Part shown: positions 1 to 64,000 of the stretch, in pieces
Numbering within the stretch: position 1 is the first letter of the stretch
Layout of the letters: each line of letters starts with the position of its first letter
Origin: a gamma proteobacterium symbiont of Ctena orbiculata
GTDB lineage: Bacteria; Pseudomonadota; Gammaproteobacteria; Chromatiales; Chromatiaceae
Length of the DNA stretch: 64,000 nt
NCBI GenBank assembly: GCA_003058495.1
Contig: QBVC01000017.1
Coordinates: forward strand, 62,001-126,000
Reading direction: 5' to 3'
Position numbers and translations under genes: made by a program
Notes under the pieces: model-generated
Told to the model about the DNA's origin: nothing
The model's input: the letters and a program-made list of their open reading frames with translations, nothing else
Database searches by the model: none

Positions 1-578
1 CCGCTACCGCCGTTGCCGTCGCTCACTTGAGACAGCACTTTCCACTTCCCATCGTCGGCATGGAACCCGGGGTCAAGCCGGCAACACAAACAAGCCGCAA
101 TGGCATGATCGGCGTATTGGCCACGGAGGGAACCCTGGTGAGTGGAAAATTCCGCAACCTTGTCGAGCAGCATTCGAACGGCGCTGACATTTTCTATTGT
201 CCCTGCCATGGATGGGTTGAAACGATCGAGCTTAACAGCGCGTCCCATGACAAAACTTACCAAATGGTCGAACGGGAACTGATGCCGCTCCTGGAGAAGG
301 GCGTCGATACCCTGGTATTGGGCTGTACACACTATCCTTTTATCAAAGCCACTATTCAGCAGGTGGCGGGATCCCTGATTACCATAATCGATACCGGCGA
401 AGCGGTAGCCAACCAATTGCGGAGAAGACTGACTGAGGAGGATATTCTCTCGCCCGCTCCGCCACCTGGCCGAGAGGATTATTGGTGCAGCGCGTCACCG
501 GAAAACACCCGGCAACTGATAGAGAAGATTCAAGGCCACCCCTGCATCGTCAAGCGACTGCCGCAACAAGATTGTTAG
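1..578 (+). CDS. murI: Glutamate racemase, 5'-truncated by window edge
   Basis: Converts L-glutamate to D-glutamate for peptidoglycan in the cytoplasm. The frame is open from base 3 of the window and upstream residues (ATAVAVAHLRQ) continue the family sequence, so the true start lies outside. Visible family motifs are PIVGMEPGVKPA and, near the C-terminus, the second catalytic cysteine in VLGCTHYPF. The first catalytic cysteine is outside the window. The C-terminus ends normally at TAG. The TTG at 27 is internal, not a start. The next gene is convergent. Certain at family level. Confidence 0.95.
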   Translation, partial: ATAVAVAHLRQHFPLPIVGMEPGVKPATQTSRNGMIGVLATEGTLVSGKFRNLVEQHSNGADIFYCPCHGWVETIELNSASHDKTYQMVERELMPLLEKGVDTLVLGCTHYPFIKATIQQVAGSLITIIDTGEAVANQLRRRLTEEDILSPAPPPGREDYWCSASPENTRQLIEKIQGHPCIVKRLPQQDC

Positions 579-602
579 TGCGATTTTCTTGGCCAGGTAA
601 TA

Positions 603-1097
603 CTAACTTCGGGCAGTCAGATTGGGCAGGCTCTCGTATACCCGCAATAAGCGATCGATATAGGGGCGTATATCCATCGGCAGCGGCAATTGATCGAGCT
701 CGACGGCGGCCAGCATATTTTTCAGGTGCACACCCAGGCCGGTATCGCCGTCCATCACCAGGTGCCTTTGGAAAAACAGGGTATCCGGATCCTCCTTGCC
801 GCTGATCAGTAACAGATAGTCATAGACGGTGCCGGTTATGCTGAGATCCGCCTTGCTGCCGCCGGCTTCCGATATCACGCCCGTTTTCAGCGTCAGATTG
901 TAGGCGAGGCCGAGATCACTCACCTTGATGGAAACCACGCGCCCCTCGAGAAAATCCAGCTCTCCATCCTCGAGTTCGCGACGAAACATCCGGTTGAGGA
1001 TCGAGCCCAGAATTGTGCCGTGGGCTTTCCGTGGAATCAATCTCAATGGAAAGGCGAAAGGTTTCGGTATTACCGGACGTCGCGTAACTGCATGCAT
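603..1097 (-). CDS. ubiT: UbiT-like SCP2-domain protein, anaerobic ubiquinone biosynthesis
   Basis: A 164-residue protein with a SCP2 sterol-carrier fold (roughly residues 40-145) and the YhbT/UbiT pattern: N-terminal PRKAHGTILGSILNRMF, then LEGRVVSIKVSDLG and a KADLSITGTVYDYLLL segment. In E. coli UbiT works with UbiU and UbiV in oxygen-independent ubiquinone synthesis, probably by binding the lipid intermediates. The ubiU/ubiV genes are not in this window. An AGGCG sequence precedes the ATG. It lies convergent to murI, 24 bp away. It fits the anaerobic respiratory operon further right. The family is clear; the role is by homology. Confidence 0.85.
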   Translation of the reverse strand: MHAVTRRPVIPKPFAFPLRLIPRKAHGTILGSILNRMFRRELEDGELDFLEGRVVSIKVSDLGLAYNLTLKTGVISEAGGSKADLSITGTVYDYLLLISGKEDPDTLFFQRHLVMDGDTGLGVHLKNMLAAVELDQLPLPMDIRPYIDRLLRVYESLPNLTARS

Positions 1098-1230
1098 GGT
1101 TTTTTCGCCTCAAGATATAACTCTGCTGAACACCTGTCACAGGATGCCGGTAAGCTGAAACGCGCTATACCAGCGGCCTAAGACCAGGATATCATACCAA
1201 CACTGATTGAAATCTGCGAAAATCCCTTGT

Positions 1231-2115
1231 ATGAGCAACCATCGCCAATCGCCTTTCCTGCCCGGTAATCGAGACGCCTATGCGGCATGGCGGGACAAGA
1301 AACTCGATGGCTATCCGAAGCGGCTTGAGGATCTGATCGTCGAAATCCAGGATCCGCGCCGGCTCTCCGCAGCGGAGCACGACAAGATTCTCTCCCTCTG
1401 CCAAAAGACCAACATGGCGATCTGGGCGGGGCTCTCGGGGCACGATGCGGATAAGCGCATCATCGCCGAGCTCGGCCTGGCCTTCGGCCTCCGCCGCCTG
1501 GATCACAATATGTGTGCGGACGATGACGCCATCTCCTCGCTTACGGTTCAGTCCGATGCGCTTCGAAACGGCTATATCCCCTATTCCAACCGCCCCATCG
1601 CCTGGCATACGGATGGCTACTACAACCTCCCCGACCAGCAGATTCACGCTTTGCTGCTGCATTGCGTCAATCCCGCGGAGCAGGGAGGGGAGAACGACCT
1701 GCTCGATCACGAGATCCTGTTTATCCAGATCATGGAGCGAGACCCCGACTACGTACGCGCCTTGATGCATCCCCGGGCAATGACTATTCCCGCCAACATC
1801 GTCGAAGGCGAGGAACTCAGGCCCGCGCGCAGCGGTCCGGTTTTTGCCGTTTACCCCGATGGACACCTGCATATGCGCTATACCGACAGGAGCCGCAGTA
1901 TCGAGTGGTTGGACGACCCGCTGCTCAAACAGGCGGTTGAGTTCTTAAAGTCACTGCTGCACACCCCTTCGCCATGGCAGTTCCACGCAAAACTGGCGGC
2001 CGGCCAGGGGCTGGTATGCAACAATGTACTGCATACCCGCAGCGGCTTTACGGATGGTGAACAGCCCCGCCTGCTCTATCGGGCCCGTTATTTCGACCGG
2101 ATTCATCAGTCTTGA
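1231..2115 (+). CDS. TauD/TfdA-family Fe(II)/2-oxoglutarate dioxygenase
   Basis: About 294 residues from the ATG at 1231; an in-frame TTG at 1207 would add eight residues and is less likely. The HxD iron-binding motif is in AWHTDGYYN, the distal histidine in NNVLHTRSGF, and the 2-oxoglutarate-binding arginine probably in RLLYRARYFD. Family members hydroxylate taurine, sulfonates, 2,4-D or secondary metabolites. Nothing nearby (no tauABC transporter) fixes the substrate. The gene is monocistronic, with ubiT divergent and purF convergent. Family certain, substrate unknown. Confidence 0.82.
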   Translation: MSNHRQSPFLPGNRDAYAAWRDKKLDGYPKRLEDLIVEIQDPRRLSAAEHDKILSLCQKTNMAIWAGLSGHDADKRIIAELGLAFGLRRLDHNMCADDDAISSLTVQSDALRNGYIPYSNRPIAWHTDGYYNLPDQQIHALLLHCVNPAEQGGENDLLDHEILFIQIMERDPDYVRALMHPRAMTIPANIVEGEELRPARSGPVFAVYPDGHLHMRYTDRSRSIEWLDDPLLKQAVEFLKSLLHTPSPWQFHAKLAAGQGLVCNNVLHTRSGFTDGEQPRLLYRARYFDRIHQS

Positions 2116-2181
2116 TCTTCATGGGCTGGAACAGTCGGCAGCCAGCCGGGCGAGTCTCAGACTCAGCAGCGGCAGTCGGAA

Positions 2182-3696
2182 TCACGCATCGTTGTGCAGA
2201 TCGAGGATGCTCCTTTCCGCCGATTCGCCCTTGCTCTTGGCCCCGTCGTTGCGCAGCAGTTCAAGCTGTTCCAGGTAGGTATCACTGACATCGCCGGTGA
2301 CATAGTCGCCGTTGAAGACGCTGGTATCGAAGCGCTGGATATCGGTCTTGCCCTTCTTCTGCACCGCATCGATCAGATCATTCAGGTCCTGATAGATCAT
2401 TCGGTCCGCGCCGATGATATCCCTGACCTCCTCCACGCTTCTGTTGTGCGCCACCAGTTCGCTGGCGGCAGGCATATCGATGCCATAGACATTGGGATAG
2501 ATCACCGGCGGTGCGGCGGAGGCAAAATAGACATTTTTGGCGCCGGACTCCCGCGCCATCTGCACGATCTGCTGGGAGGTCGTGCCCCTGACCACGGAGT
2601 CGTCCACCAGCAGGACATTCTTGCCCTTGAATTCGAGATCGATGGCATTCAGCTTCTGCCGCACCGATTTCTTGCGTACCGTCTGTCCGGGCATGATGAA
2701 GGTACGGCCGATGTAACGGTTTTTTATGAAACCCTCGGTGTAGCGCAGGTTCAACTCGTTGGCCAGGGTCAACGCCGCGGTGCGGCTGGTGTCCGGAATC
2801 GGAATCACCACGTCGATATCGTGGTCCGGCCACTCCCGCTGGATCTTTTTCGCCAGTTTCTTCCCCATCCGCGAGCGCGCCTTGTGCACGAACACATTGT
2901 CGATGATCGAATCGGGGCGGGCGAAATAGACAAACTCGAAGATACAGGGAGACTTCACCGTATGGGCGGCGCACATCTGGGAATGCAGCTCGCCCTTCTT
3001 GCTGATGAAGATCGCCTCCCCCGGTTCCAGATCGCGCACCCGCTCGAATCCCAGGGTATCGAGGGCCACGCTCTCCGAGGCGATCATATATTCGGTACCC
3101 TGGTCGGTCTCCCGCTTGCCGTAGACAATGGGGCGGATGGCATAGGGATCGCGAAAGCCCAGCAGCCCGACCCCGGGGATCATGGCGACCGCGGCATAGG
3201 CCCCGCGACAGCGGCGATGCACCCCCGCGACCGCCTTGAAGATATCCTCCGGCGCGATGCGCAGCTTGTTCTGCATCTGCAGTTCGTGGGCGAAGACGTT
3301 GAGCAGTATCTCGGAGTCGGATGAGGTATTGATATGGCGCAGATCCTCGACGAAGAGATCCCGGGTCAGTTCCTCGGTATTGGTCAGGTTGCCGTTGTGC
3401 GCCAGGGTGATGCCGTAGGGCGAGTTGACATAGAAGGGCTGGGCCTCCGCCGAGGAGGCGCAGCCCGCCGTGGGATAGCGGGCATGGCCGATACCCATGT
3501 TGCCTTTCAGGCGCAACATGTGGCGGGTATGGAAGACATCCCTGGCAAGTCCGTTGGCCTTGCGCAGGTAGAGTTTGCCCTTTTCGCAGGTGACGATACC
3601 CGCCGCGTCCTGCCCGCGATGCTGCAGCACCAGAAGCGCATCGTAGAGCGACTGGTTTACCGGTGTCTTTCCCACTATGCCCACAATGCCGCACAT
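2182..3696 (-). CDS. purF: Amidophosphoribosyltransferase
   Basis: 504 residues, normal for the family. It catalyses the first committed step of purine synthesis, PRPP plus glutamine to phosphoribosylamine. The N-terminus [10 protein letters not shown] supplies the nucleophilic Cys2 exposed after Met removal, followed by the class II glutamine amidotransferase domain (about 1-235). The phosphoribosyltransferase domain has the PRPP motif [14 protein letters not shown] near residue 365. It starts 16 bp after cvpA on the same strand, the usual cvpA-purF operon. Confidence 0.98.
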
Positions 3697-3712
3697 ACTT
3701 CAGTTCTCCGCG

Positions 3713-4201
3713 TCAGTAGTGGAAGTTGGCAGCGATATTCTCAGGCAGATAGCTCTTCAACCAGAGAGCCATATCCTGAAAATAGGGTATCAGCTGCGAC
3801 GCCTGCCACCAGTTGTCGTTTGGAAAGGGGGTCAAACCTGCCAGCAGGACAAGAACCGCCACCACAACCGCGCCCCGCGCGGCGCCAAAAAAGACCCCGA
3901 TCAGACGGTCGGTACCGCTCAAACCCGTGGTGTTGACCAGCACCTTCATGAAGTGGTTGACCAGGGCACCCAGGATCAGCACGACGATCAAAATGATGCC
4001 GTAGGCGACACCGAGACGTATCGATTGGACATCGATCCAGGGCGCCAGCTGCACCGCCAGGGGGCGGAAGAAAAACCAGGCAAGGGTGAAGGCCGCGATC
4101 CAGGTGGCGAGGGACAGGGCTTCCTGAACGAAGCCGCGAATCAGACTGATGACGGCCGAGAGCGCGATAATGGCGATGATCAGGATATCGATCCAGAGCA
4201 T
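3713..4201 (-). CDS. cvpA: CvpA family inner-membrane protein
   Basis: 162 residues with four predicted membrane segments (about 3-22, 28-48, 62-84, 102-122). The N-terminus MLWIDILIIAIIALSAVISLIRGF is typical of CvpA, with the conserved SGTDRLIGVFFGAARG stretch between helices 3 and 4. CvpA is needed for colicin V production in E. coli and has been linked to envelope homeostasis; its molecular role is unsettled. It lies directly upstream of purF, as in many proteobacteria. Confidence 0.93.
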   Translation of the reverse strand: MLWIDILIIAIIALSAVISLIRGFVQEALSLATWIAAFTLAWFFFRPLAVQLAPWIDVQSIRLGVAYGIILIVVLILGALVNHFMKVLVNTTGLSGTDRLIGVFFGAARGAVVVAVLVLLAGLTPFPNDNWWQASQLIPYFQDMALWLKSYLPENIAANFHY

Positions 4202-4300
4202 ATCGCTTGCCTGCGGTGTGATCGCGTTGAGGGGGGGTTCTTGGACATAGAGGCTGTGGATACTCTAGGTCGATTGAATCAGGACCTGCTGCGAAGAAAT

Positions 4301-4376
4301 TGGTGGAGCCAGGCGGGATCGAACCGCCGACCTCAACACTGCCAGTGTTGCGCTCTCCCAGCTGAGCTATGGCCCC
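4301..4376 (-). tRNA. tRNA-Ala(GGC)
   Basis: The reverse complement folds as a 76-nt cloverleaf with an encoded CCA end. The acceptor starts GGGGCCA, the D-arm contains AGCTCAGCTGGGAGAG, the anticodon stem CAACA/TGTTG encloses loop CTGGCAG with anticodon GGC (Ala, codon GCC), and the T-arm contains GGTTCGATCC. It lies upstream of cvpA on the same strand, with no obvious terminator between. Confidence 0.97.
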
Positions 4377-4405
4377 GGAAAGCCGCGAATATTAGGGGAT
4401 TATAA

Positions 4406-4535
4406 CACTTTTGTCCACTGCTTTTTTTCCTCCTTCTCTGGTACATATAGAGGTTTGTACTAGAAAGAATCTCACCGCAAATGGACGCCAATCACCACCA
4501 ATTTGCGCAAATTATATTGGGTCTTGATCTAGCCT
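4406..4535 (+). repeat. 130-bp direct repeat, copy 1
   Basis: This 130-bp block recurs at 4642-4771 with about five mismatches by eye. It contains a T-rich start (CTGCTTTTTTTCC), ACATATAGAGGTTTGTACTAG and a CCGCAAATGGACGCCAATC element that is itself part of a dispersed family also seen near 29554. No ORF is plausible inside. It lies between tRNA-Ala and glnS. Confidence 0.9.
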
Positions 4536-4554
4536 ACATATCCACTTTTTTACT

Positions 4555-4580
4555 GGTTCCCATGCTCCTGCGTGGGAACC
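4555..4580. repeat. REP-like palindrome
   Basis: Imperfect palindrome with arms GGTTCCCA and CGTGGGAACC around a short loop. It resembles the neighbouring element at 4611-4637 and the one at 29966-29993. This is a short extragenic palindrome between the two 130-bp repeats. Confidence 0.7.
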
Positions 4581-4610
4581 CATAACTCCCCTTATTAATC
4601 CCTCGTATGC

Positions 4611-4637
4611 ATTCCCACGCTGGAGCGTGGGAACGAG
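4611..4637. repeat. REP-like palindrome (TTCCCACGCT/AGCGTGGGAA)
   Basis: Palindrome TTCCCACGCTGGAGCGTGGG followed by AACGAG. It matches the element at 29966-29993 almost base for base (CTCCCACGCTGGCGCGTGGG then AACGAG). It is a dispersed extragenic family in this genome. Confidence 0.8.
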
Positions 4638-4641
4638 GAAG

Positions 4642-4771
4642 CACTTTTGTCCACTGCTTTTTTTCCCGCTTCTCTGGTACATATAGAGGTTTGTACTAGA
4701 AAGAATCTCACCGCAAATGGACGCCAATCACCGCCAATTTGCGCAAATAGTATTGGGTCTTGATCTAGCCT
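4642..4771 (+). repeat. 130-bp direct repeat, copy 2
   Basis: Second copy of the 4406-4535 block, same orientation, start-to-start distance 236 bp. Differences are TCC to CGC in the T-rich part, one base in CACCACC and two before the final TATTGGGTC part. The high identity suggests recent tandem duplication of a unit that includes the palindromes between them. Confidence 0.9.
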
Positions 4772-4806
4772 TTAAACGGGCTTTTTTACCGATATTCGTA
4801 GTGATT

Positions 4807-4867
4807 GGTGGGACAGGGCCCCACCCTACTTGTCGGATCTGGGTGTAGGGTGGGGCCCTGCCCCACC
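4807..4867. repeat. Long inverted repeat downstream of glnS
   Basis: Two 23-bp arms (4807-4829 and 4845-4867) built on GGGACAGGGCCCCACCCTAC and its complement pair with one mismatch around a 15-bp spacer. It begins about 30 bp after the glnS stop. It could slow or end transcription, but there is no T-run on the glnS side, so it is called a repeat rather than a terminator. Confidence 0.75.
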
Positions 4868-4898
4868 TTTATGGGTTTGAAATCCTGAGTTCACTTCT

Positions 4899-6593
4899 TC
4901 ACCCCCCAGGCTTGTCGATCTTGGCCCAGGAGTCGCGCAGGGTGATGATGCGGTTGAAGACCGGCTCCTCCCTGGCGGCCTCGCGGCTGTCGAGGATGAA
5001 ATAGCCCTCGCGTTCAAACTGGTACTGCTCGCCCACCCCCGCCGACGCCAGGGCCGGCTCGAAATAGCAGTCGGTCAGGGTGCGCAGGGAGTCGGGGTTG
5101 AGGTTGTCGGTGAAATGCCCCCCCTCCTCGACCCTGTCGGCATCGGCCCGGCTGAAGAGGCGGTCATAGAGGCGCACCTCCCCCTTCACCCCGTGCCGCG
5201 CGGATACCCAGTGGATGACCCCCCTCACCTTGCGTCCTTCCGGGTTTTTTCCAAGGGTTTCAGGATCATAGCTACAGCGGAGCTCAACGATCTCGCCCTG
5301 GTTGTTCTTCATCACCTCTTCGCACTTGATGACATAGGCGTTGCGCAGGCGCACCTCCCCGCCGCTCACCAGGCGCTTGTACTTCTTGTTCGCCTGTTCG
5401 CGAAAATCGGCCCGGTCGATATAGAGCTCGCGGCAGAATTCGATCTCCCGCACGCCCATCGACTCATCCTTGGGGTGGTTGGGCGCCTTCAGGGTCTCAC
5501 TCTGCTCCTCCGGGTAGTTCTCGATCACCACTTTCAGCGGGTGCAGCACCGCCATGCGCCTCGGCGCGTGGGCATCGAGATCCTCGCGGATGCAGTTCTC
5601 CAGCATCCCCATCTCCACCAGGCCGTCCGCCTTGGTGACGCCGATGCGCTGGCAGAATTCACGGATCGATGCGGCGCTGTAGCCGCGGCGCCGCATCCCG
5701 GCGAGGGTCGGCATACGCGGATCGTCCCAGCCCTCCACGTATCCCTCGTCCACCAGCTGGGTGAGCTTGCGCTTGCTGACCAGGGTGTACTCCAGGTTGA
5801 GCCTGGAGAATTCGATCTGCTGCGGGTGGCAGGGAATGGAGATGTTGTCGAGCACCCAGTCGTAGAGCGGGCGGTGATCCTCGAACTCCAGGGTACAGAG
5901 GGAGTGGGTGATCCCCTCCAGGGCGTCGGAGATCGGGTGGGTATAGTCGTACATCGGATAGATGCACCAGGCCTCGCCGGTCTGGTGATGGATCACCCCA
6001 TGGCGGATACGATAGAGGGTCGGATCGCGCATGTTCATGTTCGGCGACGCCATGTCGATCTTGGCCCGCAGCACCCGCGCCCCATCCTCGAACTCGCCGG
6101 CCTTCATGCGCTGGAACAGATCCAGATTCTCCGCCACGGAGCGGGTGCGATAGGGGCTCTCCCGGCCCGGCTCGGTAAGGGTGCCGCGGTAGGCGCGCAT
6201 CTCCTCGCCGTCGAGATCGCAGACAAAGGCCTTGCCGTTCTCGATCAATTCAACCGCGAAGTCGTAGAGTTGTTGAAAATAGTCGGAGGCGTAAAAAAGG
6301 CGATCGTCCCAATCGTAGCCAAGCCAATGTACGTCATCCTGGATGCTCTCGACGAACTCGATGTTCTCCTTGTGGGGGTTGGTGTCGTCGAAACGCAGGT
6401 TGCACAATCCCCGGTAATCCTCGGCGATACCGAAGTTGAGCACGATCGACTTGGCGTGCCCGATATGGAGATAGCCGTTGGGTTCGGGGGGAAAGCGGGT
6501 ATGTACCCGCCCGTCGTGCTTACCCGTCTGCCGGTCCTGATCGATGATCTGGCGGATAAAATTGGTCGGCGTGCTGTTTTGCGGATTGCTCAT
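4899..6593 (-). CDS. glnS: Glutaminyl-tRNA synthetase
   Basis: Class I synthetase charging tRNA-Gln. From the ATG at 6593 it has 564 residues. An upstream in-frame GTG at 6614 would add seven residues, but AAGAAG sits ahead of the ATG. Signatures are [11 protein letters not shown], the HIGH motif in [12 protein letters not shown] near residue 40, the second class I motif as TLVSKRKL, and the C-terminal anticodon-binding beta barrels ending in REGYFILD. It follows gltX on the same strand; the two may be co-transcribed across a 72-bp gap. Confidence 0.97.
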
Positions 6594-6665
6594 GGTGTCT
6601 GCTTCTTGACTCACTAGGGCCTGTTAACACTAATCCAATACGTCCTGCTGGGGCTGTTTTTGTGA

Positions 6666-8078
6666 TCAGCCGGCACTGGCTTCTCGTTGATCGATAAACT
6701 CAAGGGCCCTGTCGATGCGCCGCAGGCTGGCCTGCTTGCCCACCAGAAACAGGGTCACATCGATCCCCGGAGAGGCGGCGCGCCCCACCAGGGCCACCCG
6801 CAGCGGCTGCGCCACCTTGCCCATCTTCACGTCCAGCTCCACCGCGATCTTGTCCACTGCAGCGTGCAAGATCTCCGCTGTCCAGTCACCCAGGCTGGCC
6901 AATTCGTCACGCATCCGCAGCAGGGGCTCCCTGGCGGCTGGACGAAGATGCTTCTTGGCGGCCTTCTCCTCAAAAGCCTCGAAATCCCGATAGCAGAAAG
7001 CACTCATCTCCGCCATCTCGACCAGGGTATTGGCGCGCTCCTGATGGGCCTCGGCCACGTCCACCAGATCGGGTCCCCGGGAGGGATCGATACCGAGGTC
7101 TCCCATATGCGGACTCAAGAGGTGGGCAATACGCTTTGGGCTCTCCTGTTTGATGTAGTGCTGATTCAACCACAAAAGCTTGTCGCTATTGAAGCTGGAT
7201 GCGGCCTTGTTCACCGCGTCGATATCGAACAGCTCGATCATCTCATCGACACTGAAGATCTCCTGGTCGCCATGGGACCAGCCCAGGCGCACCAGGTAGT
7301 TGAGCAGCGCCTCGGGGAGAAAACCGGCCTCCCGGTACTGCATCACGCTCACCGCGCCGTGGCGCTTCGACAGCCTGGAGCCGTCGTCGCCGAGGATCAT
7401 CGGCACATGGCCATACTGGGGGGGATTGACGCCCAGGGCCTGCAGGATGTTGACCTGCCTCGGGGTGTTATTGAGGTGGTCATCGCCGCGGATGACATGG
7501 GTGATCCGCATATCGAGATCATCCACCACCACGGTCAGATTGTAGGTCGGGGAACCGTCGGTGCGTCGGATGATCAGATCGTCCAGCTCCTCGTTGTTGA
7601 AGGTCACCCTGCCCCGGATCAGGTCGTCCACCACCACGATGCCGGTATCAGGATTGCGAAAGCGGATCACATGGGGCTCATCCGCGCTCACCTCACGCTC
7701 CCTGCAGTGACCGTCGTAACGGGGCTTCTGCTTGTTCTTCATCGCCTCGTCCCGCAGCCGGTCGAGACGCTCACGGCTGCAGTTGCAGCGATAGGCCAGG
7801 CCGCGGGCGAGCAGATCCCGGATCACCTCGTCGTAGCGGTCGAAGCGCTTGGTCTGGTAGAGGGGGCCCTCGTCGTACTCCAGGCCGAGCCAGGTCATGC
7901 CCTCGAGAATCGCATTCACCGACTCCATGGTCGAGCGCTCCAGGTCGGTATCCTCGATGCGCAGCACGAACTTGCCGCCGTGCTTGCGGGCGTAGAGCCA
8001 GGAAAAGAGGGCGGTGCGGGCACCTCCCACGTGGAGATAGCCAGTGGGGCTGGGCGCGAATCGGGTACGGACGGTCAT
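6666..8078 (-). CDS. gltX: Glutamyl-tRNA synthetase
   Basis: 470 residues, normal length. The N-terminus has the HIGH-equivalent [13 protein letters not shown], a zinc-type cluster begins with CNCSRER near residue 110, and the KMSKS-equivalent is SRLSKRHG. It charges tRNA-Glu. It is upstream of glnS, so this genome has separate GluRS and GlnRS and need not rely on transamidation for Gln-tRNA. Confidence 0.97.
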
Positions 8079-8143
8079 GGTAAGGCAGAGAATCCGGTTA
8101 TGGGAAAACCGGGATTCTAGCAGACCCGGCCTAAACCCTGGTA

Positions 8144-8249
8144 GGCGCCTGACGGTTCTCTTTCGCAGAAGCGGCAGGGATGCCGCGCAAGCCCCATCAG
8201 CACAGGGATGTGCTGTTGGGGCGTCGGAGAAAGAGAACCGTCAGGCGCC
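8144..8249. repeat. Dispersed hairpin element, copy A
   Basis: A 106-bp element with perfectly complementary 21-bp outer arms (8144-8164, 8229-8249) around a 64-bp core. The core contains nested hairpins GCGGCAGGGATGCCGC and CAGCACAGGGATGTGCTG with AGGGAT loops. The core matches copy B at 29708-29807 at about 57 of 64 positions, but the outer arms are different sequences that still pair. It lies between gltX and tRNA-Val. It is non-coding; short ORFs through it are artefacts. Confidence 0.85.
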
Positions 8250-8373
8250 GGGGCTGGATCAATACTCTGTGTTCTGGACGAACACACATCATGTGATAAA
8301 TGGCATTGCATTATACAAGCCCTCAATTGACCCACATCGAATAGCTCTTTAGAATGCCTCTCTCGCTATATAC

Positions 8374-8449
8374 GGGCGCATAGCTCAGCTGGGAGAGCGC
8401 TGCAGTCACATTGCAGAGGTCACAGGTTCGATCCCTGTTGCGCCCACCA
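8374..8449 (+). tRNA. tRNA-Val(CAC)
   Basis: A 76-nt cloverleaf with encoded CCA. The acceptor is GGGCGCA/TGCGCCC, the D-arm TAGCTCAGCTGGGAGAG, the anticodon stem CTGCA/TGCAG with loop GTCACAT giving anticodon CAC (Val, codon GTG), and the T-arm CAGGTTCGATCCCTG. It lies 49 bp before the 3' end of the convergent molybdoenzyme operon. Confidence 0.96.
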
Positions 8450-8498
8450 ATAAAACCCAGCCCTTACCGGGGTGTCGGGAATCACCAGACCAGCTCAC

Positions 8499-9461
8499 CT
8501 ATGCGATGGATTGCGAGCGCTTACTGCCTGAGACCAAGACACCTCCATTGCGGCAGAAGGCCTGGCATGAATAACAGGAAACGCAAAGTGTCTGGTCAAA
8601 CATCGGGCGCTTGCCGTCTGCGCCGGAGGATTGGATGGCGCCCGTGGGGCAGACGCCGATACAACGTTTCGAGCCGCTGCAATCCGAGGTGAAGGATATC
8701 TTCCCGAAGAGCTGATCCCCGATCGTGTGCTGCTTTTCCGCCGGCGACGCCGCTATGGCCTTGAGCAACAGAGCCCGTGTCGCCGGAACCCGTTTGTTCC
8801 CGTACGGCTCCTGTTCGGTACTCTCCTGCAGGCGCCCCACCATGGCTGCGGCGGCGCTGGCCGAGCGCTCCCGGAAAAACTGGAAAAACTGGCGACGAGA
8901 AAGCGATGGTGCCTGGAATTCGAGTTCCTCCCTGTTGCGTATCAATCGAACGGCGTGACCGGGGACAAGATCCTTGAGCCGACCGTGAGCGACGGCAACG
9001 CTGTCCAGGATATGACCGTTCGCGCATTCGTTACAGGCTGTCAAGTTGACCTGCAACCCGTCAGGGAAAACCAGCGCAAATAGCACCATCAGCTCCGGAT
9101 GGGCCAGGTAACCGAGGCACGAAAGCCTCGCATGGGCGTCGCTATCGGGCTCTCCATTGCATCCGAGTACGGGCAGCGGATGCTCGGCCAGATCAGACAA
9201 AAGCCTTGGCAGGGAAAGACCCGGGGAAGTGAGTGCCGCCGTCGGGCAGACCGGGAGACACGCCAGGCATTGAGTGCAGGCGCCGCTGTCGATGTGCAGA
9301 CCTCCCCGGCCCCATGAAATGGCGTCCGTCGGGCAATTGTCCATGCACTTGCTACAGCGATTGGCAGTGCAGCGATGACGGACACACCGTGATCGGTCGA
9401 CGGTGACTGCGGTCTCGGGGGCCAGCGCCTTCAAGGCGTAGCCGCTCAGGGGCACGATCAT
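8499..9461 (-). CDS. Multi-cluster 4Fe-4S accessory protein, last gene of the molybdoenzyme operon
   Basis: 320 residues, no signal peptide, so cytoplasmic. Cysteine groups: a cluster beginning CVRHRC and ending CSKCMDNCP (26-45), CTQCLACLPVCP (62-73), CNEC mid-protein, and a C-terminal pair with CIGVCP and CVSCYSCQAFC. These could hold about three or four clusters. The layout resembles NapF-like/polyferredoxin accessory proteins found with DMSO-reductase-family enzymes, where they probably serve cofactor or Fe-S maturation. The start ATG overlaps the TorD stop by 4 bp, implying translational coupling. Function inferred only from family and position. Confidence 0.75.
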   Translation of the reverse strand: MIVPLSGYALKALAPETAVTVDRSRCVRHRCTANRCSKCMDNCPTDAISWGRGGLHIDSGACTQCLACLPVCPTAALTSPGLSLPRLLSDLAEHPLPVLGCNGEPDSDAHARLSCLGYLAHPELMVLFALVFPDGLQVNLTACNECANGHILDSVAVAHGRLKDLVPGHAVRLIRNREELEFQAPSLSRRQFFQFFRERSASAAAAMVGRLQESTEQEPYGNKRVPATRALLLKAIAASPAEKQHTIGDQLFGKISFTSDCSGSKRCIGVCPTGAIQSSGADGKRPMFDQTLCVSCYSCQAFCRNGGVLVSGSKRSQSIA

Positions 9462-10105
9462 GGGAGCGGCGCCCTGCCCGGTTGGCGCAGGGCATCGAGG
9501 ACGAAGCGCCGGGTCAGGTCAGCGAGCTTCTGGTAAAACTCTGTGCGGGAGCCCTCTTTCATAGCCTCTGTAAAAGGAACTATCCACTTACCCAGGTGTT
9601 CCTCGAGCAAGCTACGTTCCAACCCGGCCAAGCGGTTCCGCTCGTTGGATTCAGTATGGCCGTCGCCCAGGCGCGCGTTTAACAGATAGAGGAATTCCAA
9701 CTCCACAGCCACATGGTCGGGCATCTCGGTGAACTCCTCGGCGACCATGAACCCGCCTTCACGGTAGAGGGCCAGTACCGCCATGGTGGTAGCGCCCATA
9801 ACCACGTTGCCGCGGTCGAGGTAGACAGATCCGTAAGGTTTGGATCGGATATTGAAAGGACCGAGGAACAGGCGCGTGTAATCGATCCGCAGCTCCTCGC
9901 AGCCGGTCTCACGGAAACACCTACCCATGGCTTGCGCCTGAGCGGCACATTCAGCGTCAAGGGCAGACAAGGCCCGTTCCAGCTGGCCAAAGACGTCCTC
10001 ATCCAGAAAGGCCTCTTCCGGCTCGTAATAACAGGCGCTGAGCATACGGCAGGCGTCTGCCTTGGCTTGATGCCGGCGCTCTACGTCATTTTGAAGATCT
10101 GCCAT
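9458..10105 (-). CDS. TorD/DmsD-family chaperone for the molybdoenzyme
   Basis: 215 residues from the ATG at 10105, which has AGGAAG about 7 bp upstream. A longer start at 10189 would overlap the Fe-S subunit and is less favoured. The all-helical TorD family pattern is seen in the YTRLFLGPFNI segment and YGSVYLDRGNVVMG. Members bind the twin-arginine signal of a partner molybdoenzyme and help cofactor insertion before export. Its position after the catalytic and Fe-S genes, and the RR signal on the catalytic subunit, make that enzyme the obvious client. Confidence 0.85.
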   Translation of the reverse strand: MADLQNDVERRHQAKADACRMLSACYYEPEEAFLDEDVFGQLERALSALDAECAAQAQAMGRCFRETGCEELRIDYTRLFLGPFNIRSKPYGSVYLDRGNVVMGATTMAVLALYREGGFMVAEEFTEMPDHVAVELEFLYLLNARLGDGHTESNERNRLAGLERSLLEEHLGKWIVPFTEAMKEGSRTEFYQKLADLTRRFVLDALRQPGRAPLP

Positions 10106-10172
10106 GGAACTTCCTGAAAAGCGACGGGCTGGGGCCATCGACCCCAGCGCTGAATCATCTTGCATACGATCC

Positions 10173-10949
10173 TCAAACGGTAGGATCATTGTAACTTCGG
10201 ATATAGAAGACGTTGGGCTCGGTGCCTTCCTCCTCCTTTAGCCGCGTCGTTTTCCTAGCGGCGAGAATCTTGGCGATCGCACTATTGGGATCGTTTTGAT
10301 CACCGAAGATTCGGGCGTCTGCCGGGCACGCCTCGACACATGCCGGCAGTTCACCGACGCTGGTTCTGTGATAACAGAAGGTACACTTCTCGATGATACC
10401 CATGTTGCGCACCGGCGGGTAGTCGCCGGAATTGAACCTGTTCTCACTGGGTGGCGTCGCACCGGCAACCTTGGCCACCTCGGCTCCGGATGCCGTGCAC
10501 CCGGCAATGGCCGGGTCCTCTTCCAGCCACTCCGGATGGACCGGAAAATCGAACTGGTTGAAGCTGATGACGCTGTAGCTGCCACCGTCGAGGCTGGAAT
10601 CGTCCAGCTCCTGAGAACTATAAGGGCAGGCGTCCAGACAGGCCCCGCAGCCAATGCAACGTTCCTGGTTGAAAAGGGTCGTGTTGTCCGGTGCCTTGAA
10701 CATGGCTTTGGGCTCGGTGGGACACTCTTCAATACAGGGCGGCTCGCTGCAGTGATTGCACAGCACCGGCATCTGCAGATAGGTTGTGTTCGGGAACTCA
10801 CCCTCCGTCTTCATGACGAAGTCGGCCCAGTTGAAACTCTGGTTGTGTGCCCGGGCCTGGGTATTGTTTTCTGCCTTGCAGGCCAACGCACAACTGCCGC
10901 AGCCTGTGCATTGGTGCAGATCGATTACCATTCCGTATTTGACTGACAT
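10173..10949 (-). CDS. Four-cluster Fe-S electron-transfer subunit, ArrB/DmsB type
   Basis: 258 residues from ATG 10949 (GAGG upstream). An in-frame start at 11015 lies inside the previous gene. Four cysteine groups expected for four [4Fe-4S] clusters: CTGCGSCALAC, CNHCSEPPCIEECP, CIGCGACLDACP and a late CTFC with PACVEACP. The N-terminus KYGMVIDLHQCTGCG and the C-terminus VFYIRSY resemble remembered ArrB sequences of arsenate respiratory reductases. It would pass electrons to the catalytic subunit in the periplasm, co-exported on that subunit's Tat signal. 31 bp separate it from the catalytic gene. Confidence 0.9.
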   Translation of the reverse strand: MSVKYGMVIDLHQCTGCGSCALACKAENNTQARAHNQSFNWADFVMKTEGEFPNTTYLQMPVLCNHCSEPPCIEECPTEPKAMFKAPDNTTLFNQERCIGCGACLDACPYSSQELDDSSLDGGSYSVISFNQFDFPVHPEWLEEDPAIAGCTASGAEVAKVAGATPPSENRFNSGDYPPVRNMGIIEKCTFCYHRTSVGELPACVEACPADARIFGDQNDPNSAIAKILAARKTTRLKEEEGTEPNVFYIRSYNDPTV

Positions 10950-10980
10950 AGTCTTAGCCTCATAGTAATTCGGTCGATGG

Positions 10981-13539
10981 TTAGAGCTTCTGGATCTTGA
11001 CGCGCGACACAGCATGACGAGCCGTCGAGCCGCTTAGACGGTCGTAATCGGCCGGCAGCAGTTCGTTGTTGTTGAAACCGCGTGGGACATGCTTGCCGTA
11101 GTCCGCGCTGGCCAACCGGCCGTAGGCCCAGTGCCCCATGCCAAAGGTCTTGTTGACCGTGCCCGGGCGAATGCCTTCCCAGAGTCTGACTTGAATCTTC
11201 ACGCTCTTTTCCGGCGATGTTACCTCTACCCAGTCTCCGTTGTTCAGCTCCAGCTTCCGGGCATCCTTGGGGTTGATCTTGAGGACGTCCGTGTGACTGA
11301 TGTCGCCCGGATCGACCTTCTTGAACTCGTAGAATTCGTTCAAGTTCTGCGACCGGCCCTCGCGGCTCAATCGGCTGCGGCTATCCATGAAGACGAAAGG
11401 AAATTCCTTTTCGTCGCCGTGGTACTTGGCTGGTTCCCAATGGGGCACAAAGACCTGTTCGCCACGGCCTGCGTACTGAGTTACCTCCATTACCTTGTCG
11501 ATGGTGACCTCGTGCTTCTCGGCGTGCATGCCGAGCACCTTCTTCAAGGTTTCGCTGTAGAACTCGAACTTATGAGTCTCTGTTTTGAAGCCCTTCTCCC
11601 ACTTTTTCTTGAAGGGATACTGGTCGGACTGCCACAGACCGAGCTTCACGAATTCCTGCCATCCGTTGATCTTCTCGCCACTATGGTACTTGGCGGGATT
11701 CCACTGTTTCTCGGTCATGACCTTGACGACGATTTCGGCGAACTGCGCCTCGTTTTCCGCCGCCTTTCCGGTTTCAGGGTCTTTCAGTTCGGTTTGGAAG
11801 TAGTCAAACAGGTTCGGGAAGCCTTTTTCCTTCAGTTTCTTCGCCAGCATCCAGACCACTTCGGTCTCGTCGATGCGGCTGTCCCACAGCGGCTTGACCA
11901 AGGGTCGCTGCAGGCCGATATAGCTGTAACGGTTGTATTTACTCGGCACCAGGCCCCAGCGTTCGAACATATGGAACGATGCCGGCAGCACGATGTCGGC
12001 GAACTGGCTCATCTCCGAGGGATTTGTCACAATGTGCGCGAAGAAGGGAACCTTCTCCAACGCCTTTTCCCAACGGGTCGCACCGGTGCACGAAAAGGCG
12101 AAGTTGTTCCAATAACCAATGGCCACTTTGATTTCGTAAGGATCTTCGTCGAGGATCCCGTCGGCCGCGCGGTTGGTGACCACGCCGCCGCCCGGTTTTT
12201 TCTTCAGGGAAGGAAATTCCAGATAGCCCCGCTGGTCGATCTTCTTGTGTTTCACCCCTTTTTGGGCAATTTCGTCCAGGTACGGTTTGAACTTCTCCTT
12301 GTAGAGCGGAATGTGGGTATAGGGTGCCTTCATCTTCTGCAGTGTGCCGCCCTTGTTGTCGGCGCCACCCACCAGCCCGTTGAGGGCATGGGCCGCAAGG
12401 GCGCCGTAGGCGCCGCGTGGCTGCATGGCCGCGCCAGGCGCCATCCAGCACATGACGTTAGGCGCCGCTTTTCCGAAACCGACCGCAACGCGCTTGATCT
12501 GTTCGGCAGGCACCAGACAGATCTTTTCCGCCCATTCCGGAGTGCGGTCCTTCAATTCAATGTTCCACCACTTTACGATGCCATGGGTAAGTTTTTCATC
12601 AAACGCCGCCTCATCCACCGTCTTGCCGGCCTTGAAGGCGTTGACGCCGTCCTTGAAGTCACCGACGAACTCACGGCTCCATAGCCCTTCGGTCAGAATG
12701 ACATGTGCGAGTGCGAGGGCAAGCGCGCTGTCTTCCCCTGGTTTGACCGGCATCCATTCATGGGCCTTTGAAGCTGTCGCCGAAAGGCGTGGATCCACCG
12801 CGACCACGGTTGCCTGATCGAGAACCTTGCCCCATTGACGAATGGCGTTGGGAACCTGGCGGTTCGAAGCGATCGGATCGCCGCCGAAACAGATCACGTA
12901 TTTGCTGTTCTCCAGGTCATAATCGCGATAGTCCCAATAACCTTCGGTGTAGTAGGAGCCGAACTTTTCCGCCTCGGCGCAGATGGCGCTGTGGGAGATG
13001 TTGTTGGGCGAACCGAAAATCCTGGGCAGCGCGCCATAGATGACGTCGCGGCAGTAAGTATAGCGGCCGCGCATGAGCATGAACTTTTCCGTTTCGTTGT
13101 TGTTGCGCAATTCCATCATCTTGTCGGCGATGGTATCCAATGCCTCATCCCATGAGACCGGAACGAATTTGGGGTCGACGCCACGCCCCTTTTTCGGGTT
13201 GGTGCGCTTCATCGGCACCTTGATGCGGTCGGGATCGTACATCTGCCCGATGGCGAGATGGCCGCGTGGACAGACATAGCCATTACTGCTCTTGGAGAGA
13301 TGGTGGCCGCGAACCTTGACCACCCTGCCTTCTTGGACGAAGGCCTCGGCGGCGCACCAGGAGGTACAGCCCTGGCAGACGGTGGGCACCCATTCCCCCT
13401 TGCCGGGAGAGGCGGGCTTGGGCGCGGGTCCATCGGCCGGCGGATCTTCAGCCATTGCCTCGGGCGCCATGGCGGAGGTCGCGATGAGACCGCCGGTCGC
13501 GACCGAGCTCTTGATAAAATCTCTACGATTAAGTTTCAT
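10981..13539 (-). CDS. Periplasmic molybdopterin oxidoreductase, ArrA-like catalytic subunit
   Basis: 852 residues, close to ArrA length. Tat signal RRDFIKSSVATGG at residues 5-17. An N-terminal Fe-S motif C55-x2-C58-x3-C62-x27-C90 is present. C187 (SHSAICAEAEK) is the likely Mo ligand. R159-Y160 lie in RGRYT; H183, S184, K192 and Y204 surround C187. From memory of the Shewanella ArrA structure the pocket is R165, Y166, H189, S190, C193, K198 and Y210, the same spacing with an offset of six. RGRY is also the motif I recall as separating ArrA from ArxA (GRGWG). Arsenate reduction is therefore the leading hypothesis; polysulfide, thiosulfate or selenate reductases of the same branch remain possible. 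It is operonic with the Fe-S, TorD, cytochrome b and nonaheme genes. Confidence 0.88.
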   Translation of the reverse strand: MKLNRRDFIKSSVATGGLIATSAMAPEAMAEDPPADGPAPKPASPGKGEWVPTVCQGCTSWCAAEAFVQEGRVVKVRGHHLSKSSNGYVCPRGHLAIGQMYDPDRIKVPMKRTNPKKGRGVDPKFVPVSWDEALDTIADKMMELRNNNETEKFMLMRGRYTYCRDVIYGALPRIFGSPNNISHSAICAEAEKFGSYYTEGYWDYRDYDLENSKYVICFGGDPIASNRQVPNAIRQWGKVLDQATVVAVDPRLSATASKAHEWMPVKPGEDSALALALAHVILTEGLWSREFVGDFKDGVNAFKAGKTVDEAAFDEKLTHGIVKWWNIELKDRTPEWAEKICLVPAEQIKRVAVGFGKAAPNVMCWMAPGAAMQPRGAYGALAAHALNGLVGGADNKGGTLQKMKAPYTHIPLYKEKFKPYLDEIAQKGVKHKKIDQRGYLEFPSLKKKPGGGVVTNRAADGILDEDPYEIKVAIGYWNNFAFSCTGATRWEKALEKVPFFAHIVTNPSEMSQFADIVLPASFHMFERWGLVPSKYNRYSYIGLQRPLVKPLWDSRIDETEVVWMLAKKLKEKGFPNLFDYFQTELKDPETGKAAENEAQFAEIVVKVMTEKQWNPAKYHSGEKINGWQEFVKLGLWQSDQYPFKKKWEKGFKTETHKFEFYSETLKKVLGMHAEKHEVTIDKVMEVTQYAGRGEQVFVPHWEPAKYHGDEKEFPFVFMDSRSRLSREGRSQNLNEFYEFKKVDPGDISHTDVLKINPKDARKLELNNGDWVEVTSPEKSVKIQVRLWEGIRPGTVNKTFGMGHWAYGRLASADYGKHVPRGFNNNELLPADYDRLSGSTARHAVSRVKIQKL

Positions 13540-13647
13540 GCTCCTCCTCCTTATTGGCCTTTTCAGGATAATCCTGAGCAGCGATTAATGTTCAAGAATC
13601 CATGACATGATGGAGAACCAGTTCCCGGTTCTCCACCAGCCGGAAAA

Positions 13648-14271
13648 TCAGATTTTCGTTTTTTCTTCATCTTCATCTTCGACTTCTTCCCAACCGGTAA
13701 TCATCGCCTTGATATGGGCGGTAGGGGTATGTCCAGCGGTGGCCAGGTAGACATGGACGATCAGGAAGATCAACATCAGGTAGGCTGCACTGGCATGCGC
13801 CACGGCTACCCACTCCAGTGGCAGATTGGCCAGTCCGTACTCGGGCCAGACATCGTAGAACAGGTAGAGCCAGCCGCTGAACCAGATGGTCGGTCCAATC
13901 ACAAGCAACACGAACAGATAGGCGAGGCGCTGCAGCGGATTATGCTTGTGCCGCGTGGTCTGTCGGAACGGGTGCGGGGCATTGGTGAAGATACCGACCG
14001 CGTAGTACTTGATCATGGCATCGGCCTTCTCCAGGGTGGGTATATACTGCTTCCACTCCCCGGTAGTGAAGTGCCAGAAGATGGCGAAGATCCATAGGCC
14101 GACCAGGGTCCAGGCAGCGATGGTGTGGTAACCGACCACCTGCTCGAAGCCGAACAGGGAGTAGATACCGTGCACCTCAAAGCCGGTAATCAGCAGGGTA
14201 ATGATAAGTATCGCCTGGGACCAGTGCCAGAAGCGCTCGAAACGTTTGAACACATAGATTTTCTTTGGCAT
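13648..14271 (-). CDS. Cytochrome b561-type membrane subunit
   Basis: 207 residues from MPKKIYVF (ATG 14271). Four membrane helices at about 18-38, 50-72, 116-138 and 158-182. Histidines suited to haem ligation occur in RFWHWSQ, VGYHTIAAW, AIFWHFTTG and LIVHVYLA. The C-terminus is acidic and cytoplasmic. The family covers the b subunits of hydrogenases, formate dehydrogenases and thiosulfate reductases, which exchange electrons with quinone. It starts 4 bp after the nonaheme cytochrome and precedes the catalytic gene by 108 bp. It probably replaces the NrfD-type or CymA partner usual for Arr enzymes; that is inference. Confidence 0.88.
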   Translation of the reverse strand: MPKKIYVFKRFERFWHWSQAILIITLLITGFEVHGIYSLFGFEQVVGYHTIAAWTLVGLWIFAIFWHFTTGEWKQYIPTLEKADAMIKYYAVGIFTNAPHPFRQTTRHKHNPLQRLAYLFVLLVIGPTIWFSGWLYLFYDVWPEYGLANLPLEWVAVAHASAAYLMLIFLIVHVYLATAGHTPTAHIKAMITGWEEVEDEDEEKTKI

Positions 14272-14275
14272 TGCC

Positions 14276-15892
14276 CTATCCCTTCTTTTGGCTTGAGATA
14301 ACACGTATCGCGCCGTGCAGGAGCACGCCGCTCAGTGCCAGCAACGCCATGGTCAAGAACAGCTTGTCGAGTATGGGTACGCTGCCGATACCCGGCATAT
14401 AAAGACCCTCGACATCCTTCATGCGTCCCTCCCTGCTGTGACAGGACACGCAGGCGAGGGCGTCCTCGGCCGGCGCGACCATGTGATTGACGGGTATGCG
14501 CATTTCGGTTTCGACAAAGCCAACCTGGCCACTGAATTCCCGCCCTGCCACCTTCATTGCGGCATCGATGGACGCCGTCCAGTCAAAGGTCTTCCAGAAG
14601 CCATCGTTCTTCTTTCCGAACAGACTCGCCGCCACGAGGGTCGCCTGTTCCGCATCGATGGGTTGTTTCCCGCGTAACGCCTTGACAGGCCATATACGGG
14701 CCTTGGGGTCGTCAGGGCCGCCCGCGAGGGTGTTGAGCTGCACCACGCCGGCGGGATCGATGCTGTCATCCATGGTGGTGAACTCGATCCGGCCATTGAA
14801 CCAGACATATTCCGGCGTCAGGTTTTCGGCCCACTGGGCGCCACCCCGTTTGGATGAATAGATGACGCGCCCCTTATCGTCCCTTTCGACGATATCCTTG
14901 CCCTTGTCGTCGACGCGGCCGGCGGTGGACCAGTCCCAATAGGTTTTCGTCGGCCGGCCGCCGCGCGCCAGGGCGGGAATATGGCATGTCTGGCAGGCGA
15001 TCCTGTCTACGTGATTGTTTAGCTTGGGGTTGGCGCTTTCCGGGTGGGGCACCAGGCCGTGGCAGGATTCGCAGGTGGCGCGGCTGCCGGCAGCGACGTC
15101 CACGCCCTGTTCATCCTTGCTCTCGGGCTCATACTGGCTGCCCATCATCTGGTGCCATTCGGTTTTGTGGCATGTGGTGCAGCTATAACCGAGTCCGTCC
15201 TGCGCCATGTGCACATCGAGGTGGCGAGGGGCCGTCGCCAGCGATGAATCGAGGTCGCCGTGTTTGATGCCATCGCCCCCGTCGCTGTAGAAATGGCACC
15301 CCCCGCAGGATTTCACGCTTGGCTTGCCGACCTGTTTCGCCAGTTCGGACAGGTTCGGTTTGCGCACCACCTCGCGCGCCTTGGACTTGTCCCATTCCAC
15401 ATGACAGGCCGAGCACTTCACCCGCAACTGATGCCATTTATTGGACGCATAGGTCCCGGTGGTGTCATGACAGGCGAGGCAATCAACTTGCTCTTCGGCC
15501 GTGAAGTCGAAACCCTCATCCTTCCATTCGTTGCTGATATGACAGCGGGCGCAATAGGGTCCGTTCGACGATGTCGCGACCATCATGCTGTTCAGGACGT
15601 TCCGTTTGCCGACCAACTGCCCTGTCTTGTCGTTCGGAATTTCCCAGTTCCAGTGATTGGACGTATGCACCTGCTTGGCAGCAAGGTTATGGCAACCCAG
15701 GCACGCCTTCGTCAGCTCCATTCCGGACTTGAATCTCTGCTGCAAGACCTCGAACTTGGAATGGTCGGCGGTCGACAGTTGCATGGGTGCTGGAGTCACC
15801 GTATCCGGTGTTTTTCCGTAAACCCAGTTGGAACTGGCGGCAATCAAACCTATGGCAAAAAACAATCCAACGCCTACTGATTTATAGATCAT
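14276..15892 (-). CDS. Membrane-anchored nine-haem cytochrome c (octaheme tetrathionate-reductase-like)
   Basis: 538 residues from ATG 15892; an upstream TTG at 15934 is possible. An N-terminal hydrophobic segment (signal or anchor) ends near WVYG, and a C-terminal helix (DKLFLTMALLALSGVLLHG) is a second anchor. Nine CxxCH motifs are visible: CLGCH, CARCH, CLACH, CSACH, CGGCH, CTTCH, CESCH, CQTCH and CVSCH. No CxxCK is present, so the lysine-ligated catalytic haem of octaheme tetrathionate reductase is absent, favouring electron transfer over catalysis. It is the first gene of the operon and would sit on the periplasmic face. Family membership moderate, multihaem nature certain. Confidence 0.85.
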   Translation of the reverse strand: MIYKSVGVGLFFAIGLIAASSNWVYGKTPDTVTPAPMQLSTADHSKFEVLQQRFKSGMELTKACLGCHNLAAKQVHTSNHWNWEIPNDKTGQLVGKRNVLNSMMVATSSNGPYCARCHISNEWKDEGFDFTAEEQVDCLACHDTTGTYASNKWHQLRVKCSACHVEWDKSKAREVVRKPNLSELAKQVGKPSVKSCGGCHFYSDGGDGIKHGDLDSSLATAPRHLDVHMAQDGLGYSCTTCHKTEWHQMMGSQYEPESKDEQGVDVAAGSRATCESCHGLVPHPESANPKLNNHVDRIACQTCHIPALARGGRPTKTYWDWSTAGRVDDKGKDIVERDDKGRVIYSSKRGGAQWAENLTPEYVWFNGRIEFTTMDDSIDPAGVVQLNTLAGGPDDPKARIWPVKALRGKQPIDAEQATLVAASLFGKKNDGFWKTFDWTASIDAAMKVAGREFSGQVGFVETEMRIPVNHMVAPAEDALACVSCHSREGRMKDVEGLYMPGIGSVPILDKLFLTMALLALSGVLLHGAIRVISSQKKG

Positions 15893-16820
15893 TTCTAGTA
15901 ACCAGCTATTGTTAGTTATCAGGTCTCTCCCCAAACAACCTCCACGCTATTGGGGTTCACGTTCAGGTCTCATTCCCGATTGGATTGTTTCAGCGTTACT
16001 TTACGTCGCTCGGAGTTGTGGGCCATGGAGCGGTTCAATGTCGCCACAAGCACCGCTACCAACCCCTTCTCCTTATGAAGAATCTGGTGTTACAAACACT
16101 CAATTCTTCATCCCTAGAAGATAAAGATCCAAACAGCGACTACTGGTAAAATCGTACAGCGGCTACGAGAAACTGCAGAGATATAATGATAATTATCGGA
16201 TTACGCAATTACCGATAGTGGGCATGCTACCATCGTCTATATAAAACTTGAATGACACAGATCAACGAAAACGATCGATCACCCATCACTTCCATCCCAT
16301 TAAAGGCTGATAAAGTAAACCTGAAAACCTTATTGTCTTGATACTTTCTAAAGAGAGGACGGCGGTCTTGGTCCGGCAGTTGTGTTGGCTATTAGCCCCC
16401 TCCCTGTTTGTGAGTTTCGAGTAAATAGCAGTAGTGGTAAAAAACAGCAGTACACTCAATGGTGAATTTTTCTGTGCTTCTCAATATTTACCTGTACAAA
16501 AAATTTGTTTATGAATACTTTTGATAGGGAAGCTGCTATTACTTACTGCTGCCTTTCGTAACCTGTCAATAGATTTGATATCTACAACCAAAAAATTGGC
16601 AACCCGATTGCTGGGGATTGCTATTTTTCGGTATCGCGTTATTCAGTAACCAGGGCTTGAATTGGACCAGTTTTCTCTTACCCTCTTTTATGTACCGATC
16701 AAGGTTCTGTGCGTTCTCGCCTTAAATTTTGCTGACACCAAGTTGCCGTGTAAGCACCATGTAAACAGGAGAGAGTGAAAAAGTGTAAGAATTAGTTTGA
16801 CCCACCATCACTCCACCCTT
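15893..16820. other. AT-rich intergenic region, no gene seen
   Basis: About 930 bp between the divergent-side 5' end of the nonaheme operon and the 3' end of the hydrolase. No convincing ORF has a start, RBS and coding pattern. The region is visibly more AT-rich than its surroundings. It includes ATAATGATAATTATC at 16183-16197 (a Fur-like palindrome) and CAATAGATTTGATATCTAC around 16567. The operon promoter should lie in its left part; no strong -35/-10 pair was recognised. Confidence 0.6.
16183..16197. promoter_or_regulatory. Possible Fur-like site
   Basis: ATAATGATAATTATC contains the perfect palindrome GATAATTATC and two GATAAT-like hexamers of the Fur consensus. It lies about 290 bp upstream of the nonaheme start. 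AT-rich DNA makes chance occurrence likely. Confidence 0.25.
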
Positions 16821-17537
16821 TCATTCCGGTCGCGACTTATCAAACTCTCCGTGCCGGAGGAAATAGAGCACCTGACGGATAACCTCGTCGTCAAGCATGA
16901 TGAAGGCATGGCCCTCTTCCACCACCAGAAAATCCTTCATTTCGGGAAGCTTGGTTCTCTCCACCGCGACCTTGCCATCGTCGTCACCGGGGATCTCGGG
17001 CAGAAACCAGGGCTCTCCATCCACCCTGCCGGCTATGATGCCGATCTCGCCAGGGATGGGTTTGAGGGTATTCGGCAGGCTGTTCTCGTCGGTACCCAAT
17101 ACCTGGCCCGACGGTCCCATGATGGTACGATACCAATAGCCGTCCTTCATCTCGTCGGTGACCTCGCTGCCCCGGTTCGGCGGCGCCAGCATGACGATGC
17201 GCCCGAGATCGAAGATGCGATGCTCCTGCAGATAGTACCTGACTAGAATGCCCCCCAGGGAGTGGGTGACAAAATGGATCTTTTCCGCCATGTTGCCGCG
17301 ACAGTAAGCCAGGCCGGCCTCGATGGCCGGAACGCTCAACTCCTCGACACTTTTGCTCAATCCCGGGTAGCTCTCATTCCATACCCGATAACCCTGATCC
17401 TCCAATGCCCCCTCGATGGCGCTCATGGATAATGCGGTACGACCCATGCCATGGAGCAGGACAGCACATTCGACCTTTGCCGCCAGGGACGCAGAGGGTG
17501 GGATCAAGAGCAGCAGGGTGAACAATATATAACGCAT
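16821..17537 (-). CDS. Secreted alpha/beta-hydrolase (lipase-like)
   Basis: 238 residues from MRYILFTLLLLIPPSASLAA, a clear Sec signal peptide with likely cleavage after SLAA. Longer in-frame starts lie inside the upstream gene. Mature features are the oxyanion region AVLLHGMGR, the nucleophile elbow THSLGGILVRYY (serine in HSLGG), and a likely catalytic histidine in VEEGHAFIM. Likely acts on lipids or esters in the periplasm or outside. It begins 13 bp after the acyltransferase gene on the same strand, so the two are probably co-transcribed. Substrate unknown. Confidence 0.85.
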   Translation of the reverse strand: MRYILFTLLLLIPPSASLAAKVECAVLLHGMGRTALSMSAIEGALEDQGYRVWNESYPGLSKSVEELSVPAIEAGLAYCRGNMAEKIHFVTHSLGGILVRYYLQEHRIFDLGRIVMLAPPNRGSEVTDEMKDGYWYRTIMGPSGQVLGTDENSLPNTLKPIPGEIGIIAGRVDGEPWFLPEIPGDDDGKVAVERTKLPEMKDFLVVEEGHAFIMLDDEVIRQVLYFLRHGEFDKSRPE

Positions 17538-17550
17538 GGCACCATGGACA

Positions 17551-18939
17551 TCAGTGATGGGAGAGACGATTGGCGATCCGCACCATCCTGGCCAGCTCCT
17601 TCTCCAGGGCCTGGCGCTTCTCCCGCAGGTATGACTTGAGGTCGCGACGGCGCAGGAAGAGCAGAAACACCCGGATGTTTTCCCGCATCCGCCGCATCTC
17701 TCCATGTACCAGCAAGGCGACAAGGCTGCCGACGATCAGGGCCAAAACATAGCCGAGCATCCAGGCCCAGCCGAAATAGCGATAAACCAGATAGCTCTGC
17801 AGTAACCAGAAGCCGCTGAAGAAAAGCAGCCCCAGCACCATATTGGCGGTGTCGTACTGATTGGTCCCCTTGGCAAAGTGGCGTGACAACCGTTTTGTCA
17901 GCTGGTAGGGCAGGTAGTTGTTTATCAAGCCCCAGATCGCCACTGGAAACACAATCAGCACCATCCAGACCATACGCAACAGATAGAGCGCGATCAGTGT
18001 CGGTCTGTAGTCGATATTGAGCTGATAATCCTTCACCCCGCAGTAGCTGCAGACCTTTTCGAACTGTTTGAGCTGGCTGATCAAGGTCCTCACCCGGTCG
18101 GGTTCATACTCTCTCAGCAGACGCTGGGCGTCGATCAGGCGTTGTTGGGCGCGCAGGCGCTGATGCAGGTTGCGCTGCCGGTATTTGCCGTGCCGGAAGG
18201 CGAAAAAGCGTTCCAGCCTGGCGATCAGGTTGACCTCCTCCCAGCTCTCCGCGTTCAGTGTTACCGCCTCCAGCCCCCTTCGAATCCGCTCGGTCAACTC
18301 GATGACGCGCGCTTCGTCGCTCTGTTGCGCAGCGAAGGTCATGTCCACCGCATTGCCGAATTCTACCAGCACCGCGCTGCGAAACTTTCCCCGCTGCGGA
18401 AAGGTAAGACCCACGGGAACGACCGCCGGTTCCCTTCCCGTGACCGCCATGGTCTCCAAGGCGAGACGGGCGGCACCGGTTTTCAATGCCGTCAGCCGCG
18501 GCACGTCGTGACTCTGACCTTCGGGAAATATGATCAGCGTCTCCCCTTGCGCCAGCAGTCGATAGCAGCGTTTGAAGGTATCCCTGTTGTTGCTTACATC
18601 GACACCGGGATCGCCGCGGCGGTAGATAGGAACCGCGCCGATCAGTTTCAGGATCGGTTTTAGGAGGGGATTATCGAACAGGCCGCTTCGCGCCAGTGGC
18701 CTGATCGCCCTTGTCGTCGCGGCCTGCAGTACCACGGCATCCGCCAGGGCATTGACATGATTCGCACAGAGAATGATGCCCTGATCCGCGGGCAGATGTT
18801 CAGCCCCGACAACCTCGAACTGGCGGTAAAAGACCCGTACCACGAGACGGCAGAATCCCTGCCAGGTTCGTTCAAACCAAGTCAGTCGACCTGCACCAGC
18901 GACGTAGGATGGCACGCTTTCCATGATGAATCCAAGCAT
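17551..18939 (-). CDS. PlsC-like glycerolipid acyltransferase with C-terminal membrane domain
   Basis: 462 residues. The acyltransferase block has CANHVNALADAV (H-x5-D, as in Gpt2/Sct1-like members) near residue 60 and IIFPEGQSHD near 135. The second half has a coiled linker and two hydrophobic pairs (about 325-350 and 380-430), with a basic C-terminus. It probably acylates glycerol-3-phosphate or lysophosphatidate at the inner membrane. MES at 18924 is an alternative start. Located immediately upstream of the secreted hydrolase, suggesting a lipid-remodelling pair. Confidence 0.85.
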   Translation of the reverse strand: MLGFIMESVPSYVAGAGRLTWFERTWQGFCRLVVRVFYRQFEVVGAEHLPADQGIILCANHVNALADAVVLQAATTRAIRPLARSGLFDNPLLKPILKLIGAVPIYRRGDPGVDVSNNRDTFKRCYRLLAQGETLIIFPEGQSHDVPRLTALKTGAARLALETMAVTGREPAVVPVGLTFPQRGKFRSAVLVEFGNAVDMTFAAQQSDEARVIELTERIRRGLEAVTLNAESWEEVNLIARLERFFAFRHGKYRQRNLHQRLRAQQRLIDAQRLLREYEPDRVRTLISQLKQFEKVCSYCGVKDYQLNIDYRPTLIALYLLRMVWMVLIVFPVAIWGLINNYLPYQLTKRLSRHFAKGTNQYDTANMVLGLLFFSGFWLLQSYLVYRYFGWAWMLGYVLALIVGSLVALLVHGEMRRMRENIRVFLLFLRRRDLKSYLREKRQALEKELARMVRIANRLSHH

Positions 18940-19351
18940 ATCACGTCAATGTTTAAACGCGCAGGTGGAACGGAAGAGCGATGCTTGGGAATCCATGAGG
19001 ATGACCAAAGCTGAAACGAAGCTGGAGAGATGGGAGACAACCTGACCGGTGTTGCCGACATGATAGGGTAACGAGGAAGTAAACTCCCGGGAACGACAGT
19101 TTGTAGGCAATGAGTTATAATTCCCCGAATACCGTCTATTCATTATTGCACGAGCAGCAAGGATGATTTTATGACTTTGCTGCTTCTCAATAATAGACCC
19201 TGACTGAATAATCCTGCATTCGTTGGATTGGATTAATGATTGCGCCTGTCTAGTATGGCATTGAGCGTGGCTTGAAGATAATAATGATTATGACTGGTCG
19301 GTAACAATAACTAATAAACTGCTAGCTATTTCCAACAAAGGGGGGAACTCA
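18940..19351. other. Divergent intergenic region
   Basis: About 410 bp between the divergent acyltransferase and cytochrome c genes. No ORF is supported. It contains a Fur-like AT-rich sequence at 19277-19293 and should carry both promoters; none is clear enough to call. Confidence 0.5.
19277..19293. promoter_or_regulatory. Possible Fur-like site upstream of cytochrome c
   Basis: GATAATAATGATTATGA resembles the Fur consensus of repeated GATAAT hexamers and is 59 bp before the cytochrome start codon. A weak call by eye. Confidence 0.25.
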
Positions 19352-19828
19352 ATGAACGTGTTGAAGATTGCCGTGATGGCAGCTGTTTTTCTGGCTTTGC
19401 CGGTTCAGGCTGACTGGCGAAATGAGGGCAGCCCTGAAGAGCAGCTCGCAAATCTGGTCAAACTGGTGCCGGGCACATCGCATTGGATGTTTGAAATCGG
19501 TGAACGCTACAAGAATCTCTACTGGGCGGCAAAACTGGATCGATGGGAGTTCGCGCAGTATCAAGTGGAGGAAATTGAAAAACTGATCAAGGTTGTGCAA
19601 CTTGCCAGACCGAAGCGTGCCGAGACCGCTCAGGAGTTTGTCGACAAGGGCCTGCCGGCAATCGCGGAAGGTGTGGCTTCAAAAGACTGGGATGTCTTCA
19701 AGCCGGCATTCGAAACGCTGCGTCAGGCATGTATAACCTGTCACGGTAAAAACGACCATTCCTTTATCTCGCTGCCGGCAGCGCCAGCGACTGCAGCAAG
19801 CCCGTCACTCAACCTGCCCAGCCCATAA
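19352..19828 (+). CDS. Periplasmic monohaem cytochrome c, C-terminal CITCH
   Basis: 158 residues with signal peptide MNVLKIAVMAAVFLALPVQA, cleaved before DWRN. AAGGGGGG precedes the ATG. A single haem site CITCH lies near residue 131, after mostly helical sequence, the arrangement of class II (cytochrome c'-like) proteins. The C-terminus is a short Ala/Ser/Pro tail. Cytochromes c' bind NO or CO; this could instead be a small electron carrier. Monocistronic and divergent from the acyltransferase. Confidence 0.82.
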   Translation: MNVLKIAVMAAVFLALPVQADWRNEGSPEEQLANLVKLVPGTSHWMFEIGERYKNLYWAAKLDRWEFAQYQVEEIEKLIKVVQLARPKRAETAQEFVDKGLPAIAEGVASKDWDVFKPAFETLRQACITCHGKNDHSFISLPAAPATAASPSLNLPSP

Positions 19829-19922
19829 GGGCAGAGCCGCCTCCAGGGGATGGAGGCAGCTGGATTCACATTGCCACCATGAGGGTGGAGAGCAGCAAAC
19901 AGGATCCCATGACAACGGGGCT

Positions 19923-20837
19923 TTATCGCTCCAGGTTGATCTCGACCCGTCGATTCGCCGCCCGCGCGGATTCGGTGCGCCTTGCGATCTTGGGCCGGGA
20001 CTCGCCATAGTGGCGTTGGCTCATCAACCGTCCTTTGACTCCCTTGCTTGAGAGATAGCTGTAGACATTAGCCGCGCGCCGTGCCGACAGTCCCTTGTTG
20101 TACCGACTCGAACCCTGGTCATCCGCATGACCCTCGATGCTGACCCTGCTGATCCTCTCATCCGCCTGAATATAGGCGGCAAGCTGGTCGAGTCGCTGTT
20201 CTCCCTTGCCGTCCACCCGATCCACATCCAGGGCGAAATGCAGCGTCGAGTTACGCAACGCCGAAAATCCCCCGCTCTTCGGCAACTGGCGAAGGCAGCG
20301 TTTGAACTGCCGATAGGGTTTTTGGAAATTGACCGGTGACAGCTCTACCCGCACCCGACGGCGGCTGTCGTCCCAATCGGGAAAAGCAAAGCTTCCCACC
20401 TGTCCTTTTGTCAACGAGGTCAGCAGCCACCCCGCCTGCTTGCGCGGCAGCGCCATCGGCTGCAGGCCGGGCTGAATGGTTATCGCGTGCCGGATGGGAT
20501 CGGGAGGATTGTGCTCCCAAGGCGGCGAGACCTCGTTCACGATCCCCTCGACCCGCTCGGGTACCGGCTGAAAGCTGTTGATGAAGAAGTGGAGACTTTC
20601 ACCTGCCAGTCGCCGGAATCGGGCCACCCCGAACTGCGGCACCTCGTGCGCCAGTTCGCAGCTGTAATCCGATCCGCTAAACGACCATGCCGAGTCGTGC
20701 ATCCCGGCCATGTAGCGCTGATCCTCCAGCTCAAGCGCCTGCAGGGTATGGGGCTTGAACATCAACAGCAGCGACAGCCAGAGCGCCGCCGTGACGAAAT
20801 AGACCTTCTCTTCATATCTGCAAACTGGAAACGCCAT
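19923..20837 (-). CDS. motY: MotY-like flagellar motor protein with OmpA-type C-terminus
   Basis: 304 residues. An N-terminal hydrophobic segment (12-35) acts as signal. The N domain matches the MotY pattern (WSFSGSDYSCELAHEVPQFG; VSPPWEH; WLLTSLTKGQ; FPDWDD), and a C-terminal OmpA/Pal domain (about 190-300) has VSIEGHADDQGSSRYNKGLS and RRVEI for peptidoglycan binding. MotY forms the T-ring stabilising PomAB or MotAB stators in polar flagella. No other flagellar gene is nearby, but cheV is 3 kb away. Confidence 0.88.
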   Translation of the reverse strand: MAFPVCRYEEKVYFVTAALWLSLLLMFKPHTLQALELEDQRYMAGMHDSAWSFSGSDYSCELAHEVPQFGVARFRRLAGESLHFFINSFQPVPERVEGIVNEVSPPWEHNPPDPIRHAITIQPGLQPMALPRKQAGWLLTSLTKGQVGSFAFPDWDDSRRRVRVELSPVNFQKPYRQFKRCLRQLPKSGGFSALRNSTLHFALDVDRVDGKGEQRLDQLAAYIQADERISRVSIEGHADDQGSSRYNKGLSARRAANVYSYLSSKGVKGRLMSQRHYGESRPKIARRTESARAANRRVEINLER

Positions 20838-21038
20838 ACCTCGAACCAGGGATCAAACGCCAACTCTGAAGAGCATATCGGCCAGTTTGGGTCGATCCTT
20901 AGTTGTCACCATGCAGGTTGTGGTGACCGAGTCTGGCGGGGATACAGCTGGGGCGGGTGGCTCAAGGCAGAGCAGCCCAGCAACCGGGGAAGCGCGTATT
21001 CAGCCTGGTGAGGTCGGACCTGTACAAGGCATCAACGG

Positions 21039-21596
21039 TTATTCGTCCTCATGGGCCTGGAGGTAATCGATGAGGCTGCGAAATCGATTGTAGTCTTGGC
21101 GATTGAACAGGGGGTCCTCTCCGTGTGCGATCTCCGCCTCCAATTTCTGCCAATCCTTGTCGCTGAGCACGCTCTCCACCAGGGGAAACACCTCCTGCTC
21201 CTCGAGGTCGATATGCTGACGCTGCAGGGCGACGAACTCCCTGCCCCGGGTCTCCACCTCCTCCCTCAGCAGTACCTCGCCCTGCATCGCCCCCTCCAGG
21301 GTCTTTCTGTAGTTGCGTGCCAGCCCTATCAGATCAACGTGCTCCTTGGTTATCCGTTCATAGAGGGGCTTTTGCTCTTTCATCGACTTCTTGCGAAAGG
21401 CAACCTTGTTGATCTGATCCTCCGTGGGATGGTGGGACTGTTCGGCATAGTGCTCTATGTAGTCCAACATCTCGATCTTGAGATCGAAGTTCGCTTCGTG
21501 GCCGGCGCTCAGCGCGTCCAACTCGTGACTCATGAGATCGAGCAGGCGGGCCAGATTGATATGGTCTTTGTGGAGCTTTTCCAGTAGGGGTCTCAT
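21039..21596 (-). CDS. Hemerythrin-like protein coupled to a K+ channel gene
   Basis: 185 residues from ATG 21596 (MRPLLEKLHKDH). The start overlaps the stop of the channel gene as ATGA, indicating translational coupling. Hemerythrin HHE features are HKDHINLARLLD, the YIEHYAEQSHHPTED segment, ITKEHVDLIG and LQRQHIDLEEQEVFP, which together provide the usual His/Glu set for a di-iron site. Cytoplasmic. Such proteins bind O2 or NO or store iron. The coupling to an RCK channel suggests a link between oxygen or redox state and K+ flux; that is inference. Confidence 0.88.
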   Translation of the reverse strand: MRPLLEKLHKDHINLARLLDLMSHELDALSAGHEANFDLKIEMLDYIEHYAEQSHHPTEDQINKVAFRKKSMKEQKPLYERITKEHVDLIGLARNYRKTLEGAMQGEVLLREEVETRGREFVALQRQHIDLEEQEVFPLVESVLSDKDWQKLEAEIAHGEDPLFNRQDYNRFRSLIDYLQAHEDE

Positions 21597-23296
21597 GTCA
21601 CCTCTCTTTTTCTCAAGCGGCGCCAGACCCATCCCTCCGGCCTGGCCTCTCCCGTGAGAATATAGTTTAGGGCATTTTCATTTTGCAGAGTCCAGTGCAT
21701 ACGGTTTTTTGCATAAACAGACCCACAGAAGAGCAAATGATCGTCCTTTTGTACCTTGAGATCCAAGTCAGGCAGTAAAATATAGTCGTTATGGCGATAG
21801 AGCATCAGCGGTATACAGGGGAGTTTACTGCTTCTGTCCCTCGGATCCGTCATCAGCTCCCCCAAGGTCAACTGGTTGCCGCGTCGGACGAAGGCACACA
21901 CCGCATGGGACTCACGCTCGGAAAAGGCGATCTCCCACACCTCCGGCGCATGATGCGTCACCAGGGCGGAAATCCTGCTGATCAGCTGGCAGGCCCATTC
22001 ATCATCCTGGTGCAGTACAAGCTTGACGAACTGATGCTGCATCGGTGCGCCCAACAATACCCGAATACGGTTGGCAATGATATCGCTGGGTAACATTACC
22101 ATCTCAGCACCGACGGCCTCTATCACCGCATCGTTGTGTTTGAGATTCTGTCTCAAAATCACGAACAGGTCGGTATTCAACTCCCGCGCGGTCATGATGA
22201 TCGAGAGATTGTTGGCATCGTTGTCGGTGCCCGCCACCAGACCGACAGCCCTTTCGATCTCCGCTTCAGTGAGGGTGTCCGCCTCCGTACCGCGCCCGAT
22301 GACGCAGTGGGTGGGCGGGGTGCCCGTCATCTCGGGTTCCGCCTCCACGACAATGACCTCCAATCCTTCGCGCACGAGCTTATCGTAGACCGCCTTGCCG
22401 AAGCGGCCATAGCCGCAGATCACCCACAGACCCTTGCTTGGGGGATAGACAGGGTCGTTGAGCATGTCTCGCTGGCCCAGGGAGAGCCAATCCTGCAACA
22501 GGCTGAGACAGGGCGCCTGGATGGCGGTCGCCAGGTGCAGCGCGAAGGCGTCGAAGGGATCGATAATGTAATCGGTGCCGAAGGAGGCCATGTTCTTCTC
22601 CACGTCATGGGAGTCGGCTCGACAGATCACCTCCACCTCGGGATGAATCAATTTTGCCGTGATGGCGATCATCAGATTGTCTTCATTGGAGTTGGTGAGC
22701 GCCACCACGCCCTCACACAAGGGATGCTTGAGGCCCGCCTCGAGGAGATGCTCGGGCAGACTGGCGTCGCCGCAGAGACCGGGGACATACTCGCGCAGGT
22801 TTTCCAGCTTCAACATGTTGACGCGATCCTCGAGGATATCGATCACCACCGCATGCTGGTTTCTGTCGGTAAGCGCCTTGACCAGCGCCTCCCCGGTCTG
22901 GCCATACCCACAAACCAGATAAAATGACTCTCGCATTCTCTTGATTTGCTTGGCGAATCTCCGCTCAGTTAAAGCGTTTTGGAAGGTTTCGTCCTTGAGC
23001 AGGGCCAACACGGTTCCGATGGAGTAGAGCCAAACGACGACGGTGAAGAAGATCGAGAAACTGACCCATAGACGTTGCGCCGCGGTGAAGGCGAAGGGGA
23101 TCTCGCCAAAACCGATGGTGCTGGACATGAAACTGACGAAATAGAAGGCGTGAAAGAAATCCATATGCCAGACATTGCCGTCGGCATCCCGGCCGGGAAT
23201 CAGCACCAGACCCAGCATGGCGATGGAATAGGTCATCACCAGGGTCAGCAGCGGCGCCCGCATGCGCCTGAAGATGAGAAAGAAGATATTGTTCAT
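21593..23296 (-). CDS. Two-TM potassium channel with two RCK/TrkA domains
   Basis: 567 residues. A first membrane helix (about 13-33), pore loop with selectivity filter STIGFGEIP (variant of TVGYG) and second helix (about 70-95) are followed by an RCK_N Rossmann domain (VCGYGQTGEALVKAL) and a second one (ICGYGRFGKAVYDKL), each with TrkA_C-like parts. It likely conducts K+ under nucleotide or ligand gating. It lies between a DUF6394 protein (28-bp gap) and hemerythrin (4-bp overlap). Confidence 0.92.
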   Translation of the reverse strand: MNNIFFLIFRRMRAPLLTLVMTYSIAMLGLVLIPGRDADGNVWHMDFFHAFYFVSFMSSTIGFGEIPFAFTAAQRLWVSFSIFFTVVVWLYSIGTVLALLKDETFQNALTERRFAKQIKRMRESFYLVCGYGQTGEALVKALTDRNQHAVVIDILEDRVNMLKLENLREYVPGLCGDASLPEHLLEAGLKHPLCEGVVALTNSNEDNLMIAITAKLIHPEVEVICRADSHDVEKNMASFGTDYIIDPFDAFALHLATAIQAPCLSLLQDWLSLGQRDMLNDPVYPPSKGLWVICGYGRFGKAVYDKLVREGLEVIVVEAEPEMTGTPPTHCVIGRGTEADTLTEAEIERAVGLVAGTDNDANNLSIIMTARELNTDLFVILRQNLKHNDAVIEAVGAEMVMLPSDIIANRIRVLLGAPMQHQFVKLVLHQDDEWACQLISRISALVTHHAPEVWEIAFSERESHAVCAFVRRGNQLTLGELMTDPRDRSSKLPCIPLMLYRHNDYILLPDLDLKVQKDDHLLFCGSVYAKNRMHWTLQNENALNYILTGEARPEGWVWRRLRKREVT

Positions 23297-23324
23297 GGGA
23301 AATCCCGCCAGGCCCGCTAACCGC

Positions 23325-23708
23325 TTAGCGGCGCAGCATGACGGTTTCGATGATCAACAATATCACGGAGACCACGTTCGCCAGCATGGCGCCGCCGGAA
23401 AGCGAGACGATGCTGGCCATGGTGACTGTGGTGAGGCCGGTCTCGGTGACGTGCACCGCCAGGGTCCAGACAAGCGCAGCGGCAAACAGCTGCAGCAGCG
23501 CCACCAGGCTGGTTGCCAACAACACCGCACCCATCTGGGTCCGATCGCCGAATTTGAGCACGGTGGCGATCAGATTGACCACGATGACAGCGAACAGCTC
23601 GTAGACATGGTGGTGATCCGGGTTGTCCAGTTCACCGACAAAAAAGCCGAAATTCAGGGTCAGGGCAAGTACAATGAAAAAACCAAAAACCACCTTCTCC
23701 GGATTCAC
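23325..23708 (-). CDS. DUF6394-like small membrane protein
   Basis: 127 residues with about four membrane helices (8-25, 36-52, 60-85, 98-122). A conserved-looking HHHVYELFAVIVVNLIATVLKFGDRTQ segment spans the second helix. To my knowledge this type is often next to K+ channel genes. It is the first gene of the channel-hemerythrin operon. Function unknown; a channel accessory role is a guess from context. Confidence 0.7.
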   Translation of the reverse strand: MNPEKVVFGFFIVLALTLNFGFFVGELDNPDHHHVYELFAVIVVNLIATVLKFGDRTQMGAVLLATSLVALLQLFAAALVWTLAVHVTETGLTTVTMASIVSLSGGAMLANVVSVILLIIETVMLRR

Positions 23709-23919
23709 ACCGATTCTCCTCTATTTACCCGTGAAAACACCAATGATTCAGATCTTGGTGTAAAAGCTAGTTTTTTTCCAGTTATTTAGGTACTTCCCGG
23801 GAAACTCTCCGGGAATGGCGCCGCCAGATCCATGCCCTGCGCCGCCACGAGGGGAGATCTGCCGAAAAGGCCGTCCCAGTTAAAGCTTTTTGCCGCTCGA
23901 CCGCTACTAAAAGCATGAG

Positions 23920-23955
23920 GAACAGAGCCCCGGGTTGGCCGGGCTCTGTGCCTAG
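23920..23955. repeat. Stem-loop upstream of cheV
   Basis: CAGAGCCCCGGGTTGGCCGG followed by GCTCTG forms a GC-rich hairpin about 35 bp before the cheV start. There is no T-run after it. It could be a leader structure or a weak terminator for upstream transcription. Confidence 0.4.
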
Positions 23956-23990
23956 CCAAGAAAACGCCCTCTATTTTAGAGAACAGGACC

Positions 23991-24959
23991 ATGTCTAATT
24001 TTATTAAATCTGTAGATGATCGTACGCGCCTGGCTGGCACCAATCGACTGGAGGTCCTTCTTTTCAGCCTGGGTAAAGATCTGAGAACCGGCCGTGAAGA
24101 GACTTACGGCGTCAACGTCTTCAAGGTCCGTGAAGTAATGCTGGTACCGGAAATCACCCACGCACCGGATATGCCCCCATCGGTGGAGGGCATGGTCAGC
24201 CTGCGGGGAAACATGATTCCCGTGATCAATCTGCCCGACTTCTGCGGCATTCAGACGGAAGAGCGGCCTGGGATCCTGATCGTCACCGAGTACAACAAGA
24301 ACGTGCAGGGTTTTCTCGTCCATGCGGTGGATACCATCGAGCGCCTGGCATGGGAAGATGTCAAGGTGCCGCCGGCGATGATGGCGCAGCAGCACGGCGG
24401 GCTGGTCACCGCGGTCACGGAACTGAAGGACGGTCGGCTGGTCATGATCATGGATGTGGAGATGGTCCTCAGCCAGACATCGGGTTTTGGCCAGGGCGCA
24501 GAGCTGTTCGATGGTATCAAGCAGGTCGGAGACAACGATATCACCCTGCTGTTCGCCGATGATTCGGCCGTCGCACGGGATCAGATCATTCGCACCATGG
24601 AACACATGGGTATCAAATATATCGGCACCACCAACGGCGCCGAGGCCTGGAGCAAGCTCAAGGAGATCGCCGAACGGGCGATAGCGACCGAGCACAAGCC
24701 CAGCGACTTCGTGCAGATCATCCTGACCGACGTCGAGATGCCGGAGATGGATGGTTATGTGCTGACCAGGAAGGTCAAGGAGGATGCCCGCTTCAGCGAC
24801 ATCCCCATCATCATGCACTCATCGCTCTCGGCGGATGCCAATATGGCCCTGGGCAAGGGCGTGGGCGCCGATGCCTATGTGCCCAAGTTCGAGCCCACCG
24901 AACTCTCCGCCAAACTGCACGAGATTATCGAGAGTATCCACGGCCAGAAGGGCTCCTGA
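23991..24959 (+). CDS. cheV: Chemotaxis adaptor CheV (CheW-REC)
   Basis: 322 residues. The N-terminal CheW-like domain (about 15-165) contains YGVNVFKVREVM and VEGMVSLRGNMIPVINL; the C-terminal receiver (about 180-320) contains DDSAVARDQI, phospho-acceptor ILTDVEMPEMDGY and a PKFEP switch lysine. CheV couples receptors to CheA and may serve as a phosphate sink. Standalone location is usual for cheV. Confidence 0.95.
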   Translation: MSNFIKSVDDRTRLAGTNRLEVLLFSLGKDLRTGREETYGVNVFKVREVMLVPEITHAPDMPPSVEGMVSLRGNMIPVINLPDFCGIQTEERPGILIVTEYNKNVQGFLVHAVDTIERLAWEDVKVPPAMMAQQHGGLVTAVTELKDGRLVMIMDVEMVLSQTSGFGQGAELFDGIKQVGDNDITLLFADDSAVARDQIIRTMEHMGIKYIGTTNGAEAWSKLKEIAERAIATEHKPSDFVQIILTDVEMPEMDGYVLTRKVKEDARFSDIPIIMHSSLSADANMALGKGVGADAYVPKFEPTELSAKLHEIIESIHGQKGS

Positions 24960-25042
24960 CGAACTGAATCCCAAGCAACATAACGATGCAGCCAGCGACT
25001 GGAGCTGGCTGCAGATCCCGATCGTTTCGCCACCCAAGGGTT

Positions 25043-25057
25043 GTTACCTTAAGTAAC
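25043..25057. promoter_or_regulatory. Palindromic operator candidate GTTACCTTAAGTAAC
   Basis: A 15-bp inverted repeat (GTTAC/GTAAC around CTTAA) ending 18 bp before the cbrX-like start. A sister site GTTACCTATAGTAAC lies at 32265-32279 before the acetate-type symporter operon, 13 of 15 bases identical. Shared occurrence at two functionally linked operons suggests a common regulator. Confidence 0.5.
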
Positions 25058-25075
25058 ACCTGCTAGGCTCTAGGG

Positions 25076-25270
25076 ATGCGAGAGCCACCGCCACCCGACC
25101 GACAGATCGACCGCACAGTCGCCCTGGGACTGTTGATCCTGCTGCTCTTCTCGGCGCCCATCATGATCTTGTGGACCTCCCCGGGCAGCCCCTGGTATCT
25201 GCCCTATCTGCTATGGGCCGCCGTCATCTGCCTCATTGCCTGGGTCAGCCTCCGACACCATGAGCCATGA
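25076..25270 (+). CDS. CbrX-like small membrane protein overlapping the kinase gene
   Basis: 64 residues with two hydrophobic segments (15-34, 40-57) and a basic end (LRHHEP). The stop overlaps the kinase start by 11 bp. In Pseudomonas a small ORF called cbrX lies just upstream of cbrA and is translationally coupled to it; this ORF matches in size, topology and overlap. AGGG sits immediately ahead of the ATG, an unusually tight spacing. Confidence 0.7.
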   Translation: MREPPPPDRQIDRTVALGLLILLLFSAPIMILWTSPGSPWYLPYLLWAAVICLIAWVSLRHHEP

Positions 25271-28217
25271 TCTCTGGTTACTCTTCGGCATAGGCTTTCT
25301 CTATCTGGGGCTGCTGTTTGTCATCGCCTACGCGGGGGACAGCGGCCGCATTCCGGAACGGCTGATACGCCACCCCTTGATCTATGTCCTCTCCATCGGC
25401 GTCTATGCCACCTCCTGGACCTATTACGGCAGTGTCGGCTTCGCCAAGGACAACGGCTATCTCTTTCTCACCATCTATCTGGGGGTCACCCTGGCCTTCG
25501 CCCTCACCCCGATCCTGTTCCAGCCCCTGCTTCGCCTTACCCGTGAGTACCAGCTGACCTCGCTGGCCGATCTGTTCGCATTCCGCTACCGCAGTCAACT
25601 GGCGGGGATCCTGGTCACCCTCTTCATGCTGGTGGGCACCCTGCCCTACATTGCGCTGCAGATCCGCGCCGTCACCGACTCCCTGCAGATGATCAGCCAC
25701 ACCGTGGCGCCGCGGATCCTGGCGCTGATCTTCTGCTCCGCCCTGGTGGTGTTCGCCATCCTCTTCGGCGCCAGGCACAGCACCAGCCGTGAAAAGCACC
25801 GCGGCCTGGTATTGGCAATCGCTTTCGAATCGATGGTCAAACTGGTGGCGCTGCTGGTGATCGGACTGGTCACCCTGTTCGGGGTGTTCGATGGATTCAG
25901 CGGCCTCAATCAGTGGCTCGCCGAAAATCCCGAGACCCTGGATCGACTCTATCAACCGGTCCGAGAGGGGCCCTGGTCGACACTGCTGCTGTTGGCATTC
26001 GCCGCCGCATTTCTGTTGCCGCGGCAGTTTCATATGTTGTTCGCCGAGAACCTGGAACCCAAGGCGCTGAAGACCGCCAGCTGGGGTTTCCCGCTCTTTC
26101 TGCTGTTGATCAACCTACCGATCCCGTTGATTCTCTGGGGAGGCGAGGCCCTCAATCTCACCCTGCCCCCGGACTATTTCGCCCTGGGCATCACCCTCGA
26201 CCAGGGTCCCTCCTGGCTGCCGACACTTGCCTTTATCGGCGGTATATCCTCGGCAAGCGCGATGATGATCATCACCTCACTTGCGCTCTCCTCGATGACC
26301 CTCAATCACATCCTGCTGCCGACCAATTTTCCCGATCCCCAGGTCAACCTCTATCGCTGGCTGCTGTTCGGCCGCAGGCTGCTGATCGCCCTGATCATCA
26401 TGGCGGGGTATGGATTCTATGTCTTATTGGAGAAACATCAGGGGCTGGTCCAACTCGGCCTGATATCCTTTGTCGCGGTGGCCCAGTTCATCCCGGGTAT
26501 CATCGGCCTGCTCTACTGGCGCCGCGCGACCCGGGTCGGCTTCATCCTCGGTCTGATCGCGGGTATTGCGGTGTGGACGGGTACCCTGCTGATCCCGCTG
26601 CTGGAGAGTTCAGGTTTTATCCGCACCGAATTCGATATACCGGCCATCATCCACAACTCGGGGATGGACAAATGGGAGTTCGCCACCTTCTGGACCCTTA
26701 CCGCCAATATCCTGCTGTTTATCTTCGGCTCGCTGATCAGCAAGCAGAGCCTTGGGGAGAAGGATGCCGCGCAGGCCTGTTGCAGTGAATCCCTGGTACC
26801 CCTAGGCGGCATGGTCAATGCCGTCTCCACCGCCCAATTCACCAAACAGCTGTCGCAGATGTTGGGTGGGGACGCCGCCCATCGCGAGGTGGAGCAGGCG
26901 CTCAGGGATCTGAGCCTGCCCGCCAATGAGACCCGTCCGGCACAACTGCGCCGGCTGCGTGAACGGATCGAACGTAACCTGTCGGGCCTGCTCGGTCCGC
27001 AGCTTGCCCATATGATCATCAATCGCCGACTGCAGCTCGATATCCATACCCAGTCCGCGCTGGCCGATTCCATGCGCTTCATCGAGGATCAGCTGGAGCA
27101 CTCGCGCACCCGTCTGCGTGGCCTGAGCGCCGATCTCGACAACCTGCGCCGCTATCATCGACAGATCCTGCTCGATCTGCCGCTGGGGGTCTGCACCATC
27201 GATCGGTTGCGCACGGTGACGATCTGGAACCTCGCCATGGAGGTGATGACCCGGGTGCCCGCCCGGGATGCCATCGGTGTCTCGCTGCACCGTTTGCCAG
27301 CCCCCTGGGGCCATCTGCTGGCCGGCTTTGCCTCCGCCTCCGATGAGCACATTCACCATCTGGAAATCACCCACCAGGGCAAGAGCCGCTGGTTCAATCT
27401 GCACAAGGCCGCGATCCCCGCACCGCTTCCGGTGGACCACCCGGTGGAGGAGGCGCGCACCAGCCAGGTCATGCTGATGGAGGATCTTACCGACCTGGAG
27501 ACCCTCGAAGCCGAGCTGGCCCATAGCGAGCGCCTGGCCTCCATCGGCCGCCTGGCGGCAGGGGTGGCCCACGAGATCGGCAATCCGGTCACCGGCATCG
27601 CATCCCTGGCGCAGAATCTTCGCCATGAGGATGACCCGGAGATGGTCCGTGAAAGTATCGAAGAGATCATCAACCAGACCCAGCGCATCACCTCGATCGT
27701 GAAGACATTGATGAATTTCAGCCGCAGCGGCAGCGGCGTCGATATCCAGGACTTCCCATTGCAGGAGGTGGCGGACGAAGCGATCCGGCTGGTGAAACTG
27801 ACCCGTCACGGACGCCAGATTGAATGTATGAATCGCTGCGACGCCGATCTCTGCATCACTGCAGACCGCCAGGGTATTTCGCAGATCCTGGTCAACATCC
27901 TGACCAACGCCTGTGATGCCTCGCCCCCCGGGAGCCGGGTTGAACTGCATGCCAGCGAGTTGGACAACCTGGTTCGAATCGAGATACAGGACCAGGGCGA
28001 AGGGATCGAGGAGCAGGATATCGGATATGTCTTCGAACCCTTTTTCACCACCAAGGCACCGGGCGACGGCACAGGACTCGGTCTGGCTATCGCCTACAAA
28101 ATCGTTTCCGACCACAACGGCGCCATCAGCATAGACTCCGAAAAGGGGAGAGGCACCCGGGTCATCATCGATCTTCCCAAGGCGGGCTTAAACGCCGTCA
28201 TCGCAGAGACATCATGA
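25260..28217 (+). CDS. CbrA-like sensor kinase with sodium:solute symporter domain
   Basis: 985 residues from ATG 25260 (MSHDLWLL). Residues 1-500 form an SLC5/SSS-type membrane domain, about 12-13 helices, with CbrA-like sequence (IRHPLIYVLSIGVYATSW; YQLTSLADLFAFRYRS). Then a linker helix, a PAS-like domain (about 630-740), and a HisKA H-box AAGVAHEIGNPVTG with His near residue 771. HATPase motifs (NILTNACDASPPGSR; DQGEGIEEQD; GDGTGLGLAI) end near 980. Such kinases sense or transport small solutes such as histidine or acetate. Its stop overlaps the regulator start by 4 bp. Confidence 0.9.
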   Translation: MSHDLWLLFGIGFLYLGLLFVIAYAGDSGRIPERLIRHPLIYVLSIGVYATSWTYYGSVGFAKDNGYLFLTIYLGVTLAFALTPILFQPLLRLTREYQLTSLADLFAFRYRSQLAGILVTLFMLVGTLPYIALQIRAVTDSLQMISHTVAPRILALIFCSALVVFAILFGARHSTSREKHRGLVLAIAFESMVKLVALLVIGLVTLFGVFDGFSGLNQWLAENPETLDRLYQPVREGPWSTLLLLAFAAAFLLPRQFHMLFAENLEPKALKTASWGFPLFLLLINLPIPLILWGGEALNLTLPPDYFALGITLDQGPSWLPTLAFIGGISSASAMMIITSLALSSMTLNHILLPTNFPDPQVNLYRWLLFGRRLLIALIIMAGYGFYVLLEKHQGLVQLGLISFVAVAQFIPGIIGLLYWRRATRVGFILGLIAGIAVWTGTLLIPLLESSGFIRTEFDIPAIIHNSGMDKWEFATFWTLTANILLFIFGSLISKQSLGEKDAAQACCSESLVPLGGMVNAVSTAQFTKQLSQMLGGDAAHREVEQALRDLSLPANETRPAQLRRLRERIERNLSGLLGPQLAHMIINRRLQLDIHTQSALADSMRFIEDQLEHSRTRLRGLSADLDNLRRYHRQILLDLPLGVCTIDRLRTVTIWNLAMEVMTRVPARDAIGVSLHRLPAPWGHLLAGFASASDEHIHHLEITHQGKSRWFNLHKAAIPAPLPVDHPVEEARTSQVMLMEDLTDLETLEAELAHSERLASIGRLAAGVAHEIGNPVTGIASLAQNLRHEDDPEMVRESIEEIINQTQRITSIVKTLMNFSRSGSGVDIQDFPLQEVADEAIRLVKLTRHGRQIECMNRCDADLCITADRQGISQILVNILTNACDASPPGSRVELHASELDNLVRIEIQDQGEGIEEQDIGYVFEPFFTTKAPGDGTGLGLAIAYKIVSDHNGAISIDSEKGRGTRVIIDLPKAGLNAVIAETS

Positions 28218-29548
28218 ATCAGATACTCATCATCGAAGACGAGGAGGTGATCCGGCGCGCGGTCAAGCGCCTCCTCGAGCGCAACGGCTATCAGGTCACT
28301 GAAGCGGGTTCGGTAGAGGAGGCGCAAACACGCCCCCTCGCCTCCTTCGACCTGATCATCAGCGACGTCCGCTTACCCGGCGCTCCCGGCACCCAGATCA
28401 TCGAAACCGCCGCGCCGGTGCCGGTGCTGATAATGACCAGCTACGCCAGTATCCGCTCTGCCGTGGATGCGATGAAACAGGGAGCCATCGACTATATCGC
28501 CAAACCCTTCGACCACGACGAGTTGCTGATGGTGGTCGAGCGCGTCATCAAGCAGGACCGTCAGCTGCGCCAGCAGGAGTTTCTCAAATCGGAGATGGAG
28601 AAGAGTTATCCGGTGCGGGGGATGGTGGGCGAGTGCCAGGCAATGCTCGACGTGTTCCGCCGCATCGACAAGGTCGCCCCCACCGATGCGACGGTATTGA
28701 TCCTTGGAGAGTCGGGCACAGGAAAGGAGCTGGTGGCCCGGGCACTGCATGAAAAGAGCCAGCGCAGCCACGCCCCGTTCATCGTATTCAACTGCGCCGC
28801 GGTACCGGAAAGCCAGGTGGAGATCGAGCTCTTCGGCCCCCAGGACGAACGTGAGTCGCGGCGTGGCGGTCTGCTTGCCAAGGCCCACGGCGGCACCCTC
28901 TTCATGGACGAGGTGGGTGAACTCTCCATGGCGGCCCAGGCCCGCCTGCTGCGCGTATTGCAGGGCGATGACTACAGCAGCCAGCAGGAGACGGCCAGCA
29001 GCGGCCCGAATATCCGCATTATCGCCGCCACCCATCGTGACATTCGCAAGCTGGTGCAGCAGCAGACCTTTCGCAGCGACCTCTATTTTCGCCTCCGTGT
29101 CGTTGAAATGACCCTGCCCCCCTTGCGGGAGAGAGGCAGCGACATCAAATCACTGGCGAAATTTCTCCTGGAGAAATATTGTCGCCAGCTCAATCGTTCC
29201 TCATTGAACCTGAGCAGAAGCGCCCTCGAGGCGATCAGGCGCTACCATTGGCCCGGCAACGTGCGGGAGCTGGCAAACACCATCGAGCGCGCGGTCATCC
29301 TCTGCGAGGGCGACCCTATCACCCCGCAGCTGTTGGCCATCGACCACCACATCACCACCAACCGACCGGTCACGGACAACCCCACCGACAACCTCTCCCT
29401 TGAAGAGTACTTCCGCCATTTCGTGCTCGACAACCAGGATCACATGACCGAGACGGAGCTGGCCAAGCAGCTGGGGATCAGCCGCAAGGCCCTGTGGGAG
29501 CGCCGCCAGCGATTCGGCATACCGCGGGAGAAGAAGGGTAAGAAATAA
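28214..29548 (+). CDS. NtrC-family response regulator lacking GAFTGA
   Basis: 444 residues. Receiver 1-120 with phospho-acceptor D51 (IISDVRLPG) and K97. AAA+ domain with Walker A GESGTGKE (165-172), Walker B GGTLFMDE (226-233) and R-finger region FRSDLYFRL. Fis-type HTH at the C-terminus (TETELAKQLGISRKALWERR). After ELFG (205-208), where sigma-54 activators carry GAFTGA, this protein has PQDERESRRGG. It therefore probably cannot open sigma-54 promoters and may act on sigma-70 promoters or as a repressor, as known for a few NtrC relatives. Partner of the overlapping CbrA-like kinase. Confidence 0.9.
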   Translation: MNQILIIEDEEVIRRAVKRLLERNGYQVTEAGSVEEAQTRPLASFDLIISDVRLPGAPGTQIIETAAPVPVLIMTSYASIRSAVDAMKQGAIDYIAKPFDHDELLMVVERVIKQDRQLRQQEFLKSEMEKSYPVRGMVGECQAMLDVFRRIDKVAPTDATVLILGESGTGKELVARALHEKSQRSHAPFIVFNCAAVPESQVEIELFGPQDERESRRGGLLAKAHGGTLFMDEVGELSMAAQARLLRVLQGDDYSSQQETASSGPNIRIIAATHRDIRKLVQQQTFRSDLYFRLRVVEMTLPPLRERGSDIKSLAKFLLEKYCRQLNRSSLNLSRSALEAIRRYHWPGNVRELANTIERAVILCEGDPITPQLLAIDHHITTNRPVTDNPTDNLSLEEYFRHFVLDNQDHMTETELAKQLGISRKALWERRQRFGIPREKKGKK

Positions 29549-29707
29549 GGATAAACCGCGAATGAAAGCCAATCACCGCTAATTTCGCAAATGGTGTTTC
29601 AACGCCAATGGAGTAGCTTGCAGGGTGCGGTTAGCCGCACCGATACACAAACAACACCATGGCATCGATGTATCTATAGCGTTCAACTGCCCTGGCAGAA
29701 CGGAGGT

Positions 29708-29807
29708 GGCTGGTGCGCCTCTTTCGCAGCAGCGGCAGGGATGCCGCGAAAGCCCCGTCAGCATATGGACGTGCTGTTGGGGCGGCGGAGAAAGAGGCGC
29801 ACCAGCC
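29708..29807. repeat. Dispersed hairpin element, copy B
   Basis: A 100-bp element with perfectly complementary 18-bp arms (29708-29725, 29790-29807) and a 64-bp core matching copy A (8144-8249) at about 57 of 64 positions, including GCGGCAGGGATGCCGC. The outer arms are unrelated in sequence to copy A except next to the core, yet still pair. Confidence 0.85.
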
Positions 29808-29965
29808 GCCGTAACTGTTAAACAGCTGCACAAACAACCCGATGGCACCAATGTCTCTAAGGGTTTAACGATGCTGCAAGCCGCACCCTACGCTTGTCCT
29901 GCAACCTTAAGTCTTGTTAAATCTTTTGCGTGGATTTGCGGTGATTTGCGGCTGAATCAAACTAT

Positions 29966-29993
29966 CGCTCCCACGCTGGCGCGTGGGAACGAG
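29966..29993. repeat. REP-like palindrome
   Basis: Palindrome CTCCCACGCTGGCGCGTGGG plus AACGAG, nearly the same as 4611-4637. It lies 11 bp after the stop of the convergent GGDEF gene and could also act as its 3' hairpin. Confidence 0.75.
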
Positions 29994-30004
29994 ATCGAAA
30001 ATTA

Positions 30005-31393
30005 TCAGTGCTGGGTCTTTATCAGCTTGATCCAGTTTGATGTCTGCAACAGATGCCGCTGCTTCGACAGGGGGTGAAAACCGTGGCTGGTCTGGGCGTG
30101 TCGCAGCAGTTCTTCGCTGTTGTCGCCATTGCTCGGGAAGGCCGCTGAACCGATGGTCAGGTCGAGGCTGATGCTCCTGCCGTTCACCTCGATGGGATGG
30201 CTGAGTCCAATGCGCAGCTTTTCCGAAATATGGACCACGGACTTCTCATCCTGTATGTGGGGCAGCAGCAGCGCGAATTCACTGCCGTCGATACGTGAAA
30301 GTATGTCACCCTTGCGCACATGCTGCTTGAGCCGGGCTGAGATGGTCTTCAGGCATTCGTCGCCGACCGCATGGCCATAGCGCTCATTGATCTGCTTCAA
30401 ATCCACCAATACCACGTTCAACAGGCAGAGCTGGGTAGCTTCCTGCTTGGCCTGGGTCAGGGCGAAACTGAGATAATCCTCGAACAGCACCCGGTTGGGC
30501 AGACCGGTCAGGCTGTCGTGAAACTCCTGGTACTTGTTCAGCTCCTCCAGCTTGTTGTATTGGGTAATATCCCGTGCAACGCCATAGGTTCCGAAAAAGA
30601 CCTTCTTCTGGCCCTGCTGGGTGTAGAGTCTTCTTGACTGCAAGGCCACCAGCACGGTTCTCGGCTTGCGGTTCTGGCTCTCTTCACTGGAATCTTTGCA
30701 GCGCAGCCTGAGTTCGACTTCCGGGAATCTGTCCGGCGCGGTGCGTCGCTCTTCGAAGACATGATGCATGCGCTCGATCTGGTCGCCCTCCACCAGCGAG
30801 CTCCAATGTTTTCCCAGTATCTCCTGCTTTGCATAGCCGGTGACTTTGGTGAAGACCGTATTCACCATGCGGAAATTGCCCTTGATGTCGAGCAGAAACT
30901 GCATATTGGGAGCGACATCGAACATCATGCGGTGCAGGCTGCTCTTGACCTCGATTTTGCGCTTGACACCCTCCCGCTGCTCCTCCTTGACCTTCTTTCT
31001 CAGGCTCTCGTCAATCGCCTTGAGCAGGTCAACCGGGGTCACCGGCTTGCGAATGAAGTTATCCGCGCCTTTTTTCAGCGACTTGATCGCATCATCCATG
31101 GAGGGGTCACCGGATACGGTGATGATCCGGGTTTTCAATCCCCGTTTGCGGATAAAATCCATCACCTTGTAGCCGTCAGCCACCGGCATGTGCAGATCCA
31201 GCAGCACCACATCGAAGGGTTTGGATATCAGCAGCCCTGCCGCTTTCGCCCCGTCCGCGGCGGTGTGGACGTCATAGCCCCAGCTGGCCACCATCATGGC
31301 CAGGCTCTCCGCATGACGCGATTCGTCATCCACGATCAACAAGCGCCCTTTAATAGATGTCCTGGTTTTCTTGGAGTCTTCTTTGTTTTGCAT
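30005..31393 (-). CDS. REC-PAS-GGDEF protein with degenerate active site and intact I-site
   Basis: 462 residues from MQNKEDSKK (31393); 31408 is an alternative start. The receiver (about 15-135) has LLIVDDE and phospho-acceptor LLDLHMPVADG. A PAS domain follows (about 155-285). The GGDEF domain (about 295-440) has EFHDSLTGLPNRV. The signature is DGSEF rather than GG(D/E)EF, while RKGD lies exactly five residues before it, the position of the inhibitory RxxD site. The last GGDEF helices look eroded (ELLRHAQTSHGFHPL). It is probably a phospho-responsive c-di-GMP binder rather than a cyclase; inference. Confidence 0.85.
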   Translation of the reverse strand: MQNKEDSKKTRTSIKGRLLIVDDESRHAESLAMMVASWGYDVHTAADGAKAAGLLISKPFDVVLLDLHMPVADGYKVMDFIRKRGLKTRIITVSGDPSMDDAIKSLKKGADNFIRKPVTPVDLLKAIDESLRKKVKEEQREGVKRKIEVKSSLHRMMFDVAPNMQFLLDIKGNFRMVNTVFTKVTGYAKQEILGKHWSSLVEGDQIERMHHVFEERRTAPDRFPEVELRLRCKDSSEESQNRKPRTVLVALQSRRLYTQQGQKKVFFGTYGVARDITQYNKLEELNKYQEFHDSLTGLPNRVLFEDYLSFALTQAKQEATQLCLLNVVLVDLKQINERYGHAVGDECLKTISARLKQHVRKGDILSRIDGSEFALLLPHIQDEKSVVHISEKLRIGLSHPIEVNGRSISLDLTIGSAAFPSNGDNSEELLRHAQTSHGFHPLSKQRHLLQTSNWIKLIKTQH

Positions 31394-31506
31394 CGATGTT
31401 ACTTCCATCTGGCGACAGCTCTCTATTTCGCTCTCAATATACCATGAAGCGGCGGAGGTAATTAGGAAATGGAGTCACCAATAGCGTCCAAATCTATAGT
31501 TCTGTT

Positions 31507-31965
31507 TTAAGAAGAGTTCATAACCCTATGTTTAGCTGCAATGAAATCCCTATGTGACACATGGATTAAATCAGCCAGTCTGCGGATCACGTGTTCCTCA
31601 TAGCGGTGAAGTTCCTGGTCGGCAAAGGCGACTCGCCAGAAGGCCTCAACGATCTTGACCTTCTGCTCCGCTGAATAGTGCTCATTGATCAACCGGGTAA
31701 ATTGAAAGTAGTCGGTGGATTCATCGTGCTCCTGCTTGGCCAGGGCAATCAATTGCTCCGCCGATACCCTGTTCAATCCGAACTGTTTCTGGATGGCATT
31801 CAGGATGCTGTGCCGCTCTTCAGGGGCATGTTCATAATCGGACTCGGCGATCTCTATCAGCAACACCACAACCGCCAGCCTCATCGACTGCTCCAGTTGC
31901 ACTTCGCCCTCTACGTTGTCGGGAATGAGATAGTTGTCGAAGAAATCTTTGATTGCCTTGAGCAT
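31507..31965 (-). CDS. TerB-like protein
   Basis: 152 residues from ATG 31965 (MLKAIKDFFDNYL); a GTG at 32016 would extend it. All-helical, with TerB-family features: a conserved RLAVVVLLIEIAESDYEHAPEE segment, QFTRLINEHYS and IVEAFWRVAFADQELHRYEE, with paired acidic residues thought to bind metal in TerB. The family includes tellurite-resistance and many uncharacterised cytosolic proteins; no ter genes are nearby. Separated from the GGDEF gene by about 100 bp. Confidence 0.75.
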   Translation of the reverse strand: MLKAIKDFFDNYLIPDNVEGEVQLEQSMRLAVVVLLIEIAESDYEHAPEERHSILNAIQKQFGLNRVSAEQLIALAKQEHDESTDYFQFTRLINEHYSAEQKVKIVEAFWRVAFADQELHRYEEHVIRRLADLIHVSHRDFIAAKHRVMNSS

Positions 31966-32264
31966 CAGGGTCTGCCAGAAACGGTCATCATACCTTCGTT
32001 GCGGATTGGAGATCACAACAGCACTACTCCGTCATCGGCAAGGCATTCGATGCCCACACCTGACTGAACAGGAATTAGCTCCCGGGTATGCTATCACGAG
32101 TGGCCGGATGCGTCCTTCGCCCCGCCGGCATCGATCCAGGTCGATCGCCGAACGGGGGCCGGGGTGGCGGATTTGCCGCTCTCGCCTGCCTTGAAGGAAA
32201 AAAAAAGTTTCTTACCGATGGAAACGGATCACGATTCTTTCGGTTACAAATCCCATATCGATGC

Positions 32265-32279
32265 GTTACCTATAGTAAC
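32265..32279. promoter_or_regulatory. Palindromic operator candidate GTTACCTATAGTAAC
   Basis: Inverted repeat GTTAC/GTAAC around CTATA, 51 bp ahead of a TTGACA box. It differs from the site at 25043-25057 in only two central bases. Its position upstream of -35 would suit an activator. Confidence 0.5.
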
Positions 32280-32330
32280 AGAATTGCTGCCATGCAACAT
32301 GCAGTAACACTGCTTAACCTATTGTTTTAT

Positions 32331-32360
32331 TTGACAATATCACTATTTGCGCCACAAAAT
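32331..32360 (+). promoter_or_regulatory. Sigma-70-like promoter
   Basis: TTGACA (32331-32336), an 18-bp spacer and CAAAAT (32355-32360). The -35 is consensus, the -10 is weak. It would give a leader of roughly 150 nt before the DUF4212 gene. Confidence 0.35.
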
Positions 32361-32517
32361 AGTGCAGTGTGCGACCTCTAGCTACACGGTTACACAACGT
32401 GGTGTTTGCCCACTTCAGGGATAGGTCATCTCGCTTCACTCGACAAGGGACAGGAGTCATGGAAAGTGGCAGACACTTAAATGACAGAACTTCTTTATAT
32501 GGCGGAGTGATCATGAC

Positions 32518-32772
32518 ATGAATAAAACTGCTGAACAGTATTGGAAAGCCAATATTCGCTTAGTGGGCATCCTGCTGGCGATTTGGTTTATCTGCTCGTT
32601 CCTATTCGGCATCATCCTGGTGGAGCCGCTCAATACCATTAAGATTGGTGGCGTCGGATTGGGATTCTGGTTTGCTCAGAACGGCTCGATCTATACCTTT
32701 CTGGTGCTGATCTACGTCTACGCTAAACGCATGAATGCTCTGGATGTCGAATTTGACGTCCATGAGGACTAA
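32518..32772 (+). CDS. DUF4212 small subunit of a sodium:solute symporter
   Basis: 84 residues with two membrane helices (about 16-36, 54-74) and the family motif YWKANIRLVGILLAIWF. DUF4212 proteins accompany SSS transporters of the acetate/small-organic-acid class; here the symporter starts 16 bp downstream. It presumably stabilises or tunes the transporter. Confidence 0.9.
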   Translation: MNKTAEQYWKANIRLVGILLAIWFICSFLFGIILVEPLNTIKIGGVGLGFWFAQNGSIYTFLVLIYVYAKRMNALDVEFDVHED

Positions 32773-32788
32773 TGGGGGAAACTGACTC

Positions 32789-34573
32789 ATGGATCTGCAA
32801 ACATTAACCTATATCGTGGTGGGCGCCACCTTCGCCCTCTACATCGGCATCGCCTTCTGGGCGCGTGCGGGAACCACCGGTGAGTTCTATGCCGCGGGTC
32901 GGGGTGTACACCCTGTGGCCAACGGTATGGCGACCGCGGCCGACTGGATGTCCGCTGCCTCCTTTATCTCCATGGCCGGCCTGATCGCCTTCAACGGCTA
33001 CGGTGCCTCGGTCTTCCTCATGGGATGGACCGGCGGTTACGTGCTCCTGGCGCTGCTGCTCGCACCCTATCTGCGTAAGTTCGGTAAGTTCACCGTGCCC
33101 GAGTTCATCGGTGATCGTTACTACTCGCGCACCGCGCGTATCGTCGCGGTCATCTGCCTGATCATCGCCTCGATCACCTATGTAATCGGACAGATGAAGG
33201 GTATCGGCGTCGCCTTCTCCCGCTTCCTCGAGACCGAATACGACACCGGCCTCTATATCGGCATGGGCATAGTATTCATCTACGCCGTATTGGGCGGTAT
33301 GAAGGGTATCACCTACACCCAGATCGCCCAGTACTGTGTATTGATCTTCGCCTACACCGTGCCCGCGATCTTCATCTCCCTGAACATCACCGGCAATCCT
33401 ATTCCGCAGTTGGGAATCGGCAGCACCATGGCCGACGGCTCAGGCACCTACATGATGGATCGTCTCGATCAGGTGGTCACCGATCTGGGCTTTACCCAGT
33501 ACACGACCCAGGTCATGGGCAGCAAGCTGAACATGTTTGTCTATACCCTCTCCCTGATGATCGGTACCGCGGGTCTGCCCCACGTCATCATCCGATTCTT
33601 CACCGTGCCCAAGGTCAAGGACGCCCGTTCCTCGGCCGGTTGGGCGCTGGTCTTCATCGCCATCCTCTACACCACGGCACCGGCTGTCGGTTCCATGGCC
33701 CGTCTGAACCTGATGAACACCATCCAGACCGGTGAGGTCGGCAGCGCCGAAGGCAACATCGAGATCGCCAAGGTGCCGCAGTGGATGACCAACTGGCAGA
33801 AGACCGGTCTGTTGACCTGGGAAGACAAGAACGGCGACGGCCGCATCCAGTACTACAACGACAAGAACGCGGACTTCGCAGCCAAGGCCGAGAGTTACGG
33901 TTGGAAGGGTAACGAGATGACCAAGGTCGACCGCGACATCATGGTCCTGGCCAACCCGGAAATCGCCAATCTGCCCAACTGGGTTATCGCCCTGGTGGTC
34001 GCCGGTGGTCTCGCGGCGGCGCTCTCCACCGCGGCCGGTCTGTTGCTGGCGATCTCCTCCTCCATCTCTCATGACCTCCTCAAGGGCGTCTTCATGCCCG
34101 ATATCTCTGAGAAGGCTGAGTTGCTGGCGGGACGTATCGCCATGGCGGGCGCCATCGCCCTGGCCGGATACTTCGGTCTCCATCCACCGGATTTCGCAGC
34201 CGGCACCGTGGCCATCGCCTTCGGTCTGGCGGCCAGCTCCATCTTCCCCGTGCTGATGATGGGCATCTTCTACAAGAAGATGAACCGGGCGGGTGCGATC
34301 TGGGGCATGATCTCCGGTATCGGCGTTACCATGCTTTATGTGTTCCAGCACAAGGGCATCATGTTCATCCCGGGTACTTCGTTCCTCGGTGACTTGGGTC
34401 CCAACTGGTTCCTCGGTATTTCGCCAAACGCCTTCGGTGCCATCGGTGCGATCGTGAACTTCGCTGTCGCCATCGCTGTCTCCAAGGTCACGGCTCCGCC
34501 GCCGGATCACATCCAGCACCTGGTGGAGGATATCCGCGTGCCCAAGGGTGCGGCAGGCGCCATCGATCACTAA
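32789..34573 (+). CDS. ActP-like cation/organic acid symporter (SSS family)
   Basis: 594 residues with 13 or so membrane helices, GGGGAAA RBS, and SSS signatures near the N-terminus (AAGRGVHPVANGMATAADWMS) and VPEFIGDRYYSRTARI. A large soluble insert at about 310-390 carries an EF-hand-like loop, DKNGDGRIQYYN near residue 347. Downstream acs and the DUF4212 partner point to acetate or a related short-chain acid as substrate. A rho-independent terminator follows, so transcription probably ends here. Confidence 0.9.
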   Translation: MDLQTLTYIVVGATFALYIGIAFWARAGTTGEFYAAGRGVHPVANGMATAADWMSAASFISMAGLIAFNGYGASVFLMGWTGGYVLLALLLAPYLRKFGKFTVPEFIGDRYYSRTARIVAVICLIIASITYVIGQMKGIGVAFSRFLETEYDTGLYIGMGIVFIYAVLGGMKGITYTQIAQYCVLIFAYTVPAIFISLNITGNPIPQLGIGSTMADGSGTYMMDRLDQVVTDLGFTQYTTQVMGSKLNMFVYTLSLMIGTAGLPHVIIRFFTVPKVKDARSSAGWALVFIAILYTTAPAVGSMARLNLMNTIQTGEVGSAEGNIEIAKVPQWMTNWQKTGLLTWEDKNGDGRIQYYNDKNADFAAKAESYGWKGNEMTKVDRDIMVLANPEIANLPNWVIALVVAGGLAAALSTAAGLLLAISSSISHDLLKGVFMPDISEKAELLAGRIAMAGAIALAGYFGLHPPDFAAGTVAIAFGLAASSIFPVLMMGIFYKKMNRAGAIWGMISGIGVTMLYVFQHKGIMFIPGTSFLGDLGPNWFLGISPNAFGAIGAIVNFAVAIAVSKVTAPPPDHIQHLVEDIRVPKGAAGAIDH

Positions 34574-34600
34574 TAAAAAACCATAAAGCTGCAACTGAGT

Positions 34601-34625
34601 GCCCCGCTTCGGCGGGGCCTTTTTG
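34601..34625 (+). terminator. Rho-independent terminator after the symporter
   Basis: Perfect stem GCCCCGC/GCGGGGC with TTCG loop, followed by CTTTTTG. It sits 28 bp after the symporter stop. Confidence 0.92.
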
Positions 34626-34750
34626 ACTGCAGCACAGACAAACGAGGTGGCTATTCACCAGCCTGAGGCAGTAGGCTGCTGAATAGTTACAAAACTAACT
34701 TTTTTCAGCATACTACTGGTATTCAATTCCAGTCGTATACGAGCCGCCCT

Positions 34751-36619
34751 ATGGAAATCGAACTGGTCGAGATTCGGGATTTTCTGGCACAACGTCCCCC
34801 ATTCGATGCCCTGCCTGAGGAGCAGCTCGATCAACTCCCCAAATCACTCGAAATACGCTATCTGCGACGAGGCAGCCTGTTCCCACCAGGCGATGCGGTA
34901 AAGGGCTATATCTATATCATCCGCAGCGGCGCCATCGAACTGCTCGATGAAGAGGACAATCTGATCGAAAAATTGGCCGAGGGCGGCATCTACACCACCG
35001 ACTGCCAGTTGATCGATTTCAGTCAGGTGACCCATGGCATCGCGGTGGAAGATACCCTGCTCTATCAACTCTCATGCGATGTGCTGAAGTCCCTGCGCAT
35101 GACCGAACCGGCCTTCGACCGTCACTTTTCCGAATCGATCAGGGACCGCCTGAAACAGGCGGTGCGCACCCTGCAGGTGAGCGGAGAAACCAGCCCCATT
35201 GCCGAGATGACGGTCGAGGTCTCCGACCTGATCAGGAAGTCGCCGGTCAGCATCGATATCAACAGCACCATCCGCCAGGCGGCGGAGCTGATGAGCGAAA
35301 AAAACGTCTCCTCGGTGATGATCATGGATGGGACGGAGCTGGCCGGCATCATCACCGACCGTGATCTGCGCAAACGCTGCATCGCGGCAGGCGTCTCCAG
35401 CGACCGGCCGGTGAGCCAGATCATGACCACCAATCTGGAGACCATCCAGGAAAGCACCATGGCGATCCAGGCGCTGATGACCATGACCCGGCTGCATGTG
35501 CACCACCTGCCGGTGAAACGGGGAGACAGCGTGGTCGGCATGTTGACCGCCACGGATCTGGCCCGACACCACTCCACCAACTCGGCCTTCCTCGCCAGCG
35601 ATATCCGCAAGGCCGCCACCGTGGAGGACCTGGCCCGGGTCAGTGAACGGCTTCCTGACCTGCAGTTCCAGCTTGCCAACTCCAATGCATCGGCACTCCA
35701 CATCGGCGAGGCGATCTCCTCCATCACCGACTCGCTCACCGCGCGTCTGATCGAAATGGCGGAGAGCGAGCTCGGCCCGCCACCGGTACGCTATGTCTGG
35801 TTGTGCGGTGGATCCCAGGCTCGCCGGGAGCAGACCTCTCACTCCGATCAGGACAATGCGATGCTGATCTCGGATGAGATGAAGCCGGAACATGCCGACT
35901 ATTTCGAGATCCTGGCGAAGCGCGTATCGGACGGTCTCAACGCATGCGGCTTCGTCTACTGCCCCGGCAACGCCATGGCGACGAATCCGAAATGGCGCCA
36001 GACCCTGCAGATCTGGCGTAAGTATTTCAATACCTGGATCAACAAACCCGAGCCGATGGCGTTGATGCTCTCCAGCATCTTTTTCGATCTGCGCCCTGTC
36101 TACGGCGAGGTCGAGATATTCAATGAGCTACGCTCCGATATTCTGAGCAAAACCCGTGGTCACGGAATCTTCACCGCTTTTATGGCGGCGAATGCCCTGC
36201 ACCATCGGCCGCCGCTCGGTTTTTTCCGCACCTTCGTGCTGATTCATGGCGGCAAGCACGACGACACCTTCGACATCAAACATCGCGGCATCGTCCCGAT
36301 CACCGATATCGCCCGTGTCTTCGCCCTTGACCAGGGACTGCCCCAGGTGAATACCACGGAACGCCTGGAGGCGGCGGCGGAGACCACCGTGCTAAGCCGC
36401 GACATGGGGGAGAACCTGGTCGATGCGCTGGAGTTCATCGCCAGTATCCGCATCTACCATCAGGCCGAGCAGATCCGCAAAGGCCTGAAACCCGACAACT
36501 ATATGTCTCCGGAGGAGCTGTCCGATCTCGAACGCAAGCACCTGAAGGATGCCTTCCGGGTGATCCAGGAGATGCAGGATGCGATGGAGAACCGATACCA
36601 GGGAGGGCGCTTCGTATAG
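34751..36619 (+). CDS. CNMP-CBS-DUF294 nucleotidyltransferase-like protein
   Basis: 622 residues. Cyclic-nucleotide-binding-like fold at 15-130, paired CBS domains at about 155-275, a DUF294 nucleotidyltransferase-like domain with GGSQARREQTSHSDQDNAM near 355-375, and a DUF294 C-terminal substrate-binding domain. The GSxxR...DxD nucleotidyltransferase pattern is largely preserved (GSQARRE, SDQDN). Homologues sit beside acetate permeases in Pseudomonas and others. It probably senses nucleotides and regulates acetate metabolism; the reaction is unknown. The next gene starts 2 bp after its stop. Confidence 0.9.
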   Translation: MEIELVEIRDFLAQRPPFDALPEEQLDQLPKSLEIRYLRRGSLFPPGDAVKGYIYIIRSGAIELLDEEDNLIEKLAEGGIYTTDCQLIDFSQVTHGIAVEDTLLYQLSCDVLKSLRMTEPAFDRHFSESIRDRLKQAVRTLQVSGETSPIAEMTVEVSDLIRKSPVSIDINSTIRQAAELMSEKNVSSVMIMDGTELAGIITDRDLRKRCIAAGVSSDRPVSQIMTTNLETIQESTMAIQALMTMTRLHVHHLPVKRGDSVVGMLTATDLARHHSTNSAFLASDIRKAATVEDLARVSERLPDLQFQLANSNASALHIGEAISSITDSLTARLIEMAESELGPPPVRYVWLCGGSQARREQTSHSDQDNAMLISDEMKPEHADYFEILAKRVSDGLNACGFVYCPGNAMATNPKWRQTLQIWRKYFNTWINKPEPMALMLSSIFFDLRPVYGEVEIFNELRSDILSKTRGHGIFTAFMAANALHHRPPLGFFRTFVLIHGGKHDDTFDIKHRGIVPITDIARVFALDQGLPQVNTTERLEAAAETTVLSRDMGENLVDALEFIASIRIYHQAEQIRKGLKPDNYMSPEELSDLERKHLKDAFRVIQEMQDAMENRYQGGRFV

Positions 36620-36621
36620 CC

Positions 36622-37314
36622 ATGCTGACAAGATTTCTCGGTCTCGATTCGATAAGAAAAAGGGCGCTGGCAAAGGCCGAGCCTGGAATCCTGCATGACT
36701 ATCTCTCGACGCCCTTGACCGCGAAGACAACCCAATGCGAGCAGCTCTCTATCGTCTCCCTGGATCTCGAGACCACCGGCCTCGATCCAAACAAGGACAA
36801 GATCCTCAGTTTCGGCCTGGTGGAGATGGAGCATATGACCATCAAGCTCGAGACCGCCCGACATCAGTTGATCACGATCAACGAGGAGATCCCGGAGCAG
36901 TCGGCGGTAATCCACCAGATTACCGACGACCAGGCAGCCACCGGCGTCTCGATCCATGATGCCCTGCAGGAACTGCTGCAGCGCATGGCCGGCAAGGTCA
37001 TGCTGGTGCACTATTCCGCGATAGAGCAGAATTTCATTAGCAACGCCTGTCAAAAGCTGTTCGGCGCGCCCTTCGTCATACCGATCATCGACACCCTGGT
37101 GCTGGCCCAGCGCCTGTTCGAGCGCCGCAATCACACCATCCAGCCAGGGGACCTGCGCCTGTTCAACCTGCGCCCGCGATACAATCTGCCCAATTACAAA
37201 GCACACAACGCGTTGAGCGACGCTGTCGCCACCGCCGAACTCTTTCTGGCCATGGCATCAGAGATGGTGCCACAGCCAAGTCAATGTCAACTCAAGCGTT
37301 TTCTTACACGCTGA
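36622..37314 (+). CDS. DEDDh 3'-5' exonuclease (DnaQ-like)
   Basis: 230 residues. Exonuclease motif I VSLDLETTGLDP (about 48-60), motif II region VMLVHYSAIEQNF and motif III HNALSDAVATAEL with H and D of DEDDh. It resembles the stand-alone epsilon-like exonucleases encoded after DUF294 genes in acetate-permease operons. It is tightly linked to the preceding gene (2-bp gap). Nucleic acid or nucleotide substrate not known. Confidence 0.88.
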   Translation: MLTRFLGLDSIRKRALAKAEPGILHDYLSTPLTAKTTQCEQLSIVSLDLETTGLDPNKDKILSFGLVEMEHMTIKLETARHQLITINEEIPEQSAVIHQITDDQAATGVSIHDALQELLQRMAGKVMLVHYSAIEQNFISNACQKLFGAPFVIPIIDTLVLAQRLFERRNHTIQPGDLRLFNLRPRYNLPNYKAHNALSDAVATAELFLAMASEMVPQPSQCQLKRFLTR

Positions 37315-37417
37315 CAGGCAATAGAATGATGCGATCATTAGAGAAAAAGCGTTGTATCAGTTCGGATTTTCAGTTTAGGGAATACGCTTGCATGCCTCTC
37401 TACGCTAATTCGACATA

Positions 37418-37431
37418 CAGATAGTTATCTG
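37418..37431. promoter_or_regulatory. Palindrome upstream of acs
   Basis: CAGATAGTTATCTG, a 5-bp inverted repeat with 4-bp spacer, 37 bp before the acs start. It is not the GTTAC..GTAAC motif. Weak evidence of regulation. Confidence 0.25.
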
Positions 37432-37468
37432 CAGTTGAGAATGAATAACCACCGTTGAGGAGAATCCA

Positions 37469-39415
<1,947 letters not shown>

Positions 39416-39426
39416 CATGCGGGCAA

Positions 39427-39453
39427 CCGCCGGCCAGCGCTGCTGACCGGCGG
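39427..39453. repeat. Palindrome downstream of acs
   Basis: Near-perfect palindrome with arms CCGCCGGCCAGC and GCTGACCGGCGG, 11 bp after the acs stop. No T-run follows. Could form a 3' hairpin. Confidence 0.55.
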
Positions 39454-39478
39454 ATAGGTGCGGCCCCAACCGAAAAGG

Positions 39479-39507
39479 CCCCGTCGCTGGGCATGCCAGC
39501 GATGGGG
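39479..39507. repeat. Second palindrome downstream of acs
   Basis: Arms CCCCGTCGCTGG and CCAGCGATGGGG with loop GCATG. No T-run. Tandem hairpins may jointly mark the end of the acs transcript. Confidence 0.55.
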
Positions 39508-39595
39508 CGCCACCCCGGGCTGATTGCCGTTGCTGTCAGACGCTGGCTGTTGATCAACGCTGCAGAGTAAACCGCTTTCGCATACAATCGATCTC

Positions 39596-40159
39596 ATGAA
39601 TCTCAAACTTCCCTCCTTCTACAAACGCTTCCTGATATTCTTCATTGTCATCGGCCCCATATTCTGGCTGGTATTCACGGAAGACGGACAACGCCGCACA
39701 GACATCGTGCTGCTGACCCTGTGGGGAGAGGATGAGATCGCCTTGAATCTGAAAGCGCTCCACAACCAGGTCAAGGAGGAGGAGCTGAAACAGATCTTTC
39801 CCGATCTCTCCTGGACCTGCGAAGATGAAACAAGCAATTTCGGCAATCGATTGTGCGCCAGCCGGATCGGCATATACAACGATATCCCCGCTCGCTACAT
39901 CACCGTTTTTTTCCATGACCACTGGCTCAACGGCGTTAAAATCGGCTATCGCGGCAACTATCACGAACTCCTGAAACAACAGCTATGGCAGCAACTCGGT
40001 GCGCCGGCCAACAGCGATTCACAGCTCTCCGTCATCGAGGGAATGGAGTCCGTGCTGCACTGGGTGACTGAATCCGGAAACGTCATTCTCAAGGAATCGC
40101 TGAATGAGGGAGAGGAGGCCGCGCTCTTCTGGCTCTCCTTCGCGATGCTCTCCGGATGA
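39596..40159 (+). CDS. Membrane-anchored protein of unknown function
   Basis: 187 residues. An N-terminal hydrophobic segment (10-27, FLIFFIVIGPIFWLVF) anchors it, with the rest predicted periplasmic. Two cysteines (CEDE, NRLCAS) could pair. A mixed alpha/beta pattern with FHDHWLNGVKIGYRGNYHELL is seen, but no family is recognised. RBS is weak. It is the only plus-strand gene before a convergent minus-strand gene. Unknown function. Confidence 0.65.
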   Translation: MNLKLPSFYKRFLIFFIVIGPIFWLVFTEDGQRRTDIVLLTLWGEDEIALNLKALHNQVKEEELKQIFPDLSWTCEDETSNFGNRLCASRIGIYNDIPARYITVFFHDHWLNGVKIGYRGNYHELLKQQLWQQLGAPANSDSQLSVIEGMESVLHWVTESGNVILKESLNEGEEAALFWLSFAMLSG

Positions 40160-40171
40160 CTGGCTCCGCGC

Positions 40172-40543
40172 TTAGAAGGCGTAATAGGAGTCGTGCAGAA
40201 AACGCTTGAAGTGGCACATGATCTGTTTCGGAATCATGCGCTCGGCCTGGAGGCGGTGTTGATGAATTTCATCCGTTGTCTGTTGATCACTCAACAGCTG
40301 AGCCCGCTCGATCGCTTGATGCACATCCTCTTCCAGGGCGATGCCGTCGCGGTGTTTGACGACGCTGTATACCGCCATCACTGCAATCTGTTCTTCCAGT
40401 CCCATTTCGCATTGATTGTCGAGAATCGACAGCATCAGGGTGGTGACACAGTCAACCTGAAGCGGGTCCAGGGTGATGGTGTCGGCCCAGGCAGCCGCTG
40501 GATGTGGTGCATCGAATGAAGCTATGGCATCTTCTACTAACAC
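40172..40543 (-). CDS. Small soluble protein of unknown function
   Basis: 123 residues from a GTG start preceded by AGAGGTG at good spacing. Acidic, mainly helical, no signal peptide or motif recognised; cysteines in VDCVTTL, NQCEMG and IMCHF are scattered. It lies convergent to the membrane-anchored unknown protein, 12 bp away. Function unknown. Confidence 0.55.
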   Translation of the reverse strand: MLVEDAIASFDAPHPAAAWADTITLDPLQVDCVTTLMLSILDNQCEMGLEEQIAVMAVYSVVKHRDGIALEEDVHQAIERAQLLSDQQTTDEIHQHRLQAERMIPKQIMCHFKRFLHDSYYAF

Positions 40544-40721
40544 GGTATGAACACCTCTAACTAAGGTTCTTCAATCTATATGCTAGTTCGATCAGGGAGA
40601 AATGCTCGGTAATTTTTCACAGCTGTTCAAATTTCACAAAATATCACGCTCCCCGACCTCCCCCCAAAGCGTGGCATGGAAAACTTAGCCAGCAATAGGG
40701 CCAATGTTGAGTCGAGGTATG

Positions 40722-41225
40722 TTATTTGAGATCCAGGCTATGCCTCACCTCTCCATGCTGATCGACGATATCGAGCCGCGTGTAATTGCCCTTGGCGACC
40801 CGCAGGTAGAGACAGGGATAGGTCAGCGTCTGAATCTGCACCGAACCGGGCTTTGGCTGTAGCCACTCCAAGGCAACCCTTGCCCTGTCGGAGGAGACCT
40901 CGAGGTTGTCGGATATCAGTCTAAGTCCATAGCCACCGCTCGGTTGCTGCCCCATATTGACGCTGACTATCCAGAAGGATTCCGATGCAGGATCGTTTTC
41001 CGGGCGCTTCTGTTGTCCGGCGCCGATCCTTGCATTGTCCGCCTCTCTCGATGAGCTATCGGTTACCAGATGCACGCCCGCGGTCTGGTCGATACTGCAT
41101 AGATATCCCTTCTCCAGCACGCTGACCGATAATGAAGCCATTGTATTGCATCCGCATAGAACCGTTGCCATCAGTCCCAGACAACACCGTCCAATCATGT
41201 TAATCAACTTCATCTTTTGCATCAT
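40722..41225 (-). CDS. PrcB-like lipoprotein downstream of subtilisin
   Basis: 167 residues from the ATG at 41225, preceded by GGAG at 6 bp. The longer frame from 41276 would overlap the protease stop but gives a poor signal peptide. Lipobox LMATVLCGC marks a lipoprotein. The mature part has FWIVSVNMGQQPSGGYGLRL, the SGGY core of the PrcB_C domain, with conserved C and Y around YPCLYLRV. In Treponema dentilisin PrcB is encoded with a subtilisin-like protease and is needed for it. The same pairing occurs here, so it may be a chaperone or regulator of that protease. Confidence 0.72.
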   Translation of the reverse strand: MMQKMKLINMIGRCCLGLMATVLCGCNTMASLSVSVLEKGYLCSIDQTAGVHLVTDSSSREADNARIGAGQQKRPENDPASESFWIVSVNMGQQPSGGYGLRLISDNLEVSSDRARVALEWLQPKPGSVQIQTLTYPCLYLRVAKGNYTRLDIVDQHGEVRHSLDLK

Positions 41226-41272
41226 CCCGGTCTCCAGTTTGGCATCCAGTGGCGGCTGGCCATCCGCTCTTG

Positions 41273-43831
41273 TCATTCCGCATCGAGGCGCCTCAACAAC
41301 AGCGACCGGGCCCCACTCCCGAGGGATTGCGAACTGCTCGGAGACTGGTATTCGTAGGAGGTGGCGAAATCGCGATCGGCGATATCACTGGTTGTAACCT
41401 CGATTATGCTGGGCTGCGAGGCGGTGGCATAGGCGCCGCAAGATTCACCGGCATCGCAGATGATGCCATCCATGTCCATGTCGGATCCGGCAAAGATTAT
41501 GTAGTTGCCCGATGTCACATCGCTGAAGCTGTAGTTGACACTCTCTCCCACCGCATCCACCTGGAATTGCTGTAATACTGAATTGGTTGCGTTGTTCACC
41601 AAAAGCACATAGTGAATGCCCGCATCCCCGCTAATCGTGGTATCCAGGACCTGCATGATCACCTCCACGGTGGAGTTCGCAGTTCCGGCACTGATCTGGA
41701 TGGATCCCGAATAGGTTCCGGCGGCCACCCCGGTGCGATCGACGACCGCGCTGTAACTGCCGTAACCCGAGCTGTCGACCTGGTTGGCCTGAAGGCTCAA
41801 CCAATCGATATTTTCCGTAATCTGAACGCTTCCGAGATCGCCGCCGATCTGTTCTATGAAGAGCGTAGCGGTCTGCAGGCTGTGAGAGAAGCTCAAGCTC
41901 TGCGGATTGACACTCAGGGCGGGATCCACGGGAACGCCCCCACCGCCCCGTTGCTGCGCCGCGTCCACCGCCTTGAAGGCATCGATCAGGCCATGCCCGA
42001 AGAGATCGTCCCTACCCGTGTCGCCAAGATCGTTGGTCAGCTCTCCCGCCGCCAGCAGGAGATCGAACTCCGCCGGTGTCATCGCGGGATATACCGCCTT
42101 CATCAGCGCCGCCACGCCGGCAACATGGGGTGACGCCATCGAGGTTCCATTGTAGAACACCAGCTGGTAGCTGAGGGTATCGGTTGAGTCGTCCGCACCC
42201 GCGCTCAAGATGCCATCGGGTCTTGAATCACCATTGAGATCGACCCGCAGATCGCCCCCCGGAGCCGCCACATCGATCATGCTGCCGAAGTTGGAATAGA
42301 AAGCGAGATCGCGATTGATGTCCACCGCGCTCACCGATACCACGCCTTCATAGGAGGCCGGATAGGAGAGTTGCGAGGTGGTCTCGTTTCCCGCCGCCGC
42401 AACGATGATAACGCCCTCGGCGCGGGCCGCCGCCACCGCGTCCCGTGTGGTCTGGTTGTCGGCGCTGCCGCCAAGGCTCAGGTTGATGATATCCGCCGCC
42501 TGGGCGGGCAGCGTGCCGGACGCATTCGGCAGTCCGGCGGCGAATCGTATCCCCTCTGCCAGGTCGAGGCTGTTGCCCCCATCCTTACCCAGCACGCGGA
42601 TAGGCATGATTCGGCTGTTCCAGGCAACACCGGCGGCGCCCCGCGAGTCGTTGCTGCTCGCCGCCACGGTAGCGGCCACATGGGTGCCGTGAAAGGATGA
42701 TGAGATCCCCTCCTGGACCGCATCCCCATCGTCATTGGGATTGCTGTCGATACCGTCGCCGTCACCCGCATTCTCCGGATCGGAGATAAAGTCGTAACCC
42801 TCGGTGAGCTGTCCGAGCATCTCCGGATGAGTGAGGAGCACCCCGGTGTCGATGACCGCGACAATCACGCTGTTGTCCCCGGTGGTGATATCCCAGGCCT
42901 GGGGCAGGTTAATCTGCGGGTAGTGCCACTGCAGATTATAGTGGGTATCATTCGGCGTCAGCGACGGACGCACGATATAGTTGGGCTCTGCGTACGCTAC
43001 ATCACCCCGTTTTCGCAATCCCTTTACCGCATAGAGGGTTTCAAGCTTCCGCTGTTGCAGCTCGCTCAGTTGCAGATCGCTCCCGCTGCGCATCGCCAGG
43101 GTCGATTCGGGCTCGATCAACCTCAAGCGCTGCACGCCTTCGCTGTAGGAGGTCGGGTCGAATTCGAACTGTTGCAACTGGGGGTCCTGCCCCCGCGCCT
43201 GCAGCGGCAGGCCGTTGAAGCGGGCCAGGACCTCCTGCGGCAGGAAATCATCGGAGAGTCTGAGTGCCGCCGAGGGCGTCTCCGAGTCGGGGGTCAAGCC
43301 AACGGACAGCAGATAGTTGGAAGCGCCGGTATAGGCGAAGACATTGACGTAGTACTGTCCATCCTGAGGAATCAGCAGCGATTCAAACTGGGTCTCCCCC
43401 ACCGAGGCGTCGACCAGTAGCCCATTGATATCATAGAGAAATAGATCCAGATCCGCCCCGCTGCTCTGATCCGCGATATTGAGCAGCAGGGTCTGACCCG
43501 CCTGCATATCGATGAGAAAGTAGTCATCGGTGTCTCCCGTGGAGAATGAGTTACCAGACGCACCTTGCAGACGCTGGTTCACATATCCGCCGATATTGAC
43601 AGGATTCGGCACCACCTGGGCCGAGGTCCGGGGATGGTTGGGGATCGGTACGGACTCCACATCGTTGACATCACTGTCGGTAACGACGAAGGAAGGGACG
43701 ATCAATTTACCACTGATGTTTACACCCGAAACGTCATCGCCACCGCCGCCGCCCCCCCCGCCGCAGGCGGAGATGAGGGAGGCCGCCATCAGGGAGAGGC
43801 CTGCCTTTGTCAGTTTTTCCAATCGAATCAT
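41273..43831 (-). CDS. Subtilisin-family (S8) lipoprotein protease
   Basis: 852 residues from ATG 43831, with GGAG ahead of it. The lipobox is LISACGG followed by a poly-Gly run. A PPC-like beta domain lies at about 85-175 (DDYFLIDMQAGQTLLLNI). An inhibitor-like propeptide stretch precedes the catalytic domain, whose triad is D328 (VIDTGV), H381 (FHGTHVA) and S564 (NGTSMASPHVAG). C-terminal beta domains of BACON type may follow residue 630 (NPQSLSFS; IDWLSLQA). It would act at the outer membrane or be surface-exposed. A PrcB-like lipoprotein follows 47 bp downstream. Confidence 0.93.
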   Translation of the reverse strand: MIRLEKLTKAGLSLMAASLISACGGGGGGGGDDVSGVNISGKLIVPSFVVTDSDVNDVESVPIPNHPRTSAQVVPNPVNIGGYVNQRLQGASGNSFSTGDTDDYFLIDMQAGQTLLLNIADQSSGADLDLFLYDINGLLVDASVGETQFESLLIPQDGQYYVNVFAYTGASNYLLSVGLTPDSETPSAALRLSDDFLPQEVLARFNGLPLQARGQDPQLQQFEFDPTSYSEGVQRLRLIEPESTLAMRSGSDLQLSELQQRKLETLYAVKGLRKRGDVAYAEPNYIVRPSLTPNDTHYNLQWHYPQINLPQAWDITTGDNSVIVAVIDTGVLLTHPEMLGQLTEGYDFISDPENAGDGDGIDSNPNDDGDAVQEGISSSFHGTHVAATVAASSNDSRGAAGVAWNSRIMPIRVLGKDGGNSLDLAEGIRFAAGLPNASGTLPAQAADIINLSLGGSADNQTTRDAVAAARAEGVIIVAAAGNETTSQLSYPASYEGVVSVSAVDINRDLAFYSNFGSMIDVAAPGGDLRVDLNGDSRPDGILSAGADDSTDTLSYQLVFYNGTSMASPHVAGVAALMKAVYPAMTPAEFDLLLAAGELTNDLGDTGRDDLFGHGLIDAFKAVDAAQQRGGGGVPVDPALSVNPQSLSFSHSLQTATLFIEQIGGDLGSVQITENIDWLSLQANQVDSSGYGSYSAVVDRTGVAAGTYSGSIQISAGTANSTVEVIMQVLDTTISGDAGIHYVLLVNNATNSVLQQFQVDAVGESVNYSFSDVTSGNYIIFAGSDMDMDGIICDAGESCGAYATASQPSIIEVTTSDIADRDFATSYEYQSPSSSQSLGSGARSLLLRRLDAE

Positions 43832-44106
43832 CTTGCCTGCTCCCACGATTCTTCATGCAGATCTTGATTAGACGGTAGATGTTGTGATTGTAAATTGAAG
43901 CCTTTTCCATTTCAAAGAAGGCTGTTCATTGTCTCCGGCGCTATCACATATTTCGCGACCGAATGCTATTCTTTCGACAGCGGTCGACAACCGGTGCTGC
44001 CGCCTTGATCCTGTCTGCCGGTTCAGACTGAAGTCACAATCAGATAGGGTTTTTAGCCGATAAACCACCTGAAATTCCAATGCAATAGCCTGGCCCGGTA
44101 GAGAAA

Positions 44107-44601
44107 ATGGGACGATACAAGCCACCTGCTCCAGCAAAATCCCCCTATATCACCCAAGCGGGATACGAGCTGCTCAAAGAGGAGGAGCAAAAACTTTGGG
44201 GCCGCCGGCGCAAAGTCGCCCAGGCATTGGCCGCGGCGGCTGCCGAGGGCGACCGCTCCGAGAATGCAGAGTACATCTATCGCAAGAAAGAGCTGCGGGA
44301 GATCGACCGGCGCATCCGCTACCTGCAGCAGCGGCTGCCGGTTCTCAAGATCGTGAATCAGCCGCCGAGCAATCGGCAACAGGTCTTTTTCTCCGCCTGG
44401 GTGGCGTTGGAGGATGCAGCGGGAGCGCAACAGACCTATCGCATTGTCGGTCCAGACGAGATCGGTCAGCAAACCGACTACATCAGCCTCGACTCACCCC
44501 TTGCCCAGGCAATGATGAGACGTGCTCTGGACGATCAGGTCGAAGTCGAGACACCCGCGGGGACAAAACAGTACTGGATTGTCGATATCCGCTATGAGTG
44601 A
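44107..44601 (+). CDS. greB: Transcript cleavage factor GreB
   Basis: 164 residues. N-terminal coiled coil with the tip acidic motif GDRSENAEYIYRKKELREID and a C-terminal FKBP-like domain. It rescues backtracked RNA polymerase. Basic patch residues RRRKVAQAL favour GreB over GreA. Divergent from the protease gene. Confidence 0.95.
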   Translation: MGRYKPPAPAKSPYITQAGYELLKEEEQKLWGRRRKVAQALAAAAAEGDRSENAEYIYRKKELREIDRRIRYLQQRLPVLKIVNQPPSNRQQVFFSAWVALEDAAGAQQTYRIVGPDEIGQQTDYISLDSPLAQAMMRRALDDQVEVETPAGTKQYWIVDIRYE

Positions 44602-44657
44602 TCTCGATGCGTGAAGAGACCTAGCCCGGGTCTGCAGCTGCAAAGGCCGGGACTGGC

Positions 44658-45668
44658 TCACCAGACGAGCGGCGGCTCATCCATTTTCGCCAGCTGCTCG
44701 CGCAGGGTCAGAATATGCTCTTCCCAGAATGCCGTGGTATCGAACCATGGAAAGGCCATCGGAAATGCCGGATCGTACCAGCGCCGGGCAAGCCATCCCG
44801 CGTAGTGAATCAGTCTCATGGTACGCAGCGCTTCCACCAGGTGCAGTTCCGAGGGGTTGAAATCGTAGAACTGGCAATAACCCTCCAGCAGATCCGCCAG
44901 ACGCTCGGTCATATAACCGCGATCGCCGGAGAGAAACATCCACAGATCCTGGATCGCCGGGCCCATTCGGCAGTCATCGAAATCGACGATATGCGGACCC
45001 TCGTCACGCCACAGGATATTGCCGGGATGACAGTCGCCGTGGAGCCGAATGTTCGCTATGTCACCGGCGCTGGCATAACATGCGGCGATCCGGTCGTTCA
45101 GATCGGAGACCAGGGTCTCGTAGGCCAACGCCAGGTGCGATGGGACAAAACCATGCTGCAGAAGGTAGTTGCTGGGTTGATCGACAAACGTTTCGCGGTC
45201 GATGCCCGGCCGGTGTTGGAAGGAGGCGGCGGCGCCCAAGAGATGGATCCGGGCGATAAAACGGCCCAATTGAACCAGATGGCCGGGATCATCAAGCTCA
45301 GGAGCGCGCCCACCCCTACAGGGATAGAGGGAAAATCGGCAGACATCGTAGTGCAACAGGGTATTTCCGCTGCTGTCAATGATCGGGGCGATTACCGGTA
45401 TCTCCTGTTCCATCAGGTCGATGGTGAATTGGTGCTCCTCCAGAATCGCCCTGTCGCTCCAGCGATTTGGACGATAGAACTTGGCCACCAAAGGCGGCCC
45501 CTCTTCCAGTCCCACTTGATAGACCCTGTTCTCGTAGCTATTGAGCGCAAGTATCTGTCCATTGCAGCTGACCCCGGTGGATTCCACGGCATCGAGGAGC
45601 AGATCGGGTGTCAGGGTGGCAAACGCCTGCTCATCTGCCTGCGGCTTGATAAATTGACTGCTACTCAT
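44658..45668 (-). CDS. srkA: Stress-response kinase A (YihE/RdoA)
   Basis: 336 residues from ATG 45668 (AAAGG upstream); the TTG at 45686 is discounted. APH-like kinase fold: SYENRVYQVGLE, PLVAKFYRPNRWS (ATP lysine), IRLHGDCHPGNILWRD (catalytic loop, D and N) and HIVDFDDCRMGPA (metal-binding D). SrkA phosphorylates Ser/Thr and counters envelope-stress and MazEF death pathways in E. coli. Monocistronic. Confidence 0.93.
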   Translation of the reverse strand: MSSSQFIKPQADEQAFATLTPDLLLDAVESTGVSCNGQILALNSYENRVYQVGLEEGPPLVAKFYRPNRWSDRAILEEHQFTIDLMEQEIPVIAPIIDSSGNTLLHYDVCRFSLYPCRGGRAPELDDPGHLVQLGRFIARIHLLGAAASFQHRPGIDRETFVDQPSNYLLQHGFVPSHLALAYETLVSDLNDRIAACYASAGDIANIRLHGDCHPGNILWRDEGPHIVDFDDCRMGPAIQDLWMFLSGDRGYMTERLADLLEGYCQFYDFNPSELHLVEALRTMRLIHYAGWLARRWYDPAFPMAFPWFDTTAFWEEHILTLREQLAKMDEPPLVW

Positions 45669-45798
45669 AGCGGACCTTTGTTGCACTGATTAATTGACAA
45701 CCGAACTCCAGGTTTATTGCATCTGTTGGTAAAATTTAGGCTAACATTCACGGCTCAGTCATCAAAGCGAAGCTGCGGCGGGAGCGGCCATCCCTGGC

Positions 45799-46539
45799 AT
45801 GACCGACCGCACATGGGCATCACAATCACAGTTGCACAACAGAACGGGCGGCAAAATGAGTTCAGCAGATGACAGTATGAAAGCACCAAACAACAATTGG
45901 CTGCAACGCTGGAAGGATAACAACATCGGTTGGCACCATACAGAGTTCAACCAGCATTTGCTGAACTACTGGCATGCGCTCTTTTTGCCCCAGGGTTCAC
46001 TGGTATTCGCGCCCCTGTGCGGCAAAAGCAGGGATATGGCCTGGCTTGCCGAACAGGGGTATCGCATCCGCGGGATCGAGTTGAGCCCCTTGGCGGTCGA
46101 GGCCTTCTTCGATGAACAGAATCTTCAGCCTGAAGTCGAGCCAATCGGTGACTTCCAACTCTGGCGCAGCGGACCCTACGAAATATATTGTGGCGACATA
46201 TTTGATATTGCACAGCTCGACAACCGTGATATAGCCGCAGTCTACGATCGCGCCTCCCTGATCGCGCTCAACCCGGAACAGCGCATTCGATATGCGCGGA
46301 TGCTGCAACGGATTCTGCCGGACCGGATAAAGCTGCTGCTGATTACACTTGAGTACCCGCAGAATGAGATGGAGGGCCCTCCCTACAGCGTCTCAGGTGA
46401 TGAAGTTGAGTCGCTGTTTGACCAGCGCTACTCCATCCAGCATCTGCATAGTCTTAATATCCTGCGGGATACCGGGCGATACCGTGACAGAGGGGTCAGT
46501 CAAATGCAGGAACATATTTACCTGTTGAAACAGCCATGA
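45799..46539 (+). CDS. Thiopurine S-methyltransferase-like enzyme
   Basis: 246 residues at most. The TPMT family pattern begins NNWLQRWKDNNIGWHHTEFN, continues FAPLCGKSRDMAWLAEQGYRIRGIELS (SAM binding), YCGDIFD and AVYDRASLIALNP. Bacterial members methylate selenium, tellurium or thiol compounds. Starts at 45856 or 45877 are also possible, since homology begins around residue 28. Potentially relevant to metalloid handling in this genome, but no neighbour supports this. Confidence 0.87.
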   Translation: MTDRTWASQSQLHNRTGGKMSSADDSMKAPNNNWLQRWKDNNIGWHHTEFNQHLLNYWHALFLPQGSLVFAPLCGKSRDMAWLAEQGYRIRGIELSPLAVEAFFDEQNLQPEVEPIGDFQLWRSGPYEIYCGDIFDIAQLDNRDIAAVYDRASLIALNPEQRIRYARMLQRILPDRIKLLLITLEYPQNEMEGPPYSVSGDEVESLFDQRYSIQHLHSLNILRDTGRYRDRGVSQMQEHIYLLKQP

Positions 46540-46540
46540 C

Positions 46541-47080
46541 TCACGAAAACCAGTTTTCGATCTCCAGCGTCACCGTCTGGTTTTCATCGGACAACCAGAG
46601 CTGATTATCCTGAATCGTTGCATGTAGAGACATAGTCCGCTGAACAAGGGATTCGAGGCCGGTATCTCCGATCACTGACAACATCGCCAGCTTGAGATTG
46701 CTATAGCGTTGCAACCTGTTTCGATGCTGTGCCCACCATACCTCCGCGCTTCGCCTCGAATAGAGATAGACGATGACCTGCTGCGCCAGACCGCAGGCAC
46801 GCCGCAGCCGCTTCTCGTCCAGCTGTCCCAAATCGATCCATAACAGCGTCTCGCCACTCATGTTTTTCAGCCAGAGCTCGGGTTCATCATCGCGACAGAG
46901 CCCTTTGGTGAAACTGAGTGTCTGATCCGCATTCAGCGCAAACGCGACAAGGCGAATCATAAGCCGCTCGGTCGTCTCCGAGGGGTGACGCGCCAAAGTC
47001 AGATGATAGCTCTGGTAGTGCCCCCTCTCCATATCGGAAACCTGGAGTTCAGCCTTAAAAATAGTTGCCTTCAGGGCCAA
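46541..47080 (-). CDS. yaeQ: YaeQ family protein
   Basis: 179 residues with the family opening ALKATIFKAELQVSDMERGHYQSYHLTLARHPSET, ERLMIRLVAFAL and DDEPELWLKN. YaeQ has a PD-(D/E)XK nuclease-like fold; the E. coli protein can compensate for loss of RfaH in haemolysin expression. Actual activity unclear. Convergent with the methyltransferase, 1 bp apart. Confidence 0.92.
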   Translation of the reverse strand: MALKATIFKAELQVSDMERGHYQSYHLTLARHPSETTERLMIRLVAFALNADQTLSFTKGLCRDDEPELWLKNMSGETLLWIDLGQLDEKRLRRACGLAQQVIVYLYSRRSAEVWWAQHRNRLQRYSNLKLAMLSVIGDTGLESLVQRTMSLHATIQDNQLWLSDENQTVTLEIENWFS

Positions 47081-47119
47081 TTGCTGTCCTCCAATTGCGT
47101 CTGATAACCACTCGAATAA

Positions 47120-48418
47120 CTATACCCGCTTGTCGAGGGGGACGAAATCACGACGCGGCGGCCCCAAGTAGACCTGCCGCGGCCGGCCGATCCTTTGCAT
47201 CGGGTCGCTCATCATCTCCATCCAATGGGAGACCCATCCCACCGTCCTGGCGATCGCGAACATCACGGTAAACATATTATTGGGTATGTTCAATGCACGG
47301 TAGATGATGCCCGAGTAGAAATCCACGTTGGGATAGAGCTTGCGCTCCAGGAAATACTCATCCCTGAGGGCTATCTCCTCCAGTTTCAGCGCCAGTTCAA
47401 ACAGTGGATTGTTGTTGTCGGCGAGCTCGTCAAGCACCCTTTTACAGGTTTCCCGAAGGATATTTGCCCGTGGATCGTAGTGCTTGTAGACACGATGGCC
47501 AAAACCCATGAGACGAAATGGATCCTTCTTGTCTTTCGCCCTGGCGATATATGTATCGATATTGGAGACGTCGCCGATCTCTGCCAGCATATCCAATACA
47601 GCCTCATTGGCGCCGCCATGCGCGGGTCCCCAGAGTGAGGCGATGCCGGCGGCGATACAGGCAAAGGGATTGGCCAGGGAACTGCCGGCCAGCCTGACGG
47701 TGGAAGTACTGGCATTCTGTTCGTGATCCGCATGCAGGATGAACAGAAGGTTCAACGCCTCGACCGCAATCGGATGGGGATGGTAGGGCTCACAGGGCGT
47801 TGCGAACATCATATGCAGCAGATTGGCGCAGTATGAGAGTTCATTGTCCGGGTAGGTGATAGGTTCTCCAACACTGTGCTTGTAACTGGCCGCTGCTATT
47901 GTCGGTATTTTCGCGATCAGTCGATGGGCTGAAATCTCGCGATGGCGAGGATTGCTGATATCGGTGGAGTCGTGGTAGAAGGCCGAAAGTGAACCGACAA
48001 CGCCGACCATGATCGCCATCGGGTGGGCATCATAGTGAAAGCCGCCGAAAAACTCCTTCAGGTTTTCATTGAGCATGGTGTGATGGGTGATGATGTCGTC
48101 AAACTCAAGCAGCTGGGTCTTGTTGGGCAGCTCGCCGTAGAGCAGAAGATAGGCCACCTCAAGATAGTCCGCCTCCCTGGCCAGCTGCTCGATGGGATAA
48201 CCGCGATACTCGAGGATGCCCGCCTCGCCGTCGATATAGGTTATCCTGCTTTCGCAACTGGCGGTCGACATAAATCCCGGATCATAGGTCAACAACCCCT
48301 GATCCCGGTAGAGCCTCGTCACGTCCACCGCCAACGGGCCCTGGACCGGTTTCACGACCTCAAGATCTATGCTTTCCTCTACCGCACCTTCTCGTGTCAA
48401 ATGATATTTGGCTGTCAT
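47120..48418 (-). CDS. gltA: Citrate synthase
   Basis: 432 residues, hexameric type II form length. Joins acetyl-CoA with oxaloacetate. Motifs are [20 protein letters not shown] near 70, then [25 protein letters not shown]-equivalent [12 protein letters not shown], and [14 protein letters not shown] with active-site His and Arg. The catalytic Asp lies in [11 protein letters not shown]. Monocistronic. It links the acetate module to the TCA cycle. Confidence 0.97.
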
Positions 48419-48574
48419 TTCTTATTCTCCCGGCAGGTTACAGGAACGACTCATCGCATTCCGCGGTATAGTTAATCACATACCTTTAGAAGGGATTACC
48501 GGATTAGACAGGTGTTGGCTGTTGATGTTCTATGGCAGATGCTTGCGACGGCTGCAGAAAAAAAGCGCAGGCGG

Positions 48575-48991
48575 TCACTCCTCAACACGACGGCGCAGCA
48601 GCTTCTGTCTTCCATGCCTGGTCTTGCCGTCGAGACGACGCCGATTCGAAGCCCTCGTCGGCCTGGTGGGAATGCGTTTTTTAGGTGACTCGGCACCCTG
48701 TCTTAACAGTTTCTGCAGCCTATGCAGGGCATCCTCGCGATTCCTTTCCTGATCCCGATGGCGCTGCGCCTTGATGACGATAACTCCTTGCTTGCTTATG
48801 CGCCTGTCATTCAGCGCCAGCAACTGTTCGCGATAGCGCTCCGGCAGTGACGAGTTACTGATGTCAAACCGCAGATGCACGGCGGAGGATACCTTATTCA
48901 CATGCTGTCCGCCCGCACCCTGGGAACGAATTGCGGTGATCTCTATCTCACTATCCGGGATCGAGACATACTTTGTTATTTTCAACACCAT
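48575..48991 (-). CDS. arfB: Ribosome-rescue peptidyl-tRNA hydrolase ArfB (YaeJ)
   Basis: 138 residues. The RF1-like catalytic motif GGQ is in SQGAGGQHVNKVSSAVHLRF (residues about 23-40). The C-terminal tail is rich in Lys/Arg, as needed to probe the empty mRNA channel of stalled ribosomes. Lacks codon-recognition domains. Length typical. Confidence 0.94.
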   Translation of the reverse strand: MVLKITKYVSIPDSEIEITAIRSQGAGGQHVNKVSSAVHLRFDISNSSLPERYREQLLALNDRRISKQGVIVIKAQRHRDQERNREDALHRLQKLLRQGAESPKKRIPTRPTRASNRRRLDGKTRHGRQKLLRRRVEE

Positions 48992-49196
48992 AGTGACTTT
49001 GACAGATTACTGACATCTTTCGTACACAAAACCGCGAGACTCCAGCAACAGCAGGCGCTTAATCCTTATGACTGCCTGAGTTGTGCGAAACAGCTGTCTG
49101 TTCCTGTCTGCCGATACAGTTATATCATGGCTCGAGGTTTTCTAACTATACTCTAGGAAAGTTCGGATCAAAGCGCTATCAAGATCGAGGATCGCA

Positions 49197-50327
49197 ATGA
49201 GAGACCGCCGCCCATCTGCAACCCTGTTCGCATTGATTCTGCTGCCTTTTTCCGCAATCACCGCGGCTGCATCAGTGACTACGGAAAAACACAGCATCGA
49301 TTACGAAATTGTTGTTGAGGGACTTGTCAATCCCTGGTCCGTCGCCTTTCTGCCCGAGGGCGGCATGCTGATCACCGAGCGCGGTGGGAAACTTCGAATG
49401 GTCAACAGCAAAGGTGAGCTGGAGTCGGAGCCTGTCAAGGGGTTGCCCGCGATCAACGAGCATCGCCAGGGCGGGCTTCTCGATGTCGTACTGCATCCCA
49501 ACTTCGAGGAGAATCGCTGGGTCTACCTCTCCTATGCCGAGCGCAACGGGAGCAACTATGGAACCACAGTCTCTCGCGGCAGATTGGTCGGTCGCAATCT
49601 CGAACAGCTGCAGACTGTTTTTCGCATGACGCGGAAAACTTCTGCGGGCCGCCACTTCGGATCACGCCTTGTGTTTGACCGCGAGGGGCATCTGTTTATC
49701 ACCTTGGGTGACCGCGGCGATCGACCCAGGGCGCAGGACCTAAGCGATCATGCGGGATCGGTGATCCGCCTCTATGACGACGGCAGCATTCCCAAGCAAA
49801 ATCCGTTCTTTGGCAAAAGCGGTCAATTGGCCGAGATCTACAGCTATGGCCACAGGAATATACAGGGAGCGGCACTGCATCCGGTGAGCGGGAAATTGTG
49901 GACCCATGAGCATGGTCCTCAGGGCGGGGACGAAATCAATATCACAAAGGCCGGTGCAAATTACGGCTGGCCGGTGATCACCTACGGGGTTAACTATGTC
50001 ATCGGTACAAAAATCGGTGAAGGCACACACAAGCCAGGAATGGAACAGCCTGTTCATGTCTGGGTTCCCTCAATTGCACCCTCGGGCATGATCTTCTACA
50101 ACGGGGACAAATTCTCCAACTGGCGGGGCAACCTGTTCGTGGGATCGCTCAAGTTTCAGCAACTCGTCAGACTCGAGATAGCGGGTGAGGCCATCACTCA
50201 CGAAGAACGGCTGCTAAGTGGAATATTGGGCAGAATCCGTGACGTAAGACAAGGACCGGACGGCCTTATCTATCTGATTACAGACGAGGAAAACGGCAAA
50301 CTAATCCGTTTAATTCCCGCTAAATAA
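49197..50327 (+). CDS. PQQ-dependent aldose sugar dehydrogenase (YliI-like)
   Basis: 376 residues with a signal peptide ending near ITAAA. Six-bladed propeller of the soluble glucose dehydrogenase type: NPWSVAFLPEGGMLITERGGKLR, GGLLDVVLHPNF, FGSRLVFDREGHLFITLGDRG, GHRNIQGAALHP, EHGPQGGDEIN and a C-terminal IRDVRQGPDGLIYLITDE. Oxidises aldoses in the periplasm using PQQ; no PQQ synthesis genes are in the window. Monocistronic. Confidence 0.92.
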   Translation: MRDRRPSATLFALILLPFSAITAAASVTTEKHSIDYEIVVEGLVNPWSVAFLPEGGMLITERGGKLRMVNSKGELESEPVKGLPAINEHRQGGLLDVVLHPNFEENRWVYLSYAERNGSNYGTTVSRGRLVGRNLEQLQTVFRMTRKTSAGRHFGSRLVFDREGHLFITLGDRGDRPRAQDLSDHAGSVIRLYDDGSIPKQNPFFGKSGQLAEIYSYGHRNIQGAALHPVSGKLWTHEHGPQGGDEINITKAGANYGWPVITYGVNYVIGTKIGEGTHKPGMEQPVHVWVPSIAPSGMIFYNGDKFSNWRGNLFVGSLKFQQLVRLEIAGEAITHEERLLSGILGRIRDVRQGPDGLIYLITDEENGKLIRLIPAK

Positions 50328-50505
50328 ACAATTTCAGTTGCCGCTATAATTCGCAGACGCTGCATGCATGTGACTTTCTGAGCGGACAGATATCAGTTAC
50401 CGCGACTCGGGAGCCGGATCAGAGGAGCTGGATAGACAGAGAGGGATAGTGTATGTTCTGCACCTTTATGACTGACCGGACATTTCGCACCCATATCCGT
50501 TCACA

Positions 50506-52620
50506 ATGCGTATATCCGATTACGATCTTAAAATCGATCCTAAGGCACGACAGGAGATACATCAAGCTGTCGTAAGGCTCCTTTTTATTTGTCTTTTCAC
50601 GACTTATATCTACGTACTAAAATCACATTCAGCATCAACCGGGATCGGCCAATCTCAACTCTACGCCGCCACCGGGTACACCCTGTTTTCCCTCGCCGTT
50701 TTACTCAGTCTTGTCATCTTTAAGCATCCCTCTCGTTGGCGGCGACTTCTCACCCTGGCAGGCGACAACAGCATCGTCTTTTACGGGCTCTATACAATGG
50801 GTGAATATGGAGCACCGCTGTTCGCTATCATGCTGCTTATCACGGTCGGGTACGGTGTTCGGTTCGGCATAGGTTATCTTTACGCGGCCACAGCGCTATC
50901 AAATTTCGGTTTCTTTGTGGTTATCGAATCTGCCGAGTATTGGCTGGCTCATAAATTCATGAGTTACAGTTTGCTGGTCACTAATATCGTGATTCCTGTT
51001 TTCGTTGCCTATCTGCTGAGAAATCTACTCGTCGCCAAGCAACAGGCGCAGGTCGCCAACGAAGCGAAATCCCAATTCATCGCCAACATGAGCCACGAAA
51101 TCCGTACCCCGCTGACCGGCATCATAGGTGTCAGCGAACTGATGCTTCGCCAACCCCATGCAGCTCATACCAAGAAAAACGTCTCCATTATCGAAAAGGC
51201 ATCCAAGCATCTGTTGTCGATCCTTAATGACATCCTCGACATATCGAAAATAGAGGCCGGTTACCTGAAAATCGACAACAAGCCATTCGATCTGCATGCC
51301 CTGGTGATCCTGGTTGGTAACAGCTATAAAGCTATTGCCCATAGCAAGTCCTTGAAATTCGTCGTCGACATATCGGCAACCGTGCCAAACCGTGTCTGTG
51401 GGGATCAGATTCGTCTGCGTCAAGTACTGATGAACCTGGTGAGCAATGCCATCAAGTTTACCGATAGCGGCCAGATTGAATTAAAGATCGCTAAACTATC
51501 GGAGAAGGGCGGTAGTGTCCTGCTTCGTTTTGAGGTCAATGACACCGGCATCGGGATCAATCATGAGATGCAGACCGCGATCTTCGAGAGATTCACCCAG
51601 CTTGAGGATTCGGACGCAAGATCCAGCGGCGGCACCGGGCTGGGGATGTCGATTTCAAAGGATCTTGTCGAACTCATGCAGGGAGAGCTGGCGGTGCAGA
51701 GCCAACCCGGTCACGGTAGCCGCTTTTATTTCGATCTCGCATTCGAGACGCTCCCCCAGGAAGATGGCTTGAAGGATCTCAGGGGAGCCAGCGTCGTCAT
51801 CATAACCACCAGTGTCGAATTTGCGGAATCCGTGGCCGGCCTGTTGTCGGAGTGGAATATTGACAGCTCCCTGATCCATGAAAACTCTGAGATCGTCGAA
51901 TTTATAACCAAACATCTAAGCACCCCACCGAATCCGATTATAATTTTCGATGAATCCTGTCTGCTTCAGGACCAGGAAGGCGACTACTATCAACTGCTCG
52001 TCAATCCAATACTAAGCCGCTCAGCCATCCTGGCGCGAGACAAGCGAAAATCCATGGGCGAACTGTTCAGAATCCATAATGTCCCGATGATCGTTGAAAG
52101 TATCAAAGACCCGGCACAGCTGTACAACTCGCTCCATTATGTACATTCGTTAAAGGCAGACAAGCAAACATATGACCTCGCGGACAGCTTCTCATCCGCC
52201 GCGGCAGGCATGCGCATACTGGTGGCGGAAGACAGCCCGGTAAATCGCTACCTCATAAATGAAATCCTGAGCAGAGGCGGCTATCAGGTCACCCTACATG
52301 AAGACGGCAAGAGCGCACTCGAAAAACTGAAGAATGAACGCTTCGACCTCGCAATTCTGGATATGCAAATGCCGGTTGTAACCGGCATCGATATGGTCGA
52401 GGATATACGGAACAACCACGACATCAACAGTAATATCCCAATTATCATCCTCACTGCAAATAAAACCACCGCGGCACGCGACAAGTCGATGAATGCAGGG
52501 GCCAATGCCTTCCTAACTAAACCCATTGATATATCTGCATTGATACAGACGATTAATGATCTGGCAACTGGCTCCAGGGGGGATCAGGATACCGAGCGGT
52601 TGCTGACTATGGAGAAGTAA
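50506..52620 (+). CDS. RpfC-like hybrid sensor kinase
   Basis: 704 residues. An N-terminal membrane domain of about five helices (22-172) resembles the RpfC input module (ALFAIML-type pore region, VRFGIGYLY). HisKA has H197 in [13 protein letters not shown]. HATPase follows to about 410 ([25 protein letters not shown]). A receiver-like but degenerate domain spans about 425-545, then a canonical C-terminal receiver (about 565-690) has [11 protein letters not shown] and [10 protein letters not shown]. No Hpt domain is present, and neither rpfF nor rpfG is adjacent. Signal unknown. RBS not obvious. Confidence 0.88.
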
Positions 52621-52685
52621 TCCAAGCCTGCGCAGACCGCCGGATGACGATGCGATCAAGGCCCGATTGTTTACGCCGCCTCGAT

Positions 52686-53675
52686 TCACATGCCTTTATT
52701 GAGCTTTTCCGCATAGGCAAACAGGGATGGTGTTCCGCCAGTGTGCCAAAACAGCACCCTATCCTCGCTTGTCAGCACGCCTGCCCGGATCATATCCAAC
52801 AGCCCTCCCATTGCCCTTGCGGTATAGACCGGATCCAAGAGGATGCCTTCGTATCTTGCGGTAATTTCCAATGCCTCTTTCTCGAGTTCACCGACAACAC
52901 CATATCCATCACCAACATAGTTTGCTTCGAGATGTATTTCGTCGCCGTGAAATTTAACAGTCGAGCCGATCAATTCAGCCGTCCTGTCGGCCAAGTCGAG
53001 AATAAACCTGTCGAATGGGACAGCATCGCTATCCCCTTTATCTATGTTTATACCAACCAGGGTGTAAGCTTTTTGTAAAAGCGCCTTACCGAGCATTAAA
53101 CCCGCATGAGTACCGCCGGAACTCGAGGCGAAAACAATATGCGAAAGCTGGGTTGTGTCGAGTTGCGCCTCCAGCTCTTGCAAGGCATTTACAAAAGCAT
53201 AAGCACCCAACTCGTTTGAACCGCCATAGGGGATAACATACGGTTTTTTGCCCTGCGCTCTCAACCGTTCGAATATCTCGGGAATGGTCTCGCCTTTGCG
53301 CTTAGCACCCGCCCAATGGATCTGCGCCCCCAGGAGATTATCGAGCAACAGGTTGCCATTTGCCGTTTCAGGCGGATCGCCGCCAAGCGCCAGGTGGCAC
53401 TCCAACTGCAGCAGCGCCGCCGCGGCAGCTGTTTGCCGGCAATGGTTCGATTGAGCAGCACCCGCGGTAATCACCGCATCGCATCCCTTGGATGTCGCGT
53501 CGTGAAGCAGGTACTCCAGTTTCCTCGTCTTGTTGCCGCCGAGGGCCAAGCCGGTCATATCATCACGCTTCATGAGAATTTCCGGCCCGCCCAATGCCGA
53601 ACTCAGCTTGGACAGTTTTATCAGAGGCGTCGGAAAAAAACCGAGATCCACTTTCGGCAGATACCTGTTTTGCAT
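52686..53675 (-). CDS. PLP enzyme of the D-cysteine desulfhydrase / ACC deaminase family
   Basis: 329 residues. The PLP lysine is in LALGGNKTRKLEYLL near residue 50. TAGAAQSNHCRQTAAAAA, PYGGSNELGAYAF and ASSSGGTHAGL are family motifs; the C-terminal WHTGGTPSLFAYAEKL closes the active site. Family members release H2S from D-cysteine, deaminate ACC, or (CuyA) release sulfite from L-cysteate. The sequence alone does not settle which. Convergent with the hybrid kinase. Confidence 0.88.
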   Translation of the reverse strand: MQNRYLPKVDLGFFPTPLIKLSKLSSALGGPEILMKRDDMTGLALGGNKTRKLEYLLHDATSKGCDAVITAGAAQSNHCRQTAAAAALLQLECHLALGGDPPETANGNLLLDNLLGAQIHWAGAKRKGETIPEIFERLRAQGKKPYVIPYGGSNELGAYAFVNALQELEAQLDTTQLSHIVFASSSGGTHAGLMLGKALLQKAYTLVGINIDKGDSDAVPFDRFILDLADRTAELIGSTVKFHGDEIHLEANYVGDGYGVVGELEKEALEITARYEGILLDPVYTARAMGGLLDMIRAGVLTSEDRVLFWHTGGTPSLFAYAEKLNKGM

Positions 53676-53770
53676 GGGTGAACCGTCCTTCGCTAAATAC
53701 GCTCAGGGTAAGACGGGGTGGGTCGAGCCCGCGCTCCCACCCGGCGACGAGGCAGCGGCGGCAGGATCAG

Positions 53771-54403
53771 CTATTTTTGACGCCAATTCCCCTTGCCATC
53801 CTGATACCAGTATCCCTTCGGCGCCTCTTCAACCCAAACCCGGGCGAATGTATCGCGTATGTTTTTCTCCCACTGGGGCTGGCCGTTGGCGCGGGCAATC
53901 TCGGCATAGAGCGCCTTGCGGTCACCGTTTTCATCGGCCACCATCTTTTTGACCTTGTTTCGATCACGCAGTGATACAAGCTTCAGATCACGCACGTCGA
54001 CCAGCCCGTTGTTGGTAAAACCCAGGGCGCCGGAGCGGTAGTGGGCCGCCAATGCGTTTTGCCTGCTCGACATGGAGGCGCGCAGCTTGCGTATCGCCGG
54101 CGAATCAATGTCGATGTTGGGCTGTGCCGCCTGTGCCTGCGGGATGATGAATCCGACAACCCCGGCCAGGGTATTGCTCAGCCCGGTTTGGAGGATATCC
54201 AGGGATGACTGTTCGTCATCCATTTTCGATTCCTCCTTCGGCGCCGGTTCCCCTTGACCTGGCGCTGCCTCCTCGCCCAGCACATCGCGCACGATGGTGC
54301 GTGCCGCCTCCTCGGCGGCAGCGGCGGGAAAATAGATATTGATGGTTACACAGGCCACCAAGCCCAGTGCCATGAACGGATAACCGAGAAAACGCTTCAG
54401 CAT
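53771..54403 (-). CDS. ydbL: YdbL-like DUF1318 lipoprotein
   Basis: 210 residues; AAGGA precedes the ATG. The lipobox LGLVAC is followed by VTINIYFPAAAAEEAARTIV, the usual DUF1318 lipoprotein start. A low-complexity linker (40-90) leads to the DUF1318 core (about 90-185, IRKLRASMSSRQNALAAHY; GALGFTNNGLVDVRD). A unique tail ends WYQDGKGNWRQK. In E. coli YdbL is a periplasmic helper of the YdbH-YnbE lipid bridge. The ydbH homologue is directly upstream. No ynbE gene is between them. Confidence 0.85.
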   Translation of the reverse strand: MLKRFLGYPFMALGLVACVTINIYFPAAAAEEAARTIVRDVLGEEAAPGQGEPAPKEESKMDDEQSSLDILQTGLSNTLAGVVGFIIPQAQAAQPNIDIDSPAIRKLRASMSSRQNALAAHYRSGALGFTNNGLVDVRDLKLVSLRDRNKVKKMVADENGDRKALYAEIARANGQPQWEKNIRDTFARVWVEEAPKGYWYQDGKGNWRQK

Positions 54404-54458
54404 TGCACTATTCCTTGATCGATCTTTTAGGCTGTTGGAAAAAATCTTAACTCATCGT

Positions 54459-56516
54459 TTACCTCATCTCCATCCCTTCGACACGGATGCCCTTCAGTCG
54501 TTCCAGCAGGGTCTTCCAGGCGACCTGCCTGTTTCTTGCAATCACATCTATCCTTGGCAGTCCGGATCCCTTGACAATATAGTAGCCGCCATCCGCACGC
54601 GGCATCCCGTCCAGCTCCGCGACGTTGCCATTCAATATTGCCTGCAACTCTATTCGGTTATAGCGAAACTCTTTGAAGATACCCAGAAAAGTGGTCGACA
54701 ACCCACTGCCAACCCCGTTTCCCAATGCAGTCAGATTATCCACGGCGCGCTGACTGATGCGATGGGGTATCCTATCCTTATCCGGTGTATTGAAGCGCGC
54801 CTTGAAGGCGATGGGTTCCCAACTGGCGAGATGGAGACCCGCGATCTCCCCTTCGAGTCCGCCGGTGATGTGCCCGAATGAGAAGGTCCGGGTAATCTGG
54901 GTGAGGTCGAGGCCGGACAGCTGGAGGTCGGCGAACAGCTCCGGCACCCGGCCGAGGGGATCCTCGATCAGCAACTCGCCCACGCTGATCGTGCCGCCGA
55001 AGACGTCGACAACCAGTTCCCCATCCAACTCCAGCCTCTGCTGCTGATAGTGAACCCTGGGTATCAAACCCTGCAGCGTCCCATCCATGGGGGGCCAATC
55101 AAAGGCCTCGGCAAGGGCCTGAAGGGAGATATCCCTGAATTGTGCGCTGGTGGTCCACTGCGGCTGATCACCGAGCAGACCTTCTGCATTGAGGTGATCG
55201 ATGTGCAGGGTTCCCTGCATCAGGGGCAGGGCGATCGGCGCTTCCAATCTGACCTCGCCCCGCTGCGCATGAGCCCGAACCCCCAGCTTGCCGAAGTCTA
55301 TACGGTAGAGCTGTCCGCCCTCGATGCTTAGCTCTGACCTCTCGTTATGTTCCTGCCGACTCCATGCCACCCCTCCGGAAAGGCCATAGAGTGCAAACAG
55401 GCCACGCCTGTCATCGATGTTTACATCCTCGATGGAGGCATGCAGCCGCTGCAGTTCACCCTTTTTTATGCTTACCTCGGTATCCACCACCCCGGAGGCC
55501 TCAAGCTCATCCACCATGGAACCAATCAGCATAGGTTGCAGTATCACGCCGTAGAGGGCACCCAGATCGTTGCTGCGTATCCTCAGCTCCGCATCCACCA
55601 TTGCTCCGCTGGCGGTGTCGATCTCCGCCTGGCCTTGCGCCTCCATCACGGACGGCAACAGCAAGCTGGACTCGACAATCCGCACGCGCTTGGCGCCGGG
55701 GCTCCAGTCTCCCCGAAACTCCACCAGCAGGGGTCGGTCAAGCACCTCGACAAAGATGGGATCGGCGTAGAACTGCCCCTTTGACAGCGACAGCCTGGTA
55801 CTTCCCCACCAGGCGGAACCCTTTAGCTCGGCATCGACTTGCAGGCTGAACTCGCCCTCTTCGGCAACCCGCAAGCCCTCCACATCGGCATAGGCGAAAT
55901 TTGCAACCTGAAGGGTGAGATCAACCGCCTCCGCCCCAGACGGGAAACCGCTGGCCTTTGCCCTCAGCGTTGCGGAACCGGAGAAGTCCGAACCCTCCGG
56001 CAACCAGGCCGCGGTCACTGCCTCGGGAAGCGATTCGAGCCTGATCCGTTCGCCATCGAGGACGACATCCCAGCGCCCCTCTATCAGCTCAAGTTCAACA
56101 CCCAACTCACCATCCGCAAACCTGATTCCTTGAATATCCAGTGAAAGATGTTCGCTGTCGATAAATCTGCCGCTGGCTTCGAGCGCCTGCGGACCGTAGG
56201 GGGTAGCGGCGATGCCGAGTCGTCCCTTGTCGCAAACATAGGCTTTTTGATGGCGTACTACAGGACACTCCAGACGAATGCCCTTTAAGGCGCCGGGCAG
56301 GGCCTGGTGGTTCAAGGAATCGGCTGTCAGCTGGAGGCTCAGCCGCTGCGCATCGATCAGCTTGAGATCAATCCTGACATTCTCCATGGACCAGGCGGCG
56401 CTGCTCAATCTGTCCAAGGATAACCCCATCTGCAGATCCGCATCTGTGCGCTGCGGCATTGAGATCAACAAGACCAGCAGCGCAAACCCTGGGATTAGTA
56501 GGTGATCTTTAGCCAT
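54459..56516 (-). CDS. ydbH: YdbH-like AsmA-family envelope protein
   Basis: 685 residues with an N-terminal signal anchor (5-21), AGGA-type RBS, and long repetitive beta-rich sequence. The C-terminal part carries the YdbH-type conserved block (GTISVGELLIEDPLG; LQLSGLDLTQIT; GEIAGLHLASWEP). AsmA-like proteins form lipid-conducting bridges between inner and outer membranes; in E. coli YdbH works with YnbE and is redundant with TamB and YhdP. Operon with ydbL, 55 bp downstream. Confidence 0.85.
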   Translation of the reverse strand: MAKDHLLIPGFALLVLLISMPQRTDADLQMGLSLDRLSSAAWSMENVRIDLKLIDAQRLSLQLTADSLNHQALPGALKGIRLECPVVRHQKAYVCDKGRLGIAATPYGPQALEASGRFIDSEHLSLDIQGIRFADGELGVELELIEGRWDVVLDGERIRLESLPEAVTAAWLPEGSDFSGSATLRAKASGFPSGAEAVDLTLQVANFAYADVEGLRVAEEGEFSLQVDAELKGSAWWGSTRLSLSKGQFYADPIFVEVLDRPLLVEFRGDWSPGAKRVRIVESSLLLPSVMEAQGQAEIDTASGAMVDAELRIRSNDLGALYGVILQPMLIGSMVDELEASGVVDTEVSIKKGELQRLHASIEDVNIDDRRGLFALYGLSGGVAWSRQEHNERSELSIEGGQLYRIDFGKLGVRAHAQRGEVRLEAPIALPLMQGTLHIDHLNAEGLLGDQPQWTTSAQFRDISLQALAEAFDWPPMDGTLQGLIPRVHYQQQRLELDGELVVDVFGGTISVGELLIEDPLGRVPELFADLQLSGLDLTQITRTFSFGHITGGLEGEIAGLHLASWEPIAFKARFNTPDKDRIPHRISQRAVDNLTALGNGVGSGLSTTFLGIFKEFRYNRIELQAILNGNVAELDGMPRADGGYYIVKGSGLPRIDVIARNRQVAWKTLLERLKGIRVEGMEMR

Positions 56517-56623
56517 TGAAATCCTGCCGCCTGGAGTAAACTCAGAGTTGGACCCGGGTTCCGGTTCGTTTTATTTGACCAAACGACAGTCATCGGGACA
56601 GAGACTGCCTGGAGTTAGCGCAT

Positions 56624-56818
56624 ATGTTCACACCGAGAAACGTAGGCGTGGTGTTGATCCTCGTTTTCATTGTAAGTCTGGCATCATGGTCGAAGCTTCG
56701 TTTCGTCGATGAGGATGATCATGCCGAACAGCGCTGGCGTGTTGAAGATTATCCAGGTTTCACGAAAAAGGGGCAGTCTACCCCAGCCACCCGGAGCGAC
56801 GGCCAATCCGGCCGTTAG
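56624..56818 (+). CDS. Possible small membrane protein
   Basis: 64 residues, ATG preceded by GGAG at 9 bp. One N-terminal membrane helix (6-22, VGVVLILVFIVSLASW) then a charged tail. Divergent from ydbH, 107 bp away. Size and layout recall the start of LptC, but the body of LptC is missing. It may be a genuine single-span protein or chance ORF. Confidence 0.35.
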   Translation: MFTPRNVGVVLILVFIVSLASWSKLRFVDEDDHAEQRWRVEDYPGFTKKGQSTPATRSDGQSGR

Positions 56819-57090
56819 CGCCTCCAGCCTGCCTTGTCAGCCATGCCCTTGGGGCTATTCGGTGGTCGATAACTTACCAGGCGGCCAATCACTGCCGATT
56901 GCCATCCCTTCCATCCGCTGATTTTCTCTCTTTAAATCATTAATTTAATAGTCAAGCAATAGTTCGATGATAAAGCCCCTAATAAAACAAATTGTGTGCG
57001 TATATAATAATATGCTAATTTACTTTTTCGAGGATTCTCATTCGCATGGAATACAGCTGCGTGTCTTGCGCACGAGTAAGGGGAAATATC

Positions 57091-58632
57091 ATGGCCAAAA
57101 GATCTCAAGCAACAAAAAAGCCCGCCTCTTCCAAGCCGGTTGATAATAGCAATAAGCAAGAGAACCTGATCGAACTGGAGGGAATGCCGTCGGCTTCATC
57201 ACTACCCAACGAACTCAATAACAAGATCGGTAAGATCGATACCGACCTGGATGATCTCAGGAGCGAACTGAAAAAGACCAACCGCAGCGTCAAGACCAGC
57301 CTCACCCATCTGAGCGACAAGGGCAGCGATCTGACCTCGAAGGTCTCCGAAACCTATCAACAACTCGGCGCCCTTGACGATGCCTACAAATCCCTCACTG
57401 AAAAGTCGACGACCATCAGCAAGGATATCAAGGCCATCTCCAAGCAGATTAACCAGGTCAGCGATAAATCGGACACCGACATCGGTCTATTGAGCGATGG
57501 CTATCAGGCGTTGATCGCCCGCACCGACGAGTTGGCCAAGAAATCGAAACAGACCACACAGACCCTGAACAAGAGCATCAAGGACAATGCCAACATGCTG
57601 CAGGAGCTCGAAAGCGCCCTGGTAGCGGAGATCGACAGCCTGGCGAAGAGCAGCCAGGAGCGGGATGAAAGCCTCGCCGACAAGAGCGCGGAGATCAGCA
57701 AGAACCTCAACCGGGCCGAAGAGGAGATAAAAACCAACCAGGCACGCCTGCTGAAACTGCAGGAGGTGGACCAGGCGATCGAGAAGCGTGTAACCAACAT
57801 CGAGGCCACCGCTGAGGAACTCGGTAAAAAGAGCAGGGAGCTATCGAGGTCGACTACCGCCCTGAACAAGCAGACCACCCTGTTGTCTGACGCCATCGAC
57901 GAGCTGCGGATCCGCACAGACGAGCACGATGATCAGATCAGCGACCTTCAGGATCGGGTCGAAAAGGGTGCCAGGGCCCTGGTGTCGCTGATCATGGTGG
58001 AGAAACGCCATTTTCGCATTCTCGGGGCTTCGCTGGCCCTTCTGCTTGTCGCGCTGCTTGTCTTCGTCGGCTATGAAAACGCCAACTGGAATTACGAGTC
58101 GCAGATCAACACCGCCCTGCAGTCCGATATAGACTCGACCGCTGCTCATCTCGCCGAGACCGATGCACAGCTCGTCGAGCTGAGCAAACAGACGATCGCG
58201 TCCGAACAGGCGACACAGCAGGAGCTCACCGACATCAACGATCGGCTGGTGACCATCGGTGACCAGGTCGACACCCTCGATGGCCGGGTCACCAATATGC
58301 GCCCCCATCGTAAAATCGGCAATGACAACGTGATCCACGGTTCCGCCTGGGTAGCCAGGCAACCGGCAGCCAACCACACCATACATCTGGCGACGGTGAG
58401 CGATAAACAGGAGCTCTACAAGCTCGCGGAGCGCTATCACAGCCAGCTCAAGGATGATCTCGCCTATCTGCCGGTGACGGTCAGAAACGAGCAGAGATAT
58501 GCGCTGATCTACGGCAACTATTCTGCCCAGGCGGATGCGGAGTCGGCCTTGAACAGGCTGCCGCCGATGATCGAGAGACATCGGCCGTCACTCCACTCGA
58601 TGCAACAGGTCCAATCCTTCATCACTCGGTAA
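57091..58632 (+). CDS. Coiled-coil membrane protein with SPOR-like C-terminus
   Basis: 513 residues from MAKRSQATKK (GGGGAA RBS); 57046 is a less likely start. N-terminal about 300 residues are Ser/Thr/Lys/Glu-rich heptad-like sequence without signal peptide, so cytoplasmic. One membrane helix at about 307-328 (LGASLALLLVALLVFVGY) follows, then a short periplasmic coil. A C-terminal SPOR-like domain (about 416-513) opens with HGSAWVARQPAANHTIHLAT, as in DamX. SPOR domains bind denuded septal glycan, so a division or cell-wall role is likely. No named homologue recognised. Confidence 0.8.
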   Translation: MAKRSQATKKPASSKPVDNSNKQENLIELEGMPSASSLPNELNNKIGKIDTDLDDLRSELKKTNRSVKTSLTHLSDKGSDLTSKVSETYQQLGALDDAYKSLTEKSTTISKDIKAISKQINQVSDKSDTDIGLLSDGYQALIARTDELAKKSKQTTQTLNKSIKDNANMLQELESALVAEIDSLAKSSQERDESLADKSAEISKNLNRAEEEIKTNQARLLKLQEVDQAIEKRVTNIEATAEELGKKSRELSRSTTALNKQTTLLSDAIDELRIRTDEHDDQISDLQDRVEKGARALVSLIMVEKRHFRILGASLALLLVALLVFVGYENANWNYESQINTALQSDIDSTAAHLAETDAQLVELSKQTIASEQATQQELTDINDRLVTIGDQVDTLDGRVTNMRPHRKIGNDNVIHGSAWVARQPAANHTIHLATVSDKQELYKLAERYHSQLKDDLAYLPVTVRNEQRYALIYGNYSAQADAESALNRLPPMIERHRPSLHSMQQVQSFITR

Positions 58633-58650
58633 CAGGCTCAAGAGCCGCCC

Positions 58651-58693
58651 GGGGTGGGGAATATGGCGCATTGAAGCGCAAATCCCCCACCCC
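58651..58693. repeat. Hairpin after the SPOR gene
   Basis: Arms GGGGTGGGGA and TCCCCCACCCC with an inner GCGC/GCGC stem, 18 bp after the stop. No T-run. A 3' stem-loop that may protect or end the transcript. Confidence 0.5.
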
Positions 58694-58730
58694 GCCCCAT
58701 ACAGTACTGAGGATTGTCATTGCCCAGGTT

Positions 58731-58746
58731 GTAACGCTATCGTTAC
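58731..58746. promoter_or_regulatory. Palindrome GTAACGCTATCGTTAC
   Basis: Perfect 6-bp inverted repeat (GTAACG/CGTTAC) with 4-bp spacer, 25 bp before the next start codon. Half-sites are outward-oriented relative to the GTTAC..GTAAC sites at 25043 and 32265. Possible operator. Confidence 0.35.
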
Positions 58747-58771
58747 GCTTCGGCTATTTGGAGGATTGACC

Positions 58772-59194
58772 ATGAGTCTGGATAGAGGGACGAAAATCTA
58801 TGCCGCGGTCCTGGCCATCGTCTGTCTCAGTCTGCTGCTTACATGGATGCTGACCCTGGACATGCGGCTCGAGGAGATAGACGATATGATAGACAGGGAT
58901 AGCGAGATAGCCTCCTATCCCTACCCCTTCAGAGCGCTGGAAATCGAGGGAACCACCGCGGTGCTCTCCTCTCCCAGGTCGAACGCCATGCCCGCGGTGC
59001 GCTTTCTCGGCCTGATCAAACCGCGACTGAAAAACCTCGACGAGCAGGATCCAGCACTGATCGCAGCGCAGAAGGAGTTGGCGGAAATTCAATCCAGGGT
59101 GCGTAAACTGGTCCTCAGGCGCAACGACATCGACAGCGTCTCATGGCGCCTGGACAAGGAGTGGTATGCCGAAAGAGGGATCCTGTTGCAATAA
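58772..59194 (+). CDS. Single-span membrane protein of unknown function
   Basis: 140 residues from ATG 58772, with GGAGG 8 bp upstream. One N-terminal membrane helix (9-28, KIYAAVLAIVCLSLLLTWML), then a charged, mostly helical periplasmic part with Arg/Glu repeats (AEIQSRVRKLVLRRND). No family recognised. Located between the SPOR protein and truncated haemoglobin, with its own palindrome upstream. Confidence 0.65.
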   Translation: MSLDRGTKIYAAVLAIVCLSLLLTWMLTLDMRLEEIDDMIDRDSEIASYPYPFRALEIEGTTAVLSSPRSNAMPAVRFLGLIKPRLKNLDEQDPALIAAQKELAEIQSRVRKLVLRRNDIDSVSWRLDKEWYAERGILLQ

Positions 59195-59278
59195 CACGTC
59201 CTTGCCTTCAGTAACGGGCCTGTCACCCTTCAGACGCGCCCCCTGGCCCTATTTGGATTGGCGCTGTCACGACGGCTG

Positions 59279-59713
59279 TCATTGCTTCGCAGACGGCAGA
59301 ATTGGCAAGCGGTCATCCTGCTCCGCCTCCGCTCGATTGCGCATAAAATCCGCGGTGTGGAAAAACGCCTGATCCAGCTCCACCCGCAGCCTTTCATCCA
59401 GTCCCATTTCGGTCATCGCGCGACGCATGCAGGCGATCCATTGGTCCCTCTCATCGATGCCGATGCTGAAGGGTAGATGCCTGGCGCGCAGCCGCGGATG
59501 CCCATATTTCTCCACGTAGAGATCGGGCCCGCCCAACCAGCCGGAGAGAAACAGAAACAGCTTTTCACGGGAGATCTTCAGGCTTTTCCCATGCAGGTCA
59601 CGCAGCTTCCTGACCTCTTCCTCCTGATCCATCAGATCGTAGAACCTGTCGACCAATTCCCTGACCGCGGCTTCACCGCCGATTCTTTCATAGGCTGTCT
59701 GCTGTTGACCCAT
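59279..59713 (-). CDS. Group II truncated haemoglobin
   Basis: 144 residues. YERIGGEAAVRELVDRFYDLMDQ opens the 2-on-2 globin fold. FLSGWLGGPDLYVEKYGHPRLRARHLPF contains the WLGGP-Y-G-HP-LR block typical of TrHbII/YjbI, with the proximal His in RARHLPF. W in DQWIACM is the group II G8 tryptophan. Binds O2 or NO; implicated in oxidative or nitrosative stress. Confidence 0.92.
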   Translation of the reverse strand: MGQQQTAYERIGGEAAVRELVDRFYDLMDQEEEVRKLRDLHGKSLKISREKLFLFLSGWLGGPDLYVEKYGHPRLRARHLPFSIGIDERDQWIACMRRAMTEMGLDERLRVELDQAFFHTADFMRNRAEAEQDDRLPILPSAKQ

Positions 59714-59921
59714 CGATAGATACCCTGATAACGACTTTCGCAGCCATTATACCTGTAGCAGAACAGGGATGCAGAGCGCGTCCAAGCCCGGAGTCATGCC
59801 GAGTCCGGCGACCGTCTGAAGCGGTCTATTCAATTACTATTCAAGTGGTAGTCCTGGAGCAACCGAGGCTAAAATCCCTAGCAGAAGTGACGATGCATCC
59901 GGTATTCATCAGGGTACAGAC

Positions 59922-60893
59922 ATGACTGAAGAGACGCCTTACCCGCAACAGCCAATCATCGGCATCAGCGCCTGCCTGCTCGGTCATAACGTTCGTTACG
60001 ATGGCGGACATAAACGGGACAGTTTCATTACTGAGACGTTAGGCAGAGAGGTGGAGTTCCTGCCTGTCTGCCCCGAAGCGGCGATCGGCCTCGGCGTCCC
60101 CCGGCCGATGATTCACCTGGTCGGCGACCCCCTGCAGCCGCACCTGGTCGGTGTCCAGGATCCAAGCATGGATGTTACCCGCAGGATGGAAGCCTATGCG
60201 GCAGACCAGGCCAGGCAGCTGAACGGGATCAGCGGCTACATTCTGAAAAAGAACTCACCCAGCTGCGGCATGGAGCGGGTTAAGGTCTATGCCGCCGAGA
60301 GCGGAGGCCATTGTGTGAGGAAGGGCACTGGCGCCTTCGCCCGCGTACTCATGGAACAACGGCCCCTGCTCCCGGTGGAAGAGGAGGGTCGCTTGAACGA
60401 TGCCGTGCTCAGGGAGAATTTCGTCAATCGTGTCTATGTCTATCGGCGTTGGCAAGACCTGCGCGCCGCCGGCCTCACACCCGCCAGGCTGATCGCCTTC
60501 CACACCGATCATAAGTACCTTGTCATGGCCCACTCCCAGGCTGCCTATCAGCGTCTTGGCAGACGCCTGTCGAAGCTGTCGAAAAGCGATCTGAGCAGGA
60601 TTACAGACGACTATATTCATGAGTTGATGCCCGCCTTGAAACGGCGCGTGACACGCAAACGCCACGTCAATGTGCTGCAGCACATCATGGGCTACCTGAA
60701 GAAGCGCATCGGCAGCGATGACAAAAGGGAGTTGAGCGCCAGCATCGAAGCCTATCGGCGGGGTGAAACACCCCTGATCGTGCCGATCACCCTGTTCAGG
60801 CACTATTTCAGAGTCCATCCGGACGAATATATGTCAAGGCAGATCTACCTCCAGCCCCATCCGGACTCGCTGGGATTGAGGAACGGCATCTGA
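59922..60893 (+). CDS. DUF523-DUF1722 fusion protein (YbgA family)
   Basis: 323 residues. The N-terminal DUF523 domain (10-160) has three conserved Cys sites, ISACLLGHNVRYDG, PVCPEAAIGLG and NSPSCGMERVKVY, which in the related TudS desulfidase hold a [4Fe-4S] cluster. The C-terminal DUF1722 (YbgA) domain (190-310) has FHTDHKYLVMAHS. A role in thio-nucleobase or tRNA thio-group removal is plausible from TudS, but the fused form is uncharacterised as far as I know. Confidence 0.88.
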   Translation: MTEETPYPQQPIIGISACLLGHNVRYDGGHKRDSFITETLGREVEFLPVCPEAAIGLGVPRPMIHLVGDPLQPHLVGVQDPSMDVTRRMEAYAADQARQLNGISGYILKKNSPSCGMERVKVYAAESGGHCVRKGTGAFARVLMEQRPLLPVEEEGRLNDAVLRENFVNRVYVYRRWQDLRAAGLTPARLIAFHTDHKYLVMAHSQAAYQRLGRRLSKLSKSDLSRITDDYIHELMPALKRRVTRKRHVNVLQHIMGYLKKRIGSDDKRELSASIEAYRRGETPLIVPITLFRHYFRVHPDEYMSRQIYLQPHPDSLGLRNGI

Positions 60894-60923
60894 TCGCTCA
60901 CCCAGGGATTTCCTCTAGGCCGT

Positions 60924-61394
60924 CTAGCGCTCCGTTTGTTCATTTATCTCATGAACGAAGAGTCTCGAATCGGCATCTCTCAAACGCCGGCATACCTCCC
61001 TGCCCAGATTCATGTAGATCAGGGTGTACTGCTCCGAGTCGGTTTTATAGAGCTCCCCGAGCTGTGCCGCCGTCACCCTGATGGCGCAGCTCTCATCCAG
61101 CGCCGCGACTTCCGCACTGCGCGGCTTGAAATCCATCAACGCCATTTCGCCGAAGCAGTCGCCCTCGCTGAGTTCCCTCAGTTTATAGCGCTTGCCCTGC
61201 CAATGCCTGTAGGCGGCAACCCGGCCGCGCTCGAGTATATAGATCGAGTTATCCAGGTCGCCTTCGCGGAAAAAAAAGCCGTCCTTCGCCACCTCGACTA
61301 TCTCGGCCTTGTTGAGTATCAGCTCCAGGGTTGCTTCATTCACGGCGCCGAAGATCGGCATCCCTTGAAGCATACGCAGTCTGCTTTCCAGCAT
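60924..61394 (-). CDS. Stand-alone cyclic-nucleotide-binding domain protein
   Basis: 156 residues from ATG 61394 (GAGAGG upstream); GTG 61433 is unlikely. The CRP-type beta barrel shows GMPIFGAVNEATLELIL, GFFFREGDLDNSIYILERG, LSEGDCFGEMALMDFKPRSAEVAAL (phosphate-binding cassette with FGEMAL and RSA) and no C-terminal HTH. Probably a cAMP or c-di-GMP-type sensor module acting by protein contact. Partner unknown. Confidence 0.88.
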   Translation of the reverse strand: MLESRLRMLQGMPIFGAVNEATLELILNKAEIVEVAKDGFFFREGDLDNSIYILERGRVAAYRHWQGKRYKLRELSEGDCFGEMALMDFKPRSAEVAALDESCAIRVTAAQLGELYKTDSEQYTLIYMNLGREVCRRLRDADSRLFVHEINEQTER

Positions 61395-61589
61395 GTTCCG
61401 GCCTCTCGTTGTGACTGACTCGTCGATCTCCACTCAGATCGCAGCGGATTGTTCTCTGGTTTCTCTTAGCATAGACGAGATATTTCCCGTGGAAGAAAGC
61501 CGCAAGGCTTAAATGACAACCAAGCGGAAAACCTGCTGGCCAACCGGGGTAAGAGACTATATCCTCGGGAGCTCCATGACAGGTCAACC

Positions 61590-62354
61590 TTGGACAAGAG
61601 ACGGACGACAGGAACCACGACTGCCGTGAATAACTCATTCGGTCTGATCATTGTCGGTGATGAGCTCCTCCTGGGTGATCGGGAGGACAGGCACCTCGCC
61701 TTTTTTCGCCGACTGCTGGGGCGCAGGGGCCAGGGCCTGCAGCGCTGCTGGGTTCTGCCCGATGAGAGGGGCAGCCTCATCGAACATTTGCGTTTTTCCA
61801 TGGCGCAGGCGTTACCCGTCTTCGTCTGCGGCGGTATCGGCGCCACCCCCGATGACTTGACCCGGGACTGCGCCGCCGCGGCTGCCGGGGTGCCGCTTAA
61901 GCCCCATCCCGAAGCGGTGGCATTGATCGAGGAGCGCTTTGGCGAAGCGGCCTACCCGACCCGCATCCAGATGGCGCTGCTGCCGCAGGGCGCCGACATC
62001 ATCCCCAATCCCTACAACCGGATTCCCGGATTCTCCCTCAATGGACACTACTTTCTACCGGGCTTTCCGGAGATGGCCTGGCCAATGGCCGAGTGGGTGA
62101 TGGAACGCTTCCACCCCGCGGCCGGGGAGCAGCTGAGCGAGCGCTCGGTGCGGGTCATCGACACCCCCGAGAGCGGACTTGTCGGGATCATGGAGCTGCT
62201 CAACGAACGCTTCCCGGCGGTCAAGCCATACAGCCTTCCCAGGCTGGGGGGCAACGGCTACGTGGAACTGGGCATACGAGGCAGGGGGGATATCTCCATG
62301 GCCTTCACAGCCCTTAAAGAGGCCCTGCAGGCGCAGCGGATCCCCTTTCGCTGA
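61590..62354 (+). CDS. CinA N-terminal / MoaB-like molybdopterin-binding domain protein
   Basis: Up to 254 residues. The TTG at 61590 or GTG at 61626 could be the start; homology begins at NNSFGLIIVGDELLLGDRED. MoCF motifs are FVCGGIGATPDDLTRDC and GFSLNGHYFLPGFPEMAWPM. It is the COG1058-type domain without the C-terminal deamidase, so a nucleotide or pterin-related role (NMN/ADP-ribose) is possible. Function not assigned. Confidence 0.85.
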   Translation: MDKRRTTGTTTAVNNSFGLIIVGDELLLGDREDRHLAFFRRLLGRRGQGLQRCWVLPDERGSLIEHLRFSMAQALPVFVCGGIGATPDDLTRDCAAAAAGVPLKPHPEAVALIEERFGEAAYPTRIQMALLPQGADIIPNPYNRIPGFSLNGHYFLPGFPEMAWPMAEWVMERFHPAAGEQLSERSVRVIDTPESGLVGIMELLNERFPAVKPYSLPRLGGNGYVELGIRGRGDISMAFTALKEALQAQRIPFR

Positions 62355-62411
62355 ACCAAGATCCCGGAAAAAACAGTTCAGGTCCCTGCCTACGGCATGG
62401 CGCGGGTTGCT

Positions 62412-62960
62412 TCATCCGGGCGGAGGCTGATTGGCCATCGAGTCATCCAACCCGAGCAGGGCTTCAACCACCTCGTCACTGTGCAGATCCGGATCCACCT
62501 TGCGAAACATCGCTGCCACCTTTCCTTCGGGATCGACGATAAAAGTGTGGCGCTTGGCGAACTTCAGTGGACCGAGCTTGAACAGGGAACCATAGCTTGC
62601 CGCGACCTCACCCGTCTCATCCGCCAGCAGGGGGAATGAGAGATGGAATTTATCCGCGAATTGCAGATGGCTGGAGACGGCGTCCGTACTGATCCCCAGC
62701 AACTCGACCCCCATCCCGCGCAATCGGCCCAGATCCTGCTGAAAGCCGCAGGCCTCCGTCCGGCAACCCGGGGTATCGTCTTTCGGGTAGAAGTAGAGCA
62801 CCAGCCAACGGCCCCGATATTGGCTGAGATGATGGATTGTTCGATGCTGATCGAGCAGCCTGAATTCGGGCGCCGGCTCTCCGACGGCGATCCGGCGCGC
62901 CCCGGATGCAAATGGGAGCAACCCCGAAACAAGCGGCAACTGGGACGAATGACGAAACAT
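62412..62960 (-). CDS. BCP-type peroxiredoxin
   Basis: 182 residues. YFYPKDDTPGCRTEACGF contains the peroxidatic Cys and, five residues on, the likely resolving Cys of atypical 2-Cys BCP/PrxQ enzymes. KRHTFIVDPEGKVAAMFRKV is the conserved C-terminal region. The N-terminal 25 residues are hydrophobic (PLVSGLLPFASGA) and may be a weak signal or anchor. Reduces hydroperoxides with thioredoxin. Confidence 0.9.
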   Translation of the reverse strand: MFRHSSQLPLVSGLLPFASGARRIAVGEPAPEFRLLDQHRTIHHLSQYRGRWLVLYFYPKDDTPGCRTEACGFQQDLGRLRGMGVELLGISTDAVSSHLQFADKFHLSFPLLADETGEVAASYGSLFKLGPLKFAKRHTFIVDPEGKVAAMFRKVDPDLHSDEVVEALLGLDDSMANQPPPG

Positions 62961-63231
62961 GATCTCTCACTAATCCAAGGTCGAGTACCGAGTGCTTGCC
63001 GCAACCATATCCCTTAATGATTCAAAGGCCTATTCAACATCCTTGCAGACCGCAGCATGCGACGATTTATCTGAACCAGTGTCTGAGACTACAGGCAGGC
63101 GGGCATCAGATCCAGATCCATCGCACCGGGCGCTATCCCCCGATGCGGTTGGCAGCCTTTTTTCTCACCCTGGAGAAGCGAATCTCTATTACAATGAATC
63201 TATCACCCGGATCAACATTGGGAGAAGCGAC

Positions 63232-64000
63232 ATGAAAGTGGCACTCTTGGGCGGCACGGGTTTTGTCGGTCACTATCTGACCGAGAAGCTGCTGCAACAT
63301 GGACACACACCCAGGCTCCTGATCAGGAAGGGCTCGCCCCATGCACCCAATCACACCCCGCCCTTCGAAACGGTAAGCGGGGATATCGAGGACAATGACG
63401 CGCTGCGCCAACTGCTGAGCGGGGTCGACGCGGTAATCTACAATATCGGCATTCTCAGGGAGTATCCGTCTCAGGGGATAACCTTCGAAAAGCTTCAGTA
63501 CGAGGGGGCTGTCAACACCGCCGCGATCGCCAAAGAGCTTGGGGTTAAGCGTTTTCTCCTGATGAGCGCCAATGGCGTGGAACTCGGATTGACACCCTAC
63601 CAGAAAACCAAGGCAGCGGCCGAGAACCACCTCCTCGGCAGCGGCCTCGAGTGGACGGTATTCCGCCCATCCGTAATCTTCGGCAATCCCCATGGAAGGC
63701 TCGAGTTCGTCTCGATGCTGAAACGGGACATCATCGACTCCCCCCTGCCCGCACCGCTCTTCTACGAGGGCCTGCTGCCCACCAATCCCGGCGGATTCGA
63801 ACTCTCTCCCGTACATGTGGAGGATGTCGCGGAGTGCTTTGTCTCATCACTCGATATGGCTGAGACCGTTACCGGGATCTATACCCTCGGCGGCCCGCGA
63901 AAGCTGACCTGGAAAGCGATCCTCAGGACCATCGCCAATACCCTGGGAAGAAATAAACTGATGCTGCCGGTGCCGGTGTTCGCACCCGCGACCGCTGCCG
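63232..64000 (+). CDS. NAD(P)-binding NDUFA9/epimerase-like protein, 3'-truncated by window edge
   Basis: ATG at 63232 with GGGAG 7 bp upstream; the frame is open to the window end (256 codons). Extended SDR opening MKVALLGGTGFVGHYLTEKLL (Rossmann GGTGFVG), then SGVDAVIYNIGILRE, SANGVELGLTPYQKTKAAAE (YxxxK), and FRPSVIFGNPHGRLEFV. This matches the complex I NDUFA9-subunit-like family found in bacteria. Function in bacteria uncertain. Confidence 0.88.
   Translation, partial: MKVALLGGTGFVGHYLTEKLLQHGHTPRLLIRKGSPHAPNHTPPFETVSGDIEDNDALRQLLSGVDAVIYNIGILREYPSQGITFEKLQYEGAVNTAAIAKELGVKRFLLMSANGVELGLTPYQKTKAAAENHLLGSGLEWTVFRPSVIFGNPHGRLEFVSMLKRDIIDSPLPAPLFYEGLLPTNPGGFELSPVHVEDVAECFVSSLDMAETVTGIYTLGGPRKLTWKAILRTIANTLGRNKLMLPVPVFAPATAA

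Follow-up and report, generated by a model that had tools for sequence, protein, structure and literature searches.

An ArrAB-type operon in a gammaproteobacterial symbiont of Ctena orbiculata with a b-type cytochrome and a nine-haem OTR-family cytochrome as candidate link to quinone

Within the window, that is, the whole analysed stretch of 64,000 nucleotides from a gammaproteobacterial symbiont of Ctena orbiculata, six genes form one unit on the minus strand at 8499-15892. In order, these encode a cytochrome c of the octaheme tetrathionate reductase (OTR) family with nine CXXCH motifs and a hydrophobic stretch at both ends (14276..15892), a b561-type cytochrome b with four hydrophobic stretches (13648..14271), a molybdopterin catalytic subunit of the ArrA branch with a twin-arginine leader (10981..13539), an ArrB-like four-cluster Fe-S subunit (10173..10949), a TorD/DmsD-type chaperone whose start codon is unsure (9458..10189) and a two-domain 4Fe-4S ferredoxin (8499..9461). 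An earlier note on this DNA had listed six such genes with their order, short gaps and overlaps, and all the reading frames are indeed present. The gaps amount to about 4 bp between the genes for the two cytochromes, 108 bp between cytochrome b and ArrA and about 31 bp between ArrA and ArrB; the ArrB and TorD genes overlap or nearly do so, and those for TorD and ferredoxin overlap by 4 bp. No arsenic genes were recognised in the window's own surroundings. A -24/-12 promoter pattern upstream of the OTR gene was seen in none of 7 upstream regions scanned. A hairpin separating the cytochrome b gene from arrA was discarded, the other loci being unlike; its energy is -39.9 kcal/mol for the window and -31.8 kcal/mol for locus L044, both without a shuffle control. 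Plasmid carriage of the operon was likewise dismissed, with no match at E 1e-100 in a plasmid collection.

In a quick tree of 92 rows, rooted on two distant Mo proteins and built without locus L100 (reading frame cut to 430 aa), the catalytic subunit sits within the ArrA branch and the ArxA rows fall outside, in agreement with the ArrA-like character first proposed for it. Its score on the NCBIfam ArrA model NF041714 is 1131.4, under the cut-off of 1600. The protein of Mesobacillus selenatarsenatis SF-1, which we take to be that strain's ArrA, misses this cut-off too (1120.5), and ArxA scores 403.6; therefore the cut-off does not delimit the ArrA branch. Judged by its sequence, the window protein is an ArrA-branch protein and not an NCBIfam equivalog. 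Twelve pocket-region positions are the same as in Shewanella ArrA in all nine members of its sub-branch, and ArxA differs at six of them. Lys198 and Tyr210 of ArrA are presumably pocket residues. According to the accessible part of PMC6549141, ArrA carries the motif (R/K)GRY and ArxA the motif XGRGWG; the window protein has RGRY (13060..13071, minus strand) where ArxA would have XGRGWG. The Fe-S subunit matches the ArrB chain 6cz7_B in the PDB (E 3.3e-59) and scores 237.7 on the ArrB model NF041715, under its cut-off of 450. The TorD-like protein reaches 104 bits on PF02613 (cut-off 22.2).

The small membrane protein scores 91.4 bits on PF01292 (cut-off 30.1) and 118.5 bits on the PhsC model PRK15006. 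Six histidines are invariant in 10/10 aligned relatives, four of them (His 16, 49, 159 and 173) in or at hydrophobic stretches, as expected of membrane histidines in PF01292. The b561-type, dihaem-type subunit of the earlier note is borne out in this way, and two b haems are probable by sequence.

The multihaem protein reaches 543.7 bits on TIGR04315 (cut-off 375), as do its relatives at L120 (543.1) and L050 (541.1), and it matches Shewanella OTR (PDB 1sp3) with E 1.4e-93. An uncharacterised new family is ruled out by the TIGR04315 match; the nine haem motifs counted earlier stand, and the OTR-family membership had gone unseen. The assignment is by profile and implies no claim of tetrathionate reductase activity. 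We take Asn61, Cys64 and Lys153 of Shewanella OTR to be active-site residues. Asn61 and Lys153 have retained counterparts in the window protein, and Met stands at the Cys64 position (codon 15584..15586, minus strand). Measured against an OTR with eight haems and all three residues, the window protein deviates by its nine motifs and this Met. The extra motif, CSACH (15401..15415, minus strand), lies in a stretch absent from Shewanella OTR.

For comparison, 49 OTR reading frames were reduced to 34 by removing copies and substrings; the haem and Cys64 tallies exclude the L051 protein, which is truncated where its contig begins. The ninth motif is present in 8/8 full-length Arr-linked OTRs and in 0/25 unlinked ones, which have eight; these 25 are a narrow sample, made up of the best hits in relatives of the window together with L119 and Shewanella sequences. 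In the same sets the residue aligned with Cys64 is Met or Leu in all eight linked proteins and Cys in all 25 unlinked ones. The Lys153 equivalent is kept in 34/34, and therefore catalysis may persist. Arr-linked OTRs form a single clade (support 100/100) in a tree whose long branches call for caution. These changes look like co-adaptation. OTR and cytochrome b also occur as a pair away from Arr: of seven unlinked regions inspected, four have the two side by side and one has them fused. An AlphaFold model of the nine-haem cytochrome (mean pLDDT 36.4) supports no claim here.

The order OTR, cytochrome b, ArrA, ArrB, TorD, i.e. the first five genes, is shared by nine genomes: three belong to the same genus as the window, one to a further member of the family, one each to the Arenicellales and Magnetococcales, and three to alphaproteobacteria. 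The two cytochrome genes lie directly upstream of ArrA in 9/9 members of one ArrA sub-branch, a single clade with support 99. Chance neighbourhood is ruled out by this linkage together with the matching OTR clade. Among the other 74 of 80 named ArrA loci, L119 alone has such a pair, about 8 kb away; it is absent from the available DNA at 73 of the 74, of which 18 have less than 2.4 kb upstream of ArrA, where a pair could be hidden. The six delta relatives are without the module.

The NrfD-type ArrC was found near ArrA at 0/27 loci of the wider window branch and at 48/53 outside, where L100 is counted without tree placement; all queries came from outside the window branch, matches more than about 4.5 kb from ArrA are uncounted, and L075, L085 and L127 of the window branch have less than 1 kb upstream. 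The ArrCAB/ArrABC operons of Bacillota and Desulfobacterota share the ArrA-ArrB-TorD core and the same ArrA tree set with the window, but there ArrC adjoins ArrAB. The proposed replacement of ArrC by a cytochrome b and a multihaem c is upheld to this extent. An ordinary ArrCAB or Arx operon is rejected, as neither NrfD nor the XGRGWG motif was found.

Arsenic genes were detected by HMM beside 3/6 OTR-less close relatives: the delta loci L054-L056 adjoin ACR3, an ArsC-like gene and ArsJ with its GAPDH. Among the OTR-bearing loci, L050 (genome G813) has an incomplete ACR3 gene some 1.7 kb away from OTR, and L120 has an AioX/ArrX-type sensor gene divergent to the operon, its product closer to AioX, which binds arsenite, than to ArrX. 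The idea that a clear ArrX adjoins the delta operons was considered and rejected: the L058 sensor is slightly closer to PtxB, its best PDB match (78.9 bits), than to ArrX (66.5 bits). Because of this, an arsenic-type sensor, as judged by sequence, is claimed for L120 only. No paper linking Thiodiazotropha with arsenate was found in the accessible literature.

Taken together, these features probably describe an ArrAB-type arsenic oxidoreductase linked to quinone via the cytochrome b and the nine-haem cytochrome, a statement on wiring and substrate and not on direction. A periplasmic ArrAB would trade electrons with the quinone pool, and the path we infer runs from quinone via the diheme cytochrome b, the membrane-held nine-haem cytochrome and the ArrB clusters to the molybdenum site of ArrA. 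The two cytochromes would thereby replace an NrfD-type ArrC or CymA. An OTR-cytochrome b pair of the kind that also stands alone may have become linked to ArrAB within a single ArrA sub-branch, and the ninth haem motif and the loss of the Cys64 equivalent would fit a catalytic cytochrome turned wire.

Periplasmic Mo enzymes such as PhsABC and FdnGHI are linked to quinone via a b-type cytochrome; we know of no multihaem c between their cytochrome b and Fe-S subunit, and their substrates differ from those proposed here. Shewanella OTR has in common with the window protein the TIGR04315 family, eight aligned haem motifs and the Asn61 and Lys153 positions, but differs in the ninth motif, the Met at Cys64, the membrane stretches, the cytochrome b partner and the ArrAB genes in the operon. 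ArrAB of Shewanella ANA-3 (PDB 6cz7) shares ArrA, ArrB, the pocket residues and the lack of ArrC in the operon; its quinone link is the multihaem c-type CymA, and known Arr may lack ArrC, according to the available text of PMC2500031. CymA, however, is a tetrahaem member of the NapC/NirT family whose gene lies elsewhere, whereas the window operon carries its own cytochrome b and nine-haem OTR. The arsenite oxidase operon ArxB2ABCD has the same gene types for ferredoxin, Mo subunit, Fe-S subunit and TorD (PMC6549141, as far as accessible), but has XGRGWG and an NrfD-type ArxC, neither of which was found here, and ArxA is about 30% identical to the window protein. Full-text searches of the accessible literature yielded no account of an Arr or Arx operon with such a make-up, as the earlier note had supposed, and the operon is one candidate wiring of ArrAB to quinone.

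The two cytochromes might instead constitute a separate quinol-linked reductase, acting on tetrathionate, nitrite or the like and sharing no more than a transcript with a two-subunit Arr that has another donor, for instance a NapC/CymA protein. The Arr-free pairs, the retained Lys153 position and the delta relatives that manage without the pair would fit this, but we consider it unlikely given the linkage in every member of one ArrA clade and the changes that linked OTRs share and the unlinked ones lack. Still less probable is action on another oxyanion or a sulfur compound. An Arr-clade enzyme of Desulfurivibrio dismutans has been tied to nitrate by proteomics (PMC12142623, in the part available), and the NCBIfam ArrA score is low; against this stand the ArrA-like pocket-region positions, the arsenic genes or arsenic-type sensor beside several relatives, and the SF-1 protein, which we regard as an ArrA and whose score is likewise under the cut-off.

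For the wiring via cytochrome b and nine-haem cytochrome, the direction of reaction is almost evenly balanced. Quinone markers were searched in 16 genomes (all nine with OTR, four of the six delta relatives and three others). UbiA is above cut-off in 8/9 OTR-bearing genomes and menaquinone markers in 0/9. Because the hosts are mostly ubiquinone organisms by gene content, we lean slightly to electron flow from arsenite to ubiquinone, at not quite an even chance and although the pocket is of ArrA type. This lean was softened because G961, a likely menaquinone genome, is missed by the markers (MenB 262.1 of 342.7; no MqnC, no UbiA) and because G953 has a MenB-like match of 318.8 bits, near the cut-off of 342.7, so that menaquinone may be made as well in one or more of the hosts. 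The same wiring with ubiquinol reducing arsenate, i.e. an arsenate-respiring enzyme adjusted to a quinone of higher potential, is a serious possibility, if short of an even chance; it agrees with the ArrA-branch placement, the RGRY motif and ArrA-type pocket throughout the sub-branch, the relatives in arsenic islands and the MenB-like match. The quinone markers and the AioX-like affinity of the L120 sensor speak against it, as does the argument in the accessible text of PMC2500031 that menaquinol alone gives real driving force for arsenate respiration. ArrA-type catalysis would occur here in genomes where that argument leaves little driving force and where such an enzyme should run badly or backwards. 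An unchanged arsenate-reductase pocket, with a remodelled OTR-cytochrome b pair in mostly ubiquinone-only hosts, may now serve an arsenite:ubiquinone oxidoreductase, which we put forward tentatively. If true, either the rule that RGRY means reductase or the rule that Arr needs menaquinone breaks in this clade, and arrA-based calls of direction may be wrong in genomes showing mostly ubiquinone genes only.

TorD and the ferredoxin would serve maturation. The latter had been described as a polyferredoxin belonging to the operon; the two-domain 4Fe-4S gene is there, but a maturation helper is more likely than a component of the wire. No export signal was seen on the protein, and in the relative L049 its gene is decayed.

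All six genes described in the earlier note as one minus-strand unit (8499-15892) are present. HMM scans identify the six open reading frames as a multihaem cytochrome c of the octaheme tetrathionate reductase (OTR) family, a b561-type cytochrome (cytb), an ArrA-like and an ArrB-like subunit, a TorD-like protein and a ferredoxin. The cytochrome c carries nine CXXCH motifs, with one hydrophobic stretch at either end of the protein. In the cytochrome b there are four hydrophobic stretches, and six histidines are invariant in ten out of ten aligned relatives; four of these (His 16, 49, 159 and 173), placed within or at such stretches, are read as putative ligands of two b haems. ArrA starts with a twin-arginine leader, and ArrB has a set of cysteines compatible with four clusters. 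A tRNA-Val gene (8374-8449, plus strand) directly adjoins the 3' end of the operon and is a possible insertion landmark. A small plus-strand ORF at 19352-19828 carries one CXXCH haem motif and has no family match.

The assignment of the catalytic subunit to the ArrA type was upheld by a tree of 92 rows (quick method, SH-aLRT support), which places it among the ArrA sequences. The branch that contains it has 30 rows; its sister, with 18 rows, includes the protein that we take to be ArrA of Mesobacillus selenatarsenatis SF-1 (a long row). A Desulfobacterota branch and Shewanella ArrA stand further out, and outside all of them are the ArxA rows, which were identified by a YGRGWG or FGRGWG motif and neighbours resembling arxB2ABCD. 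Among solved structures, Shewanella ArrA is the nearest match (994 bits). All nine OTR-linked proteins agree with it at twelve positions of the pocket region (Shewanella numbers 163-166, 188-190, 193-195, 198 and 210), whereas positions 163, 166, 188, 194, 195 and 198 differ in four of four ArxA. The OTR-linked proteins deviate from Shewanella ArrA at 167, 168, 207, 209, 211 and 212, differences that are mostly shared with many other proteins of the ArrA branch. Both the window protein (1131) and the SF-1 protein (1120.5) score below the NCBIfam ArrA cut-off of 1600; ArxA reaches 404. Arx-type clusters with YGRGWG or FGRGWG occur in other genera of the window's family (L048, L179, L180, L181). 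Identical ArrA were found in MAGs labelled Propionivibrio and Selenomonadales (L118, L119), one contig probably being misbinned.

The window's ArrA occurs in 3 of 22 genomes of its genus, where all six genes are found at 81-97% identity, with flanking genes other than the window's. Among the best 80 of at least 568 confirmed loci in named genomes, OTR and cytb lie directly upstream of ArrA in six (L049-L053 and L120), of which L050 and L052 are apparently contigs of G813 and G203. Adding the three genus genomes, the gene order is conserved in nine. Seven of them have an intact ferredoxin gene; in L120 the contig end truncates it, and L049 has a decayed remnant. The nine OTR-linked ArrA form one clade (support 99). 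Its next relatives, at 68-75% identity, are six deltaproteobacterial loci (L054-L059) with the order ArrA-ArrB-TorD-ferredoxin (L059 cut within the ferredoxin), and in the DNA around these OTR-cytb was not found. The earlier note knew of no operon with this make-up; likewise, full-text searches of openly licensed papers yielded no OTR- or cytochrome-b-linked Arr operon. We rate it as a variant of the Arr kind, apparently undescribed so far.

With queries from outside the 30-row branch, a gene for an NrfD-type protein, the usual ArrC partner of ArrAB, was found no further than about 4.5 kb from ArrA at 48 of the 53 loci that fall outside this branch (L100 counted there without tree placement), but at none of 27 inside it, three of which (L075, L085, L127) have less than 1 kb of upstream DNA. 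Three of the five misses have less than 2 kb of 3' DNA (L087, L096, L107); L063 and L113 are not short of it. Therefore, an operon-borne ArrC seems to be missing from the whole branch, and in one sub-branch OTR-cytb seems to take its place. An NrfD-type protein also accompanies ArrA and ArrB in a Methanoperedenaceae archaeon MAG (L112). In a Geobacteraceae MAG (L123), a 501-aa ORF containing ten haem motifs lies next to ArrA, about 1.8 kb upstream of its start, which might mean that a multihaem cytochrome was recruited there in parallel.

Of 56 relatives searched, 31 have OTR homologues, some of them partial or distant; the Arr-linked form is confined to the three genus genomes. Among seven unlinked OTR regions, four have a cytb gene beside OTR, one a fusion and two no cytb. 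In a tree that carries long-branch warnings elsewhere, the Arr-linked OTRs group together as a single clade (100/100) with a long stem. They differ from Shewanella OTR by an extra CXXCH within a stretch absent from the latter. At the second of the residues aligned with Asn61, Cys64 and Lys153, which we take to be the OTR active site, all 8 Arr-linked OTRs have Met or Leu and all 25 unlinked ones Cys; the other two residues are retained wherever readable. These changes would fit a catalytic cytochrome turned electron relay, but do not prove it since the lysine is kept. The window's own genome also encodes a 736-aa OTR-cytochrome b fusion (L150:5034-7244, contig C24) and, on contig C2 (L149:5139-10627), an eight-haem OTR and cytochrome b beside a five-haem ExtKL-like protein and another protein, with eight haems, that weakly matches hydrazine dehydrogenase.

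Arsenic genes accompany several of these loci. ACR3-scored genes lie beside L054 and L055, the latter also with an ArsC-type protein (148.7 bits, below the cut-off of 174.3), and ArsJ and its GAPDH beside L056. ORFs near L057 resemble these arsenic genes in their starts, which were all that was compared; beside L058 and L059 no arsenic gene was recognised. At the OTR-linked L050, a partial ACR3 gene, cut by the contig end (279.6 bits against 282.8), starts about 1.7 kb from OTR on the opposite strand. No arsenic gene was recognised around the window's operon; its genome holds ACR3 elsewhere. At L120 a periplasmic sensor gene is divergent to OTR; after it come genes for a kinase and a regulator of the sigma-54 type. 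The sensor scores 215 bits with AioX, 130 with ArrX and at most 57 with phosphonate- or phosphite-binding proteins, and in a hand alignment keeps six of seven AioX pocket residues, including Cys106 (residues as listed in PMC5908839). AioX and ArxX bind arsenite and ArrX arsenate, according to that paper.

As to direction, the ArrA-type pocket and the phylogeny favour arsenate reduction. The other evidence points to electron flow from arsenite to ubiquinone. In cytochromes b of this kind, electrons usually pass to quinone from a dehydrogenase in the periplasm; PhsC is a counter-example. UbiA is above cut-off in eight of the nine OTR-bearing genomes (exception G203), MenB and MqnC in none; G953 comes near for MenB (318.8 against 342.7) and may make menaquinone, and in G004 an 804-aa ORF scores 305.8 against 428.1 for MqnC. 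Of four delta genomes tested, three exceed the MqnC cut-off, the fourth just misses it (420.7), and none has UbiA above cut-off. A marker below cut-off is no proof of absence, since an ArrC-bearing Desulfobacterales genome (G961) is above cut-off for none of these markers (MenB 262.1). Menaquinol has been argued, in PMC2500031, to be necessary for a substantial driving force to arsenate. Together with this argument, the quinone markers, the usual cytochrome b direction and the AioX-type sensor lead us to prefer, tentatively and at just under an even chance, that the enzyme would oxidise arsenite with ubiquinone; arsenate reduction, favoured by pocket and tree, is a close rival that we hold to be only slightly less likely.

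A further molybdoenzyme cluster in the window's genus (L206, L207, and L208 with L209) combines a ten-haem cytochrome with an NrfH-like start, an Fe-S subunit, TorD and an 841-aa molybdenum subunit (338 bits with the PhsA model, below cut-off). Divergent to it are an AioX-like sensor, a kinase and a regulator, the sensor exceeding 200 bits in seven of eight genus genomes tested.
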